NCBI RefSeq assembly: GCF_016592575.1
Contig: NZ_AP017470.1
Location: 1,746,501-1,810,500, forward strand
Direction of reading: 5' to 3'
Length of the DNA stretch: 64,000 nucleotides
DNA from: Thermotomaculum hydrothermale
GTDB lineage: Bacteria > Acidobacteriota > Holophagae > Thermotomaculales > Thermotomaculaceae
The notes under the pieces were generated by a model. That model worked only from the letters and a program-made list of their open reading frames with translations. It did no database searches and was not told the DNA's origin. A program made the position numbers and the translations under genes. The first letter of the stretch is position 1. Every line of letters begins with the position of its first letter. Below are positions 1-64,000 of the stretch, one piece after another.

Positions 1-1645
1 CGTTAAGGTTCTTTACCTCATACCTTTCAACCTTGCCTTTAACAATTTCACCAAATAGTTTTTTAACTAAATCAGCAGTAATTTTATAACCTATAAACTC
101 CCATGCTAAATCGCTTCTTGCAATAAGCCCGATATTGCAGGTGTCCCCTTTGTCTCCGCTTCTTGCAAGGGCTATTTCAATAAGCTTAACTTTTTTAGTC
201 GGGCTGTTTTTAAATTTATCTCCATTAAAATTAGTATTATCTTTTAATTCTCTAACAACTCCCCCTGTTTTTTCCCATTCCCCTTCTTTTTCAAATACTT
301 TATTTCCACCTTCAAAAACAATTACCTTCCACTTAGAAATCTCCTGAGGCACAAGTGCAGGCCAGTAAGAAACAACATTTTGAATTTGAGGCGCCCCGCC
401 TGTTACCGCAACTGCAGGGGGACCGCTTAAAATCAATGCTGGCAATTTCCTTCTAAACCTTTCAAACTTGCTTTTATCGTGGTCTCTTACCCCAAACCTT
501 AAAAGTATCTCATTCGCTTCTTCAATGTGTGCAAGGTGTCTGTGGCAGGCGTTTAATCCAACAAACTCTGTTAAACTATCCTCATACTCAATTCCAACCC
601 TCTTCCAGAAAATTTCTGCAAACTTTTCAGCCTTTTTCTTTGCATCAGGGCCTGAAATTATTATTGCTCCACTTGCCTTAAATCCATCTTCGTATGAGAT
701 TGAAACCTTTAACAAATCTGTGGGGGGATAGCCTTTTATCCCGCTAACCTTTACCCTATTTTCTCCAACCTGTTCAAGATTTATTGTTGAAAAATCAGCA
801 ATTACATCCGGGGTGATATAATTTTTCGGGTCTCCCATTTCGTAAACAAGCTGTTCCCTTACAGTGTCAACTGTAACCATACCATCAAGAGAATCATGTT
901 TGGTAACAACAAATGTTCCATCTTCAAAGACCTCTGCAATGGGGTAACCAACAGTATCAAAAGAGGGAACTTTTTCCCAGTCTGTAAAATTTCCCCCAGT
1001 ACTCTGTGCACCACATTCAAGTATGTGGCCAGCAACAATACCAGATGCAAGCTTGTCATAATCCTTTGTATCCCAGTCAAAAGAGTAAATCATCGGGGCA
1101 AGGGTAATCCCTGTGTCGGTAACCCTTCCTGTGATTACTATGTCTGCACCCTGCCTTAAAGCCTCAACAACAGGCGCTGCACCAAAATATAGGTTTGCAG
1201 ACAACACCTTGCCCTTAATCAAATCATAGGGCTCCCCTGTTTCCATATTTGAAAAATCTATCCCATTTTCAGCCAACTCGTCTATTGAATTGAGGATATT
1301 ATCCCCTTCAACAACAGCTATCTTTACATTTTTAAGCCCTTTGCTTTCAGCAAGTTTGTTTAATTCATTAGCAAGAGAAACAGGGTTTACTCCCCCTGCG
1401 TTTGTTATAATTTTTATCCCCCTTTTTACAACCTCTTCAAAAACAGGGTCAAGGTGTTTAAGAAAATCCTTTGCATAACCTAAATTAGGGTCTTTCAACT
1501 TCTGTTTGTTCATTATTGACATTGTTATCTCGGCCAAATAATCTATGGTTATGAAGTCTAATTCTCCACCTAAAACCTGATTTTTTAATGCATCAGGGTC
1601 ATCACCCCAGTATCCCCCGGCATTGCCTATTTTTATAGATTTCAT
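1..1645 (-). CDS. AtuA-family (DUF1446) protein, 3'-truncated by window edge
   Basis: An open frame runs leftward from an ATG at 1645, preceded by a GGAGGGGG Shine-Dalgarno, and is still open at base 1, giving about 548 codons. The N-terminus reads KSIKIGNAGGYWGDDPDA, followed by TGRVTDTGITLAP near residue 180. Close to the edge comes ALARSGDKGDTCNIG, typical of the AtuA-like C-terminal domain. This combination marks the DUF1446/AtuA family, named after a protein of acyclic terpene (citronellol/geraniol) utilisation in Pseudomonas whose exact reaction is not established. The neighbours in the window do not specify a substrate. Only a few residues are probably missing. The family call is firm; the function is open. 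Confidence 0.85.
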   Translation of the reverse strand, partial: MKSIKIGNAGGYWGDDPDALKNQVLGGELDFITIDYLAEITMSIMNKQKLKDPNLGYAKDFLKHLDPVFEEVVKRGIKIITNAGGVNPVSLANELNKLAESKGLKNVKIAVVEGDNILNSIDELAENGIDFSNMETGEPYDLIKGKVLSANLYFGAAPVVEALRQGADIVITGRVTDTGITLAPMIYSFDWDTKDYDKLASGIVAGHILECGAQSTGGNFTDWEKVPSFDTVGYPIAEVFEDGTFVVTKHDSLDGMVTVDTVREQLVYEMGDPKNYITPDVIADFSTINLEQVGENRVKVSGIKGYPPTDLLKVSISYEDGFKASGAIIISGPDAKKKAEKFAEIFWKRVGIEYEDSLTEFVGLNACHRHLAHIEEANEILLRFGVRDHDKSKFERFRRKLPALILSGPPAVAVTGGAPQIQNVVSYWPALVPQEISKWKVIVFEGGNKVFEKEGEWEKTGGVVRELKDNTNFNGDKFKNSPTKKVKLIEIALARSGDKGDTCNIGLIARSDLAWEFIGYKITADLVKKLFGEIVKGKVERYEVKNLN

Positions 1646-1705
1646 TCCCCCTCCTCACTTTATTTCCTTTTCTTGAGTTTTCTTTTCTATTCTATTAAAA
1701 AAAAA

Positions 1706-1735
1706 TTGTAAGCACAATAAACGATTTGCTATAAA
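1706..1735 (+). promoter_or_regulatory. Sigma-70-type promoter for the small membrane protein
   Basis: TTGTAA at 1706-1711 and TATAAA at 1730-1735 are 18 bases apart, and TGC lies just before the -10 (extended -10). Transcription would start about 50 bases before the ATG at 1791. The site is inferred from motif match only. Confidence 0.5.
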
Positions 1736-1790
1736 ACAAAATGAATGCTAATTGCGTATAAAAATTTAGATAAAAATTCAGGGGGTTAAT

Positions 1791-2054
1791 ATGATTGAGC
1801 TTTTTACGCTTCTTACAGTCGGAATAATAGGGTTTATCACACTTATTGTTTTTTTCTGGTTTATTAAACTTGTTTTTAAGGTTGCGTTTTACCTATCGGG
1901 AATGATTGTTGGGTTAATTGCCTTTCTTGTATTTTTTCCGATAATTCTTGCTCTTTTTGTAATAGGATTAAAACTTTTCATTCTTTTTATTGTACTAATT
2001 CCTTTAATCGTAGGTGCTGCTGTTTTATACCTTCTATTGCTTGTTTTTAGTTAA
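1791..2054 (+). CDS. Small hydrophobic membrane protein of unknown function
   Basis: This 87-residue protein is almost wholly hydrophobic, with three likely membrane-spanning stretches (about residues 5-30, 33-57 and 58-85) rich in Ile, Phe, Leu and Val and few charged residues. The ATG has a good GGGGG ribosome-binding site nearby and a plausible promoter upstream, and an intrinsic terminator follows the stop. These signals support a real gene despite its size. I do not recognise a family. It is a single-gene unit converging on the cytochrome gene, and the sequence does not indicate a role beyond the inner membrane. Confidence 0.6.
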   Translation: MIELFTLLTVGIIGFITLIVFFWFIKLVFKVAFYLSGMIVGLIAFLVFFPIILALFVIGLKLFILFIVLIPLIVGAAVLYLLLLVFS

Positions 2055-2065
2055 CACAAACAAAA

Positions 2066-2090
2066 AAAAGCGGGCATTTAGCCCGCTTTT
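2066..2090. terminator. Bidirectional intrinsic terminator
   Basis: A 10-bp perfect stem (AAAAGCGGGC / GCCCGCTTTT) with a 5-base ATTTA loop has A-rich and T-rich flanks. It can serve both the small membrane protein gene from the left and the cytochrome gene from the right. Confidence 0.85.
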
Positions 2091-2105
2091 AAAAATCCTG
2101 TTTTT

Positions 2106-3938
2106 TTATTCCTTTATTTTACCTTCCTCTTTTAACTCTTCGTACCATTCTGGTCTCAAATGTTTAATTTCCTCAACAGGAATCTGGCCATCAATCCATG
2201 TAAAATCCATAGGATATACACCTGGATGGAAAATTACAAAGAAGAAGTGCCATACAAAAATTGCAAGAGTTGCTAACATTGCTTCATAAAAGTGAACTGT
2301 CTCAGCCACCTTTATAAACCAGGAAGGTAAGAATTGAGCAGCAATTTCAGGCATCCAGAGAGTCAAACCGGTTAAAATCATTACAAGTGTACCCCACATC
2401 AATGCAAGGTATTCCATTTTTTCCATATAGGTCACTTTACCGAATGATGGGTATTCATCTTTCAGAAGCAAACTATATGCAATATTATCCCTCATATTTC
2501 TGATATCTTTAGGACCAGGCAACATTGCAAGCAACACTCTTCTGTCTTCTTTGCCAATTATAATCCTCAATATGTGAATAATAAAGGCAGCAATCATTAC
2601 TAATGCCGCAATTCTGTGAGTCCAGCGCCTTACTTCTTCACCAAATGGGAAGAGGATATGCATAACGGTGCTATCGGGAAATCTCAAAGCAAAACCTGTT
2701 AATACAAGAGTAAAGAAAGACACAAAGAGTAATGTGTGCATCCAGACCTGTGCTTTAGACATTCTTTGAATTTTCTCTTCCTCTTTTCTCTTTCTATAGG
2801 AACGTCTTACATAGCCAAGCCAAACAATAAAGTTATGTAAGAACATACCACCAATAACTGCAATAATTAAAAAGATATATGCAAGCTTTACATAATAGTT
2901 GATAATATTTCCGCCCTTTGTGCTGGCTTTGTGAGTATAACTAACAGCAAACTTTTCATTAATATCGTTATGACATTTTTTGCAGGTATTCACAAGATTA
3001 GCTTTATTTACTGAACTCTTAGGATTTTCAGGACTCATTATAGCGTGGGTGTTATGGCAATCAACACAAGACGCTGCCTTTTTGCTTCCCTTTTTTATTG
3101 CCATATAATGATAACTATCTTTATAAGTATAGCCTACATTGTAATCAAGGCCATACCTTTTAACAAGCCTTGAGTCTTCGTGACAGGAAAGGCACAAATT
3201 TGAAATATCTTTTTTGGTATACGCAGGTGATTGAACTTCATGAGGATTATGGCAGTATGTACAAGTTGGAGATTCGTCATACCCCTTCATTACACCTTCA
3301 GCATGAATACTGGTACTATATTCTTTGGTTTCATTTTCGTGGCACTGCCCACAAGTTTTTGCCACATTAGCCCTATAAATCATAGATTTGGGATTGGCTG
3401 AAGTCATAATATTGTGAGAACCATGGCAATCTGCACAGCTTGCAGCAGGTTGCCCATCTTTGTCTTTCTTGGTAAAGTGAAAACTATGCCTGTACTGATT
3501 TACAATTATTGTGTTTCCATGGTATTTCTCAGAATCCCCATGGCACTTAGAACACATTTCTACAACAAGGTTTTTGTCTTCGGTAATTGATTTATCAACC
3601 CCTACTGCATGGATATCTCCATGACAATCCCAGCATTTAAGAGATTTGTGAACAGATAATTTTAATTCGTCAACATAATCTTCATGGCAATCTGTACATT
3701 GAGGGGTTTTGCCTTCAAGGTTGTCTGGATGAACTTCTTCAAAATCCTCTCCTTTTTTAACCTTATCGGCACCAACATGGCAATCTGTACATGAAAGGTC
3801 AGAGTGGATTGAGTTTTTGAATTTGTCTACCTGAATTGGCAAATCTCCATCTTTGCCATGGCAATCAAGACAGTTTATATCTCCTGCAAACACCAATGGA
3901 ACCGCACAGAACAAAAGCAGCACAAAAATCTTTTTCAT
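2106..3938 (-). CDS. CbcL-like multiheme cytochrome c fused to membrane cytochrome b (HydC/FdnI type)
   Basis: This 610-residue protein starts with a signal peptide (MKKIFVLLLFCAVPLVFA). Eleven CxxCH haem-c motifs follow between about residues 23 and 330, including CLDCH, CTDCH, CWDCH, CGQCH, CTYCH, CVDCH and CKKCH. The C-terminal 265 residues hold about five membrane helices with spaced histidines (WMH, THR, IHILR, VHFYE, WHFFF), as in the di-haem b subunits HydC and FdnI. This domain order matches Geobacter CbcL, an inner-membrane quinol oxidase feeding low-potential extracellular electron transfer, which carries nine c haems. Here it likely passes electrons from the quinone pool to periplasmic carriers. 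It is a single gene with its own promoter and terminator. No outer-membrane conduit genes are in the window. Confidence 0.85.
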   Translation of the reverse strand: MKKIFVLLLFCAVPLVFAGDINCLDCHGKDGDLPIQVDKFKNSIHSDLSCTDCHVGADKVKKGEDFEEVHPDNLEGKTPQCTDCHEDYVDELKLSVHKSLKCWDCHGDIHAVGVDKSITEDKNLVVEMCSKCHGDSEKYHGNTIIVNQYRHSFHFTKKDKDGQPAASCADCHGSHNIMTSANPKSMIYRANVAKTCGQCHENETKEYSTSIHAEGVMKGYDESPTCTYCHNPHEVQSPAYTKKDISNLCLSCHEDSRLVKRYGLDYNVGYTYKDSYHYMAIKKGSKKAASCVDCHNTHAIMSPENPKSSVNKANLVNTCKKCHNDINEKFAVSYTHKASTKGGNIINYYVKLAYIFLIIAVIGGMFLHNFIVWLGYVRRSYRKRKEEEKIQRMSKAQVWMHTLLFVSFFTLVLTGFALRFPDSTVMHILFPFGEEVRRWTHRIAALVMIAAFIIHILRIIIGKEDRRVLLAMLPGPKDIRNMRDNIAYSLLLKDEYPSFGKVTYMEKMEYLALMWGTLVMILTGLTLWMPEIAAQFLPSWFIKVAETVHFYEAMLATLAIFVWHFFFVIFHPGVYPMDFTWIDGQIPVEEIKHLRPEWYEELKEEGKIKE

Positions 3939-3974
3939 TTACCGCTCCTTCCCAAAATTTTTGTTCCATTGGTG

Positions 3975-4003
3975 ATTTTAGCAATGTTTACAATTTTAGT
4001 CAA
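3975..4003 (-). promoter_or_regulatory. Promoter of the CbcL-like cytochrome gene
   Basis: Read on the minus strand, TTGACT (4003-3998) and TAAAAT (3980-3975) are 17 bases apart, with TGC before the -10. The gene's ATG at 3938 follows after about 30 bases and has an upstream GGAGCGG. Confidence 0.65.
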
Positions 4004-4052
4004 AAATTTAAGAAAAGTTTTGTTGAAAATAAAAACATTATGTTGAAATTAA

Positions 4053-4838
4053 CTACACCACATAGTCTTCAATCTGCCTAAAAAACTCTTCAGGCAGATT
4101 TTTGACAACCTGTTTTTTGTAATCATACCCAACCATGTTAGTGTATGCCCTTGCCTTTATCTGCTTAGTCTTTCTATTGAGAATTGTGTAATTAAACCTG
4201 TATGATTTTTCAGTTAAATGTGAAATAAAGATTTCAACCCCTAACTCTTCCCCTAAAAATATTGGGGCAAGGTATTCAATTGAATGACCTGCAACCACCG
4301 AACAAAATTGAAGAGAACCGCCTCTTTCCTTTGCTACATGCTCTTTAAATCCTACCCTTGCCTCTTCAAGATAAACTAAAAAAACATTGTTGGATACATG
4401 TCCCATAGCATCAAGGTCTCTAAACCTTACCCTTATTTTATGAACATAAACCTTTTTAGGCTTTTTCTGGCATGAAAAAAATGTCTCTTCTTTGTTTATT
4501 TTTAGTTTAATTCTTCCACTAAAATCCTCTTTTTTTATTTTAGAGGGTTTAAATATCTCTATTAAACACACCCCATTTTCTCTTCTAAAAGAGGTTTTAA
4601 TGTTATCTTTTTCAAGAAGAATGGAAAAGGCCTGTGAAAACATTCCCGCTTTCATACTATCAATAGAATTCTCATTAAATTCCAAAACAGCAAAGCATTT
4701 CTTTTTTGCTCTACAATTAAAATTTTCAAATTCAAAATTAAAAATCTTTGCCGGTGATTTCACCTGAGCCCTTTTAACTGCTTCTTTAAAAGCACACAAT
4801 ACTGTATTTTTTAGAGAATCAACTATCATTTTTTCCAT
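4053..4838 (-). CDS. Acyl-CoA thioesterase (hotdog, 4HBT/YbgC-like) with a long N-terminal region
   Basis: The C-terminal half (about residues 128-255) is a 4-hydroxybenzoyl-CoA thioesterase-type hotdog: VRFRDLDAMGHVSNN carries the catalytic Asp and the conserved GHVxN turn, followed by YLEEAR. The protein is 261 residues, about twice the usual YbgC/FadM length of 130-140. The first 125 residues have no signal peptide and I do not recognise them; they may be a degenerate second hotdog. The likely role is hydrolysis of acyl-CoA or acyl-ACP in the cytoplasm. Its start overlaps the end of the MauE-like gene by 20 bases, so the two are probably co-transcribed, but the functional link is unclear. 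Confidence 0.75.
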   Translation of the reverse strand: MEKMIVDSLKNTVLCAFKEAVKRAQVKSPAKIFNFEFENFNCRAKKKCFAVLEFNENSIDSMKAGMFSQAFSILLEKDNIKTSFRRENGVCLIEIFKPSKIKKEDFSGRIKLKINKEETFFSCQKKPKKVYVHKIRVRFRDLDAMGHVSNNVFLVYLEEARVGFKEHVAKERGGSLQFCSVVAGHSIEYLAPIFLGEELGVEIFISHLTEKSYRFNYTILNRKTKQIKARAYTNMVGYDYKKQVVKNLPEEFFRQIEDYVV

Positions 4839-5277
4839 ACTTCCTCCCCATTAACACCAACAATATTAGCATTATAAAAACAATATCCCTGACTATATCT
4901 TTTATTCCGACTACTTCTCCGTTTTGGGAAAAACACCCGCATGAAGTATCAATCCCCCTTATAATCGCACTTGCCATTGCAAAAATAAAAACAATATTTA
5001 AAAGAATTAACAAAACGGCTGTTTCTTTCTCATAAACACCTAACAAAAACATAATCCCAAGAATAATCTCAGATGTTGTAATTAACGATGCAAAAGGAAT
5101 GATCAGAAAAGAGGGGAGAATATGATAATTATTTATTATCTCCCCAAATTGATATAGATTTAAAATTTTTACTGACCCAGAATACAAAAAAACCAATGCA
5201 ACAATTATTCTTACTGTGAAAATAATGCTTTTTGAAAAGATAAATCTTTTGAAATAGGATAATTCTTCTTTTGCCAT
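4819..5277 (-). CDS. MauE/DoxX-like redox-associated membrane protein
   Basis: This 152-residue protein has four predicted membrane helices. The first contains the DoxX/MauE-type VFLYSGSVKIL signature, and a CGCF cysteine pair lies between helices 3 and 4 (GIDTSCGCFSQNG). In methylamine dehydrogenase clusters, MauE assists disulphide formation and maturation of periplasmic proteins; many relatives pair with thiol-redox partners. Here its first 22 codons overlap the end of the rhodanese gene by 67 bases. No alternative ATG, GTG or TTG start downstream gives an intact first helix. The pairing suggests a periplasmic sulphur or thiol-handling module. Confidence 0.75.
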   Translation of the reverse strand: MAKEELSYFKRFIFSKSIIFTVRIIVALVFLYSGSVKILNLYQFGEIINNYHILPSFLIIPFASLITTSEIILGIMFLLGVYEKETAVLLILLNIVFIFAMASAIIRGIDTSCGCFSQNGEVVGIKDIVRDIVFIMLILLVLMGRKYGKNDS

Positions 5278-5684
5278 GCGTCAAATCCTTCCGTAAAAAT
5301 TATTAGTTTTTCTTTTTTTAAACCTGCGTTTAACAAATCTTTTGCAAGCATTTTACTTAATCCACACTCACTCCCATCACAGTAAACAACCACGTATTTC
5401 GCCCCGTTTAAAATATCAATAGCCTTAACTATATAATCATCTTTTTTTTCTGAATGGAAAGGGATGTTTATTGCTCCTTCAATGTGCCCCTTTGCATATT
5501 CCTCAAAGCTTCGTGCATCTACAAAGAAACAATTGCCCTGTTTATAAATTTTATAAATATAATCAACACTAATTTTCTTTTTTTGTGGTAAATTTTTCTT
5601 TTCTGCAAAAGAAGTAAAGTAGGTAAACAAGGCAAAGATAAAGATTATTCCCACTATTTTCAAATAATTTCTTAATTCTCCCAT
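5211..5684 (-). CDS. Membrane-anchored rhodanese-like sulfurtransferase
   Basis: The N-terminus (residues 1-28) is one membrane anchor or signal segment, so the domain probably faces the periplasm. A single rhodanese domain follows: FVDARSFEEYAKGHIEGAINIP gives the CH2A-type region, and VVYCDGSECGLS supplies the active-site loop with a cysteine in the expected place. The length of 157 residues suits a single-domain enzyme. It likely moves sulfane sulphur or works in thiol redox chemistry with the overlapping MauE-like protein. The start has an upstream GGAGGTACT. The substrate cannot be told from sequence. Confidence 0.8.
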   Translation of the reverse strand: MGELRNYLKIVGIIFIFALFTYFTSFAEKKNLPQKKKISVDYIYKIYKQGNCFFVDARSFEEYAKGHIEGAINIPFHSEKKDDYIVKAIDILNGAKYVVVYCDGSECGLSKMLAKDLLNAGLKKEKLIIFTEGFDAWQKKNYPISKDLSFQKALFSQ

Positions 5685-5736
5685 AGTACCTCCGTTAATA
5701 AATTCACAAAAAAATTATAGCATTAAAAATAAAAAA

Positions 5737-5753
5737 GCCGGCTAAAAGCCGGC
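5737..5753 (-). terminator. Intrinsic terminator of the pil operon
   Basis: The stem GCCGGCT / AGCCGGC with a 3-base loop is followed on the minus strand by six T residues (5736-5731). It lies just past the pilC stop codon at 5776. Confidence 0.85.
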
Positions 5754-5775
5754 ACTTAAACATTATTATTTTTGA

Positions 5776-6972
5776 TTATTTTATATGTTTAATTAAGCTG
5801 AATATAGGCAGGTACATTGATACAACTATACCACCAACCAATCCACCTAAAACAACAATCATAACAGGCTCTAATAAGCTCATTAACTGGGCAACCGCCT
5901 GGTCAACCTCTTCTTCATAAAAATCAGCAATTTTTGAGAGCATTGTATCAAGGGCGCCAGTCTGCTCACCTACACCAATCATCTGAACAACCATTGGTGG
6001 AAAAACCTTTGTATTTTTTAAAGGTTCGGAAATTGTTTTACCCTGTTCTACCTGAAGCCTTGCCTCTAATACTGCATCTTCAACAATCTTGTTTCCAGCT
6101 GTTTTTGCTGTAATCATTAACCCTTCAAGGATTGAAACACCTGATGATACTAAAGTTGCAAGTGTTCTACTAAACCTTGCTACCGCAATTTTTCTAAAAA
6201 TAATTCCCAAAATTGGAAGTTTAAGAACAAAACCGTCTATCAACTTTCTGCCTGTTTCTGTCTGGTAAAATTTCCTTAACCCAATAAACACCAATATAAA
6301 GAAAAGAATTATCCAGAAACCAAAATTAACAACAAAATGAGAAAGCTTAATAACTATTCTTGTGGGGAGCGGCAATTCTGCACCTAAACCTGCAAACATA
6401 GACGCAAAAGCGGGAATTACCTTCCACAAAATCAATGCAACAATTAACACCGCTATTGTAATAACAGTTATTGGATAAGTCATCGCACTTTTGAAAGATT
6501 CCTTCAATTTGTAGGCCTTCTCAATATATATGGAAAGCCTTTGCATAATAACATCAAGAATACCACCAGCCTCACCAGCTGCAATAAGGTTTGTATACAA
6601 ATCATCAAACACCTTCGGATGCTTTTTCATAGCATCGGCAAGGGTGCTACCCTGCTCAACATCATTTCTTACCTGTTCAAGTACATTTGCAAAAAATTTA
6701 TTCTCCTGCTGAGATGCAAGAATATCCAGGCATTGAACAAGAGGCAGGCCTGCATCAATCATTACCGAAAATTGCTTGGTAAAAATTGCAAGCTCCTTGT
6801 TTTTTACCTTGCCTCCAAATCCAAAAGCACCTATTGATTTTTTCTCCCTTAAAGAAGTGAGAATCAACCCCTGCTTCCTCAATAAATTTATTGCTTCTTC
6901 CCTATTTTTCGCTTTTATAGTTCCAGCTCTTGTCTCCCCTGACCTTGTTCTTGCACTATACTCAAATATCAT
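5776..6972 (-). CDS. pilC: Type IV pilus assembly inner-membrane protein PilC
   Basis: At 398 residues this is the standard size for the PilC/GspF family. Two repeated T2SF domains are visible, at about 70-190 (start GLPLVQCLDILASQQ) and 270-392 (GVSILEGLMITAKTAGN). Three membrane stretches lie near 170-195, 220-240 and the C-terminus. The N-terminal FEYSARTRSGETRAGTI is typical. PilC is the platform protein on which PilB and PilT act to add or remove pilin subunits. The gene is last in pilB-pilT-pilC, 14 bases after pilT, and a terminator follows. Confidence 0.95.
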   Translation of the reverse strand: MIFEYSARTRSGETRAGTIKAKNREEAINLLRKQGLILTSLREKKSIGAFGFGGKVKNKELAIFTKQFSVMIDAGLPLVQCLDILASQQENKFFANVLEQVRNDVEQGSTLADAMKKHPKVFDDLYTNLIAAGEAGGILDVIMQRLSIYIEKAYKLKESFKSAMTYPITVITIAVLIVALILWKVIPAFASMFAGLGAELPLPTRIVIKLSHFVVNFGFWIILFFILVFIGLRKFYQTETGRKLIDGFVLKLPILGIIFRKIAVARFSRTLATLVSSGVSILEGLMITAKTAGNKIVEDAVLEARLQVEQGKTISEPLKNTKVFPPMVVQMIGVGEQTGALDTMLSKIADFYEEEVDQAVAQLMSLLEPVMIVVLGGLVGGIVVSMYLPIFSLIKHIK

Positions 6973-6986
6973 GAAATCCTCCCGAA

Positions 6987-8126
6987 TTATGTATATTTAA
7001 TTTTTGGATTTCTCTTTGTAGTGGGTTGAGTAGGCTGTTCAATAACAGTACCAACACCTCTATTTATCATATCAATTAATTCATCTTTATTTGACGATGC
7101 TGCAAGAGCTACCTCTTTTGTAATCAATCCCTGCAAAAACAGTGAAGCAAGGGATTGGTTAAATGTTTGCATACCATGTTTCATCTGACCTGTCTGCATT
7201 GTAGCGTAAATCTGATGTATTTTGTCCTCTCTAATCAAGTTTCTCACAGCCGCATTTGGTATCAGTATTTCCAGTGCAAGAACCCTTCCTCTACCGCTAG
7301 CCTTGGGAAGAAGCGTTTGACAAATTACACCTTCCAATACAAAAGAAAGCTGTGTTCTTATCTGCTGTTGCTGGTGAGCAGGGAAAATATCTATAATCCT
7401 GTTTATAGTTTGAACTGCCGAGTTAGTATGCAATGTAGCAAAGGTTAAATGGCCTGTTTCCGCAATCTTTAAGGCTGTTTCAACAGTTTCTAAATCCCTC
7501 ATCTCACCAATAAGAACGACGTCAGGATCCTGTCTCAATGCTGCTCTTAAAGCCCTGCTAAATGATTTTGTGTCTGTATTGACTTCCCTCTGATTAACAA
7601 TACACTTTTTATGTGAATGTAAATACTCTACCGGGTCTTCAATTGTAATAATATGGGCATTTCTCTCTCTGTTTACTTTGTCTATCATTGCCGCCAGAGT
7701 GGTTGATTTACCTGAACCTGTTGGCCCTGTAACAAGCACAAGCCCTCTGGGAAGCTCACACAATTTTTCAACAACCATTGGAATTCCAAGCTCTCTAAAC
7801 CCCCTTATTTCATACGGGATAAGCCTGAATGCACCTGCAACTGCACCTCTTTGATGAAACACATTTGCCCTGAACCTTGCAAGTTTCTTTATTCCAAATG
7901 AAAAGTCAACTTCTAAATCCTGTTCAAACTTTTGTTTTTGAGCATCTGTCATAATTGCGTAAATTAATTTCTTTGTTTCAGCCGGGGTTAAAGGAGGCAT
8001 TTTCAAGGGGATAAGTTTCCCGTCTTTTCTTATTTGAGGAGGACTATTGGTTGTTATGTGAAGGTCTGTTCCTCCCGATTCAACCATTTTTTTCAGCAAC
8101 TGCGATAGAGTAATATCCATACTCAC
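6987..8126 (-). CDS. pilT: Type IV pilus retraction ATPase PilT
   Basis: This 379-residue GspE/PilT-family ATPase carries Walker A GPTGSGKST, the Asp box ITIEDPVEYLH, Walker B VVLIGEMRD and the His box TGHLTFATLHT. The C-terminal VRNLIRE matches the AIRNLIRE motif needed for retraction in PilT, separating it from PilB and PilU relatives. It powers pilus disassembly and so twitching motility or DNA uptake. It lies between pilB (31 bases upstream) and pilC. The last 25 residues are Thr/Pro-rich and variable. Confidence 0.95.
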   Translation of the reverse strand: MSMDITLSQLLKKMVESGGTDLHITTNSPPQIRKDGKLIPLKMPPLTPAETKKLIYAIMTDAQKQKFEQDLEVDFSFGIKKLARFRANVFHQRGAVAGAFRLIPYEIRGFRELGIPMVVEKLCELPRGLVLVTGPTGSGKSTTLAAMIDKVNRERNAHIITIEDPVEYLHSHKKCIVNQREVNTDTKSFSRALRAALRQDPDVVLIGEMRDLETVETALKIAETGHLTFATLHTNSAVQTINRIIDIFPAHQQQQIRTQLSFVLEGVICQTLLPKASGRGRVLALEILIPNAAVRNLIREDKIHQIYATMQTGQMKHGMQTFNQSLASLFLQGLITKEVALAASSNKDELIDMINRGVGTVIEQPTQPTTKRNPKIKYT

Positions 8127-8157
8127 CCCTTAATTTAAAAAAATTAATTTTACAGTA

Positions 8158-9879
8158 TTATAACACAGTTTCTCTTAAAACTTCCTCAATTGAGGTGATT
8201 CCAGCTTTAATTTTTATTAATCCACTTCTCCTTAAAGTAATCATCCCCTCTTTTATTGCCTGCTCCCTTAAATCAAGAGCAGTCGCTCCGCTTAATATCA
8301 AATCTTTAATAGCATCTGTTACTTCCATAACTTCGTACAAACCTACCCTGCCCTTGTACCCAGAACCATTACAAACATCGCAACCTTTACCCTTGTATAT
8401 TTTTAAATCCTTCAATTCTTCTTCTTTAAAACCAATATCAAGCAAGGTTTTTTTGGGAACCTTTACCTCTTCTTTACAATTTTTACAAACCCTTCTAACA
8501 AGCCTCTGGGCGCATATAAGGTTAACAGAAGTTGCAACAAGGAAGGGCTCAATACCCATATTCATCAACCTGCTTATTGTTGAGGGAGCATCATTTGTGT
8601 GCAAAGTTGACAGAACAAGGTGGCCCGTTAATGCCGCTTTAATAGCAATTTCTGCAGTTTCAAAGTCCCTTATCTCACCAACAAGAATAATATTAGGGTC
8701 CTGCCTTAAAAATGACCTTAATGCAGATGCAAAAGTAAGGCCTATTTCATCCCTAACATTTACCTGATTTATTCCAGGAAGGTTAAACTCAACAGGGTCT
8801 TCAGCTGTCATAATGTTGGTTTCAGGGGTATTCAACTGGCTTATCGCAGAGTACAAAGTATTTGTTTTACCTGAACCTGTTGGCCCTGTAACAAGCACCA
8901 TACCATAAGGTTTTCTTATTGCCTCTGTAAATTTATCAAGACTTTCCTGCTCAAAACCAAGCCTGGTCATATCAAGCATTAATTTTTCAGGATCCAAAAT
9001 TCTCATAACTATTTTTTCGCCAAAAAGGGTTGGCAATACAGAGACACGAAAATCAAGTTCTTTTTTCTTCCCCTCTATTTTCATTTTTAGCTTAATTCTA
9101 CCGTCCTGAGGAAGCCTTTTTTCTGCAATATCAAGTTTTGACATAATCTTAATTCTTGAAGTAATTGCATCTTTCATACTTAAAGGTGGTTTCATTACCT
9201 CATGCAAAATACCGTCTATCCTAAATCTTACTCTGTAATACTTTTCATAAGGTTCAACATGGACATCTGATGCTCCTTTTTTTACTGCGTCCACCAGCAT
9301 CATATTTACAAATTTCACAACAGGGGCTTCCTCAACAGAAGCAACAAGGGAATCAAGATCTATTTCTTCTTCATCCTCTACAACTTCAAGGTCAGTGTCC
9401 TCACCTAAGTCTCCTTCAAGGTCTTCAACAACCTTTCTCAATTCAATCTGGGTTTCACTCCCGTAGTATTTATCAATTGCTTTTTTTATTGACAACTCAG
9501 ATGCAACAACAGGTTCAACATTTAAACCTGTTAAAAATTTAATATCATCTAACGCATAGATATTTGTGGGGTCAGCCATAGCCACAGTCAGAGTAGAACC
9601 TGTTCTTGTAATAGGTATTAGCATATATTTTCTTGCTATATCTGATGGTATTCTTTTTATAACATCCTCGCTAATCTCAAAGTGTTCAAGATTAACAGCA
9701 GGAATACCATACTGTTTGCTTAAAAAACTGGTAATCTCTTCCTCAGTAAGATAACCTAATTTAACCAGTATAGTTCCTAACCTTTCATTGTCCTTTTTTT
9801 GAATTTCTAACGCTTCTTGTAATTGTTCTTTGGTAATTAAACCGGCCTCAACAAGTAAATCACCTAACTTCTTAGCCAT
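8158..9879 (-). CDS. pilB: Type IV pilus extension ATPase PilB
   Basis: An N-terminal MshEN/T2SSE-N domain (LGDLLVEAGLITKEQLQEAL) precedes the ATPase core, which has Walker A GPTGSGKT and Walker B IILVGEIRD. The PilB-specific zinc site is CKNC...CDVC. An acidic linker near residues 155-175 separates the domains. I place the start at the ATG at 9879: the AAAGG ribosome site then has a 6-base spacer, whereas the in-frame TTG at 9885 would sit directly against it. PilB drives pilus polymerisation. Pilin, PilM-Q and PilD genes are not in the window. Confidence 0.95.
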   Translation of the reverse strand: MAKKLGDLLVEAGLITKEQLQEALEIQKKDNERLGTILVKLGYLTEEEITSFLSKQYGIPAVNLEHFEISEDVIKRIPSDIARKYMLIPITRTGSTLTVAMADPTNIYALDDIKFLTGLNVEPVVASELSIKKAIDKYYGSETQIELRKVVEDLEGDLGEDTDLEVVEDEEEIDLDSLVASVEEAPVVKFVNMMLVDAVKKGASDVHVEPYEKYYRVRFRIDGILHEVMKPPLSMKDAITSRIKIMSKLDIAEKRLPQDGRIKLKMKIEGKKKELDFRVSVLPTLFGEKIVMRILDPEKLMLDMTRLGFEQESLDKFTEAIRKPYGMVLVTGPTGSGKTNTLYSAISQLNTPETNIMTAEDPVEFNLPGINQVNVRDEIGLTFASALRSFLRQDPNIILVGEIRDFETAEIAIKAALTGHLVLSTLHTNDAPSTISRLMNMGIEPFLVATSVNLICAQRLVRRVCKNCKEEVKVPKKTLLDIGFKEEELKDLKIYKGKGCDVCNGSGYKGRVGLYEVMEVTDAIKDLILSGATALDLREQAIKEGMITLRRSGLIKIKAGITSIEEVLRETVL

Positions 9880-9909
9880 ATGCAACCTTTCATAAATGAT
9901 AGTAAAATC

Positions 9910-9938
9910 AGTTTAAAAAATCTAATATTATTTGTCAA
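9910..9938 (-). promoter_or_regulatory. Promoter of pilB-pilT-pilC
   Basis: On the minus strand a perfect TTGACA (9938-9933) is followed after 17 bases by TAAACT (9915-9910), about 30 bases before the pilB start. It implies the pilus operon is transcribed separately from the upstream glpX operon. Confidence 0.65.
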
Positions 9939-9959
9939 TATTTTTATTTGAAAAAAAAA

Positions 9960-10937
9960 TTAAAACATTACCCCCTGACCTATATCATCGTTAAGATAAA
10001 TAGTATCAACAAATCTTATTCTTCTCTGGTTAAGCCTCATAACAAGGGAGTTCACTCTTATCCCTTCACCAAAAAACCTAACACCTTTTAAAAGGTTCCC
10101 GTTTGTTACCCCGGTTGCAACAAAAATTATATTTTCTCCACTTGCAAGTTCTTCTGTTGTATAAATTTTATTCGGGTCTTTAATCCCCATTTTCTGCATT
10201 CTCTCCCATGTTGCCTCATCCTTTACAATAAGCCTCCCCTGTATTTCCCCACCAAGACACCTTAAAGCTGCGGCAGTTAAAACGCCTTCGGGAGCGCCTC
10301 CTATTCCGAATACTGCATGAACTCCGGTGCCCCTTACTGCAACAGAGATACCTGCACTTAAATCACCGTCACCTATCAAATTTATCCTGGCACCAGCTTC
10401 CCTAATTCTGGCAATAAGCTCCTCATGTCTCGGTCTGTCGAGAACAATAACAGTTAAGTCTTCAACCTTTCTATCAAGGCTATCGGCAATAATTTTCAAA
10501 TTTTCTTCAACAGAGTTATCCAGGCTTACCTTGCCTTTTGCAGATGGAGGAACAATAATTTTCTCCATATAAATATCAGGGGCATTTAGCAATCCCCCTC
10601 TCTCTGACGCAGCAATTACTGCTATTGCATTGTTTGCTCCAGTTGCACAAAGATTTGTGCCTTCAAGTGGGTCAACTGCAATGTCAATTGCAGGACCATC
10701 CCCTGTTCCCACCTTTTCTCCAATATATAACATTGGGGCCTTGTCCCTTTCTCCCTCGCCTATTACAACTTCTCCATTAATATCAACATTATCCAGTTCT
10801 TTCCTCATTGCCTCAACTGCAACTTTATCTGAGTATTTTCTATCACCCTTTCCTACAGTCCTTGCTGCGGCAATAGCCGCCATTTCAGCAACCCTTAAAA
10901 AATCCCCTGCCAACGCATCTTCAATATTCTTTGGCAT
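9960..10937 (-). CDS. glpX: Class II fructose-1,6-bisphosphatase GlpX
   Basis: This 325-residue protein has the GlpX metal and substrate motifs [16 protein letters not shown] and [13 protein letters not shown], plus [20 protein letters not shown]. It hydrolyses fructose 1,6-bisphosphate to fructose 6-phosphate in gluconeogenesis; some relatives also take sedoheptulose 1,7-bisphosphate. It ends a leftward operon, 12 bases after glutaryl-CoA dehydrogenase. An rpe gene in the same operon fits pentose/hexose phosphate supply. No terminator hairpin is visible after it. Confidence 0.95.
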
Positions 10938-10949
10938 AATTCCCCCCTT

Positions 10950-12119
10950 TTATTTTAGAAGGCTGAAAGCCTGAAATCCTGTAATGTATTGCCCTAAAAT
11001 CAGGGTGTGAATATCCTCTGTCCCCTCATATGTTTTTACAGATTCAAGGTTAACCATATGTCTTATAACCGGATATTCAAGGGAAATTCCGTTTGCTCCA
11101 AGAATATCCCTCGCTGTTCTTGCAATATCCAGTGCCATTCTAACATTGTTCATTTTAAGCATAGAAATCATATAATGGGAGTATTTCCCACTATCTTTTA
11201 ACCTTCCAACCTGCAAGGCAAGCAATTGTGCCTTTGTAATTTCTGTGAGCATATCTGCAAGCTTTTTCTGCACAAGTTGAAACCTTGCAATAGGAACATC
11301 AAACTGAATTCTTGTCTTCGCATAATCAACCGCAGTTAGATAACAGTCAATTGCCGCACCTAATGCACCCCAGCCTATTCCATACCTTGCCTGGGTTAAA
11401 CACATTAAAGGGTACTTCAATCCTTTAGCTAAAGGCAATCTATTTCCCTCAGGTACTTCAACATCCTCAAATATTAACTCTCCTGTAACAGAAGCCCTTA
11501 AACTTAATTTATGCTTAATCTCTGGCGCAGAAAAACCAGGCATATCTTTTTCAACAATAAAGCCCTGGATACCTTCTTCAGTTTTCGCCCACACGACTGC
11601 TATATCTGCAATTGAAGCATTTGTTATCCACATCTTTGTACCGTTTAAAATCCATTTATCACCCTTTTTGACAGCATATGTTTTCATCCCCCCAGGGTTT
11701 GAACCAAAATCTGGTTCAGTTAGACCAAAACAACCTATTAAATTACCGTCTATCAATCCAGGTAGATATTTCTTTTTCTGCTCTTCTGAACCAAATTCAT
11801 AAATCGGATAAATCACAAGGGAGGATTGGACTGAAACAAAACTCCTTAATCCGCTGTCTCCCCTTTCTAATTCCTGATTTATCAACCCATAGGCAACATT
11901 TGAAAGCCCTGCACCACCATATTCACTCAAAGTGCTGCCTAAAAAACCAAGTTCTCCAAGCTGTTTTACAAGGTGAATAGGGAATTCCCCCCTCTCAAAG
12001 TAATCAGCAATTATTGGCTTAACCTCATTGCTTACAAAATCATGGACTGTATCATAAACAAGCCTTTCTTCTTCGGTTAATAAGTCTTCAATCTTTAAAA
12101 AATCGGGGTAATTTCTCAT
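10950..12119 (-). CDS. gcdH: Acyl-CoA dehydrogenase, glutaryl-CoA dehydrogenase-like
   Basis: The 389-residue sequence follows the glutaryl-CoA dehydrogenase pattern: LSEYGGAGLSNVAYGLI, SVQSSLVIYPIYEFGSEEQ, GCFGLTEPDFGSNPGGM, and a C-terminal RHMVNLESVKTYEGTEDIH with the catalytic Glu in YEGT. The family oxidises and decarboxylates glutaryl-CoA to crotonyl-CoA, passing electrons to ETF. It overlaps bamD by 4 bases (ATGA). It could belong to aromatic or lysine degradation, but no partner genes are nearby, so the exact substrate is inferred from similarity. Confidence 0.85.
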   Translation of the reverse strand: MRNYPDFLKIEDLLTEEERLVYDTVHDFVSNEVKPIIADYFERGEFPIHLVKQLGELGFLGSTLSEYGGAGLSNVAYGLINQELERGDSGLRSFVSVQSSLVIYPIYEFGSEEQKKKYLPGLIDGNLIGCFGLTEPDFGSNPGGMKTYAVKKGDKWILNGTKMWITNASIADIAVVWAKTEEGIQGFIVEKDMPGFSAPEIKHKLSLRASVTGELIFEDVEVPEGNRLPLAKGLKYPLMCLTQARYGIGWGALGAAIDCYLTAVDYAKTRIQFDVPIARFQLVQKKLADMLTEITKAQLLALQVGRLKDSGKYSHYMISMLKMNNVRMALDIARTARDILGANGISLEYPVIRHMVNLESVKTYEGTEDIHTLILGQYITGFQAFSLLK

Positions 12120-13024
12120 TTATCCTCCGCTTTTTCTTTCTTCTTTTTAGACTTTTTTTTCTTCCCTTTTGCTTTTTTAATTCTTTTTTCCAATTCTTTT
12201 TTATACTTTTCTTCAATTTTCTTCTTTCTTTCTTTTAATTCTTTTTCTGCCTTACCGCTTTCAATATAATCAAGTTGTTCCTTTACTGAATCTCTATAAA
12301 TTGTATTGGGAAATTCCTTCAACAATTTTCTAAAATACCTTGCAGCCTCGTCAAATTTCGTTTCATACATTAAACTTCTTGCAAAATAATAGTAAGCCTT
12401 TTCTTTGTCATAATACTTCGGGTCATAATTTTCAATAAGCCCCCTTAATCTATCAGCTGCCGCTTTGTATCCTTTAACCTTGTAATAAAAAACACCAACA
12501 AGGTATTCGTGCTGTGCTTTTATTTTCCAGCAATAATCAATATATTTGTCAGCCATCTGGGCATACTTTGAATCTGGGTAATTTGATTTAAGTTTTTCAA
12601 ATTCAGCCATTGCCTGATCAACATAAGTCTGGTCTCTATCAGGACCATTTATCTGAACAAAGTAACACATTGCCACCATAAATTGAGCATATGGAGTTTC
12701 CTTGTGTTTAGGGAAATAAACAATAAAAGACTGGTATTCCGGCAAAGCCTCAATAGGGCCTTTTGAAACATCAAAGAATAAAGCATCTGCATATGCCAAT
12801 TTTGCATATGGAAAATACTCAGACTGGGTAGCATTGTCTATTATTACTTCAAAATAATCCCTTGCAGAGGAATAATTTTTGTTTAATAGATACTCCATCC
12901 CATCTAAATATACTTTGGAAACTGAAATCTTTTTCGCCCTTTCAATATTGGCTTCTTTCGCCGATTTACAGGCATTAAAAAATAACAGGATAAATACTAA
13001 AAGCCCTATAATAATTTTTTTCAT
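12116..13024 (-). CDS. bamD: Outer membrane assembly lipoprotein BamD-like (TPR)
   Basis: An N-terminal lipoprotein signal (MKKIIIGLLVFILLFFNAC) is followed by tetratricopeptide-like repeats at about 40-235 with the BamD/YfiO pattern (YFEVIIDNATQSEYFPYAKLAYADALF). The C-terminal 60 residues are extremely Lys/Glu-rich (KKKIEEKYKKELEKR), longer than in E. coli BamD. BamD is the essential lipoprotein partner of BamA in beta-barrel insertion. The gene overlaps rpe upstream and gcdH downstream by 4 bases each. A generic periplasmic TPR lipoprotein is the main alternative. Confidence 0.85.
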   Translation of the reverse strand: MKKIIIGLLVFILLFFNACKSAKEANIERAKKISVSKVYLDGMEYLLNKNYSSARDYFEVIIDNATQSEYFPYAKLAYADALFFDVSKGPIEALPEYQSFIVYFPKHKETPYAQFMVAMCYFVQINGPDRDQTYVDQAMAEFEKLKSNYPDSKYAQMADKYIDYCWKIKAQHEYLVGVFYYKVKGYKAAADRLRGLIENYDPKYYDKEKAYYYFARSLMYETKFDEAARYFRKLLKEFPNTIYRDSVKEQLDYIESGKAEKELKERKKKIEEKYKKELEKRIKKAKGKKKKSKKKKEKAEDK

Positions 13025-13683
13025 ATTTTCCCCTTAACGGTTTTATTTAATTTTTTAAAATTTTCCACAATATTTCCTTTAAAAACAGAAGAACCGGCAA
13101 TAAACAAATTACAGCCTAATCTTGAAATTTCTTCAATGTTCTCTGAGTTAACCCCCCCATCAACTGCAATAAAAAAATTGTAATTCTGTGCTCTTCTAAT
13201 GTTGTTAAGTAATTTTATTTTGTTTAAAGTATAGGGAATAAAACTTTGCCCTCCAAATCCCGGGTTAACACTCATTACCAACACACTATCAACTATGGGC
13301 AAAACATGCTCTAAAAGGCTCACTGGAGTTGCAGGGTTAATGGAAATTCCTGCTTTCACTCCTTTTGATTTTATATAGTTAATTAATCTGTCAGCATGCC
13401 TTTCTGCTTCAAGGTGAAAATAAATAATGTATGGATTAGACTCTGCAAATGCATCAATATACCTCATTGGATTTTCAATCATAAGGTGAACATCTAACTT
13501 TAAATCAGGAAAATTCTTTTTAATAGAGTTACAAACAAGAGGCCCTATGGTTATGTTTGGGACAAAGTGTCCATCCATAACATCAATGTGAACAAATTCC
13601 ATCCCCTCTTTTTTTAAAGCTTTTAGTTGCTCTCCTAAATTACAAAAATCTGCTGATAAAATTGAAGGCGCTATCTCTTTCAT
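13021..13683 (-). CDS. rpe: Ribulose-phosphate 3-epimerase
   Basis: A full-length 220-residue TIM barrel starts with APSILSADF and carries the metal ligands in HIDVMDGHFVPNITIGP, LDVHLMI and AVDGGVN, plus VMSVNPGFGGQSF. It interconverts ribulose 5-phosphate and xylulose 5-phosphate in the pentose phosphate pathway. It overlaps the PASTA gene by 4 bases. In Bacillus and relatives rpe follows the PASTA-kinase gene prkC and rsgA, so a PASTA gene directly beside rpe here is notable. Confidence 0.95.
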   Translation of the reverse strand: MKEIAPSILSADFCNLGEQLKALKKEGMEFVHIDVMDGHFVPNITIGPLVCNSIKKNFPDLKLDVHLMIENPMRYIDAFAESNPYIIYFHLEAERHADRLINYIKSKGVKAGISINPATPVSLLEHVLPIVDSVLVMSVNPGFGGQSFIPYTLNKIKLLNNIRRAQNYNFFIAVDGGVNSENIEEISRLGCNLFIAGSSVFKGNIVENFKKLNKTVKGKI

Positions 13684-14408
13684 AAGTTTTCCCTCATTAC
13701 AACTTTTAAGGTTAATATTTTATCGGAAGGCAATATATACCCTGGCAGAGGATACTGCTCTTTAACAAACAGAATTCTCTCATCCCTTATTTGATTTGCA
13801 AATGTTTTAACAACATATTGGATACCAGCTTTCTTCAAAATTTTCTCCACCTGAATTAAAGGTTTATACCTTAAATCAGGAACTTTATAATACTTAGGTT
13901 TTTTACCTTTGCTAACAAGGAGCTTTACCTTGTCATTAAAGATACCGGAAACTCCGCTTTCAGGAGACTGAGCAATAACAATTCCCTCTGGTTTATCACT
14001 GTAAACACTTGCAATTTTACTTACCTTTAATCCGTGCATATTTATCTTTCTTGAAGCTTCCTCAATAGATAACCCAACAACATCTGGAACATCTCCCCTT
14101 CTTGAACCTTTACTGATAATCACCTCTATTTTCCTGCCTTTTTTAATAACTTTTCCCGGTTCAGGGATTTGGATTGCGATATCCCCCTTTTCAATATAAT
14201 CGGAAAAAACCCTTCTATTTGTATTCACCTTTAAAAACAAATTGTATTTTGCAAGCTCTTTTTTTGCATCATCAATCGATTTTCCTATAACTGAAGGGGT
14301 TTTTACTATTTCCCCTCTTACTTCACGGCGTAGAGTAAACCAGAAGCTTAAAAATGATATAAAACCGCCTATTGTAATTATTAAAAGGTAAAGCAATAGC
14401 TTTTTCAT
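13680..14408 (-). CDS. Membrane-anchored protein with three PASTA domains
   Basis: After one N-terminal membrane segment (residues 4-25) come three PASTA modules, at about 30-100, 103-170 and 172-240. Each begins with a P-x-V/L-x-G/L pattern (VKTPSVIGKSIDDAKKEL, DVPDVVGLSIEEASRKI, YKVPDLRYKPLIQVEKIL). PASTA domains in penicillin-binding proteins and Ser/Thr kinases sense peptidoglycan or lipid II. Neither a kinase nor a transpeptidase domain is attached, so this is a stand-alone extracytoplasmic PASTA protein, perhaps a cell-wall sensor or adaptor. It overlaps rpe by 4 bases. Confidence 0.85.
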   Translation of the reverse strand: MKKLLLYLLIITIGGFISFLSFWFTLRREVRGEIVKTPSVIGKSIDDAKKELAKYNLFLKVNTNRRVFSDYIEKGDIAIQIPEPGKVIKKGRKIEVIISKGSRRGDVPDVVGLSIEEASRKINMHGLKVSKIASVYSDKPEGIVIAQSPESGVSGIFNDKVKLLVSKGKKPKYYKVPDLRYKPLIQVEKILKKAGIQYVVKTFANQIRDERILFVKEQYPLPGYILPSDKILTLKVVMRENL

Positions 14409-14450
14409 TTCATTGTAAAGTATAACAAAAAAGAATATGAGAAAAAACCA

Positions 14451-15938
14451 CTATCTTTTTTCAACAAGATAAAGGTAAGCAAAGCTCTTTGAGGGGGTTA
14501 CAATTAAATTTTCAACATTTTTTAAGGTTATTATTAAATTTTCAGGATGCCATAGAAAAATGTAAGCATAATCGCTTAAAATAAAAGAATTTATTTTTTT
14601 ATAAACCTTTCTTCTCTCTTCTTTTTTTTCAAGATTCGGAATGCTTTCAACCAGTCTATCCACCTCTTCATTTTTATAAAATCCCCTGTTCCAGCCTTTT
14701 GGTGGAATCATTTTTGAATAAAAAACCATTCTATAAATATCAGGGTCTGATATACCCACCCACCTTGCCGAATACATTTGAAACTTACCCTTTGAAAGAA
14801 GGTCAAAGAATGTGCCAAAATCCATTGAAACAATATCAACTTTTATGCCTATTTTTTTTAACCTATCCTGAACATAAACTGCTTTAAGCCTTGAAAGAAA
14901 AGAGGTTGTGGAAAGAAATTCCAGGGAAAACCTGTATCCATCTTTTTTTATTTTGTATCCGGCAGAATCAAGGATTCTGTTTGCCTGTTTTATTGAAGAA
15001 ACACATTGGTTCCCCTCAAAGTGATAAAAATTAGGTGGTGCTATCATAGATGAAGCCTTAACTGCATAACCGTAAAACAGATATTTTATTGCTCTATCCC
15101 TGTCTATTGCCATACAAATTGCCTGCCTAACTTTTCTATCTGAAAGAATTTTATCTTTAAAATTAAAGGCAATGTATTCAACAGAATTACTAATCCCCCT
15201 GTAAATTCTGTAATCTCCTTTTTTGAATAGTTTTAAATTTTCGTAAGGTATGGAATCAAAGACAATATCCGCAGATTTGTTTAATATCTCAAATGTTCTT
15301 GTTGTTGAGTCTTTCACTGTTTTTAAAAGGACAAACTCTGTTTTTGGTTTTCCCTTGAAATAATTATCAAACCCTTTTAATAAAATATTTTTTCCCTTAT
15401 CCTTTTTTACAATAATATATGCACCTGTTCCAGAAACCCCGTCTTTTCTGCTAACCACTCCAAAAGCGCCGTCGCAAAGGTTTATTAAAAAAGAAGGGTC
15501 TTTCCTTTTTAAAACAAGCTCGCCTGAATAATCATCAATTTTTTTCATCTCACCTATTTCAAGAAATGGGGCAGACTTTAAAGAACCTTTTTCAATTAGA
15601 GATTTAACAGTATAAAACACATCTTCAACCTTTAACTCATCTCCGTTGTGAAAATAAATCCCCTTTCTTAATTTAAACCTGAAAACACTATTGTGCTTAA
15701 AATAGTACGACTCAACAAGGTCTGGCTTTAACTCTCCCTTTTCATCCCTGACAAAGAGGCCGTTGTAAACAAGCTGGTAGATCCTTTGAGAGGATAAATC
15801 TATTCCCATCCTCGGGTCAAAGGTTTGGGGATAACCGTCAACAAGAACAACAAGGGTATTTGGGGGAGTTTTCCCGCCGTATCTGCAGGAAATAGGGAAA
15901 AACAAAAATATTAAAAGCAAAAAAAATATCTTTTTCAT
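14451..15938 (-). CDS. ABC transporter substrate-binding lipoprotein, peptide/nickel family 5
   Basis: A lipoprotein signal ends at PISC. The family 5 (DppA/OppA) pattern follows: PQTFDPRMGIDLSSQRIYQLVYNGLF, FKLRKGIYFHNGDELKVEDV and KVRQAICMAIDRDRAI. It would bind peptides or a similar ligand in the periplasm. I prefer the ATG at 15938, which opens the signal peptide directly with MKKIF; an in-frame TTG at 15956 adds six residues. No permease or ATPase genes are nearby, so it is an orphan binding protein or works with distant genes. It heads the long operon ending in glpX. Confidence 0.85.
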   Translation of the reverse strand: MKKIFFLLLIFLFFPISCRYGGKTPPNTLVVLVDGYPQTFDPRMGIDLSSQRIYQLVYNGLFVRDEKGELKPDLVESYYFKHNSVFRFKLRKGIYFHNGDELKVEDVFYTVKSLIEKGSLKSAPFLEIGEMKKIDDYSGELVLKRKDPSFLINLCDGAFGVVSRKDGVSGTGAYIIVKKDKGKNILLKGFDNYFKGKPKTEFVLLKTVKDSTTRTFEILNKSADIVFDSIPYENLKLFKKGDYRIYRGISNSVEYIAFNFKDKILSDRKVRQAICMAIDRDRAIKYLFYGYAVKASSMIAPPNFYHFEGNQCVSSIKQANRILDSAGYKIKKDGYRFSLEFLSTTSFLSRLKAVYVQDRLKKIGIKVDIVSMDFGTFFDLLSKGKFQMYSARWVGISDPDIYRMVFYSKMIPPKGWNRGFYKNEEVDRLVESIPNLEKKEERRKVYKKINSFILSDYAYIFLWHPENLIITLKNVENLIVTPSKSFAYLYLVEKR

Positions 15939-15983
15939 ATTAAAATTATATATCAAATCATCTTTTTTTATTAGAATGAAAGT

Positions 15984-16325
15984 ATGGATATTGAAATAGG
16001 AACAGATATTGTTTCAATAAAACGAATTGAAAAATCATTTAATAAATTTGGTGATAAATTTGTTAAAAGGATTTTAACTGAAAGGGAGATTAGAGAATAC
16101 TCAAAAAGGAAAGATAGATTACAATTTATTGCATCAAGGTTTGCTGCAAAGGAAGCTGTTTATAAGGCTTACAATCTTTCCCCTTTTTCCTGGCACAGGA
16201 TTGAAATTTTAAAAAATGGTGAAATTCCCGTTATCTATATTGATGGAAAAGAGAAGGAAAACATAAAGATTTCACTATCCCACGAAAAAGAGTATGTTGT
16301 TGCCTTTTGTGTGAGAATAAAATAA
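15984..16325 (+). CDS. acpS: Holo-[acyl-carrier-protein] synthase
   Basis: This 113-residue protein has the AcpS signatures IGTDIVSIKRIEKSF (metal-binding Asp) and ASRFAAKEAVYKA (catalytic Glu/Lys), plus ISLSHEKEYVVAFC. It moves 4'-phosphopantetheine from CoA to apo-ACP for fatty acid synthesis. It is transcribed divergently from the binding-protein operon; the 45-base gap must hold both promoters. The ATG has only a weak GAAAG upstream. A terminator follows directly after the stop. Confidence 0.95.
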   Translation: MDIEIGTDIVSIKRIEKSFNKFGDKFVKRILTEREIREYSKRKDRLQFIASRFAAKEAVYKAYNLSPFSWHRIEILKNGEIPVIYIDGKEKENIKISLSHEKEYVVAFCVRIK

Positions 16326-16327
16326 AA

Positions 16328-16349
16328 AAGCCCGGAAAATTCCGGGCTT
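16328..16349. terminator. Bidirectional terminator between acpS and rplI
   Basis: A 10-bp perfect stem AAGCCCGGAA / TTCCGGGCTT with a 2-base loop starts 2 bases after the acpS stop, with A-rich sequence on the left. It can end both convergent units. Confidence 0.85.
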
Positions 16350-16370
16350 GACAATTATTTAAAAAAAGAA

Positions 16371-16814
16371 TTATTCGCTTACCACGTAAACCTTTGTTTC
16401 AACAACAACTTCTGGATGAATTTTTATTTTAACAGGGAATGTACCTAACTCTTTAATCTGCTCAGGCAATTCAATTTTTTTCTTATCTATCTCAACCTTT
16501 TCCTTAGCAAGGGCATCTGCTATATCCTGTGCAGTCACAGAGCCAAATAGTTGATTGTTTTCGCCAGCCTTTTTTGTAACAGTAATTGTAATCTTTTCAA
16601 TAATATCCTTAACCGCTTCAGCCGCTTCAATCTCTTTCTGATGCTTTAAAGCCCAGTTCTTCTTCTCAAGTTCAATCTGTTTAATATTTCCCTCTGTAAC
16701 AGGGACTGCAAGCTTTCTCGGGATAAGGTAATTTCTCGCATATCCGTCTTTCACTCTTACCACATCTCCTCTTTTGCCCAGTCCCTCTACGTTTTCTCTC
16801 AAAATAACTTCCAT
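16371..16814 (-). CDS. rplI: 50S ribosomal protein L9
   Basis: The 147 residues match full-length L9: MEVILRENVEGLGKRGD, KDGYARNYLIPRKLA, the long connecting helix at about 40-75, and a C-terminal domain with NNQLFGSVTAQDIADAL. It binds 23S rRNA near the L1 stalk. In many genomes rplI follows rpsF-ssb-rpsR; here it stands alone, with its own promoter and an AAGGAGG ribosome site 9 bases before the ATG. Confidence 0.97.
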   Translation of the reverse strand: MEVILRENVEGLGKRGDVVRVKDGYARNYLIPRKLAVPVTEGNIKQIELEKKNWALKHQKEIEAAEAVKDIIEKITITVTKKAGENNQLFGSVTAQDIADALAKEKVEIDKKKIELPEQIKELGTFPVKIKIHPEVVVETKVYVVSE

Positions 16815-16857
16815 TGTATATTTCCTCCTTAATAGTTTCTAACCATTCAAATTAAAT

Positions 16858-16886
16858 TTTATACCAGAAAAGACATAAAAGGTCAA
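16858..16886 (-). promoter_or_regulatory. Promoter of rplI
   Basis: On the minus strand TTGACC (16886-16881) and TATAAA (16863-16858) are separated by exactly 17 bases with TGG before the -10. The leader to the rplI ATG is about 40 bases. Confidence 0.75.
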
Positions 16887-16945
16887 TTGATAAAAAACAC
16901 AATGGCTAACAAATGCATATATACTCAAATATCAGGCTGTTAACA

Positions 16946-17413
16946 TTAAGATTTTGCCACTTCACAAACTTCAGGATTTAGTAAAGATTTTAAGTCATTT
17001 AGAGAGATTTCAACAATTATCCCTCTCCCACCACCGTTTATTCCAACTTTTTCAAATTGTTCAAGGGATTTTTCCATAACAACCGGTAATTTTGTTTTAG
17101 CCCCAAAGGGGCTGATCCCACCTACAAGGTAATTAGTAAGTTTTTGAGCCTCCTGAACAGTTGACATTCTCATCTTTTTTTTTCCAAGACACTTTGCTAA
17201 CTTTTTCATATCAACGCTTTTATCTCCCGGCATTAAAACAAAATAGAAGTCTTTCCCCCTAACATCACAGACGACAAGTGTTTTTATCATTCTCTCAAGC
17301 TCAATCCCTGTTTGTTCTGCTGCAAATTCTGCACCCTTAACCTTATGGTCGTATGTAAAAACCTTATGTTCAACTCTGTTTTTTTCTAAAAACTCAATTC
17401 CCCTTGTTTTCAT
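16946..17413 (-). CDS. ybaK: Cys-tRNA(Pro)/aminoacyl-tRNA deacylase, YbaK/EbsC family
   Basis: A YbaK/ProX-fold protein of 155 residues from the chosen ATG: VFTYDHKVKGAEFAAEQTG, the catalytic Lys region VLMPGDKSVDMKKLAKCLG, and TNYLVGGISPFGAKTKLPVV. It deacylates mischarged tRNA in trans. The ATG at 17413 has GGAGG with a 6-base spacer, so it is preferred to the in-frame TTG at 17437. Its start overlaps the nhaC end by 20 bases, making it the last gene of the recA operon. Confidence 0.9.
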   Translation of the reverse strand: MKTRGIEFLEKNRVEHKVFTYDHKVKGAEFAAEQTGIELERMIKTLVVCDVRGKDFYFVLMPGDKSVDMKKLAKCLGKKKMRMSTVQEAQKLTNYLVGGISPFGAKTKLPVVMEKSLEQFEKVGINGGGRGIIVEISLNDLKSLLNPEVCEVAKS

Positions 17414-19109
17414 AACAGTCCTCCACAGGTTTTGCAATGTATTTAAATATCAAAGCAATAATAAAAATTCCTATGCTTATATCAACAAAAGGCGGCAAAT
17501 GTAAAAACAATAGTCCATAGCAGAAAAACATGGAAATTAAAGCAACTGTAATTGCATAGGGCAACTGTGTTCTAACATGGTTAATATGGTTGCAGCCGCT
17601 TGACATTGAAGACATTATTGTCGTATCTGAAATAGGAGAGCAGTGGTCTCCAAAAACAGCCCCTGAAAGAATTGCTGCAATTGATGCAAACAAGTATGGG
17701 GTATTTAGAACAATGGGTATTAAAAGTGGATAGCCTATAGCCATTGTCCCCCATGAAGTACCTGTGGCAAAACTTATTATTGCTGAAACTAAAAAAGCAA
17801 GCATTGGATGCAAAAACATTGGAAAATTTTCAGGGAAAAGGGAAACAACATAGTCTCCTGTTTTTAAAATCCCACAAATATCCCCCAAACTCCAGGCAAG
17901 GGCAAGAATTACAACAGCAAGCACCATACTCTTTAACCCTTCAAGCCACCCTTCTATTATTTGACTAACCTTTAATTTCTTCAAGGCAATAATTGAAGCA
18001 ACAAAACACCCTGCTGAAGAACCCCATATAAGGGAGGCAAAACTGTCTGAGTTTGCAAAAATCTCTCTAATTGTATTTGCTTCTTCCCCTTTACCAGAAA
18101 AGTATATTCCAAGAAAAGTAACTATAATTACAACCAATACTGGGATAAGTCCAAGGGCAAGGCTTCCCTTATCTTCCCTTTTTTCACCTTTTAATTGGCA
18201 AAGCTTTCTTACAGCTTCAATTTCAAATTTTCTCATAGGGCCAAAATCTTTACCTGTTGTTGCAATAAAAAAGACAAATACTAAAGTTAAAATTGGATAA
18301 AAGAGATAGGGGATTGAGTAAATAAATGCAGTATAGCCATCAAGTCCTTTTATTCCATACTGATGAAAAAGGTTATTTAAAAGGCTTATTTCAAAACCTA
18401 TCCAGGTTGAAATCACTGCAATTGCGGTAACCGGTGCCGCTGTTGAATCCACAATATAACTTAACTTTTCCCTTGAAACGCCATAGGCATCGGTTATTGG
18501 TTGCATTACCTTACCAACTATCAATGTATTTGAATAATCATCAAAGAATATGGCTATCCCTGTAAGCCAGGAGTAAAGCATTGCGCCTTTTCTTGATTTT
18601 ATCTTTGATGAAAAATACTGAACAACAGCCTCGGTTCCGCCACCTGCCTGAATTATTCCCACCATACCGCCTAAAAGCACGGTGAAAATTATTATTGACA
18701 CATGGTCTTTTGTTGCTATTACAGAGACTATCTCTTCTGAAAGGGTATCTCTCACCGCATAAAATAGATTAAAACCGTTTATTATAAACATTCCAGAAAT
18801 TATACCCAATAACAGGGAGATTATTGTCTCTTTGAAAATAAGGGCAAAGGCTATTGCTAATAAAGGAGGAATAATAGAAAGATAGCCATTTATTACTCTA
18901 ACTTTTTTTATCTTTTTATCAAAAAACCTGCCTTCAAACACTCCTGTTTTTTTGAAAACAATATCTTCACTATCAATTTCAACAATTCCCTGTTTTTGAA
19001 ATTTTTCAAGGCTTTCTTTTGTTATTGAGGTTTTTAAAAAATGGTAACTCTCATTTTTATGAAAAACGGCACCTATGTCTTGAGAAAACACAGGCACCGT
19101 TAAAAACAA
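17394..19109 (-). CDS. nhaC: Na+/H+ antiporter of the NhaC family with N-terminal periplasmic segment
   Basis: About eleven membrane helices start near residue 75. GGTEAVVQYF, DDYSNTLIVG (conserved acidic pair in a helix), ATGTSWGTMAIGYPL and SGAVFGDHCSPISDTT are NhaC-family motifs. It exchanges Na+ for H+ across the inner membrane. The N-terminal 70 residues precede the first helix and follow a signal peptide. The translation shown begins at a TTG (19109) in the middle of that signal peptide. In-frame codons upstream encode [13 protein letters not shown], so the true start is probably further up, inside the recA 3' end. Confidence 0.88.
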   Translation of the reverse strand: MFLTVPVFSQDIGAVFHKNESYHFLKTSITKESLEKFQKQGIVEIDSEDIVFKKTGVFEGRFFDKKIKKVRVINGYLSIIPPLLAIAFALIFKETIISLLLGIISGMFIINGFNLFYAVRDTLSEEIVSVIATKDHVSIIIFTVLLGGMVGIIQAGGGTEAVVQYFSSKIKSRKGAMLYSWLTGIAIFFDDYSNTLIVGKVMQPITDAYGVSREKLSYIVDSTAAPVTAIAVISTWIGFEISLLNNLFHQYGIKGLDGYTAFIYSIPYLFYPILTLVFVFFIATTGKDFGPMRKFEIEAVRKLCQLKGEKREDKGSLALGLIPVLVVIIVTFLGIYFSGKGEEANTIREIFANSDSFASLIWGSSAGCFVASIIALKKLKVSQIIEGWLEGLKSMVLAVVILALAWSLGDICGILKTGDYVVSLFPENFPMFLHPMLAFLVSAIISFATGTSWGTMAIGYPLLIPIVLNTPYLFASIAAILSGAVFGDHCSPISDTTIMSSMSSGCNHINHVRTQLPYAITVALISMFFCYGLLFLHLPPFVDISIGIFIIALIFKYIAKPVEDCYENKGN

Positions 19110-19131
19110 TATTAAAATTGTAATTATTAAA

Positions 19132-20169
19132 TTAATTTTCTTTCTTTTCAGTTTCCGCCTCTTTAATCAATCCTAACTCTTTTCTAATTTCTCTTTCTAT
19201 CTTTTCAGCAATGTCTTTGTTTTCTTTTAAGAATTTTTTTGCATTCTCCCTACCCTGTCCCAACCTTGTTGAACCATAGGAATACCAGGAACCGCTTTTT
19301 TCAATCAATCCAAATGAAACCCCGTAATCAAGGATTTCACCCTCTTTTGAGATTCCCTCTCCAAACATTATGTCAAACTCTGCATACTTAAAAGGAGGTG
19401 CAACTTTGTTTTTCTGAACTTTAGCCCTTGTTCTATTACCTAAAATCCTGTCTCCATCTTTCAATGCAGCAATTCTTCTTATTTCAATTCTAACCGAAGA
19501 GTAAAATTTCAATGCGTTTCCGCCTGTGGTAACTTCGTTGTTTCCGTAAGAAATTCCAATTTTATTTCTCACCTGATTAATAAAAATCATAACAGTTTTT
19601 GACTTTGAAATTGCCCCTGCAAGCTTCCTCAATGCATGTGACATTAATCTTGCCTGAAGGCCAATCTGGGTTTCACCCATCTCCCCTTCCAATTCACTTT
19701 TTGGAACAAGGGCAGCAACTGAATCAACAACAAGCACATCAATAGCACCGCTTCTAATAAGCATTTCAGCAATATCTAAAGCCTGCTCCCCGTAGTCAGG
19801 CTGGGAAATTAAGAGGTTATCTGTATCAACCCCAAGATTTTTAGCATACTCAGGGTCAAGGGCATGCTCTGCATCAATAAAGGCTGCCATGCCGCCATTC
19901 TTTTGAGCTTCCGCTATTATCTGTAAAGCGATTGTGGTTTTACCTGAACTTTCTGGTCCATATACCTCAACAATTCTTCCTCTCGGGACACCACCAACCC
20001 CCAAAGCATAATCAAGCCCAATTGAACCTGTTGATATTGTTTCAACATTTAAAATACTCTTATCTCCAAGCCGCATTATTGAGCCTTTTCCAAAATTCTT
20101 CTCTATCTGGTTTAAAGCAAGGTCTAATGCTTTATCCCTTGCCATTCCCTTGTTATTTGGCTGTTTCAT
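19132..20169 (-). CDS. recA: Recombinase RecA
   Basis: At 345 residues it is standard RecA: Walker [35 protein letters not shown], the L1/L2 region ([19 protein letters not shown]) and [17 protein letters not shown]. It coats single-stranded DNA for homologous repair and stimulates LexA-type autocleavage. The C-terminus is acidic and short. It lies 26 bases after the large TPR gene and probably shares its promoter. I see no obvious LexA-box palindrome upstream. Confidence 0.98.
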
Positions 20170-20195
20170 AGTTTTATCTCCTTAATATTTTTTAA

Positions 20196-23018
20196 CTATT
20201 TAAGTTTGGAAGCAACATCCCTGTAATTCGGGTCTTTCTCGTAAATCATTGCATAGTAGGATTTCGCCTTTTCCTTGTCCCCATTTTTTTCACACAAAGT
20301 TGCCAATTCGTAAAGAATAGGTCTGTCGTCTGCTCCTGTTTTTTGTGCATGTTCAAGGCCACTTTCAAGCCACTCTATTGCTTTTTTATATTCACCTAAT
20401 TCAGAATACACTCCCGCAATCATAAAACTACAATCTAAAAGCCTGTTTGGATCATGTGAGGCTTTAATAAATTCTTCAATTGCCTCATTGTAAAGCCCCA
20501 TCTCTTTATAAGCAATACCCAGATTGTAATGGGTTTCGAAATCTTCCTGGTCAATCTGTTCCTCAACACCTTTTTTAAATTCTTTAAAAAGCTCATCAAG
20601 AGATTTAACCTCTTCCTGAGGTGCTGAGTCTGTCAACTCTGTATTATCCTGAAAAATATCAAGGTCTTCGCCTAACTGCGATTTTAAATCAATAAACTCT
20701 TCTTCAAGCAACTCTTCAAAATCACCTGATTTTTCTGCAACAAGCTGCTCTGTCTCTGCCTGTCCTTTTAGAGACTCAAATTTTTCTTTTAAAGCCAGAA
20801 CATCCTTATGATTGGGATGAGCAACCACAAGGTTGTTCAATAATTCTTCCGCCTCTTCAAAAAGGTTCTGAGAAATATAAAATTCTATCTCCGCTATTTC
20901 ATCGGTTAAATCTACACTATCTTCAACAATTTCTTGAGGCTTTTCTGCTTTCGCATCTTTCTCATCTTCAACAACCTTTTTTTCAAGTTCTTCTTTTAGT
21001 TCAGTAGTTTTCTTGCTATCTTCAAACTCTAATTTTAGATCTTCAAACTCTTCAAAAAGGTCTACACTTTCTATTTTTGCTTCATCCAATTCTTCTAATG
21101 CATTTCCTTCCTCTTTTTCAGGCTGGAATGTTTCAAGAAGAGAATCTGCATCAAGAAAAGATTGTTCTTCGGGGACAAATTCTCCCCCCTCTTTCGCATC
21201 TTCATTAAACAAATCTTCACTTGATATGTTATCTTCAAGCTCAAGTTCTGTTTCTTCTTCGTCCAGGGATATAGCCTCAGAAAAATCATTTTCAGGAGGT
21301 GTAATAGCTTCTTCGTGTAAACCCACCACCTCGTTATCTATTCCAAAATCCAGTTCCTCCTCGTCAAAGGATTCCACCGCATCAGAAAGTGAAATTTCTT
21401 CTTCATCAGGCTCAAAATCAAAAGATTCAACCTCAACAAGCCCTTCTTCTTTCTTTTTCTTTTCAAGTTGTCTTCTTAAAAAACCAGAAGAGCCTGGAAG
21501 TAATCTTTCGCTCTGATTAAGGTAGTCCTCTGCTTTCTCAAAATCACCTTCATTCATTGATATCTCAGCAAGATTAAGATAGCACTGGCTCGCCTTAGCC
21601 CTCTCACCTCTTTCTTTACACAAAGGTAGCAGTAATAAATTTGCCTTTTTATTTAACGGATCTTTTCTTAGAATTTGTTCAAGCATACTATATGCTTTGT
21701 CTTTATACCCGTGCTCTATGTAAAACTCAGCCTCAGAAATCCCCCCTAACATTTTCTGAGTGGTATCTTCAAGGTCAAGGCTTTCAACCAACTCTTCCTC
21801 GTCAAGCTCAAAATCTTCTTCAGAAACACTTATTTCATCATCTGAAATTTCATATGCCTTTAACTCTTTTAAAGCCTCTTTGTATTCAATGTTGGCGGGA
21901 TCGTACTCAAGAAGTTTTTTTAAAGTAGCTCTTGCTTCCTCAACATTTCCGTCTCTTTTATAAGCCTCAACAAGTTTCTCCAGAGTAGTAACATTAAATA
22001 TTCTATCTTCTTTTTTATCATATATATCAGCCAGCACTTTAAGAGCCGGTATGAAATACTGTTTTTTATCAACAATTTTCTTTAGCAGATCTATTGCTTT
22101 ATCGTACTCTTCATTAAGTACCAAATGGTCTATAACAGGCTTTATTAAGCTCCAAGCCTCATTTATCTTGTTTTTGGCAATAAGTTCATTGAATATAGTT
22201 TCAATTATTCTATATTTTGATTTGTCAAGTTCAAACAAGCGCTTAGCTATTTTTAAAGAATCTGCAAGTTTCCCAGTTTTTAATTTAACAAAGGCAAGTA
22301 ATTCAAGAAGCAGTGAATTGCCTGTATTTCTCGCGTATGCCTTATCCAGAATTTGCTCTGCCTTTTCGTACTCTTTCTTTTCAACATAAATTTCAGCGAG
22401 GGTAACATCTATTACAGCGTCTCCAAGGCCTAATTTCTTTGCCGCAGTAAGTAATTGTTTAGCGTCATCGTTTTTTCCCATTTTAAGAAGTTTTTTGGCA
22501 GTTGAAATCAGCTGATCTGCCGCTTCTTCACGCATACCCTCTTTGATAAAAGCATCGGCAAGCTTCAACCTAACCACAGTGTTGAGAGGGTCTAACTCAA
22601 CCATTTTCTTATAAATCTCAAGAGCTCTTTTCTTTAATCCCTGTTTTGTATATTTTTCAGCTATCTCCAAATAAACCCTTTTTGCTTCTGCAATATTCCC
22701 ATCCTGTACATATAAATCCGCCAGCCTTTCATAAACTTTAATGTTATCAGGGTCAATCCTTAATATTTTCCTTAAAATAGCAATAGATTTGGTATAAAAA
22801 CCTTCTTTATAGTAGTAATCGGCACTTTTTAGAAAAAAGTCCACAGCCTTATCTTTATCGCCTACCTGCGCGTATAAATCGCCAACTCTGTTAATAATAT
22901 TAACATCGTTGGGATTTTTCTGAAGATACTTCAGAAACTCTTCAAGAGCAAGTTTATATTTTTTCTGTCTTAAATACTTATCCGCTTTGGCTAAAACATC
23001 ACTCTTTTTAAAAAACAC
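20196..23018 (-). CDS. Large tetratricopeptide-repeat protein with acidic central region
   Basis: This 940-residue protein has no signal peptide. TPR-like helices fill about residues 10-390 (YLRQKKYKLALEEFLKYLQ; ERLADLYVQDGNIAEAKRVY) and recur around 430-520 and 830-940. The region 520-700 is very rich in Glu, Asp, Ser and Phe, with repeated short acidic patches. The GTG start follows an AAGGGG. TPRs are protein-binding scaffolds; no partner can be named. It shares a unit with recA, and cytoplasmic location is inferred. It resembles long TPR proteins common in delta-proteobacteria and Acidobacteria, but the function is unknown. Confidence 0.8.
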   Translation of the reverse strand: MFFKKSDVLAKADKYLRQKKYKLALEEFLKYLQKNPNDVNIINRVGDLYAQVGDKDKAVDFFLKSADYYYKEGFYTKSIAILRKILRIDPDNIKVYERLADLYVQDGNIAEAKRVYLEIAEKYTKQGLKKRALEIYKKMVELDPLNTVVRLKLADAFIKEGMREEAADQLISTAKKLLKMGKNDDAKQLLTAAKKLGLGDAVIDVTLAEIYVEKKEYEKAEQILDKAYARNTGNSLLLELLAFVKLKTGKLADSLKIAKRLFELDKSKYRIIETIFNELIAKNKINEAWSLIKPVIDHLVLNEEYDKAIDLLKKIVDKKQYFIPALKVLADIYDKKEDRIFNVTTLEKLVEAYKRDGNVEEARATLKKLLEYDPANIEYKEALKELKAYEISDDEISVSEEDFELDEEELVESLDLEDTTQKMLGGISEAEFYIEHGYKDKAYSMLEQILRKDPLNKKANLLLLPLCKERGERAKASQCYLNLAEISMNEGDFEKAEDYLNQSERLLPGSSGFLRRQLEKKKKEEGLVEVESFDFEPDEEEISLSDAVESFDEEELDFGIDNEVVGLHEEAITPPENDFSEAISLDEEETELELEDNISSEDLFNEDAKEGGEFVPEEQSFLDADSLLETFQPEKEEGNALEELDEAKIESVDLFEEFEDLKLEFEDSKKTTELKEELEKKVVEDEKDAKAEKPQEIVEDSVDLTDEIAEIEFYISQNLFEEAEELLNNLVVAHPNHKDVLALKEKFESLKGQAETEQLVAEKSGDFEELLEEEFIDLKSQLGEDLDIFQDNTELTDSAPQEEVKSLDELFKEFKKGVEEQIDQEDFETHYNLGIAYKEMGLYNEAIEEFIKASHDPNRLLDCSFMIAGVYSELGEYKKAIEWLESGLEHAQKTGADDRPILYELATLCEKNGDKEKAKSYYAMIYEKDPNYRDVASKLK

Positions 23019-23048
23019 CCTTTTCTCACCCCTTATTTATTCTGTTTT

Positions 23049-23078
23049 AATATAGCATATATAGGAGAAATTAGTCAA
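23049..23078 (-). promoter_or_regulatory. Promoter of the TPR-recA-nhaC-ybaK operon
   Basis: On the minus strand TTGACT (23078-23073) and TATATT (23054-23049) are 18 bases apart with TGC before the -10. The GTG start at 23018 lies about 30 bases downstream. Confidence 0.65.
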
Positions 23079-23106
23079 AAAATTTTAGAATTTTAAATAA
23101 AATCCT

Positions 23107-23907
23107 CTACCGACATTGCTTTATTTTACAAACCCATTTATCATGGACAAAAAGGCAAAATGGGTAAAAAATTTTAAACTCAATTTTATCTATTTTGCCT
23201 ATCGTTTCTTTTAAACTATCTATAACTTTAGAAAAATTTTGTGAGAGACCTCTTTCCTTTAACAATCCTCCGTGAGCAAGGAGAAGTGTATCAAAATTAT
23301 ACTCTTTAATTCTATCCAGGGATTTTTTCATCAAATCCGGGAATATTATCGGGAATGGAAGCACATATTTGTCCCCCATTTTTAAAATAAGATCTGCAAG
23401 ATAAAAGACCTTCCCTTTCTCATTAAACAATGAAATATCATAAAGCGTATGACCTGGCGTAAAAACCACCTTCCAATCAGGGAAAAAGGGGAGTGTGTCT
23501 CCATCTTTTAACAAATAATCAGGGATAAACTTTCTTTTATAGTTCACTGGCTCTAAAATATTCTTTTTTCTTCTTGCTGAAAACTGTGCAAGAAAGGTAT
23601 CAATTTTGTGCTGTATAAAGCCACCTAATCCTCTATACCACCTATAAGCCCCCTCGGTTGAGGCAATTGGGATATTGTTTTTTTTAAAGTACTTAACCGC
23701 ACCTGCATGGTCAGGATGCATATGGGTAACAACAACAAGCTTTAAGTCATTAAGGCTTTTACCTCTTTCTTCAAGAAAAGATTTAACTTTTTTAAAATCA
23801 CAGGAGCACCCTGCATCAAGAAGCAGAAACTTCCCGTTAGTCTCGATTAGAAATAAAGAAGAAATATAACCTTTTATCTCATGAATAATGAATGAATATT
23901 CACTCAT
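23107..23907 (-). CDS. Metallo-beta-lactamase-fold hydrolase
   Basis: A 266-residue protein with the di-metal motif VVVTHMHPDHAG, a downstream VFTPGHTLYDI (third His) and DLIL, plus LLLAHGG. These are the ligands of the MBL superfamily, as in glyoxalase II, lactonases and teichoic-acid-type hydrolases. The substrate is not evident. It is a single-gene unit between the TPR operon promoter and the tRNA-Pro gene. The last residues (HDKWVCKIKQC) are Cys/Lys-rich. Confidence 0.85.
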   Translation of the reverse strand: MSEYSFIIHEIKGYISSLFLIETNGKFLLLDAGCSCDFKKVKSFLEERGKSLNDLKLVVVTHMHPDHAGAVKYFKKNNIPIASTEGAYRWYRGLGGFIQHKIDTFLAQFSARRKKNILEPVNYKRKFIPDYLLKDGDTLPFFPDWKVVFTPGHTLYDISLFNEKGKVFYLADLILKMGDKYVLPFPIIFPDLMKKSLDRIKEYNFDTLLLAHGGLLKERGLSQNFSKVIDSLKETIGKIDKIEFKIFYPFCLFVHDKWVCKIKQCR

Positions 23908-23976
23908 GTTTTCATTATAAACTTATTCAAATTTTTTTACCACTAATGAATTGAATAATTTTGGAAGGGAGGAAAA

Positions 23977-24053
23977 TGGTCGGAGCGAGAGGATTTGAAC
24001 CTCCGACCCCACCCACCCCAAGGGTGTGCGCTACCAGGCTGCGCCACGCTCCG
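23977..24053 (-). tRNA. tRNA-Pro (anticodon GGG)
   Basis: On the minus strand a complete cloverleaf starts at 24053. The acceptor stem is CGGAGCG / CGCTCCG, with D arm GCGC-AGCCTGGTA-GCGC. The anticodon arm is CACCC-TTGGGGT-GGGTG with anticodon GGG, and the T arm is GGAGG-TTCAAAT-CCTCT. Discriminator A and an encoded CCA end at 23977. The length of 77 bases is normal for tRNA-Pro. It decodes CCC/CCU. It stands alone, not in an rRNA or tRNA cluster. Confidence 0.95.
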
Positions 24054-24181
24054 ACCTGCAAGTAAGTATTATAGTAAATTGATAGAAAAAATCAAATCAA
24101 ACTGGGGACAAAAAAGCCCACTTAGCAGGGGGGGATTAACCAAACTTCTCAATAAAAAAATTTATCCCCCACATTGTTTAC

Positions 24182-24649
24182 TTACCTTTTATTAAAATAG
24201 ACAGGAGCGTCTAAACAACTACGATCCCCTTCATCAACCAACAAAAAAGAATATTTTAATACAAACAACAATTTAAAAAGATTGTAATTCACTAAATTAA
24301 AATCAATATCATTATCTGCAAAATTATCTGCGGGCAAAAGCCTATTATTGTAAAAATAATTTAACTGGTAGTAAAGATAAGGATATTCCCTTTTAAACTC
24401 ACCCTCAAATGGGTAGTTTTCTTTAAGACAGTAATACATTTTCTCTATTTCAACCACTTTTTTAATCAACTCTTCTCTTTTATTTTGATAATCCTCATTA
24501 AAAATATAGGCAAAAGCCCTTAAATCACTTTCAGTTACCACATTATTTTTTACACTAAAAACAACACAATCTTCGGATTGTATAGCTTTAGAAAAAGAAC
24601 AAAAAAAACAAAAAATTAAAAGGCTTAAAATAAATAGCCTTTTAAACAT
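24182..24649 (-). CDS. Exported protein resembling the SurA N-terminal chaperone region
   Basis: After a signal peptide (residues 1-21) the sequence [21 protein letters not shown] resembles the opening of SurA/PpiD chaperones (a 'VNxxVIT..DL' strand-helix). A helical, Tyr/Phe-rich remainder follows. No parvulin isomerase domain is present and the protein stops at 155 residues, about one third of SurA. It overlaps frr by 8 bases, so it is the last gene of the RNase J-pyrH-frr unit. The SurA link is a weak pattern match; it may be an unrelated periplasmic protein. Confidence 0.55.
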
Positions 24650-25199
24650 GCATTATATCTTCTTCCTTCTTTTTAGATATATCATCAATTTCATCAATGT
24701 ACTTGTCTGTTAATTTCTGGATATCGTCTTCTGCCCTTTTTTCATCATCTTCCGAAATCTCTTTATCTTTGAGTAACTGCTTAACCTTATCCCTTGCATC
24801 TCTTCTAATATTCCTGACAGCAACCCTGCACTGTTCTGCATATTCATGAAGTTTTTTCACAAGGGTTTTTCTTCTTTCTTCTGTTAAAGGAGGAACAGGC
24901 ACCATAATTTTTTTACCATCATTAGAAGGATTAAGTCCTAAATCAGCCTCTCTAATTGCCTTCTCTATTGCCTGCAACGCAGTCATATCATAAGGGGTAA
25001 CAACAATCAAAGTAGCATCTGGAGCAGATATAGTTGCAATCTGATTCAGTGGCATCTTGGTACCATAATACTCAACCTGTACCCCATCAAGAAGGGAAAC
25101 ACTTGCCTTTCCTGTCCTTAATGAAGCAATTTCATGTTTAAAAACCTCAACGGTTTTCTTCATATGAGATTCAGCATCTTTCAAAACATCCTTAATCAT
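24642..25199 (-). CDS. frr: Ribosome recycling factor
   Basis: The 185-residue sequence is typical [44 protein letters not shown], and [18 protein letters not shown]. With EF-G it splits the post-termination ribosome. It overlaps pyrH by 8 bases; pyrH-frr adjacency is widely conserved in bacteria, though the usual rpsB-tsf genes are replaced here by RNase J. Confidence 0.97.
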
Positions 25200-25923
25200 T
25201 GCCTCCTCCTTTTATTACTTTTGTTCCTATCTTTTCGCCTTTTACAACTCTCAACAGGTTGCCTTCTTTCTTGATGTTAAAAACTATTATATCAAGAGAA
25301 TTATCCATACTCAATGAAATTGCAGTGGAATCCATTACCTTTAAGCCATGCTTTAACACAGTCATATAGTCAACTTCTTTCAATAATTCTGCCCCTTTAA
25401 CTTTAACAGGGTCTGCTGTATAAACACCATCAACCTTTGTTGCTTTCAGCAAAACTTGAGCATTAATCTCAATTGCCCTCAATGCAGCAGCGGTATCTGT
25501 TGTAAAAAATGGATTCCCTGTCCCTGCACCAAATATTACAATTCTTCCCTTTTCAAGGTGTCTTACCGCTCTCCTTTTAATAAAAGGTTCAGCAACCTCC
25601 TTAACTTCAATAGCAGACATAACCCTTGTGGGTACACCTTCTTTTTCAATTGCATCCTGAAGGGAAAGACAATTTATTAAAGTTGCAAGCATTCCCATAT
25701 AATCACCAGTAACCCTATCAAGCCCCTGCTTGCTCCCTGAAACTCCGCGAAAAATATTTCCGCCACCAATTACAATTCCAATTTCAACGCCTAATTTGTG
25801 AACATCAACAATTTCTTTAGCAAGCCTTTTTACAACAGAAGGATCAATTCCAAAACCCTGCGTTCCTTCCAGCACCTCTCCACTCATCTTTAATAAAATT
25901 CTTTTATATGCTGCTTCACCCAT
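25192..25923 (-). CDS. pyrH: UMP kinase
   Basis: This 243-residue amino-acid-kinase-fold protein has [44 protein letters not shown] and [20 protein letters not shown]. These are the signatures of hexameric bacterial UMP kinase (UMP + ATP to UDP), usually GTP-activated and UTP-inhibited. It is 33 bases downstream of RNase J and overlaps frr. Confidence 0.97.
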
Positions 25924-25956
25924 AGTTTCTCCTTTTCAAATTTCAAATAAATTATA

Positions 25957-27651
25957 CTATACAGTTAAAATTATAGGCAAAATTACCGGAAATGCATTAA
26001 ATCTTTTTTTTATATACTTTTTCAAAGCAGAACGAATATGAGGTCTCGTATATTCCCAATCAACCCTCATAGCATCTTCAAGAGAGTAAAAACGCTCTTT
26101 AACTATTTCCTTCATTTCGTTTATCTGGGCTTCATTTTCACTATCAGACAAAAGTATAAATCCCCTTGTAATAATTTCAACATCCCCTATAAGTTCTGAG
26201 GTTTTTCCATCAACTACCATTGCCACTATTATTATTCCATCCTCTGCCATTCTTCTCCTGTCTTTTAAAGCAATCTCTTCTACCTCATCAAAACCACTTC
26301 CCTCAATGAGTTTTTTTCCTATTTGAATCTTCCCTACATACCTCAACCCCTTTTTTGATAACTCAACCACATCTCCGTCTTCAATTATCTTTATATTCCT
26401 TCTATGCAACCCCATTTCTCTTGCCAGAAGCATATGGTGGTGCAATTGCTTCATCTCTCCGTGTACAGGGATAAAGTATTTTGGCTTAATCATAGAAAAT
26501 ACCATTTTTAACTCTTCCCTTGAAGCATGACCTGATACATGAACTTCAGAAACCTCTTCGTAATAAACCTCAGCTCCCTTTTTGTAAAGTGTATTTATTA
26601 TTTTTAAAACAGGCTTTTCGTTTCCAGGAATTGTTTTTGCTGAAATTATAACTGTGTCTCCTTCTTCAACCTTTATTCTTTTATGTTCATTTCTTACAAT
26701 CCTTGAAAGGGCACTCATCGGCTCTCCCTGTGAACCTGTGGTAATTATTATCAGCCTGTGTGGTGGGATATCCGGTATATCTCTATCATTAATCAAAACA
26801 TCAGGGGGAATCCTCAAATACCCTAACCCTTTTGCAACATTGAAAGCGTTCACAAGGCTTGTCCCAACAAGAGCCACTTTTCTATTTAACTTTCTGGCCA
26901 CATTTAAAACCTGCTGAACCCTGTGTATATGTGAAGAAAAACAGGCAATAATTACCTTTGAAACAGATTGTGAAATAATCTTCTCAAGGCTTTCACCAAC
27001 AACCTTTTCTGAAAGGGTATATCCTTTTCTTTCCACATTTGTTGAATCTGCCATTAGCAAATCAACCCCTTTTTCTCCAGCTCTTGCAAACCCTGCAAAG
27101 TCAAAGTGTCTGTTGTCAATAGGGGTTTTATCTATTTTAAAATCACCTGTATGAAACACATTGCCAAAGGGCGTTTCAATGAAGAGTGCCAGGCTATCAA
27201 CTATACTATGTGTAACCTGAATAAAGTTAACCTTAATCTCGTTAAACCTTACACTTTCACCAGCATTTACAATATGCAAATTCACTTTATGCTCAAACCT
27301 GTGCTCTTCAAGTTTTTTCTTAATAAAACCTATGGTAAGCTTTGTGCCGTAAATGTCAATATCCCTTCCTATATCCTGGCACAAAAAAGGGATAGCCCCT
27401 ATATGGTCTTCGTGGGCATGGGTTATAACAATGGCTTTAATTACATCCTTTATCCCATGTTCATCTAAGAAAGAGTAATCAGGGATAACCACATCAATAC
27501 CCGGCTGGTCAAAATCGGGAAACATTGCCCCTGCATCAATAACAATTCCAGCATCGTTAACCCTTAAAAACATTGAATTCATTCCAAATTCGCCTAACCC
27601 GCCTATAGGTACAATTTGTACCGTATTCTTTTTATACGGCAGAATTTCCAT
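25957..27651 (-). CDS. rnj: Ribonuclease J
   Basis: At 564 residues it has the beta-CASP RNase J architecture: GGLGEFGMN, HxHxDH motif VITHAHEDHIGAIPF, HTGDFKID, ADSTNVERKG, the beta-CASP region with TTGSQGEPMSALSRI, and VHVSGHASREELK / YFIPVHGE. A C-terminal domain follows. It processes and degrades mRNA (5' exo- and endonuclease) and matures rRNA. Its presence in place of, or beside, RNase E is informative about lineage. It heads the pyrH-frr operon. Confidence 0.93.
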   Translation of the reverse strand: MEILPYKKNTVQIVPIGGLGEFGMNSMFLRVNDAGIVIDAGAMFPDFDQPGIDVVIPDYSFLDEHGIKDVIKAIVITHAHEDHIGAIPFLCQDIGRDIDIYGTKLTIGFIKKKLEEHRFEHKVNLHIVNAGESVRFNEIKVNFIQVTHSIVDSLALFIETPFGNVFHTGDFKIDKTPIDNRHFDFAGFARAGEKGVDLLMADSTNVERKGYTLSEKVVGESLEKIISQSVSKVIIACFSSHIHRVQQVLNVARKLNRKVALVGTSLVNAFNVAKGLGYLRIPPDVLINDRDIPDIPPHRLIIITTGSQGEPMSALSRIVRNEHKRIKVEEGDTVIISAKTIPGNEKPVLKIINTLYKKGAEVYYEEVSEVHVSGHASREELKMVFSMIKPKYFIPVHGEMKQLHHHMLLAREMGLHRRNIKIIEDGDVVELSKKGLRYVGKIQIGKKLIEGSGFDEVEEIALKDRRRMAEDGIIIVAMVVDGKTSELIGDVEIITRGFILLSDSENEAQINEMKEIVKERFYSLEDAMRVDWEYTRPHIRSALKKYIKKRFNAFPVILPIILTV

Positions 27652-27683
27652 ATTACCCTCTTTAAAATTTTTTTTATCATTTG

Positions 27684-27713
27684 ATTATAACATTAAAAAA
27701 AGCCAAAAAACAA
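27684..27713 (-). promoter_or_regulatory. Promoter of rnj-pyrH-frr
   Basis: On the minus strand TTGTTT (27713-27708) and a perfect TATAAT (27689-27684) are 18 bases apart. An AGAGGG ribosome site then precedes the rnj ATG. Confidence 0.6.
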
Positions 27714-27745
27714 AAATTGAATTAGAGAAATACAATTCTGCTTTC

Positions 27746-27754
27746 TGGTATAAT
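27746..27754 (+). promoter_or_regulatory. Extended -10 promoter of the lipoprotein-thiD-pab operon
   Basis: TGGTATAAT is a consensus extended -10 without a good -35. It is back to back with the rnj promoter. The leader of about 25 bases is too short for a TPP riboswitch before thiD. Confidence 0.6.
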
Positions 27755-27783
27755 TAAACCGACAAAAATATCGGGAGGAAAGA

Positions 27784-28227
27784 ATGAAAAAGATTTTATT
27801 TTTGGTTTTAATATTTTTGATTATCCCAACAATATCCTGTAAAAAAGAAAACCCATTAGAAGAGTTGATATCTGCAAGAAGCAAATACATTGTAAAGACA
27901 TTGGGGTTTAACCTTGTTAGAGACGAAAACGGAGACCCTGCCTATCTAAATGTTGAGTTTGCAATTGAAAACAAAAACCCAAAACCTGTTTTAAAATATC
28001 TAACATTAAAGGTAATCAGATACGATGTAAAAGACAATATAGTTGGAAAAGACACAATAGTGGTGGATGTTAGCGATTTAGGAGGCTACAAACTCAAAAG
28101 ATATTTAAGAAAAATCCCCAACAAAATTAGAGGGGTCAGGAGCATTCTGGTAAAGAAAGCACCTGTTAATTTAGAAAACAAAGAGTATTTAAAATACAAA
28201 GAATTTCAAGCATTTGCAAACAGATAA
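27784..28227 (+). CDS. Hypothetical lipoprotein
   Basis: A 147-residue protein with a lipoprotein signal ending in PTISC. Its folded part (about 40-130) has alternating hydrophobic strands, including AYLNVEFAIENKNPKPVLKY, reminiscent of LEA/FxLYD-type beta-sandwiches in which polar side chains follow an 'xxNxxP' strand. The ribosome site is GGGAGGA. Its stop is directly followed by the thiD ATG, so it is the first gene of the thiD-pabABC unit. The function is unknown; no link to cofactor synthesis is visible. Confidence 0.7.
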   Translation: MKKILFLVLIFLIIPTISCKKENPLEELISARSKYIVKTLGFNLVRDENGDPAYLNVEFAIENKNPKPVLKYLTLKVIRYDVKDNIVGKDTIVVDVSDLGGYKLKRYLRKIPNKIRGVRSILVKKAPVNLENKEYLKYKEFQAFANR

Positions 28228-28989
28228 ATGAACAAAAGCGTAATTGTCGCAGGGGGGCTTGACCCCTCAGGCGGTGCAGGGCTTGCAAGTGACATAAAGG
28301 TTTGTGCATTTTTCAATGTGTATCCCCTGCCTGTTTTAACTGCATTAACATACCAAAACTCAACTGAATTTTTCGGTTTTGAGGTTTTAAAACTGCAACA
28401 GGTAGAAACGCAGTTAAAATCAATTTTAGATTATTACAGTATTGAGGTGGCAAAAATAGGATTAACAGGAAGAGGGGAAATCCTTGATTTGTTAGTAAGC
28501 ACATTTTACAAAAAAGGCATAAAAACAGTTTTAGACCCTGTTTTAAAAACCTCAACAAAAGGGAAAGTGTCTGACAACGCACTTGTTGATTCAATCACTC
28601 AAAACGCAGGTAAAATTTACCTGATTACTCCAAATATCCCTGAAGCAAAAGAGTTAACAAAGTTAAATTCTGAAAATCAGCAAGAGTTAGGAGAATTGCT
28701 AAAAAACAAAGGATTTAAAAATATTTTAATAAAGGGGGGGCATTTAAAAAAACCTTACGATCTGCTTTTAAGTGATGAGGAGAAAATAGTTTTCAAAGGA
28801 GAAAGAATAGAGACTGAAAACAGCAGAGGCACAGGCTGCGCCCTTTCAAGCGCAATTGCATCAAACCTTGCATCAGGAAAAACACTAAAAGAAGCAATAG
28901 CAATATCAAAAAACTATTTAACAGAAGCAATGAGACATAATTACAAATTGGGAAATCCCCCTTATCCATTAAACCTACTATTGAGATAG
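28228..28989 (+). CDS. thiD: Hydroxymethylpyrimidine/phosphomethylpyrimidine kinase
   Basis: This 253-residue ribokinase-fold enzyme has AGGLDPSGGAGLASDIK, a central VLDPVLKTS, TPNIPEAKEL, ILIKGGH and the anion-hole motif NSRGTGCALSSAIASNL. It phosphorylates HMP to HMP-PP in thiamine synthesis or salvage. There is no spacing from the upstream lipoprotein gene and only 2 bases to pabA. No other thi gene is in the window. Confidence 0.93.
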   Translation: MNKSVIVAGGLDPSGGAGLASDIKVCAFFNVYPLPVLTALTYQNSTEFFGFEVLKLQQVETQLKSILDYYSIEVAKIGLTGRGEILDLLVSTFYKKGIKTVLDPVLKTSTKGKVSDNALVDSITQNAGKIYLITPNIPEAKELTKLNSENQQELGELLKNKGFKNILIKGGHLKKPYDLLLSDEEKIVFKGERIETENSRGTGCALSSAIASNLASGKTLKEAIAISKNYLTEAMRHNYKLGNPPYPLNLLLR

Positions 28990-28991
28990 TT

Positions 28992-29558
28992 ATGAAAAGG
29001 ATTTTTTTGTTAGACAACTTTGATTCTTTTACAATGAATGTGTATCACCTGTTTTCAAACTTCACAAACAAAATAGAGGTGGAGAGGGCAGACAAAACAA
29101 GCATTGATTTAATAAACAAATACAATCCTGATTTGCTTATTATCTCCCCTGGCCCTGGGAAACCTGAAGACGCAAAATTATCAATAGAAGCCATTGATTT
29201 TTTTAAAGGCAAAATCCCTCTTTTTGGCATATGCCTGGGAATGCAGTGCATGGCTGTATGGGATAGAGGAAAGGTTAACAAAACAAAACCAATACACGGG
29301 AAAACAGATTTAATTACCCATAAGAAACAAGGAATTTTAAAAAATATCCCAGCCCCTTTTAAAGTGGCAAGGTATCACTCACTTTATGTGGCTAACCCTG
29401 GAAAAAATTTCAAAGTAATTGCCAGAAACAGAGAGGGAATTCCAATGGCTATAACTCATACAAGATACAAAATTTTCGGGGTGCAGTTCCACCCTGAATC
29501 ATTTTTAACAGAATTCGGATTGAGGATTGCTGAAAATGTCTTATCTTTTTGTGATTGA
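28992..29558 (+). CDS. pabA: Aminodeoxychorismate/anthranilate synthase glutaminase subunit
   Basis: This class I glutamine amidotransferase of 188 residues has LLDNFDSFTMNVY, ISPGPGKPEDA, the nucleophile Cys in FGICLGMQCMAV and the His/Glu of GVQFHPESFLTE. It supplies ammonia from glutamine to PabB. The directly overlapping pabB gene argues for the p-aminobenzoate role, though such subunits can also serve TrpE. Confidence 0.92.
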   Translation: MKRIFLLDNFDSFTMNVYHLFSNFTNKIEVERADKTSIDLINKYNPDLLIISPGPGKPEDAKLSIEAIDFFKGKIPLFGICLGMQCMAVWDRGKVNKTKPIHGKTDLITHKKQGILKNIPAPFKVARYHSLYVANPGKNFKVIARNREGIPMAITHTRYKIFGVQFHPESFLTEFGLRIAENVLSFCD

Positions 29559-30798
29559 AAAATGGGAAAGAGAAAAGAAAGAGCTTTATCTTAAAGACTT
29601 TTTCAAAATTGAGAAAAAATACCCTTACTGTATTTTATACGGTAAAGGCAATTACATAATCTTCGGAGAAAAGCCTTTAAAGGTTTTTAGAGACTTTCCA
29701 AACAATTTGAAATTTAAAAGATTTGGGGAAAAACCTCAAATTTTACCAGATATTATAGGTTTTGTTTCATACGAAAAGGGATATGAGTATGACAGTAAAC
29801 TCCCTGACAATTTAAACAGCAATTTTCCCCTTTCACTGTTTTTCCTTTACAAAAATTTAAAAATATACTCAAAGAAGACAAAAACTCTTTATCAATGCAC
29901 AAGGGAGACTGAACATTATGAGAATGCTTATCTTTTAGAAAAAACAAAAAAAATATTTAAAGCAAAATTTATATCAACCACTGAAGATAAAAAAAGTTAC
30001 TGCGAAAAGGTACGGTTTATAAAAGAGGAGATAAAAAAAGGAAATGTTTATCAGGTAAACCTTACAAGACAGGAAGAGTGGGCTTTTTCAGGAGATATAT
30101 CGCAATTTGCTTACAGGTTGTACCAAACAAACCCTGCTTCATTTTCAGCAATACTTGAGTTTATTGATAGCGGAAATTACCACTCAATTGTCTCATCCTC
30201 TCCGGAAAGGTTTTTCAAAATAGGTAAGGGTAAGATAATTACAGAGCCTATTAAGGGAACTATTAATAGAGGGAATTCTAAAAAAGAAGACCTGACTTTA
30301 AAAACCACTCTGAAAAACAGTAAAAAGGATTCAGCAGAGCTTGCAATGATTACAGATTTACTGAGAAACGATTTAACAAAGGTATGCATCTCCCCTTCTG
30401 TTCAGGTTAAGCACTTTAAAAAACTCTTGACACTTTCAAATGTGCATCACCTTGTATCTATTATTGAAGGAAAGTTAAAAACCAATAATATGAAAGAAAT
30501 ATTTGAAAATATATTCCCTGGAGGCTCTATAACCGGCTGCCCAAAACTTTCATCAATGCAGTATATTCTCAAACTTGAAAAATTAAAGCGAAACATTTAT
30601 ACAGGCTCAATAGGGTGGTATAGAGCAGATGGCAAACAGGGCGATTTTAATATTGCGATACGAACAGCGTATACCATAAATGACAAACTATACTTTGGTG
30701 TTGGCGGAGGGATTGTAATTGACTCTAATGAGAAAAACGAATACCTTGAAACTGTTTATAAAGCTCAATCAATAAGGAAGTGCCTTGAAAATTCTTGA
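29536..30798 (+). CDS. pabB: Aminodeoxychorismate synthase component I
   Basis: This chorismate-binding enzyme of 420 residues has NVYQVNLTRQ, SSSPERFFKIG, the PIKGT motif (lysine is characteristic of PabB, where TrpE has PIAGT), ELAMITDLLRNDL and FPGGSITGCPK. It makes 4-amino-4-deoxychorismate for folate. I take the ATG at 29536, with GAGG 10 bases upstream; an in-frame TTG lies at 29527. It overlaps pabA by 23 bases. Confidence 0.92.
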   Translation: MSYLFVIEKWEREKKELYLKDFFKIEKKYPYCILYGKGNYIIFGEKPLKVFRDFPNNLKFKRFGEKPQILPDIIGFVSYEKGYEYDSKLPDNLNSNFPLSLFFLYKNLKIYSKKTKTLYQCTRETEHYENAYLLEKTKKIFKAKFISTTEDKKSYCEKVRFIKEEIKKGNVYQVNLTRQEEWAFSGDISQFAYRLYQTNPASFSAILEFIDSGNYHSIVSSSPERFFKIGKGKIITEPIKGTINRGNSKKEDLTLKTTLKNSKKDSAELAMITDLLRNDLTKVCISPSVQVKHFKKLLTLSNVHHLVSIIEGKLKTNNMKEIFENIFPGGSITGCPKLSSMQYILKLEKLKRNIYTGSIGWYRADGKQGDFNIAIRTAYTINDKLYFGVGGGIVIDSNEKNEYLETVYKAQSIRKCLENS

Positions 30799-31444
30799 AT
30801 TTTTAAATGGAATACCTAATACTGAGGATTTTGGAATTTTTGAAACTATAAAGGTTTATAATGAAAAGCCTTTGAGGCTTAAGCTACATTATTCAAGAAT
30901 GAAAAAAAGTGCCGAAGAGTTGGATATAGGCTTTATTCCCTCTTATGGAGAATTTGTAAGACACATTGACAATTTAAATTTAAATAACAAAAACTACCTT
31001 AAAATAATTGCAACAAAAAGAGGTATTTTTACTGAAAGTGGCATAAGAGAAATCCCAGATAAAAAAGTAAAATTAGTCTTAATAAAAGATAGATTTGTCT
31101 ATTCAAAAAACACTTATCTTTTGCACAAGACGACTGATTACAGATTTTTAAAAGAAATAACAGAATTAGCCAAAAAAAGAAATTGTTATGACGGGATAAT
31201 TTTAAATGAAAAAGGAAATGTCACTCAAACAGGGAAGTGTAATATTTATTTTGAAAAACAAAACGGGGAAATTGTAACTCCCCCATTAAGCGAAGGGCTT
31301 TTGCCAGGGACAATCAGGCAGATTGCAATAAAAAGAAAACTTGTTAAAGAAGATATAATCCCAGAAAAAGATATAAAAAACTTCAAAAAATGCTTTGTTT
31401 CAAATGCACTAATAGGAATTCTGGAAGCGGATATAATTTTTTAA
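30785..31444 (+). CDS. pabC: Aminodeoxychorismate lyase (PLP class IV)
   Basis: The 219 residues match fold-type IV PLP enzymes: ETIKVYNEKPLRLKLHYSRM, the PLP lysine in LLHKTTDYR, ILNEKGNVTQTGKCNIYF and GLLPGTIRQ. It releases p-aminobenzoate and pyruvate. A branched-chain aminotransferase is the family alternative, but the position after pabA-pabB favours PabC. The start is TTG at 30785 with an AAGGAAG site, overlapping pabB by 14 bases. It converges on the YihY gene with a 1-base gap and no terminator. Confidence 0.88.
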   Translation: MKILEFLNGIPNTEDFGIFETIKVYNEKPLRLKLHYSRMKKSAEELDIGFIPSYGEFVRHIDNLNLNNKNYLKIIATKRGIFTESGIREIPDKKVKLVLIKDRFVYSKNTYLLHKTTDYRFLKEITELAKKRNCYDGIILNEKGNVTQTGKCNIYFEKQNGEIVTPPLSEGLLPGTIRQIAIKRKLVKEDIIPEKDIKNFKKCFVSNALIGILEADIIF

Positions 31445-31445
31445 T

Positions 31446-32228
31446 TTATAAATCCTCGCTTATTTCTGCCCCTAAAAGATAAACAAGAAAAGAATAGTAT
31501 AGCCACAGCATAAGTAAAACAATTGAACCGATTGAGCCATAGAGAAGGAAGTAAAGCTTAATACTTGCAATGTAAAGCCCGAATATGTGTTTTAAAATTT
31601 CCCACAAAAATGCCGCAACAAAGCCACCTACCAAAACATTTTTCCATTTTAATTTTTTATGAGACATATACTTGTAAGAAAGAGCAAAGAACAATGTTTC
31701 AATAATAACCTGCAAAAACAACAAAATATAATAAGAATTTATAATTGTTATTGTTTCAAATTTGCTTTTTATTACAAAAATAACAGATGAAATCAGGAAT
31801 AAAAAGAGTAACCCAAAAGCAGTTAACACAAACAAGACAAAGGATTTTAAGGTTGCTATCCAGAACCCCCTTTCAACCTTTGTGTTGTAAATTATACTTA
31901 AAGCCCTTTCTAAAACAGCAAAAACCCTGAAGGAAAAGTAAACAATAAAAACGGCAGAAATTGCTGAGAATACTTTACCTGATAGAATGATTTTGTCTAT
32001 GTTTGTAACAATTGTTTGTGAGATTGACGGGGGGAATAGTTTTAGTATAGAATCCAGTTTTTCAACTGAAAGGTTTTTCTTAAAAAAGACGGTTGAAAAG
32101 TACACAAGCATTATGAAAAAGGGGAAAATAGCAAGCATTGCATAGTAAGACAATGCAGCAGATATGGTGAAAAGCCCCTTTTTGTAAAAGTTTACAATTA
32201 TCTTCCATAACTTCTTTAAAAACTTCAT
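31446..32228 (-). CDS. YihY/BrkB-family inner-membrane protein
   Basis: This 260-residue protein has about six membrane helices and the YihY signatures KGLFTISAALSYYAMLAIFPF near the start and YGSIGSIVLLMLWLYYS near the end. Members were once annotated as RNase BN, but that activity belongs to another protein; the true role is unknown, perhaps transport. It is the last gene of the long minus-strand unit and overlaps the eIF2B-like gene by one base. Confidence 0.85.
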   Translation of the reverse strand: MKFLKKLWKIIVNFYKKGLFTISAALSYYAMLAIFPFFIMLVYFSTVFFKKNLSVEKLDSILKLFPPSISQTIVTNIDKIILSGKVFSAISAVFIVYFSFRVFAVLERALSIIYNTKVERGFWIATLKSFVLFVLTAFGLLFLFLISSVIFVIKSKFETITIINSYYILLFLQVIIETLFFALSYKYMSHKKLKWKNVLVGGFVAAFLWEILKHIFGLYIASIKLYFLLYGSIGSIVLLMLWLYYSFLVYLLGAEISEDL

Positions 32229-32989
32229 CAGTAAAATATTACAACATTATCAGTAAAATAGACAGTCTCAAGATATGGATTTTCAACTTTAATAGAGTGT
32301 TTCCCCTTATAAATCTCTTCTTTTTCCCCAGTTTTTAAAACAATATCCTCTTCCTTTATCTTTTTAAATCTGTCTGCAAGCACAATAACAGGCCTATTTG
32401 TATACTTTCCCAGTAAAACCAAAGCCCTGCTTCCTGTTTTATTTACAAAAAAACTGTCTGTAAAACAATCGCAACCTAAAATAATCAAATCGTACAAATC
32501 AATCTTTGATAGCAAACAGGCATCTGTCATAAGTGTTATATCTTTAACCCCGCTGTTGAAAAGATGCTCAGCAAATTTCACACCCTCGTTTGCAGGCCTT
32601 GATTCACCAATAAATAATGAAAAAGGATTTTTTCTATAAAGGGATACAAGAGCATCTCTCACCATTCCAGAATAACTTATTGTTGCAATTGCAGAAATGC
32701 TCAACCCTTCTGAATACTTTAAAAACCTTTCTAAAACCTCTCTCTGTGCCTCCCTTACCTCTTTGTAAAACTCAATACAGCCCTTCTGCTCTTTTTCAAT
32801 AAAATCTTTTAAGTTTACAAGGTAAGCCATTCCTTTGTGTTTTTCAGCAATCTTTTTTGCAAATTTAAGCTGAACACTTAACTCTTTGCCTTTTAACAAA
32901 TTAACAGTTTTTTCAAGCAGGTAAGAAGACCCGTGAATATTGTCATTAAGAATTTCGTCAAGAAGCAGTTTTTCTAAATTTAAGTTCAA
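32228..32989 (-). CDS. eIF2B-alpha/methylthioribose-1-P isomerase-like protein
   Basis: The C-terminal part (about residues 80-250) has the IF-2B fold motifs AIATISYSGMVRDAL, ESRPANEGVKFAEHL and the catalytic-type Asp in LIILGCDCF. Bacterial and archaeal members isomerise sugar phosphates such as 5-methylthioribose 1-phosphate or ribose 1,5-bisphosphate. At 253 residues it is shorter than MtnA. I choose the TTG at 32989, which has a perfect AGGAGG with 5-base spacer; a TTG at 33046 would extend it 19 residues into the kinase gene. The substrate is unknown. Confidence 0.75.
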   Translation of the reverse strand: MNLNLEKLLLDEILNDNIHGSSYLLEKTVNLLKGKELSVQLKFAKKIAEKHKGMAYLVNLKDFIEKEQKGCIEFYKEVREAQREVLERFLKYSEGLSISAIATISYSGMVRDALVSLYRKNPFSLFIGESRPANEGVKFAEHLFNSGVKDITLMTDACLLSKIDLYDLIILGCDCFTDSFFVNKTGSRALVLLGKYTNRPVIVLADRFKKIKEEDIVLKTGEKEEIYKGKHSIKVENPYLETVYFTDNVVIFY

Positions 32990-35366
32990 AATGCCCTCCT
33001 TTTTCAGAAGAATAAGCCTTAATCCCTCCTCCCATTTCTTCAACAAATTCTTTTACAATAAACAAGCCTAATCCTGTTCCATCTTCCCTTGTTGAAAAGT
33101 AAGGTTCAAAAATCTTTTCAATGTTTTCATTCTTTATCCCTGATGAATTATCCCTGTAATCAATTTTAACAAATTCCCCATTTCCCCTTATATCAATCTC
33201 AACATAGGGTTTTTCAGAAAATGAGATTGTATTCTCAATTAAATTCTCAAATACCCTTGAAAGCTTTAATTTGCTTGCTTTTATATTAAAATCTTTTCCT
33301 TTTATCTCAAACTTTACACCTGGATAGGAAGCAAAAAGGGTTTCCAAAAATTCTTTTATGTTTATGCTCTCAAAATTTTCATCCCTTGACGCTTTGAAAA
33401 TTCCAGAAAATTGAGAGGAAATATTCTTTAACTCTTCAACCTTCTGTAAAACATTTTCTGCAACCTTTGGCAATACTTCTTCAAAATCCCTTTCCCTTTT
33501 CTTAAAAACTGCAAGCAGGTACTCAATATTGAGTTTTATAGGAGTTAATGGATTTTTAATATCGTGGGCAACCTTTCTCGCAATATCGGAAATAATCTCT
33601 AATTTACTTGCCTTTACCACATCTGTTAAATCCTCAATAACCACCATTTTAAGCCCCTCTTCAACCTCTTTTTTATAAACAACATAATGCTTATTATTGT
33701 AATCAAGTTCAAAGTAATCTTTCCCTTTAAGGGCTTTTTCTTTAAGTTCTCTTTCAAGCAACTCAAAGGTTTTATTTTCAAGAACAATTTTCCCCTTATT
33801 ATCAGTTAAAACTATTGCACTTGAAACATTGTCTATAATTGTTTTCAACCTATCGTAATTCTCTTTAAGTGATTTTGCCATAAAGGAAATAGAATCTATC
33901 AACTCTTTTATCTCATCGTCATTGTTGTAATCAATATCTACCTCAAAATCCCCTTTAACCACAGCCTTGGCACTATGTGAAAGTTCAACAAGGGGCATAA
34001 CAAAAGACTTTGTAATTTCATAGGAAACAAAGTATGAAACCACAAAGATTACAAAAAAGATTAAAGAGATTATTCTCAAAAATTCATACAATGGATTAAA
34101 GTCTTTCCCGCCTGCAACACCCAAAACAGCAAAAGGAATCTCTTTAAAATCAAGCGCCTTGAATGCAATGCCGTTGACAAAGTATATTTCTTTTTCACCA
34201 AATTTTATACTATTAAAAACCTTAAAAGGCATCAATAAACTTAAATTAGCTCTATTAGTTGTAATTTGCAATACTCCATTTCCATAAATGCCCACATCTA
34301 CTTTAAATACCTCTTTAAGCCAGGTTAAATATTCATCTGAAATTTTGTTCGGTTCACTTTCTATCAACTTTTGAATTTTCTTTAAATTATTCTCTGCGTT
34401 TGTTTCAACAACCTTAAAGGCAATCCTGTTTGAAAAAACAAAGAGGAAAAGCCCTAACACTATGAAAATTATTGAAAATCCAAGATAAATTGAAAAGATA
34501 ACTCTTTCAAACAATCTCACTCTCTTCTGTGAAGATGAAAAAATCAGGAATGAAGTTATACCTATCAAAAATATAATTGCCAAATCCGTAACTGCATAAA
34601 AATAATCAATTTTTTTACAGCTTACCACAAACCCTTTATCCCCTTTTTCCACTGTTATCAATTTTAAGATTTCAGGGTGCTTCTTAACAAAGGGGTGAGA
34701 ATAAACATCATTTGAGATAGAGATTAAAATCTTTCCAACCTTAAACCTTCCATAACCTTCAAGAACAAACCTTGGCTTTCCACCTAAATCAACAACCTCG
34801 GAAGAAAATTTTTCTGAAATATCCATTGTTGAAGGGAGATTATTTGAATAACTTTCCACCACTTCTCCTAAAATATTGATATAAGCCACATAATAGTCTT
34901 CATTTTTCAACCCGCTTCTTTGAACAAAATCCTTTAAATTTGCAAAACCCCTTGTTTTTGCAATCACTAAATACTTTTCAAGTTTAGTTTTTCCCTGCTC
35001 TCTCAGGTAGCTGTAAGAAAAATCGTTCTTCTTTACAAACTCTTTAACCGTTTGAAACGAATAAAAATGCCCCAAAAATGATAGAAAAATAGAAAACAAC
35101 AGAAGTTTTAAAAGTAAAATTGATATTTTTTCTCCTCTTATTATTGAAATCAAAAATAAAATTAGAGAAAAAACAAAAACATAAGAAGAAAAAAACAGGC
35201 TAAACAACACTAAAATTAACAAAAATTTACAAGGCTTTAAAACAAATAAAAAACTTGCAGAAAGAATTAAGATAAAAAAGTACTGGAAAAATACTGGATT
35301 TTTAAAAAAGGTTATCAGGTCTGAAAAAACAAAGGGGTTTAAAAACAGGCTGTAAAAACCAATCAT
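32958..35366 (-). CDS. NtrY-like sensor histidine kinase
   Basis: This 802-residue kinase begins with about four membrane helices (1-110), then an extracytoplasmic domain (about 115-260), a second pair of helices near 265-320 and a further sensor stretch with a helix near 430. HAMP, PAS-like (about 500-570), HisKA with RKVAHDIKNPLTPIKLNIE, and HATPase with NLIENTISFS, DNSSGIKN and GTGLGLFIV follow. NtrY-type kinases pair with NtrX-like regulators, but no response regulator is in the window. It overlaps the preceding membrane-protein gene by 4 bases. Confidence 0.88.
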   Translation of the reverse strand: MIGFYSLFLNPFVFSDLITFFKNPVFFQYFFILILSASFLFVLKPCKFLLILVLFSLFFSSYVFVFSLILFLISIIRGEKISILLLKLLLFSIFLSFLGHFYSFQTVKEFVKKNDFSYSYLREQGKTKLEKYLVIAKTRGFANLKDFVQRSGLKNEDYYVAYINILGEVVESYSNNLPSTMDISEKFSSEVVDLGGKPRFVLEGYGRFKVGKILISISNDVYSHPFVKKHPEILKLITVEKGDKGFVVSCKKIDYFYAVTDLAIIFLIGITSFLIFSSSQKRVRLFERVIFSIYLGFSIIFIVLGLFLFVFSNRIAFKVVETNAENNLKKIQKLIESEPNKISDEYLTWLKEVFKVDVGIYGNGVLQITTNRANLSLLMPFKVFNSIKFGEKEIYFVNGIAFKALDFKEIPFAVLGVAGGKDFNPLYEFLRIISLIFFVIFVVSYFVSYEITKSFVMPLVELSHSAKAVVKGDFEVDIDYNNDDEIKELIDSISFMAKSLKENYDRLKTIIDNVSSAIVLTDNKGKIVLENKTFELLERELKEKALKGKDYFELDYNNKHYVVYKKEVEEGLKMVVIEDLTDVVKASKLEIISDIARKVAHDIKNPLTPIKLNIEYLLAVFKKRERDFEEVLPKVAENVLQKVEELKNISSQFSGIFKASRDENFESINIKEFLETLFASYPGVKFEIKGKDFNIKASKLKLSRVFENLIENTISFSEKPYVEIDIRGNGEFVKIDYRDNSSGIKNENIEKIFEPYFSTREDGTGLGLFIVKEFVEEMGGGIKAYSSEKGGHFELKFRKTAS

Positions 35367-35956
35367 TGCAAAAACAAAAAAACTAAAGAAGCAAGCTTGT
35401 CATTTATATACCTTTTCCCATATGCAATATAGAGCATCGAAAAAAAGAGAAAAACAGGAAAAAGTTCTTTTGTAATTAATGACAAAGCAAGTAGAAAAAT
35501 TAAATACAACACCTTAAATAGGTTAAAAGAAAAAAAGGAAACTATGAAAAAGAGAATTAAAAGAAAAATCCACAGGTTTAATATACTGGATTTTTTTTCA
35601 GTTTGATTCTTTGCTCCCACTCCCACATAGCCTATTGGATTTCCAAGAATTTCAACTGTTTTAACTATTGCATAATCTCCCCTGTAATTTAGAGCAGCAT
35701 CATTCCAGACAACAGGATCCATGGTTAGGTTAAACAGTGCAACAGGGTAATTTAATTTGTTGAAATTTTTATAAATTCTTTCTAAATCATTTTTCTTTCC
35801 CTTTATAAGAGCTGGCACAAATAAAGGGGATGTTTCCTGTATCAGCACACTTTCTTCGTCTGGAGAAGATTTTTTAAATAAATCCCTATTGTTGGCAACA
35901 AATAAAAAAGCAAACAATAAAACAAGAAAAAGAAGGACAAAATCTCTTTTTTTCAT
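35363..35956 (-). CDS. Membrane protein of unknown function
   Basis: A 197-residue protein has an N-terminal membrane segment (8-24) and a soluble, probably periplasmic, stretch at 25-130. That stretch contains PVVWNDAALNYRGDYAIVKTVEILGNPIGYVGV, an arrangement like the end of a small sensor domain. Two or three C-terminal helices follow. It overlaps the histidine kinase gene by 4 bases, so the two may form one sensing unit. I do not recognise the family. Confidence 0.6.
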   Translation of the reverse strand: MKKRDFVLLFLVLLFAFLFVANNRDLFKKSSPDEESVLIQETSPLFVPALIKGKKNDLERIYKNFNKLNYPVALFNLTMDPVVWNDAALNYRGDYAIVKTVEILGNPIGYVGVGAKNQTEKKSSILNLWIFLLILFFIVSFFSFNLFKVLYLIFLLALSLITKELFPVFLFFSMLYIAYGKRYINDKLASLVFLFLQ

Positions 35957-35996
35957 AGAATAACCTTCAGATTTTTATAGTGATATTATACCAGAA

Positions 35997-36233
35997 TTAT
36001 TTAAAGAGAATTTTTTTAAGTTTTTTTAATACAGATTGTTCTATATTACCGGGAATCTCCTCTTCTGGAAGATTATGAAGCATCTCAACAGTATTCTTTA
36101 AATTTTCAAAAACGCACTTGCACTCGCTACATTCCAGCAAATGCTTTTCTACCATTTTGCAAAGTTCTTCAGTTGCTTCTCCATCAAGGTAATCTGAAAT
36201 ACATTCCATTATCTTTTTGCATTTATCATCCAT
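35997..36233 (-). CDS. Zinc-binding anti-sigma factor (zf-HC2)
   Basis: A 78-residue protein contains the ZAS/zf-HC2 signature: KIMECISDYLDGEAT, then KHLLECSECKCVFEN giving H-x3-C-x2-C. It binds and inhibits the ECF sigma factor encoded directly upstream (8-base overlap). There is no membrane helix, so it is a soluble anti-sigma, as in RsrA-type redox-sensing pairs, where zinc loss on oxidation frees the sigma factor. Confidence 0.88.
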   Translation of the reverse strand: MDDKCKKIMECISDYLDGEATEELCKMVEKHLLECSECKCVFENLKNTVEMLHNLPEEEIPGNIEQSVLKKLKKILFK

Positions 36234-36807
36234 TTTTGCCTTCCCGCAAAAATTTTTCTACAATTGCTTTAAGCATTAACCTTGCCCTGTGCAATCTTAC
36301 CTTTGCGTTTGCAACAGAAATATCTAAAATTTCTGCCATCTCCTGATGATTTAATCCCTCAATATCTTTTAAAATCAGGGGGATTCTGTACTGCTCTGGA
36401 AGTTTTAAAATAGCCTTCTGGATAAGTCTTTCAATCTCTTTCTTTTCAAAAGTTATATGGGGATTTTCATTATGTTTATTCAATGCGTGAATATGGTTAT
36501 CCTCTAACTCATCAAATGAAACAATATTTCTTTCAGAGTTTTTTTTCTTCTGGCAGGCATTTGATGCAATTTTGTAAAGCCAGGTTGAAAGCTTTGATTC
36601 ACCTTTAAAATTCTTTATGTATTTAAAAGCATTTAAAAGTGTTTCCTGCAATATGTCAGATGCATCTTCCCTGTTCCCGCAAAACTTCAAACCGAAGTTG
36701 TAAATAGTCTTTTTGTATTTTTCAAAAAAAAGATTAAAGGCTTCCTCATCTCCAGATTTAAGCCTTGTTATAAGTTCCTGTTCTGTCATAAATTTTGATT
36801 TCTTCAA
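36226..36807 (-). CDS. ECF-family RNA polymerase sigma factor
   Basis: At 193 residues it has region 2 (FNLFFEKYKKTIYNFGLKFCG, DASDILQETLLNAFKYI, KLSTWLYKIASNACQKK) and region 4 (LPEQYRIPLILKDIEGLNHQEMAEIL). The partner anti-sigma overlaps it. It starts one base after the UPF0210 gene, within the BMC-aldehyde dehydrogenase unit, so it may direct expression of that unit or of a stress regulon. Its target promoter cannot be inferred safely. Confidence 0.92.
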   Translation of the reverse strand: MKKSKFMTEQELITRLKSGDEEAFNLFFEKYKKTIYNFGLKFCGNREDASDILQETLLNAFKYIKNFKGESKLSTWLYKIASNACQKKKNSERNIVSFDELEDNHIHALNKHNENPHITFEKKEIERLIQKAILKLPEQYRIPLILKDIEGLNHQEMAEILDISVANAKVRLHRARLMLKAIVEKFLREGKNG

Positions 36808-36808
36808 T

Positions 36809-38179
36809 TTAATTTCTCATACTTGTTATCGGTGCAGGGATTCTACCGCCTCTATCAATAAACCTTTTTGCGGAAAATTTATTTATATCCTGAACAATTG
36901 CCATACCTAAAAGCCCGCCAAACTGCACCTCATCTCCAACCTTTGCCCCGGGGGGAACAATTACCCTCACTGCTGTTGTTTTACCGTTAACAACACCGAT
37001 TGCTATTTCATCTGCAATTAAGCCTGAAATTGTTTCAGCAGGGGTATCGCCTGGAACAGCAACCATGTCAAGACCAACAGAACAGACCGCTGTCATTGCC
37101 TCAAGTTTTTCTAAAGTCAAAGCCCCCAACTTTACAGCCTCAATCATTCCAGCATCTTCAGAAACAGGGATAAATGCTCCACTCATCCCCCCAACATAGG
37201 AAGACGCCATAACTCCACCCTTTTTAACAGCATCTGTAAGCATTGCAAGAGCAGCAGTTGTACCTGGCGCTCCAGGTTGCTCCAACCCAATTCCCTTTAA
37301 AATCTCTGCAACAGAGTCTCCCTCAGCGGGAGTGGGTGCTAAAGAAAGGTCAAGTATCCCAAATTTCACTCCTAACCTTCTTGCTGCTTCCCTTCCTATT
37401 AACTCACCAGCCCTTGTTATCTTAAATACAGTTTTCTTTATAATTTCAGACAGAGTGCCTAAATCAACATCACCAGCCTTTTTTACAACATCGTTTACAA
37501 CACCAGGCCCTGAAACTCCAACATTGATAACACATTCAGGTTCAGAAACTCCGTGAAATGCACCAGCCATAAATGGATTGTCCTCAACAGCATTTGCAAA
37601 AACAACAAACTTTGCGTTTGCAAGGGCACCCCTGTCTTTTGTTAGCTCTGCCATCTCTTTTATAATATGCCCCATCTTCTTTACAGCATCCATATTAATT
37701 CCAGCCCTTGTGGATGCAACATTCACCGAAGAGCAAATATGCTCGGTTACGGCAAGTGCTTCGGGAATTGAATCTATAAACTCTTCCTCAACATTTGTGG
37801 TCCCTTTTTGCACCAAAGCAGAATAGCCACCTAAAAAGTCAATCCCTATCTCGTTGCAAGCCTTATCAAGGGTTTTGGCAATCTTTATAAATCCATCCCT
37901 TGTAATTGAAACACCACCTGTAAGTGAAACAGGGGTTACTGAAATCCTTTTATTTGCGACAGTTATACCAAATTCTTCCTCAATCTGCTTAACCGTTGTA
38001 ACAAGATTTCCCGCGTACTTCATTATCTTGTCATAGATTTTGTCGCATGTTGAGTTTATGTCCGAAGTAATACAATCAAAAAGGGAAATCCCCATTGTGG
38101 TTGTTCTAATATCAAGATGCTCCATCTGAATCATCTTGATAGTTTCAAGTATTTCTTTTGTACTGAAACTACCTAACAT
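36809..38179 (-). CDS. UPF0210/PFL family protein (DUF711)
   Basis: The 456 residues match the UPF0210 family end to end: [27 protein letters not shown] near the start, [40 protein letters not shown] and [16 protein letters not shown]. The structures are related to glycyl-radical-enzyme-like barrels but the reaction is unknown. The gene is regularly found with a UPF0237 ACT-domain gene, as here (2 bases upstream), suggesting the ACT protein regulates it. Confidence 0.9.
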
Positions 38180-38181
38180 CT

Positions 38182-38610
38182 TTAAATCCTATGCATTGAT
38201 TTAAAAAGTTCTTTATGCTGGGAAAATACCGCAACCCCTAATTCTTCGCCCTTTTTAATTAAAACCTCTTTCAACTCGGTAAAGTTTTTTGAGCAAAGGG
38301 AAAGGTCAACAATAATAATCATTGCAAAGTTTTTACCTAAAAGGGTCTGGGCAATATCGGTAATGTCAACATTGTTTTCAGCCAACACACTTGTAATCCC
38401 TGCAACAATCCCGGGTTTACTCTCACCAAAAACAGTGATTATTGCAGTATCCTTATCCTCCCTTTCAGAAGAGCCTTCTAAAAGCTCTTTTTGAGGCTCA
38501 ATTGTTTTTACTAACTCTCTTACACACTGTTTTACGCTATCTGTCCCATACTGGCCAAAATGCTTGAAAATAATCTCGGTAATCTTATAAACAAACGCTT
38601 CCCTATCCAT
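38182..38610 (-). CDS. ACT-domain regulatory protein, UPF0237-like
   Basis: The C-terminal 90 residues form an ACT domain typical of UPF0237 ([35 protein letters not shown]). About 50 N-terminal residues that ordinary UPF0237 proteins lack precede it ([19 protein letters not shown]). ACT domains bind amino acids or similar small ligands. It lies 2 bases from both neighbours, so it is translated together with the aldehyde dehydrogenase and UPF0210 proteins. Confidence 0.85.
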
Positions 38611-38612
38611 AT

Positions 38613-40196
38613 TTATACCTTCTTAAAAATATTGTGTTTTCTCCCCTCATCAAGAGCAAGGGGAGTAATCATTGTTTTATCGTTAATCAAAATCTTTCTG
38701 TTTTCCCTTACAGCCTTTTTAACATCCTCTTCACATACAAAATCGTAAACTTCATCTTTATAATCTTTTTCAACAGGTTTATCAATCTCACCTAACTTGC
38801 TTTCAATTATACTTTCAATTGTTGATGCTTTAACATCCTTAAAGTAAAAATCTGAAGGGGAAAACCTTCCCTTGTTCACAGGGTTAGTTTCAAAGGCCAC
38901 CCTTTTAACATTAATCATATGCTTTGCGGTTATGTTTTCGCTTGTTATGTTGTTTCCTAAAGTGCCGCAGCCTAAAGTCATTGACGGCATAAGGTTTGTT
39001 GAATAACCAACAGCACCGTGCGTTGTTGGAGAGTTAACAATAATCCTTGATGCAGGCTTCTTTAAAGCAAATTGCTTTAAAACCTCTTTGTTTCTTGTAT
39101 GGATACCCAATGAATGTCCCAGCCCGCCAAACTTCAACAGTTGAATACACCTTTTGCACGCTGCCTCCCAGCCGTCTTCAATGTACAAAGCAAGCACTGG
39201 TGATAATTTTTCAACTGAAAGTGGATATTCTTTGCCAACCCCATCTAAAGGAGCGACAAGGGCAACAGTTTTATCTGGGACATTTACCCCGGCAAGTTGT
39301 GCAATGTATGTTGCAGGTTTTCCAACTATCTTTGGATTTGCTGAAAACTTTTCAGTAACAACAACCTTTGCCACCTTATCCATTTCATCGCCTTTCAAGA
39401 TATAGGCATTATTTTTAAGCAACTCCTCAACAACCTGTTTTGCCACAGGCTTGTCTGCAATAATAGCCTGCTCAGAAGCACAAACAGTGCCGTTGTCAAA
39501 AGTTTTTCCTGCAATAACATCTTTTACAGCCTTTTCAACATCGGCAGTTCTTTCAATAAAAACAGGGACATTGCCAGGACCAACCCCGTAAGCAGGTTTA
39601 CCGGATGAGTACGCAGCCTTTACAAGCCCCAATCCACCAGTTGCAAGAATAACCCCTGTTTTAGGATGGGACATCATTTGCTTAGTCAACTCAATTGTCG
39701 GGTTTTCAAGGATTTGAACAGCATCTTCCGGTGCCCCAACCTTTTTTAAAGAGTTTCTTATTAAATCAACAGTCTCCTTTATACAACCCTTTGCAGCAGG
39801 ATGGGGGGAGAAAATAATCGGGTTTCTTCCCTTTAAAGAAATTATAGCCTTGTAAAGTGTTGTTGATGTTGGGTTTGTTGAAGGAATTACGGCAGCAACA
39901 ATCCCGACAGGTGCCGCCACCTCTATAATCTTATTTACAGGGTCTTCTTTAATAATACCCACTGTTTTTTCATTCTTAATTGAATCCCACAAAAGCTTTG
40001 TTGCTAAAATATTTTTTATCTTTTTGTCTTCAGGCTTTCCATAGCCGGTTTCATTGTGGGCAAGCTCTCCAAGCCTTAATGCGTTAGCCTCGCCATCTTT
40101 TGCAATTTGCTCAACAACCCTATCTATCTCTTCCTGAGAGTATTCTTCAAGGATGCTGCCGGCAATTTCAGCCTTTTCAAAAATTGAATCAAGCAT
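38613..40196 (-). CDS. CoA-acylating aldehyde dehydrogenase, BMC-associated type
   Basis: This 527-residue ALDH resembles the N-terminal domain of AdhE and PduP/EutE. It has PVGIVAAVIPSTNPTSTTLYKAI, ATGGLGLVKAAYSSGKPAYGVGPGNVPV and the nucleophile Cys239 in DNGTVCASEQ. It converts an aldehyde to acyl-CoA using NAD+ and CoA. It is about 60 residues longer than PduP. The C-terminal tail ends with KILINDKTMITPLALDEG, which recalls short modules seen in microcompartment enzymes. The shell-protein gene ends 33 bases upstream, supporting encapsulation of a toxic aldehyde step. Confidence 0.85.
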   Translation of the reverse strand: MLDSIFEKAEIAGSILEEYSQEEIDRVVEQIAKDGEANALRLGELAHNETGYGKPEDKKIKNILATKLLWDSIKNEKTVGIIKEDPVNKIIEVAAPVGIVAAVIPSTNPTSTTLYKAIISLKGRNPIIFSPHPAAKGCIKETVDLIRNSLKKVGAPEDAVQILENPTIELTKQMMSHPKTGVILATGGLGLVKAAYSSGKPAYGVGPGNVPVFIERTADVEKAVKDVIAGKTFDNGTVCASEQAIIADKPVAKQVVEELLKNNAYILKGDEMDKVAKVVVTEKFSANPKIVGKPATYIAQLAGVNVPDKTVALVAPLDGVGKEYPLSVEKLSPVLALYIEDGWEAACKRCIQLLKFGGLGHSLGIHTRNKEVLKQFALKKPASRIIVNSPTTHGAVGYSTNLMPSMTLGCGTLGNNITSENITAKHMINVKRVAFETNPVNKGRFSPSDFYFKDVKASTIESIIESKLGEIDKPVEKDYKDEVYDFVCEEDVKKAVRENRKILINDKTMITPLALDEGRKHNIFKKV

Positions 40197-40229
40197 TACA
40201 ATCTCCAGAAAATTTATTATTGGAGCCTA

Positions 40230-40523
40230 TTATTTTGCCTTTTTCTCCTGATAACCCGGCAAAATCTTTTCAACATCTGAATGAGGTCTTGGAATAACAT
40301 GAACAGAAACAAGCTCACCAACTCTTCTTGCAGCGGCTGCCCCTGCATCTGTTGAAGCCTTAACAGCGCCTACATCGCCTCTTACCATAACGGTAACATA
40401 ACCGCCGCCAATGTATTCCTTTCCGATTAAAACAACATTTGCCGCCTTAACCATAGCATCTGCGGCTTCTATTGCGCCTACCAACCCCTTGGTTTCAACC
40501 ATTCCAAGCGCTTCTCTATTCAT
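40230..40523 (-). CDS. eutM: Bacterial microcompartment hexameric shell protein (EutM/PduA-like)
   Basis: This single BMC domain of 97 residues has [43 protein letters not shown], and [15 protein letters not shown]. It forms hexamers that tile polyhedral protein organelles, with a central pore. The ATG has a GGAGGA ribosome site. It is the first gene of the unit leading into the acylating aldehyde dehydrogenase. No pentamer (EutN) or trimer shell gene lies in the window. Confidence 0.95.
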
Positions 40524-40639
40524 AATTTCCTCCTTAATTAGTTCAATAAAATAATATCACAAAACATTTTTTTGCAAAAGCAAAGAGATAGATACTTATT
40601 CAGGAAAACAACAAAAATAAATCAATAAAATTTTACTAT

Positions 40640-41890
40640 TTACTCAAAAACCTTTTCGTCTTCCCTGTGGGCATTTGCCGCATCCATTTCAACATTTCTC
40701 ACATTTTCTTTAACAACCTTTTGCCAGAATTCCTTGTACCATTCGTGCTGAATAATTAATTGCATTATCTCGTTTGTACCAACCCATATCATTGAAAGCC
40801 TTATGTCTCTCACAATCCTTTCAATGGGATAAATATCTGTGTAACCTATCCCCCCCATAACCTGCATACACTTATTTGCAATCTCCCAGGCTGCTTCTGT
40901 TACAAACTTCTTGCTTTCGGAAATCATCCTTCTTACCCTTCCAGGGGAAGCATTACCTGAATCTATTGCAAGCGCTGTTGAGTAAACAAGCCCCCTTGCA
41001 GCATCAAGGAGCATTACTGAATCTGCAACCTTAAACCCAACAGCCTCAAACTTTGCAATCTCTCTCCCGAAAGCCTTTCTCCTTGATGTGTACTTAGTTG
41101 CAATTTCTATTGCAGGCCTAACAGAACCGATTGTCATTGCAGCAGTACCAAGCCTTTCCGGAATCATCATCCTTTTAAAAACCTCGTATCCGCCGTTTAT
41201 TCCATTTAAGGCATATCTTTCAGGTACTCTTACATTATCAAGTTTAAGCCTTCCTGCACCACCACCTCTAACACCCATTAACCCGTAAATGTATTCAGTT
41301 TCAACCCCCTTTGTCCTTGGAACCATAAAGGCTGTTATCCTTTTGTGCGGGTCTGGATTATCCCTGTCTGTTACCGCATAAACCAAAAACCAGTCTGCCC
41401 CTTCAGCACCCACAATAAACCTCTTACTTCCGTTTATTATCCAGTCGTCCCCGTCTTTCACAGCATAGGTTTTCGCTCCAAAAAAATCTGAACCACCCCT
41501 CGGTTCTGTTAACCCCTCTGCAGCGTAAACCTCCCCCTTTAAAAGAGGTTTTACAACCTCTTCCTTTAATTCATCACACCCAAATTCAACAATTGCATCA
41601 CAAACAATGTCTGCCCCCACCCCCCACAAACAGGCAAGGGAATAACTTGGTACCCCAATCTCTTCTGCAACAATTGCATTTTCAACCCAGCCTAAACCCC
41701 TCCCGCCAAACTCTTTAGGAATCCTTATCCCCAAAAGGTTTCTCTTTCCCGCCTCTTTTAAGTACTCTTTGGGAAACTGTATCTCCTCTCTATCCATTGC
41801 AAGAATTAAATCCTTTGGCACCCACTTTGAAAACTCCCTTGCCTCGTCTCTTAACTTTTTTTGCTCTTCGGTTAAAATAAAATCAAACAT
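40640..41890 (-). CDS. Acyl-CoA dehydrogenase with non-canonical catalytic base
   Basis: A full-length, 416-residue family member has AAEGLTEPRGGSDFFG, INGSKRFIVGAEGADW, RRKAFGREIAKFEAV and QVMGGIGYTDIYPIER. At the site of the usual catalytic Glu (YEGT) it has WVGTNEIM, with Val371. Glu245, in MIPERLGTAAM, sits where isovaleryl-CoA and long-chain dehydrogenases carry their base. It probably transfers electrons to ETF. The substrate is unknown. A 116-base gap separates it from the shell-protein gene, so co-regulation is uncertain. Confidence 0.88.
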   Translation of the reverse strand: MFDFILTEEQKKLRDEAREFSKWVPKDLILAMDREEIQFPKEYLKEAGKRNLLGIRIPKEFGGRGLGWVENAIVAEEIGVPSYSLACLWGVGADIVCDAIVEFGCDELKEEVVKPLLKGEVYAAEGLTEPRGGSDFFGAKTYAVKDGDDWIINGSKRFIVGAEGADWFLVYAVTDRDNPDPHKRITAFMVPRTKGVETEYIYGLMGVRGGGAGRLKLDNVRVPERYALNGINGGYEVFKRMMIPERLGTAAMTIGSVRPAIEIATKYTSRRKAFGREIAKFEAVGFKVADSVMLLDAARGLVYSTALAIDSGNASPGRVRRMISESKKFVTEAAWEIANKCMQVMGGIGYTDIYPIERIVRDIRLSMIWVGTNEIMQLIIQHEWYKEFWQKVVKENVRNVEMDAANAHREDEKVFE

Positions 41891-41958
41891 AATATCCTCC
41901 GAAAATGTTTATCTAATTTAATGATAATACAAAAAATTAGAAAAGTTGTCGTATTTGC

Positions 41959-41967
41959 TGGTATAAT
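41959..41967 (+). promoter_or_regulatory. Extended -10 promoter of the MFS-ispF unit
   Basis: TGGTATAAT matches the extended -10 consensus exactly. A strong GGGAGGA ribosome site follows, 6 bases before the TTG start at 42001. Confidence 0.6.
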
Positions 41968-42000
41968 TTTTGTCATAGAAAAAATTACGGGAGGATAGAA

Positions 42001-43686
42001 TTGGCTAAAGGGAAAAACAATGATAGAAATTATGACCCAATTGCCCCTGGAAACGACAACACAAACCCATTAGAGGAGATTATCCAACTTCCTATTGACA
42101 ATGAAGAAATTAAAGAACCAACTACCACAGAAAAAGAGGCAACAAACCCATTAAGAGAGATTATCCAGCCATTTATTGACTTTGCAAAAGTGCCAAAGGT
42201 TTTATGGGGAGTAAACATCTCATACCTGATTGAAGGTATGGTTTACTTCGGAATTTTGACCTTTATGGCAATTTACTTCAACGATTTTTTTGGTCTAAAC
42301 GACCATCAGGCAGACCTTGTTGTTGGATTTTTCACAGGAGGCATTACCCTCGCAATGCTATTTTTAGGGGGAATGTCAGATAAAATCGGGATAAGAAAGG
42401 CGTTGCTTTTTTCCCTTATCTTTATGCTTATAGGCAGAATTATTTTTACAGGCGTGCCGTATGAAATGCTATTTGGTAAAGGCTCATGGGTGGTTTTATA
42501 CTACGCTGCACTATTTGGGCTTTTCCTTGTTATTATTGGTTACGGAATGTATCAACCTGCCGCCTATGCTGCTGTAAAAGAGTTTACAGACGAAAAAACA
42601 GCAACAATGGGATATGCAGTCCTTTACGCAGTAATGAATTTAGGCGGTTTTCTGCCTGGCTTAATATCCCCGAGAATAAGAGCATGGTACAGGGATTTCT
42701 TCATTGCAAAACTAAAAGCAGCTGGAATTGCAGTTAACCCTGATGTGCATTACGGGATGTTAGGGGTTTTCTGGTTTTATGTTATTTCAACATTTTTAGG
42801 GATTGTTGTTTTATTGATTTATGTTAACAAAAAGACAATTGCAAAGGCATTAGAAGAAAAGAAACAAAAAGAGCTTGCTCAGGGCAAATCAGAAGAACAG
42901 ATAGAAAAAGAAAGACAGGAAAACAAACCAAAGAAGAGAAGCTTAAAACAGTACTTTTTAGAACACCCATTAAGGGATGTAAAGTTTGCATTCTTTATTT
43001 TTGCATTAATCCCTGTTCAAACATTATTTGCCCACAACTGGCTAACACTTCCACAGTATGTTGACAGGGCATTCGGCCCAACAGTTAAGGCAAACATGGA
43101 ACTCTTCGTAAACTTTAACCCGATACTTATTTTTATATTAACCCCGCTTGTTGCAGCAATTACCGCAAAATCTGACACAATGAAAATGATGATATTAGGC
43201 ACCTTTGTAATGGCTTTGCCTACATTCTTCCTTGCAATAGGGCCAAATGTTTACACATTGTTTGCATACATTATTGTTATGTCAATAGGCGAGGCTATGT
43301 GGCAGCCGAGATTCTTGCAGTATGCGGCAGAATTAGCACCTCCCGGAAGGACAGGGGAATACATGGGGATTGCACAGTTTCCATGGTTTTTAACAAAAAT
43401 TATTACAGCGCTATACGCAGGTTGGTTTCTCATGCATTACTGCCCTGTTGAAGGCCCAAAACACACTGAGCAGATGTGGTTTTACTATGGATTAATTGCA
43501 ATCACATCCCCAATTCTTCTATTCCTCACAAGGGGATGGCTTAGAAAAGAAAAAGAGGAGAGAGACGAGTCTATCCTCTCCACAATTATTGCAATTTTTA
43601 TTGGGATAATTGTTGTAGCAATTCTCATTTACATGGTAAAAATGTTAATAACCATACTTGTTACAATTCCTATGTCAAGAATATAA
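42001..43686 (+). CDS. Major facilitator superfamily transporter
   Basis: At 561 residues it has about 12-13 membrane helices with a central cytoplasmic loop (about 280-325, very Lys/Glu-rich). The loop-2 MFS motif GGMSDKIGIRKALL is clear. The soluble N-terminus (1-60) carries a duplicated 13-residue segment, TNPLEEIIQLPID and TNPLREIIQPFID. The start is TTG with GGAGG upstream. The substrate is not evident; the sequence has a POT-like feel but lacks a diagnostic signature I can verify. ispF follows one base after its stop. Confidence 0.85.
   Translation: MAKGKNNDRNYDPIAPGNDNTNPLEEIIQLPIDNEEIKEPTTTEKEATNPLREIIQPFIDFAKVPKVLWGVNISYLIEGMVYFGILTFMAIYFNDFFGLNDHQADLVVGFFTGGITLAMLFLGGMSDKIGIRKALLFSLIFMLIGRIIFTGVPYEMLFGKGSWVVLYYAALFGLFLVIIGYGMYQPAAYAAVKEFTDEKTATMGYAVLYAVMNLGGFLPGLISPRIRAWYRDFFIAKLKAAGIAVNPDVHYGMLGVFWFYVISTFLGIVVLLIYVNKKTIAKALEEKKQKELAQGKSEEQIEKERQENKPKKRSLKQYFLEHPLRDVKFAFFIFALIPVQTLFAHNWLTLPQYVDRAFGPTVKANMELFVNFNPILIFILTPLVAAITAKSDTMKMMILGTFVMALPTFFLAIGPNVYTLFAYIIVMSIGEAMWQPRFLQYAAELAPPGRTGEYMGIAQFPWFLTKIITALYAGWFLMHYCPVEGPKHTEQMWFYYGLIAITSPILLFLTRGWLRKEKEERDESILSTIIAIFIGIIVVAILIYMVKMLITILVTIPMSRI
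42061..42180 (+). repeat. 39-bp direct repeat inside the transporter N-terminus
   Basis: The copies at 42061-42099 and 42142-42180 are near-identical at the DNA level and 81 bases apart (27 codons), encoding the duplicated TNPLxEIIQxxID segment. The recent duplication lies in a part of the protein without membrane helices. Confidence 0.8.
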
Positions 43687-43687
43687 A

Positions 43688-44176
43688 ATGGATATCAGAA
43701 TAGGACAGGGAATAGACTTTCACAAATTTGAATACGGAAGAAAGCTAATAATAGGGGGAGTTCAGTTTGACTCCCCCTTTGGCTTAAAAGGCCATTCAGA
43801 CGCAGATGTATTGCTTCACGCAATAACAGATGCACTTTTAGGGGCAATTGGCGAAAAAGACATTGGCTTCCACTTCCCCGATACTAATGAGGAATTCAAA
43901 AACGTAGATTCAAGGATTTTTCTTGAAAAAGCAATAAGCCTTGCAAGGGGAAAAGGGTTTGAAATATCAAACATAGACGCCACAATAATCTGCGAAACCC
44001 CAAAAATAAACCCATTCAGGGAAAAGATTGAAGAAAACATAGCAAACATACTCAAAATTGAAAAAAACAGGGTAAACATTAAAGCCACAACAACCGAAAA
44101 AATGGGCTTCATCGGCCGCAAAGAAGGGATTGCTGCAACCGCTGTTGTACTGCTGGAATCAGTAACTAATCAATAG
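43688..44176 (+). CDS. ispF: 2-C-methyl-D-erythritol 2,4-cyclodiphosphate synthase
   Basis: The 162 residues from the ATG at 43688 are full-length IspF: GQGIDFHKFE (zinc ligands Asp and His), LKGHSDADVLLHAITDALLGA and the signature [16 protein letters not shown]. It acts in the MEP isoprenoid pathway. An alternative start at 43658 would overlap the transporter gene and adds no family sequence. The last 47 codons and the DNA just after the stop are repeated, with divergence, at 46682-46845. Confidence 0.96.
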   Translation: MDIRIGQGIDFHKFEYGRKLIIGGVQFDSPFGLKGHSDADVLLHAITDALLGAIGEKDIGFHFPDTNEEFKNVDSRIFLEKAISLARGKGFEISNIDATIICETPKINPFREKIEENIANILKIEKNRVNIKATTTEKMGFIGRKEGIAATAVVLLESVTNQ

Positions 44177-44203
44177 AGGCAATATATTTGCATTAAGGAA
44201 ATT
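44036..44203 (+). repeat. Left direct repeat: ispF 3' end plus decayed end of a convergent gene
   Basis: This stretch matches 46682-46845 with about 24 mismatches and one 3-base gap by eye. It covers the ispF C-terminus, where many differences are synonymous, and runs on past the stop. The bases after the stop, read on the minus strand, give KFP*CKYIASID. This corresponds to [12 protein letters not shown] of the DUF2726 protein, now with a stop in it. The left copy therefore keeps an intact ispF and a broken DUF2726 tail. Confidence 0.85.
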
Positions 44204-44425
44204 TGCCTTTGAAGTAAAAAAAAATTATTTTAACAACAATAAATGTCTTAATAAAATAATAATGAAAAATACATAATTAATTATAAAACTCTTAATCTTT
44301 AGAATTTATAAAAGATCGGCAAGAACTGCTAAAAGGATCTTAGTATATATTTTTTGTTTACTTCTTTAGAATAACATCCTCGGTATAAAAAATAGTAAAA
44401 GATAATACCTATGCAATTAAATGTT

Positions 44426-45955
44426 TCATAAACCTAATTCTTCAATTGTTTTCCCCTCAAGTTGGTAATTGTTTCCAAGACTATCTTTTCTCTTATTTAT
44501 TTCTACAATTATGTTCTCAACAGATCTTGGGATTTCTTTTGCAACTAGTCTCGCAACTTTAGGGCTTTTCCCTTCATCTTTTACTACACCATCCCAATAC
44601 ATTAATAACTGGTAAGCATCTAATGGAGCAGCTGTTCCCGCTTTTAATTCATAAATATGTATTCCCCCATCATTTAATTCATGATAAATATCCACTTTCA
44701 CGCCAGCACCACTCCAAATAGGTTTATCTCTTTGGACAGTGCTGTTTGTGCAATGTCCTTCTAACATTATTTTCAATTTCTTTGATAAATCTCTCTCGAT
44801 TTTAGCACCAGTTATTCTTTGTGGTTTATAATCATCAGCATCGAGTTTTTCTAGTAATCTTATCCAATATGGGTTATGAGGATTTAAACTAATTTTGTTA
44901 TTTACAGTTCTAAATTTAGAATCATTTAAAATAAGTTCCCCAACAAATTTATTAAAGTTGTTATGTCTTGGAATATCAGGCCAAATCTCAGGAAGTTGAC
45001 CAGCTTTTAGAACACGACCCCTAACAACTATATCAATACCTTGTGTTGGAATATTCCCTTGATAATAAATTTTTAAAGGATAAGGTTTCCCTTGAGAAAC
45101 ATCTCTTACTTTTTCAGTATCTAAATTCCCTCTAACATAAATTGCTCTAGCACATCCCTCTGGACCCTCGACTTCAAATTCTGTAGATTGAGAACCACCT
45201 GCATCATAAGGTATCTTAATTGGTTTTATTCTAAACTCTTCCCATTCAGCATTATTATTAGGATTTCTTTCATCATCCCCTAAAATTCTCCACCTTAACC
45301 ACAACTTATTGTGTTCATTATTTAAAAATCCTCTATACATTACTCCTAAATGTTCTATAAATCTTTCTACCAAAGTTTCAAAGGTTCTTGCTCTGGGATA
45401 TAATGTATTGAAAAACTCAAAAGATGTCTCTGCAACAACTCTTGTCCCACGATCTAATTTAACATGGGCAAGTCCTTTATTCCATAAAGTGATATCATCC
45501 AATTCTAATTTCATTTGGGAACTAAAGGGTCCTTTAACTAAATAAACCAACTTCTGATTTACTGCTTCGTCGTCTCTTGTTTTAAGAGTCCAAGGAAGTT
45601 TGTTCCCTATCGTTAAGACACATAGAGCATTTTTCAAGCCAAAACCATGCTCATTTAAAGGTCCTTCCGATCTCCCCTTACCACCTAAAGAAAAAATGTG
45701 TTCTGTTATTTCATCAACTGTCATTCCAATTCCTTCATCTGCTACTGTTACCAATATTTTATTTCCTAATTTCTCCAATGTTATCTCAATTTTGAATGGA
45801 AGTAAATCACCTTCTGAATCTTTACCAGAGGCTGATATGCTATTATCAATTAATTCTCCTATTACTTGATGAAAATCCATTTCTTGTCTCCCTAATCCTT
45901 CCCAATATCTTTCTTCTTCGATGGAAATTATCACATCTTTAGGAAAATCACTCAT
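44426..45955 (-). CDS. GHKL ATPase fused to PD-(D/E)XK nuclease-like domain (MORC/MutL-type), putative defence protein
   Basis: The N-terminal GHKL ATPase carries GELIDNSISAS (34-41, metal-binding Asn38), DEGIGM (73-78) and EHGFGLKNA (102-110). This is the MutL/Hsp90/MORC style, without a histidine-kinase H-box. Residues 190-400 are unassigned. The C-terminus has VDIYHE (Asp422), YELKAG (Glu436-x-Lys438) and YQLLMYW (Gln449xxxTyr453), the ordered residues of PD-(D/E)XK nucleases with a RecB/Cas4-like QxxxY. No membrane segment is present. It has a very strong ribosome site (AAGGAGGTGA) and lies 101 bases after the winged-helix gene. I infer an ATP-gated nuclease; a GHKL regulator with an inactive nuclease fold is possible. 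Confidence 0.72.
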   Translation of the reverse strand: MSDFPKDVIISIEEERYWEGLGRQEMDFHQVIGELIDNSISASGKDSEGDLLPFKIEITLEKLGNKILVTVADEGIGMTVDEITEHIFSLGGKGRSEGPLNEHGFGLKNALCVLTIGNKLPWTLKTRDDEAVNQKLVYLVKGPFSSQMKLELDDITLWNKGLAHVKLDRGTRVVAETSFEFFNTLYPRARTFETLVERFIEHLGVMYRGFLNNEHNKLWLRWRILGDDERNPNNNAEWEEFRIKPIKIPYDAGGSQSTEFEVEGPEGCARAIYVRGNLDTEKVRDVSQGKPYPLKIYYQGNIPTQGIDIVVRGRVLKAGQLPEIWPDIPRHNNFNKFVGELILNDSKFRTVNNKISLNPHNPYWIRLLEKLDADDYKPQRITGAKIERDLSKKLKIMLEGHCTNSTVQRDKPIWSGAGVKVDIYHELNDGGIHIYELKAGTAAPLDAYQLLMYWDGVVKDEGKSPKVARLVAKEIPRSVENIIVEINKRKDSLGNNYQLEGKTIEELGL

Positions 45956-46056
45956 TTTATTTCACCTCCTTAAATTACTATGTATTTTTTGTGGGTTTAT
46001 TACTAAATGATAAATATGATATTGGATAGTGGCGAGTATGAAAATCAAGAAGTGGG

Positions 46057-46296
46057 CTAAGCATTTTCAACCTCATTAATACCCTTTTTCGTAATCGTAA
46101 TAAAACCACCAAGACCTACAATTTGAACCAACCCTTCTTTGACAAGATATTCCAAAACTATTTCTTTAGTTAATCCCTTGTCAAACCCCAGTTCTTTGCC
46201 AACTTCATACATATCGATTGGTTCATATCCCTTTTCCCTGCTTAATTCGTAAAGTTTATGAAGAAACTCACTTTTCAATTCATCTTTTGTACTCAT
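46057..46296 (-). CDS. Small winged-helix protein
   Basis: This 79-residue protein has helices at about 5-20 and 25-35, a KGLTKEIVLEYLVKEGLV recognition-type helix, and a LGGFITITKKG beta-wing, the outline of a winged helix-turn-helix. AGGAG lies 7 bases before the ATG. It precedes the GHKL-nuclease gene on the same strand, so it may regulate that gene or be its DNA-binding partner. The fold call is by pattern; no family name is certain. Confidence 0.6.
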   Translation of the reverse strand: MSTKDELKSEFLHKLYELSREKGYEPIDMYEVGKELGFDKGLTKEIVLEYLVKEGLVQIVGLGGFITITKKGINEVENA

Positions 46297-46681
46297 TTTT
46301 TAACTCCTAATCTCATTTTATTTATTTATCAAACATTAGGTATACATATTTTATTATATTAAATCATACACTTACACTCCTTACTATTCTTTCAAAGAAA
46401 TTTCCCATCTTCTTAGGTTTTTGTCCACATTGATTTTATTAGTAGATTCCTTTCTCTTAAAATATTTGACACTATCTTTAAAAGTCATTAAATATAGATT
46501 ATTTCCCAGCATCTATCACTCTTCTTTTAAATTTAATTTATTATATTGAAAAAAAAAGAGAAAAACAAGTTTTTTTTGATTTTTTTTCTTTTTTGAGTGA
46601 GAATAGGTAGTCTTATCTTAATTCAAAACAGTGGAATGGTAGAATTTCGTTTACCTACCCTGACAAAAAATTTAGACAAAA
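46297..46681. other. AT-rich non-coding part of the island with a rightward promoter
   Basis: No protein-coding frame is convincing in these 385 bases. A consensus TTGACA (46466-46471) and TAAATA (46489-46494) with a 17-base spacer point right, away from the island genes. Downstream lies a long A-tract followed by T-tracts (46544-46600), which could fold as a terminator. A small RNA of about 100 bases would fit. A possible minus-strand TATAAT (46358-46353) upstream of the winged-helix gene lacks a clear -35. Confidence 0.4.
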
Positions 46682-46819
46682 AACATTGCCCAGATATTTA
46701 AAATTGAAAAAAACAGAGTAAACATAAAAGCAACAACAACTGAAAAAATGGGCTTTATCGGCCGCAAAGAAGGCATTGCTGCAACCGCTGTTGTGCTGCT
46801 TATTTCAACTAATCAATAG
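46682..46819 (+). pseudogene. ispF: ispF 3'-end remnant (right repeat copy)
   Basis: These bases encode [20 protein letters not shown] through the signature [14 protein letters not shown] to a TAG, matching the last 46 residues of IspF at 44036-44176. There is no start and the preceding frame is broken. About half of the differences to the intact gene are silent, so the fragment diverged under coding constraint before it was cut off, most simply in another lineage. Its stop overlaps the 3' end of the DUF2726 gene on the other strand. Confidence 0.85.
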
Positions 46820-46845
46820 GTTCAATATATCTGCATTCCGGGAAT
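46682..46845 (+). repeat. Right direct repeat: ispF remnant plus intact DUF2726 tail
   Basis: Partner of 44036-44203. This copy keeps the intact end of the DUF2726 gene ([14 protein letters not shown]) but only a fragment of ispF. Together the copies show the ancestral order: ispF and DUF2726 converging with overlapping 3' ends. Confidence 0.85.
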
Positions 46846-47501
46846 CTTGAGCATGCCCAGAATTTTTTTCCTGCATTTTTTCCTTTTTTTGCCACTTTAA
46901 TTACCATTTTAGAATTACATTTAGGGCACAATTTAACATCTTCAACAGGAATTTCAGGCACTTTTGTTTCCCTTAAATTTACATAATTTGAGAGGATGTC
47001 TCTAATCTCATTTGGAGAATACCCTTCCCTCACATTTATTTCAAGCAAGGGTATTCCTGCACTTTCGCATGCTTTCCTTAAAAAATCGTCTCTTTCCATT
47101 CTTTTTGCAGATTTATGGCTTTTGTCGTTTAACTCAATAACACACAACACTTCAAGTGTGTTTTTATCACATATAACAAAATCAAAATGCTTCCCTGAAA
47201 TTCTGTTAAATGCCTTTTGCCATTCACTTTTATCAAGCCTTGAAAGGGGAGTTAAAATATCGGCAACCCTGATTTTTGCAAATATATCCGCATGTCCTTC
47301 CAGTACTCCTTTTAATACCCCGTAAAAAGACCTTTCAGCAGGGGTAAAAACACTTTTCTTTTTCCTGTATGGCAACTTTTGCTCTTTTAAAATAAAAACA
47401 CCTTCTTTGTTTAATACCTTTATAATTTGCTTTGCTACCATAATTAAAATCAACAGTGCAATTAATCCGCTTATCGCTAACACAATAAGATTTAAAAGCA
47501 T
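46809..47501 (-). CDS. Membrane-anchored DUF2726 protein with topoisomerase-type zinc ribbon
   Basis: This 230-residue protein has one N-terminal membrane helix (3-25). A DUF2726 domain spans about 50-170 ([38 protein letters not shown]), a predicted PD-(D/E)XK-like fold. A C-terminal zinc ribbon has CPKC and CSRFPEC, as in bacterial topoisomerase I. It may act on nucleic acid at the membrane, but the role is unknown. GGAGG precedes the ATG. Its last codons overlap the ispF remnant. Confidence 0.82.
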
Positions 47502-47580
47502 TGTAGCCTCCTAACTCATACTTAATAATGCAGATATTTTGTATTTTATATTAAGCAGAAAATTCTTCAAGAAAAAAACT

Positions 47581-47608
47581 TTGTTTGTTTTTGGGGACAG
47601 GATATAAT
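47581..47608 (+). promoter_or_regulatory. Promoter of the sodium:solute symporter gene (near-leaderless)
   Basis: TTGTTT (47581-47586) and TATAAT (47603-47608) are 16 bases apart. The predicted start point (about 47614-47616) coincides with the ATG at 47616, and no ribosome-binding sequence is visible. Confidence 0.5.
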
Positions 47609-47615
47609 TCTTTCT

Positions 47616-48953
47616 ATGAAATCGGTTTTTCTTGTTGTTTATTTGATTTACTCGGCAGTTGTTATAATCTTCTCTTTTCTTTCAAAAAGCAAAGAGGAGA
47701 CGACAGAGTCATTCTGGACAGACAACAGGCAGGTTGGGGGTTTAAGGGCGGGGCTTTCCCTTTCTGCAACCTTTATGTCTATAAGCTGGTCTGTGGCTTA
47801 TGGGATTGAGGTTTTTTTAAACTATGGATTTGGCGGTTTTTTTGTTTTATCCCTGCCGTGGCTGATTGTGCTTGGAATTTTCTTTATCTTTGCGCCAAAA
47901 CTCAGGGATATTCCGGTATTCTCTCAGCCTGAATTGATTAGAAGAAGGTTTGGTGAACGGGCGGCAACACTGTCTGCTATCCCTATTTTGATTGTTTTTA
48001 TTATCTGGGGGGGAGCGGAATTGGCCGTCGCTGCAAAGATAATTGGGAAGGCAACTGATATTTCTTACCTTGCAGTATTGTTTTTTTCCGTGCTTGTTAT
48101 CGCAATTTATATGTCTTTAAGCGGAGTTGAGGCTGTAATTGTTACAGATGTTATTCAATACTCTCTTATCGCTGTTTTTTTTGTAATCCTTGTAATTGCA
48201 GGGAAGAATTCAGGTGTTGAAAACAATTCGGTACTTGTTTTTGATTTGAAAAAGATAAATCCGTTTTTCATTTTTCTAACCTTAATTGCATACCTTCCAG
48301 GCTGGCTTGTTGAAACTGATATATGGATAAGGCTTCAGGTTACAAAAAACGGAAAAGAGGCAAGGAAGGCAATGGGTGTTGCCTTCTTAAACGCTTTGCT
48401 GTTTGTTTTTCTCTTCCCTATGGTTGTTGCTTTCTTTGTGCCTGATACTTTTAAATCCGGGGAAAGCGCCGTTTTTTACCTTATTTCGCTTATTAAAAAC
48501 AAAATTATTCTTTCAATTGTGGCAATAGGGCTTGTAGCTGCATCAATGTCAACAATTGATACCTGCCTTAATGTTGCGGCAATGACTCTTTCTTACGATA
48601 TGAAAAAGAAAAAAAGCAAGAAGTTTAACATTATATCAATTTGGATCGCATCACTCCTTGCGGCACTTTCCGGGATTTACTTTGATTCTTTGAAAGACGC
48701 CTTTTACCTTTCAAGCGGCATTTTCTCAACAACCCTTTTTATCCCTGTTATTGCCGCATATTCAAAAAGAGATTTTAAAAAGGGGGTTGAAGCTGTTTTG
48801 TTGCTGGCGCCTTTTATAACAATACTGTTTTACATTCTTGAAAAGTACAGGATAATTCAAATTCCAGACGCAAACGGAATTGGGTATATTTTAATCTCAA
48901 GCATTTTTTCCGTGATTATTTTTTTCACCGCTTCAAAAATAAGCAAGGATTAG
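47616..48953 (+). CDS. Sodium:solute symporter family protein
   Basis: At 445 residues it has about 12-13 helices in SSS (LeuT-fold) order. NRQVGGLRAGLSLSATFMS carries the conserved helix-1 break, SGVEAVIVTDVIQYSLI is a family signature, and VAASMSTIDTCLNVAAMTLSYD carries the Na+-site helix. It is shorter than PutP or PanF (about 500). The solute cannot be named. It is a single gene, divergent from the DUF2726 gene. Confidence 0.88.
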   Translation: MKSVFLVVYLIYSAVVIIFSFLSKSKEETTESFWTDNRQVGGLRAGLSLSATFMSISWSVAYGIEVFLNYGFGGFFVLSLPWLIVLGIFFIFAPKLRDIPVFSQPELIRRRFGERAATLSAIPILIVFIIWGGAELAVAAKIIGKATDISYLAVLFFSVLVIAIYMSLSGVEAVIVTDVIQYSLIAVFFVILVIAGKNSGVENNSVLVFDLKKINPFFIFLTLIAYLPGWLVETDIWIRLQVTKNGKEARKAMGVAFLNALLFVFLFPMVVAFFVPDTFKSGESAVFYLISLIKNKIILSIVAIGLVAASMSTIDTCLNVAAMTLSYDMKKKKSKKFNIISIWIASLLAALSGIYFDSLKDAFYLSSGIFSTTLFIPVIAAYSKRDFKKGVEAVLLLAPFITILFYILEKYRIIQIPDANGIGYILISSIFSVIIFFTASKISKD

Positions 48954-49002
48954 CATTTCTTTAAACTTACATTCAGCCTGATAGCAAAACCAACCTTTTC
49001 TT

Positions 49003-49011
49003 TGCTATAAT
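49003..49011 (+). promoter_or_regulatory. Extended -10 promoter of the rlmI operon
   Basis: TGCTATAAT matches the extended -10 consensus. AAGGTGG precedes the ATG at 49040 with 7 bases of spacing. Confidence 0.5.
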
Positions 49012-49039
49012 CAAACAAAAGGGATTAAGGTGGAATTTA

Positions 49040-50203
49040 ATGAAAGAATTGATTGTAAAAGACAAAAGGGCAAAGAGGAGAATCTCATACGGTTATCTCT
49101 GGGTTTACTCAAACGAGGTAAGAAATTTAAAGGATTTTGAAGAGGGGGAGACAGGGATTCTTGTTGACGAAAAGGGAGATTTTCTTGCAACAGCATACAT
49201 AAACCCCCACTCTCTTATATGCGCAAGGATACTTTCAAGAAAAAAGGTAAACCCGAATATTCAGTTTTTTGAGAACAAACTTAAAAAAATTGTTGAGTAT
49301 AAAAAAAGCATAGTTGACTTAAACAATTCAAGGATAGTGTTTGCAGAAGGTGATGAATTGCCGGGCTTTATTCTTGATTTTTACGGTGGAAGGGTTTTGT
49401 CTGCACAATTTAACACAATGGGGGCTGAAAAACTCTCTGAACCTTTCTTGAAAGCAGTTGAGATTGTTTTGGGAAAATTCCCTGTTGTAATAAAGAACCA
49501 GTCTGTATTCAGGGGGAAAGAAAACCTTGAAATAGAAGTTAAAACAAAGGGTGAGGTGCCTGAAGAGGTTGAAATTGAGGAAAACGGAATAAAGATGCTT
49601 GTGCCTGTTTTAAAGGGACAAAAAACAGGCTATTACTTTGACCAGAGGGATAACAAGAAAAGATTTTCAGAGTTTGCAAATGGGGAAGTTCTTGACCTTT
49701 TCTCTTACATAGGTGGGTTTGGATTACACGCAGCAAAAAGTGCAGAAAAGGTAACCTTTGTTGATTCCTCTGAAAATGCAATTGAGTACTGCAAAAAAAA
49801 TATGGAATTGAATAACTTTTCTAACGGGGAATATTACAAACTTGACGCCTTTAAGGCTATAAAGATTTTCAAAGAAAATGGCAGAAATTTTGATTTAATA
49901 TCAGTTGATCCGCCTGCATTTACAAAGTCAAGAAAGACTCTTGACAGGGCAATTAAAGGTTATGAAAACCTTAACAGAGAAGCCTTTAGCCTTTTAAAAA
50001 AGGGGGGCATTGTTTTTACAATGAGTTGCTCAAGGCTTGTTGACATTAACACATTTGACAGGATTATAGAAAAGGCGGTTATTTCAAGCGGGGTTAAGTT
50101 AAGGGTTATAGGCAGGCTTTACCAGGCAAAAGACCACACAGTTTTGCCATATATGAAAGAAACAGAGTATTTGAAGGGGCTTGTTTTAATGAGGATAAAA
50201 TGA
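49040..50203 (+). CDS. rlmI: 23S rRNA cytosine-5 methyltransferase, RlmI-like
   Basis: This 387-residue protein begins with a PUA-type domain (RRISYGYLWVYSNEVRNL) and continues with a Rossmann methyltransferase: VLDLFSYIGGFGLHAAK (SAM loop), VDSSENAI and SVDPPAFTKSRKTL. The catalytic Cys lies in FTMSCSRLVD. RlmI methylates C1962 of 23S rRNA. One base separates it from the ROK kinase gene. Confidence 0.9.
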   Translation: MKELIVKDKRAKRRISYGYLWVYSNEVRNLKDFEEGETGILVDEKGDFLATAYINPHSLICARILSRKKVNPNIQFFENKLKKIVEYKKSIVDLNNSRIVFAEGDELPGFILDFYGGRVLSAQFNTMGAEKLSEPFLKAVEIVLGKFPVVIKNQSVFRGKENLEIEVKTKGEVPEEVEIEENGIKMLVPVLKGQKTGYYFDQRDNKKRFSEFANGEVLDLFSYIGGFGLHAAKSAEKVTFVDSSENAIEYCKKNMELNNFSNGEYYKLDAFKAIKIFKENGRNFDLISVDPPAFTKSRKTLDRAIKGYENLNREAFSLLKKGGIVFTMSCSRLVDINTFDRIIEKAVISSGVKLRVIGRLYQAKDHTVLPYMKETEYLKGLVLMRIK

Positions 50204-50204
50204 A

Positions 50205-51083
50205 ATGAAAATACTTGCTCTTGACATAGGGGGGACAAACACAAAGATTGCACTTGCAAACAAAAATGGCAATTTTGAAAAAGGATACCCCGTTGTTGAG
50301 AAAACAAAACCCCCTATTGAAAATTTTTTGTCTGAAATTTTTGAAAAATACCTCAACAATGCCGAAAAGATAGGCATAAGCATAGCCTCAAATGTAAATA
50401 GCAAAGGGGTTGTTGTAAACTCAACAAACCTTGAAATACCCAAAAACTTCCCTTTAAAAGAATTTGTTGAGAGAAAAACAGGAAAAGAGTGCAGGGTAAT
50501 AAACGATGGAAACGCCTCGGCAATTGCAGTATCAAACATAGATGAATTTAAGCAATTTAAAAACATTGTCTCGGTAACTTTAGGAACGGGGATAGGCGGT
50601 GGAATTATCCTGAACGGCAAAGTGCTAACAAGCAAAACAGGGCTTGACAGCGAAATAGGGCATATCACAATTGTGCCCAACGGGAAAAGGTGCAATTGCG
50701 GGAATTACGGCTGTGTTGAAGCGTACTGCGGGGAAAGGGGAATTGTTGAAAGGTTTAATGAAAAATCAGAAAAAGAAATAGAAAATACACTTGAATTGAA
50801 AAAACTTTTGGAGAAAAACGACAGAATTGCAAGGGACATTGTCATAGAGACAGGAAACTATTTAGGACTGGCACTTGCAATCATTACCAATATTTTAGGA
50901 ATTGAAGCCTTTGCTTTAGGAGGAGGGGTTTGCGGATTGGGAGGTTTGCTAATTGAAACAATAAAAAGTTATTTGCGTAAAAATTGTTTTGGAAGCAAGA
51001 TTGGAATCTTCCCTGATGTAAAGGTAATAAAAGAGTACCAGTACCTCTCTCTGAAGGGTGCTGCGGAGTTATTTAATGAATGA
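50205..51083 (+). CDS. ROK-family sugar kinase (glucokinase-like)
   Basis: This 292-residue ROK protein has the phosphate motif ALDIGGTNTKIALA, SVTLGTGIGGGIILNG, and the zinc site CNCGNYGCVEAYCGERG with the HxxIxxxG-type His just upstream. The lack of an N-terminal HTH makes it a kinase rather than a NagC-type repressor. It probably phosphorylates glucose or a related sugar. Its 3' end overlaps the phosphatase gene by 8 bases. Confidence 0.9.
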   Translation: MKILALDIGGTNTKIALANKNGNFEKGYPVVEKTKPPIENFLSEIFEKYLNNAEKIGISIASNVNSKGVVVNSTNLEIPKNFPLKEFVERKTGKECRVINDGNASAIAVSNIDEFKQFKNIVSVTLGTGIGGGIILNGKVLTSKTGLDSEIGHITIVPNGKRCNCGNYGCVEAYCGERGIVERFNEKSEKEIENTLELKKLLEKNDRIARDIVIETGNYLGLALAIITNILGIEAFALGGGVCGLGGLLIETIKSYLRKNCFGSKIGIFPDVKVIKEYQYLSLKGAAELFNE

Positions 51084-53364
51084 AAAACCTCTGTTTATTA
51101 AATTTAAAGCATTTTTTATTTTTGCAATAACTGCTGTTTGCTTTCTATTTTACGCAAGAAGTGTCCCAGATGAGGGAATCGTCCCCCTACAAACAGCAAA
51201 AGATATAAAAGTCCTTTTTGTAAAGAAGAATAGCGAAGCATTCAAAAAAGGAGTAAAACCTGGCTTTTCGATAGTGGGTGTCAATCACAAGTTAGTTAAA
51301 AGTATAGATGATATAGAAAACCTTATAACATACCCCGAAACAGACTTTCTTTTTGAAAACAATAAAGGGGATTTAATTGAAATCATACTAATAGAGAGAA
51401 AAATCAGGAGAATTGTCCAGCCTGAAATTGTTTTTATTCTTATCTCCCTGCTACTTTATATTCTTTCTATAACTTTAATATTAAACAATTGGGAAATAAA
51501 AGAACTCTATTTTTTACATTCAGCAATTTTTATAACCCACTTTGCTTCCCTTGCTTTTATTGTAAGCCCTTCTTACACCTCATTTGAATCATTTATAGTG
51601 CTTGCGGTGCTAATAGCCTTTCCCGGAGTGCCATTTTTACTTGCAAGTTTTGTTCAAGAAAGAGAATTGGAATCTCACAAAAAGAGTTTTAAATTTATAC
51701 TGCCTGGATTAATATTAATTGGCTACTTAATACTGTGGCAAAGTTCAATAATAAAATCTATCGCTGTTTCAACTGGTCTGCTTGCAACAGGATACTTTTA
51801 CCTTGCTTCAATATTTAAAAGAAACAAATCGCCTATGTTTTTCCCATCCTGGTTCTTTTATCTCTCACTTTACTTTGGAGCAATCACCTTAATAATACTT
51901 GCTATTTTAATAAAAGGAATAATTCTATTCTGGCTTGTTAAACTTTTTGTAGCCCAGCAGATTATATTTAACGCCCTTATCCTCTACAATATTTTAAAAT
52001 ACGGCATATCAAACAAAAAACTTGCTTTGAAAAAATCTTTTGTAGATGCCTTTATCTTTCTCATTCTCCTTGTACTTTACACATTTCTTTTATACTTTCT
52101 AAACAAAACCCTCGGGGAAAACTTTATATCAAAGAATTTAAAGATTTACTCAATAATGTTAGGTATACTAATTGTTTTCATACTAAACCCAATTAACGAA
52201 TGGATAAAAGACAAACTTGAATTTCTGCTTTTCAAGCAGGAGAGAAAACTTGCCACCAAGGTTTTTGAAATTACAGATAAAATGATAACCCTTACCGATA
52301 GCAGAGAAATAGAGAGATACCTTAAAGACATATTAAACGACTTTTTAAAACTTGATATTCAGGTATTTATTCAGGTTGAGAAAAACTCTTTTAAAAAACT
52401 CAACTCACATAAAATATACGAATTTAATTATCAAGAAATGGACGCAAAATCAATCTCTCAAACACCACTGAAAAGTTTTGAGGAAACAGGCTACGAGTAT
52501 CTATACCACTTTTCAGAAAATGAAAATTTAAAAACCATTGTTCTTGCAAAAGAACCTTTAACTGTGCAGCAGAAAAAAATGCTTGAACACATATTTATTC
52601 AATTTGCTTTAACCTATCAGAACATTAAACTTATTGAAAAGGCTCAAAGGCAGATAGAGCTTGAAAGGGACATGAAAATTGCAGGGCTTATTCAGAAAAG
52701 TTTAATCCCCTCTTTTCACCCAGAAGGAAAAAATTTTGAGGTGTATGGAATTTCTGAAAGTGCAAGGACTGTTGGAGGAGACTTTTTCGATTACCTGCCT
52801 TCTGAAGATAAAAAGATAAAGGCAATAATTGGAGATGTTGCAGGAAAATCAGTGCCTGCCGCAATTATGATGGTATCGGCAAAAGAAACACTCTTTGCAA
52901 GGAGTGTGAACATAGACTCCCCATCAAAACTTATGAGAGAATCAAACAGGCTTCTCTATTTGAGAAGCAATAAAAATATGTTTGTAGCCTGTATATACTT
53001 TGTATTTGACCCTGAAAAATTAACCCTAAATTACATAAATGCGGGGATGCCTTCCCCATATTTAATAAGGGAAAATACAATAAGCATACTGAAAAAGCAA
53101 AAAATAAGATTCCCTCTTGGATTGCTTCCAGATGTTCAATACCAGGAAGAAAACCTGAAATTACTCAAAGGGGATACCCTTATCTTTATGACAGACGGGG
53201 TTACCGAATCCTTAGGAGAAAATATAGTGCCAGTATTAGAGGAGTGCACCAATTTAGAAACAGCAGTTGAAATAGCAAAATGTGTAATTGACTCTGTAAA
53301 AAGAAAAACAGAAAACATTCTTGAAGATGACGCAACAATAATTGTTTTAAAGATAAGGGAGTAA
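51076..53364 (+). CDS. Multi-spanning membrane SpoIIE/RsbU-type PP2C phosphatase with PDZ-like region
   Basis: From the ATG at 51076 (GGAG with 8-base spacer) the protein has one helix. A PDZ-like segment follows (VLFVKKNSEAFKKGVKPGFSIVGV, about residues 45-115), then some eight membrane helices up to residue 375. Next come a GAF-like stretch and a PP2C domain at 555-760 with metal motifs VGGDFFDY, IGDVAGKS, FMTDGVTE and EDDATIIVL. Relatives dephosphorylate STAS-type anti-anti-sigma proteins. No such partner is nearby. A GTG at 51058 is the alternative start. Confidence 0.87.
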   Translation: MNEKPLFIKFKAFFIFAITAVCFLFYARSVPDEGIVPLQTAKDIKVLFVKKNSEAFKKGVKPGFSIVGVNHKLVKSIDDIENLITYPETDFLFENNKGDLIEIILIERKIRRIVQPEIVFILISLLLYILSITLILNNWEIKELYFLHSAIFITHFASLAFIVSPSYTSFESFIVLAVLIAFPGVPFLLASFVQERELESHKKSFKFILPGLILIGYLILWQSSIIKSIAVSTGLLATGYFYLASIFKRNKSPMFFPSWFFYLSLYFGAITLIILAILIKGIILFWLVKLFVAQQIIFNALILYNILKYGISNKKLALKKSFVDAFIFLILLVLYTFLLYFLNKTLGENFISKNLKIYSIMLGILIVFILNPINEWIKDKLEFLLFKQERKLATKVFEITDKMITLTDSREIERYLKDILNDFLKLDIQVFIQVEKNSFKKLNSHKIYEFNYQEMDAKSISQTPLKSFEETGYEYLYHFSENENLKTIVLAKEPLTVQQKKMLEHIFIQFALTYQNIKLIEKAQRQIELERDMKIAGLIQKSLIPSFHPEGKNFEVYGISESARTVGGDFFDYLPSEDKKIKAIIGDVAGKSVPAAIMMVSAKETLFARSVNIDSPSKLMRESNRLLYLRSNKNMFVACIYFVFDPEKLTLNYINAGMPSPYLIRENTISILKKQKIRFPLGLLPDVQYQEENLKLLKGDTLIFMTDGVTESLGENIVPVLEECTNLETAVEIAKCVIDSVKRKTENILEDDATIIVLKIRE

Positions 53365-53367
53365 AAA

Positions 53368-54789
53368 ATGAAAAGAGTATTCTTGATTGTTAATGTAATT
53401 ATCTTAATTTTAATATCAGCAATCTGGGGCATGCGATTTTTCAGCGAAAAGGAAAATCTTTATTCAACAAAAAACAAAGAGGCTCTAAAACATTACAAAG
53501 CAGGGGTAAACTACACAATGATGTACTATGTGCCAGAAGCAAGGAAGGAGTTTGCCCTTGCTATTAAAAAAGACCCAAACTTCCCATTACCCTATATATT
53601 CCAGATTATGATGTCAAGGGGATTGAAAGGCTCAAACATCCCTGATTACTACAAAAAGATAGCTGTGCCTCAAAAAAACTGGACTGAATTTGAAAAAGAA
53701 TTCACTTCAATTTTTCTGGAATACACAGCAAAGAGGGAAAAGATAAAAGGAGATAGAAAGTTTGCAAAGAGGATAGAAAACTTTATAGACAAGTATGCTG
53801 ACAGAATTGAGATATACCCAATTATCCTTCCCATGTATCAAACAGCAATAGGAGACACCAACAAATTAATAAAATACTATGAGTACTTACACGAAAAATT
53901 TCCCAACAATACCCAGATTATAAACAGGCTGGGCTACCTCTACCTTCAAAAGAAAGAATACAAAAAAGCAGAAAATGCCTTTAAAAAATATATATTTATA
54001 GAGCCTGACAACGCAAACCCATACGACAGTATTGCAGACCTGTACTATACTCAGGGAAATTATAAAAAGGCTATTGAGAATTACCAAAAAGCTCTTTCAA
54101 TTAAACCTGATTTTCCAAATTCAAAAATTAAACTTGCCTTATGCTACATATTCACCGGAAAACTTAAACTTGCCGAGAAGAAACTAAACGAAATTTTAGA
54201 ACTTAAAAACACAATCCCATATCTCACATTTTCTGCATACAACATAAAAGCCATTCTTTATTTACTTGAAGGAGAAACAGAAAAAATAAAAGAGTTGTAC
54301 CAAAGCTTCAACCCCCCAAAAGATTACTTCTGTTTTAAACTTCCTATACAGGCTTTTTATGGGTACTCAATAAAAGATAAAAATTTGCTGTCAAAAGCCA
54401 TTGAAAATTCAGAAAAATGCCCCCACTTTATTAGACAGCTAATTGCACCTCTAAAAATTCCTTTACTTATCTGGCTGGGAAAAGAAAATCAGGCTGAAAA
54501 ACTTATTCAATCAATACTTCAAAAAATAAATGATTTAACTTACGACAGAAAAGTTTTCTATATAAACCTGATTGCAGATTACTACCTTGAAAAGAAAGAA
54601 TATTCAAAAATTGAAAAACTGCTTCCCTACCTTAATGAAAAAGACAAAGCATATCTTGAATTGCTTATGGCAAAATCTCAAAACAATAAAGAAAAGTGTA
54701 AAGAATTTGCCAAAAAACTGCTTCAATACTATAATGAAGCTGACGAAAACTTCTATAAAAAGAAAGAGGCTTTAAAATGTCTGAAGTAA
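53368..54789 (+). CDS. Membrane-anchored TPR protein
   Basis: An N-terminal helix (residues 4-22) anchors or exports the protein. TPR repeats are clear at about 40-70 and 170-300 (LGYLYLQKKEYKKAENAFKKYI; ADLYYTQGNYKKAIENYQKAL), with more diverged repeats to residue 470. It starts 3 bases after the phosphatase gene and overlaps the cNMP-binding gene by 13 bases. A scaffold role within this signalling unit is likely, but the partner is unknown. Confidence 0.82.
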   Translation: MKRVFLIVNVIILILISAIWGMRFFSEKENLYSTKNKEALKHYKAGVNYTMMYYVPEARKEFALAIKKDPNFPLPYIFQIMMSRGLKGSNIPDYYKKIAVPQKNWTEFEKEFTSIFLEYTAKREKIKGDRKFAKRIENFIDKYADRIEIYPIILPMYQTAIGDTNKLIKYYEYLHEKFPNNTQIINRLGYLYLQKKEYKKAENAFKKYIFIEPDNANPYDSIADLYYTQGNYKKAIENYQKALSIKPDFPNSKIKLALCYIFTGKLKLAEKKLNEILELKNTIPYLTFSAYNIKAILYLLEGETEKIKELYQSFNPPKDYFCFKLPIQAFYGYSIKDKNLLSKAIENSEKCPHFIRQLIAPLKIPLLIWLGKENQAEKLIQSILQKINDLTYDRKVFYINLIADYYLEKKEYSKIEKLLPYLNEKDKAYLELLMAKSQNNKEKCKEFAKKLLQYYNEADENFYKKKEALKCLK

Positions 54790-55247
54790 ACGCCATAGAA
54801 ATTTTAAAAAAGATTTATGTATTTGAGGATTTAAACCATGAGCAATTAGAAAAAGTTGCACAATTATTAAAACCTGTGAAGGCAAAAGAAGGAAAAACAA
54901 TAATCAAAGAAAACACAAAGGGAGACGATATATTCATAATACTTGACGGGCAGGTTAGAGTTAGCAGGTTTATAAATGGAAAAGAAGAGGCTATTACTTT
55001 TCTAAATCCCGGTGATATATTTGGAGAAATGGCTATTTTAGGTAAACAGGAAAGAAGCGCAACAGTTATTGCACACACAGATTTAATTATGTTTAAGTTT
55101 AAAGGGAAAGAATTTAAATCACTTTTAGACAGCGACATCAATTTAGGCTTTTTTGTTTACAGGAAAATGGCTCAAACCCTTGCAAAAAGGCTAAAAGAGC
55201 TTGATAAAAGATACCACGACATACTTGCCCTTGTATCTATGTGGTAA
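54777..55247 (+). CDS. Cyclic nucleotide-binding domain protein without effector domain
   Basis: These 156 residues form one CAP-type cNMP-binding domain: KGDDIFIILDGQVRVSR, FLNPGDIFGEMAILG and the phosphate-cassette-like ERSATVIAHTDL. The helix-turn-helix of CRP/FNR regulators is absent; a C-terminal helix (KRLKELDKRYHDILAL) ends the protein. Family members bind cAMP, cGMP or other ligands. ERSAT replaces the RxA arginine-serine pair of CRP only partly, so ligand binding is uncertain. Confidence 0.85.
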   Translation: MSEVNAIEILKKIYVFEDLNHEQLEKVAQLLKPVKAKEGKTIIKENTKGDDIFIILDGQVRVSRFINGKEEAITFLNPGDIFGEMAILGKQERSATVIAHTDLIMFKFKGKEFKSLLDSDINLGFFVYRKMAQTLAKRLKELDKRYHDILALVSMW

Positions 55248-55285
55248 ATTTTCAATTAAAACAAAAAAATAAAAATTTGGTTAAT

Positions 55286-55315
55286 TTGTTTGTAACCTTT
55301 TTGAAAATGTAATAT
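55286..55315 (+). promoter_or_regulatory. Candidate promoter of trxA
   Basis: TTGTTT (55286-55291) and TAATAT (55310-55315) are 18 bases apart, with TG two bases before the -10. An AGGAGGA ribosome site precedes the trxA ATG. Confidence 0.45.
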
Positions 55316-55374
55316 CATACACAAGTGACTGTGGCATTATAACGGCCAGCTAAAAATGACAGGAGGAAATAGAT

Positions 55375-55710
55375 ATGGCAAAAAACATAGTAGAAATTAC
55401 CGATGCAAACTTTCAGTCAGAGGTGTTAGACCACAAGGGAGTGGTACTTGTAGACTTCTGGGCACCATGGTGTGGCCCATGCAGAATGATTGCTCCGATT
55501 CTTGAAGAACTTGCCACCGAATACGAAGGCAAAGTTAAAATAGGAAAGGTTAATGTTGACGAACATCAGGCTTATGCAAGAAATTACGGAATTGCATCAA
55601 TTCCAACATTACTTCTTTTCAAAGACGGGAAATTAATTGACAGGGCAATAGGCGCAATGCCAAAGCCTCACCTTGAACAATTTTTAATGGGAGCGCTTTT
55701 ATCCAACTAA
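55375..55710 (+). CDS. trxA: Thioredoxin
   Basis: The 111 residues are a canonical thioredoxin: VDFWAPWCGPCRMIAPIL with the WCGPC active site, KVNVDEHQAYARNYGIASIPTLLLF with the cis-proline, and KDGKLIDRAIGAMPK. It reduces protein disulphides in the cytoplasm with thioredoxin reductase (not in the window). The FmdB-type gene follows 12 bases later in the same unit. Confidence 0.97.
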   Translation: MAKNIVEITDANFQSEVLDHKGVVLVDFWAPWCGPCRMIAPILEELATEYEGKVKIGKVNVDEHQAYARNYGIASIPTLLLFKDGKLIDRAIGAMPKPHLEQFLMGALLSN

Positions 55711-55722
55711 GGAGGTACACCA

Positions 55723-55923
55723 ATGCCCATTTACGAATACCGCTGCAAAGACTGCGGTAAAACTTTTGAAAAATTAGTGTTCAGCTCTGCACAAAGCGAA
55801 AATGTAGAATGCGAGCACTGTAAAAGCAGAAATACTGAAAAGCTTGTGTCCACAATATCATCTGCAGGGCTTTCCTCATCAGGAAGCACCGGCGGTTCAT
55901 GTGGATACGGCGGATTTAGCTGA
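55723..55923 (+). CDS. FmdB-family zinc ribbon protein
   Basis: This 66-residue protein has the FmdB pattern: MPIYEYRCKDCGKTFEKL then VECEHCKS, giving two CxxC knuckles for one zinc. The tail is Ser/Gly-rich (SSGSTGGSCGYGGFS). FmdB was named as a putative regulator of formamidase and amidase genes; the general role is unknown. GGAGG precedes the ATG, and a strong terminator follows. Confidence 0.9.
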   Translation: MPIYEYRCKDCGKTFEKLVFSSAQSENVECEHCKSRNTEKLVSTISSAGLSSSGSTGGSCGYGGFS

Positions 55924-55960
55924 GCGTAAAAAAAATTAAGGCAGGTTGCCTTAAAGAATA

Positions 55961-55990
55961 AGCCCCGAGAATTCTCGGGGCTTTTTTATT
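55961..55990. terminator. Strong intrinsic terminator after fmdB
   Basis: The perfect palindrome AGCCCCGAGAATTCTCGGGGCT is followed by a T-run. A smaller hairpin (AAGGCA / TGCCTT, about 55938-55953) lies just before. It also lies downstream of the convergent AAA ATPase gene. Confidence 0.9.
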
Positions 55991-55998
55991 ACACATTT

Positions 55999-57678
55999 TT
56001 ACCCTATTTTAAATCCCATTTCCCTTTTAGACTTATTGCGACCCTTAAACTCTGCTTCTTCCTTAGCAAGCCTTAAAACAATTTCATCAATCTCCTCACT
56101 ATTGTTCAATGTGGAGGCTATAATAAACTTTCTAATAACATTGTCTATCTCTCCCCCTGTCAAATAAAAAGAAGAAAGTTTTTCATAGGTTTCATCCTTT
56201 AACCCATTTAGCTTTGAAATCCATATCTTCATTCTCACTTCTCTTTCAGGAAAATCAAACTTAATTTTAAAATGAAACCTTCTGAAAAAAGCATTGTCTA
56301 TTTCGTCAATAAGGTTTGTAGTTGCAATTAAAATTCCATCAAAATTTTCAAATTCGTTTAGAAAAACATTAACCACATTGTTTGACATTCTACCGGTATT
56401 CCCATTAACAGAGCCTCTCTTTCCAAGCAAAGCATCAATCTCGTTTAAAAGCAGGATTGGTTTTTTCTCCTCTTGCTCAGCAATTCTACGATATTCATTA
56501 AAAATCCTCTTTACATTCTTCTCACTCTCCCCAACCCACATATCAAAAACCTGCTCAAGGTTTAATTTAAGCAACTTTCTGCCGCTTGACCTTGCAAGCT
56601 GAAGTGCTAACTCTGTCTTTCCTGTACCGGAATGGCCGTAAAAGAGAACAGTTATCCCTGAATTTAACTTGCTTTTCTTGTATGTTGAAACAAGCTTCTT
56701 AAAATTCCTCTGTTTAAAAACCCTTTCAAGCTCTTTTACAGAGCCATGGATATCTTTATTGTAAAAAAGTTCCTTTTTATCAATCTTCGAAATTTGCTCC
56801 AATAAATCTGAATATTCATCATCTTCATCAACATAGTCTCTTCCTATCAAATCGTTAATAAATTGACTTGAAAGCTTAAAGTAAATTTTGCCTCTATCGT
56901 CCTTTTTTCTTTCCAGAATACCTGATTTTACAAGAATAAAATCGTTGTCATTCCCTTCTCTAAAATAATTAGCTATTTTGTAAAACTGAAGAATATCCCT
57001 GATGCTTGACACAAAAATCTTTGTATTCATCCTGATGTCAGTAAAATAATATATTACTTTTGCAAGAAAGACTAAATCCTGAAAAGGCAAAGTCGAAATA
57101 ACCTGATAGTAAGGCACTTGTTCCCAGAGTCTCTTAACAAGCTTTTTAATATGTAATTCCAGAACAGATTTTCTATCAATTTCTATCAAATAATGCTCAC
57201 TCATTTTGAAGAAAATTTTAATAACTCTGTCAAAAAAACTAAGCAAATCAATAATCTGTTCATTATCCTCTTTTTTAATCTTCCCACTATGAAAAAAAGC
57301 AGCTGCATCATTAGAAAGAATACAGCGGGGGATGATATAAAACTTTTTCTTGTCTTTTTCATCAGAAAAAGACCTATATCTCGGATCTGAATCAATTAAT
57401 GGATACAGCCATAAATCTTCAATTAAATTAATTACCTCTTTATAAAAATCGTCAAATTTGAACCCCTTTTCAGGTAAAACATCAAGCAATTTTTTTACAG
57501 TAAGACAATTGCCATAAACCAATTGCAAATAATAGGTATAACACAGGATAAAAGCTGCTTTTTTTGAAACATTTAATTTCTCGCTTACAAAATCAAAAAT
57601 AGAAGATTCCTTTAAACCTTTTTCAACACTCTCCTGGTTTTTAAAAACCTTAAGTAATCTGTCTAAATCAAATTCCAT
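55999..57678 (-). CDS. AAA ATPase with long N-terminal region
   Basis: The C-terminal 210 residues are an AAA+ module: Walker A GHSGTGKTE (348-356), pore-like VFDMWVGESEKNV, Walker B ILLLNEIDALL with Asn412 in place of the usual Asp but Glu413 kept, sensor 1 LIATTNL and FFRRFHFKI. The N-terminal 340 residues are alpha-helical and unfamiliar. The NE form of Walker B occurs in a group of solitary bacterial AAA ATPases, so the protein may still hydrolyse ATP. It has its own consensus promoter and a 170-base leader. The substrate is unknown. Confidence 0.82.
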   Translation of the reverse strand: MEFDLDRLLKVFKNQESVEKGLKESSIFDFVSEKLNVSKKAAFILCYTYYLQLVYGNCLTVKKLLDVLPEKGFKFDDFYKEVINLIEDLWLYPLIDSDPRYRSFSDEKDKKKFYIIPRCILSNDAAAFFHSGKIKKEDNEQIIDLLSFFDRVIKIFFKMSEHYLIEIDRKSVLELHIKKLVKRLWEQVPYYQVISTLPFQDLVFLAKVIYYFTDIRMNTKIFVSSIRDILQFYKIANYFREGNDNDFILVKSGILERKKDDRGKIYFKLSSQFINDLIGRDYVDEDDEYSDLLEQISKIDKKELFYNKDIHGSVKELERVFKQRNFKKLVSTYKKSKLNSGITVLFYGHSGTGKTELALQLARSSGRKLLKLNLEQVFDMWVGESEKNVKRIFNEYRRIAEQEEKKPILLLNEIDALLGKRGSVNGNTGRMSNNVVNVFLNEFENFDGILIATTNLIDEIDNAFFRRFHFKIKFDFPEREVRMKIWISKLNGLKDETYEKLSSFYLTGGEIDNVIRKFIIASTLNNSEEIDEIVLRLAKEEAEFKGRNKSKREMGFKIG

Positions 57679-57679
57679 A

Positions 57680-57855
57680 AAACCTCCGTTAAATTTTAGA
57701 GGTTAATAAAAAATAGACTGAAAAAAACCAATAACCCGCGGTCGCCCCTCACGGCTTCCGCCACCCTTATAGATTTTCAAAGAACAAAAAGATGCCCCTT
57801 CTTTCAGAGACAAAAAAACTATTTAATTTTTCACCTGGATTTTTAAGTGGTTTTC
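57680..57855 (-). ncRNA. Long GC-rich 5' leader of the AAA ATPase gene (possible structured RNA)
   Basis: The leader starts near 57849. Bases 57730-57764 are strongly GC-rich in an AT-rich genome. On the minus strand GCGG-AA-GCC-GTGAGG-GGC-GA-CCGC can form a two-part stem with a tandem A-G/A-A internal loop, and a T-run (GGTTTTTTTC) follows shortly after. This could be a regulatory leader, an attenuator or a small RNA. It matches no riboswitch consensus I know. Confidence 0.4.
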
Positions 57856-57884
57856 AATATATCAAAAATTTAATCAAATGTCAA
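57856..57884 (-). promoter_or_regulatory. Consensus promoter of the AAA ATPase leader
   Basis: On the minus strand a perfect TTGACA (57884-57879) and TATATT (57861-57856) are spaced by exactly 17 bases. It is among the closest matches to the sigma-70 consensus in the window. Confidence 0.75.
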
Positions 57885-58005
57885 GAAAAATATAAGGGGT
57901 ACCATAACTGGGTATAAAGGGAAGAAAGAATTTTACTTTAGAAAGATTAACAAGGTAACCACAAAAAAGATAAAACAGGAAATATAAAAAACATGCACAT
58001 ATAAG

Positions 58006-58014
58006 TGGTAAAAT
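58006..58014 (+). promoter_or_regulatory. Extended -10 promoter of the PH-domain gene
   Basis: TGGTAAAAT is followed by a GGGGGA ribosome site before the ATG at 58045. No clear -35 is seen. Confidence 0.45.
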
Positions 58015-58044
58015 AAAAAAAACAAAAAAAACGGGGGATAAATT

Positions 58045-58623
58045 ATGGAGAGTATAAAAGACTTTCAAAATTTAGAGGAAAAACTAAATTCATTCCTTAA
58101 AAAAGACGAAAAAGTACTATGGGAAGGAAAGCCTGAAAAAAATTTTTATATGGAAGGCATTGATTATTATGTATTTTTCATCGGCTTTGTTATGTTGCTT
58201 TTTTCACTTTTCAACATAATTAGCAGTCTAAAAATGCACTCAAGAGGTGGAAGGGATATTGTTGGAGCCATATTTAGCATCCCTTTTCTTTTAATAGGAT
58301 TTTATTTAGCATTAGGAAGATACATACACAGATATAAGAAAATCAAAAATACCCGTTATTTTATTACCAACAAAAGGATAATATTATCGGAAAAATTTTT
58401 CGGAGATTGTTTTTTGTCTTACATAAACATTAAAAACATAGAAAAAATTGACAAAAAAACAAAGAGAAACGGCCTTGCAGACCTAACTTTTAGCAAAGGG
58501 TCTCTTACACAATCAGAGATGAAAGAAAGCCTATTATCATCTGAAAGAATTATGATAACCTTTAGAAACATTAGAGACTATCAGAATGTCTTAGCCATTG
58601 TAACTGATATAAAAAACAGATAA
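58045..58623 (+). CDS. Membrane protein with bacterial PH-like domain
   Basis: This 192-residue protein starts with KDEKVLWEGKPEKNF, the usual lead-in of bPH (DUF304/YdbT-like) proteins. Two membrane helices follow (about 32-55 and 68-92), then a bPH domain opening with NTRYFITNKRIILSE and containing YINIKNIEKI. Such proteins are inner-membrane anchored and often of unknown role. It is a single-gene unit. Confidence 0.8.
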   Translation: MESIKDFQNLEEKLNSFLKKDEKVLWEGKPEKNFYMEGIDYYVFFIGFVMLLFSLFNIISSLKMHSRGGRDIVGAIFSIPFLLIGFYLALGRYIHRYKKIKNTRYFITNKRIILSEKFFGDCFLSYINIKNIEKIDKKTKRNGLADLTFSKGSLTQSEMKESLLSSERIMITFRNIRDYQNVLAIVTDIKNR

Positions 58624-58695
58624 TAAATAAAAACTCAAAAAGTTGTCTTGAAATAAACCCTTTCTGAAAAAATGAAAAAAGTTTCTAAAAACCTG

Positions 58696-59163
58696 CTATT
58701 TCTTTCTCACATACTCAATCTTTTCAACAAGTGCAATTAATTGGCCTGATTTATCTTTAATCTCAACTGTAAATGGAAACTCCCCCTTCCCGTTTTTATC
58801 AACTTCTCTTTTAATATTTTCAATTATCTCATCGTCTATTCTAAACTCTGCAAAAACATCTGTTGTACCGGGCTTAATAAACTTTATGCAGGACTTTTTA
58901 TCCCAGACTATGTAATCTTTCCCCAAATTTTTAATAAGCATTATCATATAAAACGGGTCTGTCATTGAAAAAAGAGAGCCGCCAAACTGTGTACCGACAT
59001 AGTTCCTATTGTACCAGCGGAGTTTTAGCCTCACTTTTATGTATCTAAAATCCTTGCTAACCTTCTCAACCTTTATTCCAGAAAACAAAAACGGGGGATA
59101 AAAAATCACAAAAAACCTGAATCCCCCTGACTTGCTTGATAATCTCTTTAGAAAAGCCCCCAT
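58696..59163 (-). CDS. DUF4442 hotdog-fold thioesterase-like protein
   Basis: The 155 residues have the DUF4442 pattern: a basic, aromatic-rich start (LKRLSSKSGGFRFFVIFYPP), KVRLKLRWYNRNYVGTQFGGSLFSMTDPFYMIML as the hotdog helix, and VWDKKSCIKFIKPG. The family is linked to acyl-CoA handling. It starts 5 bases after the DUF4139 gene, so the two are co-transcribed. No catalytic assignment is safe. Confidence 0.82.
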   Translation of the reverse strand: MGAFLKRLSSKSGGFRFFVIFYPPFLFSGIKVEKVSKDFRYIKVRLKLRWYNRNYVGTQFGGSLFSMTDPFYMIMLIKNLGKDYIVWDKKSCIKFIKPGTTDVFAEFRIDDEIIENIKREVDKNGKGEFPFTVEIKDKSGQLIALVEKIEYVRKK

Positions 59164-59168
59164 ACCTT

Positions 59169-60575
59169 TTAATAGTAAATATCCATATCAGCAGGATAGA
59201 CTACTGAAAATGTTACCTCTATAACAATCTTATCGTGCGGTTTTAAATTAACCTCGCCACTTAATTTGCCCTCTTTATTAATATTATACTTTTTCAAACC
59301 TTTAACCTTAACATCTTTAACAACAATCCCTTCCAATGTTGAAACGGGAATTCTGTCAATTACAAAAACTCTTTTTTCTTTATTCCCTAAATTTCTTAAT
59401 GTTATTTTATATCCCTTTTTGTCAATTTTCTTTTTACTGAAAAAGCCCTCTTCACTTCCCATATTTAAAACAGGTTCTCTCTTAACATCTATAGCATACT
59501 CTTTCCCAGCAAATATCCTGTAAACATCTGTTTCTTTGTCAAATGTCCCTGTAACATTAGAGTAAGACTCCTTTCCTGCAAACACCTGCCAGTTAGAACC
59601 CAATGGGGCAAATGGGAGTTTAAAGGAATACTCTTTGTAAACATCAAGTGATTGATAAGGATAAACAACAAGCCTTTTAGTTAACTTAACCTCTTTTTCA
59701 TCAATTTTAAACTTTTTCTCAACCCCATTTGATGGAAGTGAAATATTGTTAAGCAAAAATATCCTTGTATCAAGTTGATTAACAACAGGCATCTTCTCTT
59801 TTGCAGCAGTTTTCATCATCCTTCTTGTTTGAGGCACAGCACCAAGAAAACCTTCTCTATCTGACGGTTCAATATGAGGCTCCCCTGTTATAGTCCACGG
59901 ATAAAATTCAATAACCTCAAAATATCTTGATGAATTCATTGCAAGTATATAAAATTCATCTGCCTTAATATCAATTCCGCTTCTATTTAAAAGAGACAAC
60001 TCTTTAACAACCCTGCAGGTCTTTCCATCATTATTTATAAATAATTTGTTTTTGGTTGATATTTGTATCCCCTGAAACTCCATTTTAAAAGAATAAATCT
60101 TTTCAGGTAAATCACAAAAATAAGGCTTTAATGTATATGTTGAAGACTTTAACAGCTTCTCCAACTTCTCCCTTTTAACCTTCAAAGCATTTAATTTTCT
60201 TTCAATAGAAGAATATTTCTTTGCATAATTCTCTGAATTCTTCAAAAAGAGTGCAAAATCTCCGTTGCTTTTCAACTGCAAACTGCGAAAAGCCTTATCA
60301 ATAACCTCTTTTTGTTTCTTTAATGTTGCAATATCATTTTTTAATTTAATGTAATCAATATAAGTCTTAAAAAGGGAAAAATTCTGCGGGACTTTCTCTC
60401 CTTTAAAAATGGGAAGAACTTCATTGTTGCAAACAACATTTACATCCTTGTTAAAACCTATAAAAGATGAAGGCTTATCAGGGTAATATACAACCTTGTC
60501 ATTAAACACCCTTACTTCTGAAGAAAAAGCAAAGAAAGTGCACAGTAAAACAAATAAAATTAGACCCTTTCTCAT
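59169..60575 (-). CDS. Exported DUF4139-family protein
   Basis: A signal peptide (MRKGLILFVLLCTFFAFS) opens a 468-residue protein. A coiled coil lies at about 75-155 (KKQKEVIDKAFRSLQ; IERKLNALKVKREKLEKLL). The C-terminal beta-rich DUF4139 region includes VFVIDRIPVSTLEGI and LKPHDKIVIEVTFSVVYPADM. DUF4139/MuiA-like proteins are surface or periplasmic with unknown function. The N-terminal DUF4140 part is weak here. A possible cell-envelope role is inferred only. Confidence 0.8.
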   Translation of the reverse strand: MRKGLILFVLLCTFFAFSSEVRVFNDKVVYYPDKPSSFIGFNKDVNVVCNNEVLPIFKGEKVPQNFSLFKTYIDYIKLKNDIATLKKQKEVIDKAFRSLQLKSNGDFALFLKNSENYAKKYSSIERKLNALKVKREKLEKLLKSSTYTLKPYFCDLPEKIYSFKMEFQGIQISTKNKLFINNDGKTCRVVKELSLLNRSGIDIKADEFYILAMNSSRYFEVIEFYPWTITGEPHIEPSDREGFLGAVPQTRRMMKTAAKEKMPVVNQLDTRIFLLNNISLPSNGVEKKFKIDEKEVKLTKRLVVYPYQSLDVYKEYSFKLPFAPLGSNWQVFAGKESYSNVTGTFDKETDVYRIFAGKEYAIDVKREPVLNMGSEEGFFSKKKIDKKGYKITLRNLGNKEKRVFVIDRIPVSTLEGIVVKDVKVKGLKKYNINKEGKLSGEVNLKPHDKIVIEVTFSVVYPADMDIYY

Positions 60576-60698
60576 AATTACCTCCGCTTTTTGTCTAAGC
60601 TAATTCTATAACATTTAGACGGGAAAAATCATCTTTTTGTTGGATTAAATTATTGTCTTCAAATGAAATTAATGTGTGTGAAGGAAAATATAATAAAA

Positions 60699-60720
60699 AA
60701 AGCCCCGAAAATTCGGGGCT
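60699..60720 (-). terminator. Intrinsic terminator of the nuo operon
   Basis: The stem AAGCCCCGAA / TTCGGGGCTT with a 2-base loop is followed by a T-run on the minus strand, 20 bases past the nuoN stop. Confidence 0.88.
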
Positions 60721-60739
60721 TATTATTCTTAGAGGGTTT

Positions 60740-62185
60740 CTACATTCCAAAAACATTCTTTATAGCATCAAAGAGGGGAGTTGGGTAAATTCCCACAAAC
60801 AATGTTCCAACAATTGTAAGAAAAACAACTGCTTTTTCATTTAAAGAAAGTTCAAACTGCTTGGTAAATTTATGCTCTTTAAGGTACATCATCTTTACAA
60901 CTCTGAAATAGTAGTAAAGTGAAACTGCAGATGCTAAAACTGCCACAGTTACAAGGAAGTATAAACCGGAATTTATTGCAGCACCAAATAGATAGAATTT
61001 ACCGAAAAATCCTATTGTTGGCGGAATCCCTGCAAGGGAAAGCATAAAGATTAGCATAATTGCAGAAAGAACAGGGTGAACCTGAGCCATTCCTCTGTAA
61101 TCTTCAATATTCTCTCCAAAACCGTCTTTTTTGGAGAGAATAATAACTATAGCAAATGCACCAATATTCATAAATGAGTAAGCAACAAGGTAAAGAATCA
61201 TTGCCTTAATTGCTATAGGTGTCCCTGCAATTATCCCAAGCGACATATAACCTGCGTGGGCAATTGAAGAATATGCAAGCATTCTCTTAATATTCTGTTG
61301 CCTTATTGCCGCAAAGTTACCCCATATCATTGTCATAAAGGAAAGTGCTGCAAGCGCAGGCATCCAATCATACTTAATCCCGCCGAATGCACCTATAAAG
61401 ATTCTGATAAAGATTGCAAGTGCCGCAGCCTTTGGGGCAACAGACATAAAAGCGGTAATTGGTGTCGGTGCACCTGTGTATGCATCAGGCGCCCACTGGT
61501 GGAATGGAAAAAGCGCAATTTTAAATCCCAAAGATACAAGGATAAAAATCACCCCGATTACTGCAAATAAACTTAAGCCAGGTGCAACAAGGGGGATTTT
61601 CTGAAAGAGTAAATCAATCCTTGTTGTTCCTGTTAAACCGTACATTATTGATGCACCGAAGATAAAGAAGGCTGAAGAAAAAGCCCCTAAAATAAAGTAT
61701 TTAAACGCTGCTTCAGGGGAAATACTTGTGTACTTAAAGTAACCAACAAGCACATAAACTGAAATAGCCATCAATTCAAGAGATACAAAGATTGTAAGCA
61801 AGTCGTTTGCGGAAGCCATTAAAAACATTCCGCTTATAGAATAGAGGATTAATGAAAAATATTCAGCGGAAGAGTACTTGTTTTCGTCAACAAAATCAAT
61901 TGACAGTAAAATTACAAGTAATCCAACCCAAAGTGTTATTACCTTGATTAAGAGAGAAAACCCGTCTGACTTGTACAAGCCAAAAAAGCCTGTTTCATTT
62001 AAAGGCACTTTAAACAGTGCGATTGCAGCAATTACCAGAGTAAGTATTGATAACCCTGCAAGCAAATGGGTTTTCTTTTTAGCGAAAAACGCTCCGAATA
62101 GCACCACTGTTGCGCCTATTATAAGCACAATCTCAGGCAGCAACAGCGAACTGCTACTTGCTATCTGAGAGAGGATGTTATTCAT
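60740..62185 (-). CDS. nuoN: NADH-quinone oxidoreductase subunit N
   Basis: At 481 residues it has 14 predicted helices. The Mrp-antiporter-like core includes LGFKIALFPFHQWAPDAYTGAPTPITAFMSVAPKAAALAI (conserved Lys and His residues) and RMLAYSSIAHAGYMSLGI. It is one of three antiporter-like proton-pumping subunits of complex I in the inner membrane. It overlaps nuoM by 8 bases and ends the operon. Confidence 0.97.
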   Translation of the reverse strand: MNNILSQIASSSSLLLPEIVLIIGATVVLFGAFFAKKKTHLLAGLSILTLVIAAIALFKVPLNETGFFGLYKSDGFSLLIKVITLWVGLLVILLSIDFVDENKYSSAEYFSLILYSISGMFLMASANDLLTIFVSLELMAISVYVLVGYFKYTSISPEAAFKYFILGAFSSAFFIFGASIMYGLTGTTRIDLLFQKIPLVAPGLSLFAVIGVIFILVSLGFKIALFPFHQWAPDAYTGAPTPITAFMSVAPKAAALAIFIRIFIGAFGGIKYDWMPALAALSFMTMIWGNFAAIRQQNIKRMLAYSSIAHAGYMSLGIIAGTPIAIKAMILYLVAYSFMNIGAFAIVIILSKKDGFGENIEDYRGMAQVHPVLSAIMLIFMLSLAGIPPTIGFFGKFYLFGAAINSGLYFLVTVAVLASAVSLYYYFRVVKMMYLKEHKFTKQFELSLNEKAVVFLTIVGTLFVGIYPTPLFDAIKNVFGM

Positions 62186-63803
62186 GGTGTCCCTCTTCTG
62201 CCTCTTTTTCTATTTCTTTCTTTGCTTTGTTTAAATCAAATTTAACCTGTTCCCTGCTGAAAAACCCTGGTTCAACCTGTTCAACAAGGTGGTTTACAGG
62301 TGCTTCTAATGCCCTGAACAATGGCTTTGGATAAAGGCCTATCCAGAATGCAAGCAAAATCAAAGGCATAAAGTAAGCAACTTCCCTTGGTGTTAAGTCT
62401 TTTAAAACACCTTTCTTGTGAAGCTCAAGGTTTTCTTCTGAAACTTCGTTGAACATTACCCTCTGATATAGCCAGAGCATATATGCAGCGCCTAAAACAA
62501 TACCTGATGTTGCAACAATTGCCCAGATTGGTTTTGCCTGGAATGCACCAGCAAGTATTGTAAATTCACCAACAAAGCCATTTAACCCAGGAAGTCCTAT
62601 TGATGATAAAGTCATTATCATAAACACGGTTGCGTAAACAGGCATAATCTTTGATAATCCGCCGTACTCTTTAATAAGCCTTGTGTGCTTTCTCTCATAA
62701 ACAATACCAACTATCAAGAAGAGTGCGCCTGTTGAAATACCGTGGTTAATCATCTGGATAATTGAACCGTTAATTCCATTTGGATTTAAGGCAAAAAGAC
62801 CAAGCATACACATACCAAGGTGGGAAACGGATGAGTATGCAACAAGCTTTTTCATATCCTTCTGAATAAGTGCAACTAAAGCACCGTAAATAATACCTAC
62901 AATTGCTAAGAATACAAAGTAAGGTAACAGAGCCTTTGTTGCATCAGGAAAAATAGGAAGCAAGAATCTCAAAAATCCGTAAGTTCCCATCTTTAAGAGA
63001 ACACCGGCAAGGATTACTGAACCTGCTGTCGGTGCTTCAACGTGAGCATCTGGCAACCATGTGTGGAATGGGAACATTGGAACCTTAATTGCAAATCCTA
63101 AAAAGAATGCAATTGCAAGCAAGTACTGCCAGGTTTTTGAAGTGTGGGCAGCAATGTATGATGCAAGCTGATGGTAAGACTGAATATCAAATGTCCACAC
63201 ACCGTTAACCTTGTGGTTGTAAAAGTAAAGTGCAAGGATTGCCACAAGCATTAAAACAGAACCTGCAAGTGTATAGAGGAAGAACTTGATTGCTGCATAA
63301 AGCTTCCTTGGGCCTCCCCATACTCCAATAAGGAAGTACATTGGAACAAGCATTACTTCCCAGAAAACATAAAACAAGAAGAAGTCTTCTGCAATAAATA
63401 CCCCTAACATACCTGTCTGCAAAAGCAGCAACAGAACATAGTACTCTTTTTCTCTGTGCTTAATAGCTTCAAAGGAAGACCAAATAGCAATAAAACCCAA
63501 TAAAGTCGTTAAAAGAACGAGAACCAAAGATATACCGTCAATCCCAACTGCATACCTTATACCTAATGAAGGAATCCAGCTAACACTTTCCTCAAACTGC
63601 ATCTTCCATGTTGTTGGGTCATAGTAAAACCACAACGGAAGTGAAAGAATGAAATCAACAACCGCAATAAAGAACGCACTGTACTTTATTGCCTTTGTGT
63701 TTTCCTTGTTCAGGAAAAGTGCTATAAGTATCGCTCCAATTGTCGGTAAAAAGGTTACAATTGTTAAAATTGGAAACCCTAACACATTGTTCACATTACT
63801 CAT
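62178..63803 (-). CDS. nuoM: NADH-quinone oxidoreductase subunit M
   Basis: At 541 residues with 14 helices it has FFLFYVFWEVMLVPMYFLIGVWGG (conserved Glu), IKVPMFPFHTWLPDAHVEAPTAGSVILAGVLLKMG and KLVAYSSVSHLGMCMLGL. The C-terminus ends in a charged, Lys/Glu-rich tail (KKEIEKEAEEGHHE). It is a proton-pumping subunit of complex I. AGGAGAG lies before the ATG, 22 bases after the nuoL stop. Confidence 0.97.
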   Translation of the reverse strand: MSNVNNVLGFPILTIVTFLPTIGAILIALFLNKENTKAIKYSAFFIAVVDFILSLPLWFYYDPTTWKMQFEESVSWIPSLGIRYAVGIDGISLVLVLLTTLLGFIAIWSSFEAIKHREKEYYVLLLLLQTGMLGVFIAEDFFLFYVFWEVMLVPMYFLIGVWGGPRKLYAAIKFFLYTLAGSVLMLVAILALYFYNHKVNGVWTFDIQSYHQLASYIAAHTSKTWQYLLAIAFFLGFAIKVPMFPFHTWLPDAHVEAPTAGSVILAGVLLKMGTYGFLRFLLPIFPDATKALLPYFVFLAIVGIIYGALVALIQKDMKKLVAYSSVSHLGMCMLGLFALNPNGINGSIIQMINHGISTGALFLIVGIVYERKHTRLIKEYGGLSKIMPVYATVFMIMTLSSIGLPGLNGFVGEFTILAGAFQAKPIWAIVATSGIVLGAAYMLWLYQRVMFNEVSEENLELHKKGVLKDLTPREVAYFMPLILLAFWIGLYPKPLFRALEAPVNHLVEQVEPGFFSREQVKFDLNKAKKEIEKEAEEGHHE

Positions 63804-63825
63804 TTACCCACTCTCCTCTTTCTTT

Positions 63826-64000
63826 ATCTAAATATGTAATAACCGATTAAAACTATAAACCCAAGTGCCATAACAAACGCATAGGTTTGAACATAACCTG
63901 TTTGTACCCTTCTGAAAAGATAACCTATGCCTTCAACCGTCTGTCCAACAATGTTTACCAGGCCGTCAACAACAATTCTGTCAAAGTATCCGCTTGCCTC
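63826..64000 (-). CDS. nuoL: NADH-quinone oxidoreductase subunit L, C-terminal end
   Basis: The frame is open from the right edge to a TAA at 63828-63826 and gives 57 residues, including GYFDRIVVDGLVNIVG and a final hydrophobic helix (FVMALGFIVLIGYYIF). This is the usual end of NuoL, with the last transmembrane helix after the amphipathic arm. The order nuoL-nuoM-nuoN supports the call. The rest lies beyond the window. Confidence 0.88.

Follow-up and report, generated by a model that had tools for sequence, protein, structure and literature searches.

The window, a 64,000-nucleotide stretch of the 2.317-Mb, single-contig genome of Thermotomaculum hydrothermale, contains a gene for a 509-amino-acid protein that joins a MORC-type GHKL ATPase to a PD-(D/E)XK nuclease. 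The gene lies in an AT-rich insert together with an open reading frame (ORF) of 79 amino acids, and the insert separates ispF from a DUF2726 gene. Both ORFs had been called in the original prediction and were confirmed at their coordinates (Table 1).

TABLE 1 Features of the insert and its flanks, in window positions
Feature	Positions	Strand	Basis
ispF (YgbB), upstream of the insertion site	43658..44176	+	Pfam
Repeat copy 1: functional ispF 3' end plus about 25 bp resembling DUF2726 C-terminal codons (other strand)	44034..44202	+	
Inserted AT-rich segment, GC 24-34% versus 36-40% in flanking housekeeping genes; one copy in genome	44203..46679		
GHKL (MORC-type) ATPase, middle/S5-like region, PD-(D/E)XK nuclease fusion, 509 aa	44426..45955	-	ORF, Pfam, AlphaFold2, homologs
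NucS/EndoMS-like PD-(D/E)XK nuclease, residues 383-509: E387, D422, E436, K438, Q449, Y453	44429..44809	-	Alignment, profile, AlphaFold2, Foldseek
Middle/S5-like transducer, residues 191-382: MORC-like G306-h-x-h-x4-R314-h-[LIV] signature; K354 conserved	44810..45385	-	AlphaFold2 model, alignment
GHKL ATPase domain, residues 1-190: E34/D37/N38, D73-G77, G104-G106-K108, T171	45386..45955	-	Pfam, invariant residues, Foldseek
79-aa ORF, winged-helix-like by eye	46057..46296	-	ORF list
Repeat copy 2: remnant of the native ispF 3' end, which overlaps the native DUF2726 3' end; junction as in G001	46680..46845	+	
DUF2726 plus topoisomerase-type zinc-ribbon gene, downstream of the insertion site	46809..47501	-	Pfam; abuts ispF in G001

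The large protein matched the Pfam models HATPase_c (E = 8.9e-10) and HATPase_c_3 (E = 6.9e-9), both above the Pfam cut-offs, and it carries the GHKL motifs E34/D37/N38, DEGIGM (residues 73 to 78), and GFGLKNA (residues 104 to 110). Conservation was assessed in 13 homologs with 20 to 81% identity to the query. Within the ATPase and transducer, E34, D37, D73, G77, G104, G106, K108, T171, and K354 were invariant and N38 was nearly so, and in the nuclease domain E387, D422, E436, K438, Q449, and Y453 were invariant; invariance over such a range of identities excludes chance for the motif residues. The GHKL motifs and the last five of these nuclease residues had been picked out in the original prediction and were borne out by Pfam and the homologs, while E387 had been missed.

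A full-length AlphaFold2 model built from 11 sequences had a pLDDT of 81.4 and a pTM of 0.68. When it was compared with the PDB using Foldseek, SMCHD1 (9e-14) and MORC3 (1.5e-12) ranked first, with matches extending over about 420 alignment columns, followed by Hsp90/TRAP1, PMS1, and topoisomerase VI-B; the model also resembles phage RIIA proteins. An S5-type domain follows the GHKL domain, as seen in the model, the MORC3 and SMCHD1 matches, and the conserved K354, which is a candidate lysine finger. The GhXhhpXXRhl motif of MORC proteins was present in full in 2 of the 13 homologs and in a relaxed form in 12 of them, at the same aligned site. There the query reads GIDIVVRGRVL, a single mismatch to the full motif with valine at the polar position, and on this motif we rejected membership in the MORC family proper. 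The eukaryotic MORC3 and SMCHD1 proteins share the ATPase and transducer fold, with the G...R motif in the S5 domain, but they lack a nuclease domain and have chromatin functions.

In the C-terminal domain, E387 completes an E-D-ExK set (E387-D422-E436xK438), after which comes Q449xxxY453. The last 135 residues, modeled alone, gave a pLDDT of 91 and a pTM of 0.84, with the order helix-strand-strand-strand-helix-strand. The mismatch endonucleases NucS and EndoMS were the best matches by both fold (Foldseek, 1.5e-5 and 1.2e-4, respectively) and sequence profile (4e-8 and 5e-7). Weaker fold matches were obtained with EcoO109I, Can2, Card1, and Cap4, and there were weak Cas4 matches. The D, ExK, and QxxxY residues of the query are in register with those of NucS/EndoMS, the EndoMS entry shown having alanine at the D position. 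Whole-length membership in that family was rejected: the nuclease domain alone matches, the NCBIfam NucS model scored far below its cut-off, and NucS/EndoMS proteins have no GHKL ATPase. With NucS and EndoMS as closest nuclease relatives and MutL/PMS1 among the ATPase matches, the protein might be viewed as a DNA-repair enzyme, uniting a MutL-like ATPase and an EndoMS-like mismatch nuclease in one piece. We regard this as very unlikely, given that the resemblance to NucS is limited to the nuclease domain and that the family has a sporadic, mobile distribution, with prophage, plasmid, and restriction-gene contexts and methylase fusions.

The original prediction knew of no named system with this build, and here it has to be corrected. 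The paraMORC3 proteins described by Iyer, Abhiman & Aravind in 2008 (PMC2292703) consist of GHKL and S5 domains and a C-terminal RE-fold, RecB-like nuclease with E-D-ExK; they are sporadic and laterally mobile, and a subset stands alone without conserved neighbors. Compared by published description rather than by sequence, our protein has the same GHKL domain, S5-type domain, and C-terminal E387-D422-E436xK438 nuclease. The paraMORCs are said to lack the GhXhhpXXRhl motif (PMC2292703), whereas the S5 region here has most of the MORC signature. The same layout is found in an experimentally tested anti-phage protein, VcSduA from Vibrio cholerae (2025 Nature Microbiology, PMC12137116), a GHKL protein with a DUF4263 nuclease that blocks phages, in which E27A and K557A each abolish defense and which has been tied to paraMORC3 and to Shedu type I-D. 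Our protein shares with VcSduA and Shedu type I-D an N-terminal GHKL domain, a clamp-like middle, and a C-terminal PD-(D/E)xK nuclease in one stand-alone polypeptide, and by role its E34 and K438 match E27 and K557. It is shorter (509 residues versus at least 557) and differs in its nuclease: PF14082 (DUF4263/SduA_C) did not match the protein at E ≤ 1, and profile similarity was undetectable by hhalign (Prob 0.2) in a comparison with five DUF4263 proteins that had no positive control. On these two results we rejected membership in Shedu (SduA). By its layout, then, we call the protein a paraMORC3-type nuclease, and by the DUF4263 test it falls outside Shedu. A PF14082 search of the host genome found none, and screening the plasmid Shedu matches for a VcSduA-like GHKL-DUF4263 protein also found none. 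MzaB of the MZA system likewise uses a MutL-like GHKL ATPase in defense, but its curated cut-off is 850 and the query scored 18, and no other mza genes were seen at the locus. PADLOC models gave a meaningful score for none of the family members scanned.

The closest homologs are in other phyla, at 81% identity in a Planctomycetota metagenome-assembled genome (MAG) and at 95% over 43 residues in an Aquifex MAG, the latter a fragment at a contig end. Relative to the Planctomycetota homolog, dN was 0.127 and dS was 1.58, and the protein is therefore maintained under purifying selection. DNA similarity with that homolog starts at the Shine-Dalgarno site of the large gene (AAGGAGGTG, just upstream of its start) and ends at the stop codon, and the 79-amino-acid gene is absent upstream of both homologs. 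A conserved two-gene module, as originally predicted, was accordingly rejected. The small ORF has a good Shine-Dalgarno-like ribosome site of its own. Searches for a family, a solved relative, or a plasmid, viral, or close-genome homolog of its product found none, so that "winged helix" describes only how its sequence reads, and the proposed role as repressor or DNA-binding subunit found no support. The two genes lie on the same strand within one insert, which is what might be expected if the small protein controlled the nuclease as a repressor or antitoxin; with its gene missing beside the 81%- and 95%-identical homologs, similarity beginning at the large gene's ribosome site, and no relatives found, we judge such a unit quite unlikely. 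With 101 bp between the genes and a separate ribosome site for the large one, an operon is not established. At most, the 79-amino-acid ORF acts as a local regulator or travels as a passenger.

The insertion itself left a trace. In the sister genome G001, of the same genus, ispF and the DUF2726 gene abut, and in T. hydrothermale about 165 bp of the ispF 3' end occur on both sides of the insert, a duplication that had gone unnoticed in the original prediction. The DUF2726 gene encodes a hydrophobic N terminus, and among the same-genus genomes searched it adjoins ispF only in G001. Over the in-frame part compared (44060 to 44154), the two ispF copies differ at 8 codons, all 8 synonymously, and at least 3 of these differences look like derived states in copy 2, the one that is no longer functional (five-sequence alignment read by eye, against G001, G003, and G004). 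Since the differences are all synonymous and some of the derived-looking ones are on the nonfunctional copy, it is most likely that the two ends diverged while each belonged to a working gene, as functional ispF alleles would. It follows that the insert most likely carried its own ispF end or came by recombination from the DNA of a relative. Integrating elements can restore the 3' end of the gene at their insertion site. The presence of the ispF end in two copies around the insert would also be produced by a simple target-site duplication, upon transposition in the host lineage, but the pattern of synonymous differences fits two functional alleles and makes that origin improbable. No integrase was found in the 2.5-kb insert, promoter and terminator scans did not rise above chance, and Rfam gave no match. 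The 509-amino-acid protein was sought in 60 relatives and was absent. The gene is foreign DNA that was acquired recently and entered at the ispF 3' end, in a housekeeping locus rather than a defense island. Long target duplications framing inserted restriction-modification (R-M) genes have been described (Nobusato 2000, cited in PMC3031569). In those cases, as here, host-gene sequence repeated in direct orientation brackets a restriction-type gene; the difference is that the copies here are diverged alleles and not identical duplicates.

Homologs are thinly spread. A survey of 246 Planctomycetota genomes gave 1 full-length match, in the genome already known, and the other matches listed were short and nearly all to the GHKL region. 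Among 136 Aquificota genomes there was none at E ≤ 1e-20, a cut that the known Aquifex copy, as a contig-end fragment, was unable to pass. Searching from two homologs for further plasmid and phage relatives gave nothing new. Homolog genes are AT-rich for their contigs, with a GC content of 36% where the contig has 46% and of 38% where it has 53%. The Lactiplantibacillus homolog adjoins a Sau3AI-family restriction endonuclease (REase) and a recombinase, the Priestia homolog sits among dcm, MutH/Sau3AI, PLD-type REase, and SbcCD/SMC genes, the Ligilactobacillus homolog has a recombinase nearby, and a homolog on a small plasmid adjoins a toxin-antitoxin pair and an integrase. On two viral contigs, with functions read by eye from the sequence, one homolog lies between two serine recombinases (L035) and the other, in a lysogeny module, has an integrase on one side and a repressor-like gene on the other (L061). 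In this small and varied sample, the neighborhoods follow a defense and mobile-element pattern. On haloarchaeal plasmids, a related GHKL part is joined in one protein to an N6_N4 DNA methylase; nuclease and methylase appear to be interchangeable on the same ATPase.

Some of these loci have features of their own. The haloarchaeal GHKL-methylase fusions adjoin a second site-specific methylase (L008, 7980 to 10877; L009, 7950 to 10877). The Priestia plasmid has a dense putative defense region around the homolog (L005, 76 to 16878), with SMC/SbcCD, PLD-type and other REases, dcm, SNF2, and MutH/Sau3AI. In two further viral contigs, a distant GHKL-nuclease relative occupies the same position (L064, 5983 to 7545; L067, 1740 to 3311), with replication-type genes that look clamp-loader-like by eye.

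An R-M role with an unlinked methylase was among the possibilities that Iyer et al. raised for paraMORC3 genes that stand alone (PMC2292703), and our protein could be such an accessory, working with a methylase elsewhere in the host genome. Candidate partners exist, namely, a C5-methylase operon in which another GHKL protein is encoded, and a methylase adjoining a ResIII helicase, and distant homologs adjoin REases and dcm. Against this, a methylase is absent at the locus and beside the closest homologs, and the gene has passed between phyla singly, which renders an accessory role unlikely. The first of these host loci (L095, G000:C1:286000-301000, at 7323 to 12871) encodes a C5 methylase, a 730-amino-acid protein with two HATPase domains, a 482-amino-acid protein without a known family, and an EndIII-like glycosylase. 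It is a second GHKL-R-M module of the host and resembles the paraMORC or two-component-like R-M loci of PMC8011034; the HEF_HK and Response_reg_2 models found no match in it. In the second (L096, G000:C1:1031000-1045000, at 3837 to 7432), the ResIII-type helicase gene adjoins a gene for an N6_N4 methylase, and the two may constitute a type III-like R-M system.

Taken together, these data make it rather probable that the 509-amino-acid protein is a stand-alone, horizontally spread defense or restriction nuclease of the MORC/paraMORC type. The intact GHKL site, the SMCHD1/MORC3 fold, the NucS/EndoMS-like nuclease, the invariant catalytic residues, and their union in one polypeptide speak for this reading, as do the purifying selection, the position of the closest homologs in other phyla while 60 relatives lack the protein, the AT-rich composition of the gene in GC-richer hosts, the homolog contexts, and the published work on paraMORC3 and VcSduA. 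Against it stand the housekeeping locus, the lack of a fitting PADLOC model, the few and varied homolog contexts, and the fact that both sequence and fold relate the nuclease to DNA-repair enzymes (NucS/EndoMS) rather than to DUF4263 proteins. The original prediction thus stood in part. Its fusion of a MutL/MORC-type ATPase and a nuclease in a defense or restriction setting is supported by the folds, invariant residues, and homolog contexts, and what it depended on, a nuclease fold at the C terminus (pLDDT, 91), conserved motif residues, and contexts that are not only housekeeping, was found; its novelty and its two-gene composition did not hold.

As a defense nuclease, the protein would act as a homodimer. 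ATP binding would close the GHKL gate and clamp the DNA, and the transducer, with K354 as candidate lysine finger, would relay the ATP state to both nuclease domains, which may then cut invading DNA. Because no methylase is encoded alongside, the target would be chosen by the state of the DNA and not by a methylated site; host DNA might be spared by an enzyme that senses structure or state, such as ends, replication forks, topology, or mismatch-like distortion. We raise tentatively the possibility of a distinct, unnamed single-gene defense subfamily that combines a MORC-like clamp with an EndoMS-type cutter, not DUF4263, senses structure or topology, and moves as a bare gene among thermophile phyla.

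The GHKL-nuclease architecture has been known since 2008, as is now the anti-phage action of VcSduA, a distant counterpart; judged by sequence comparison, what differs here is the NucS-like build of the nuclease. A compact, single-protein MORC-type ATPase-nuclease, probably from a thermophile, would lend itself to structural and biochemical studies of the control of DNA cutting by a MORC-like clamp, an issue that also concerns the eukaryotic MORC and SMCHD1 silencing proteins. The protein also suggests that GHKL-nuclease defense extends beyond DUF4263 (Shedu), and searches based on Shedu would therefore miss this branch.
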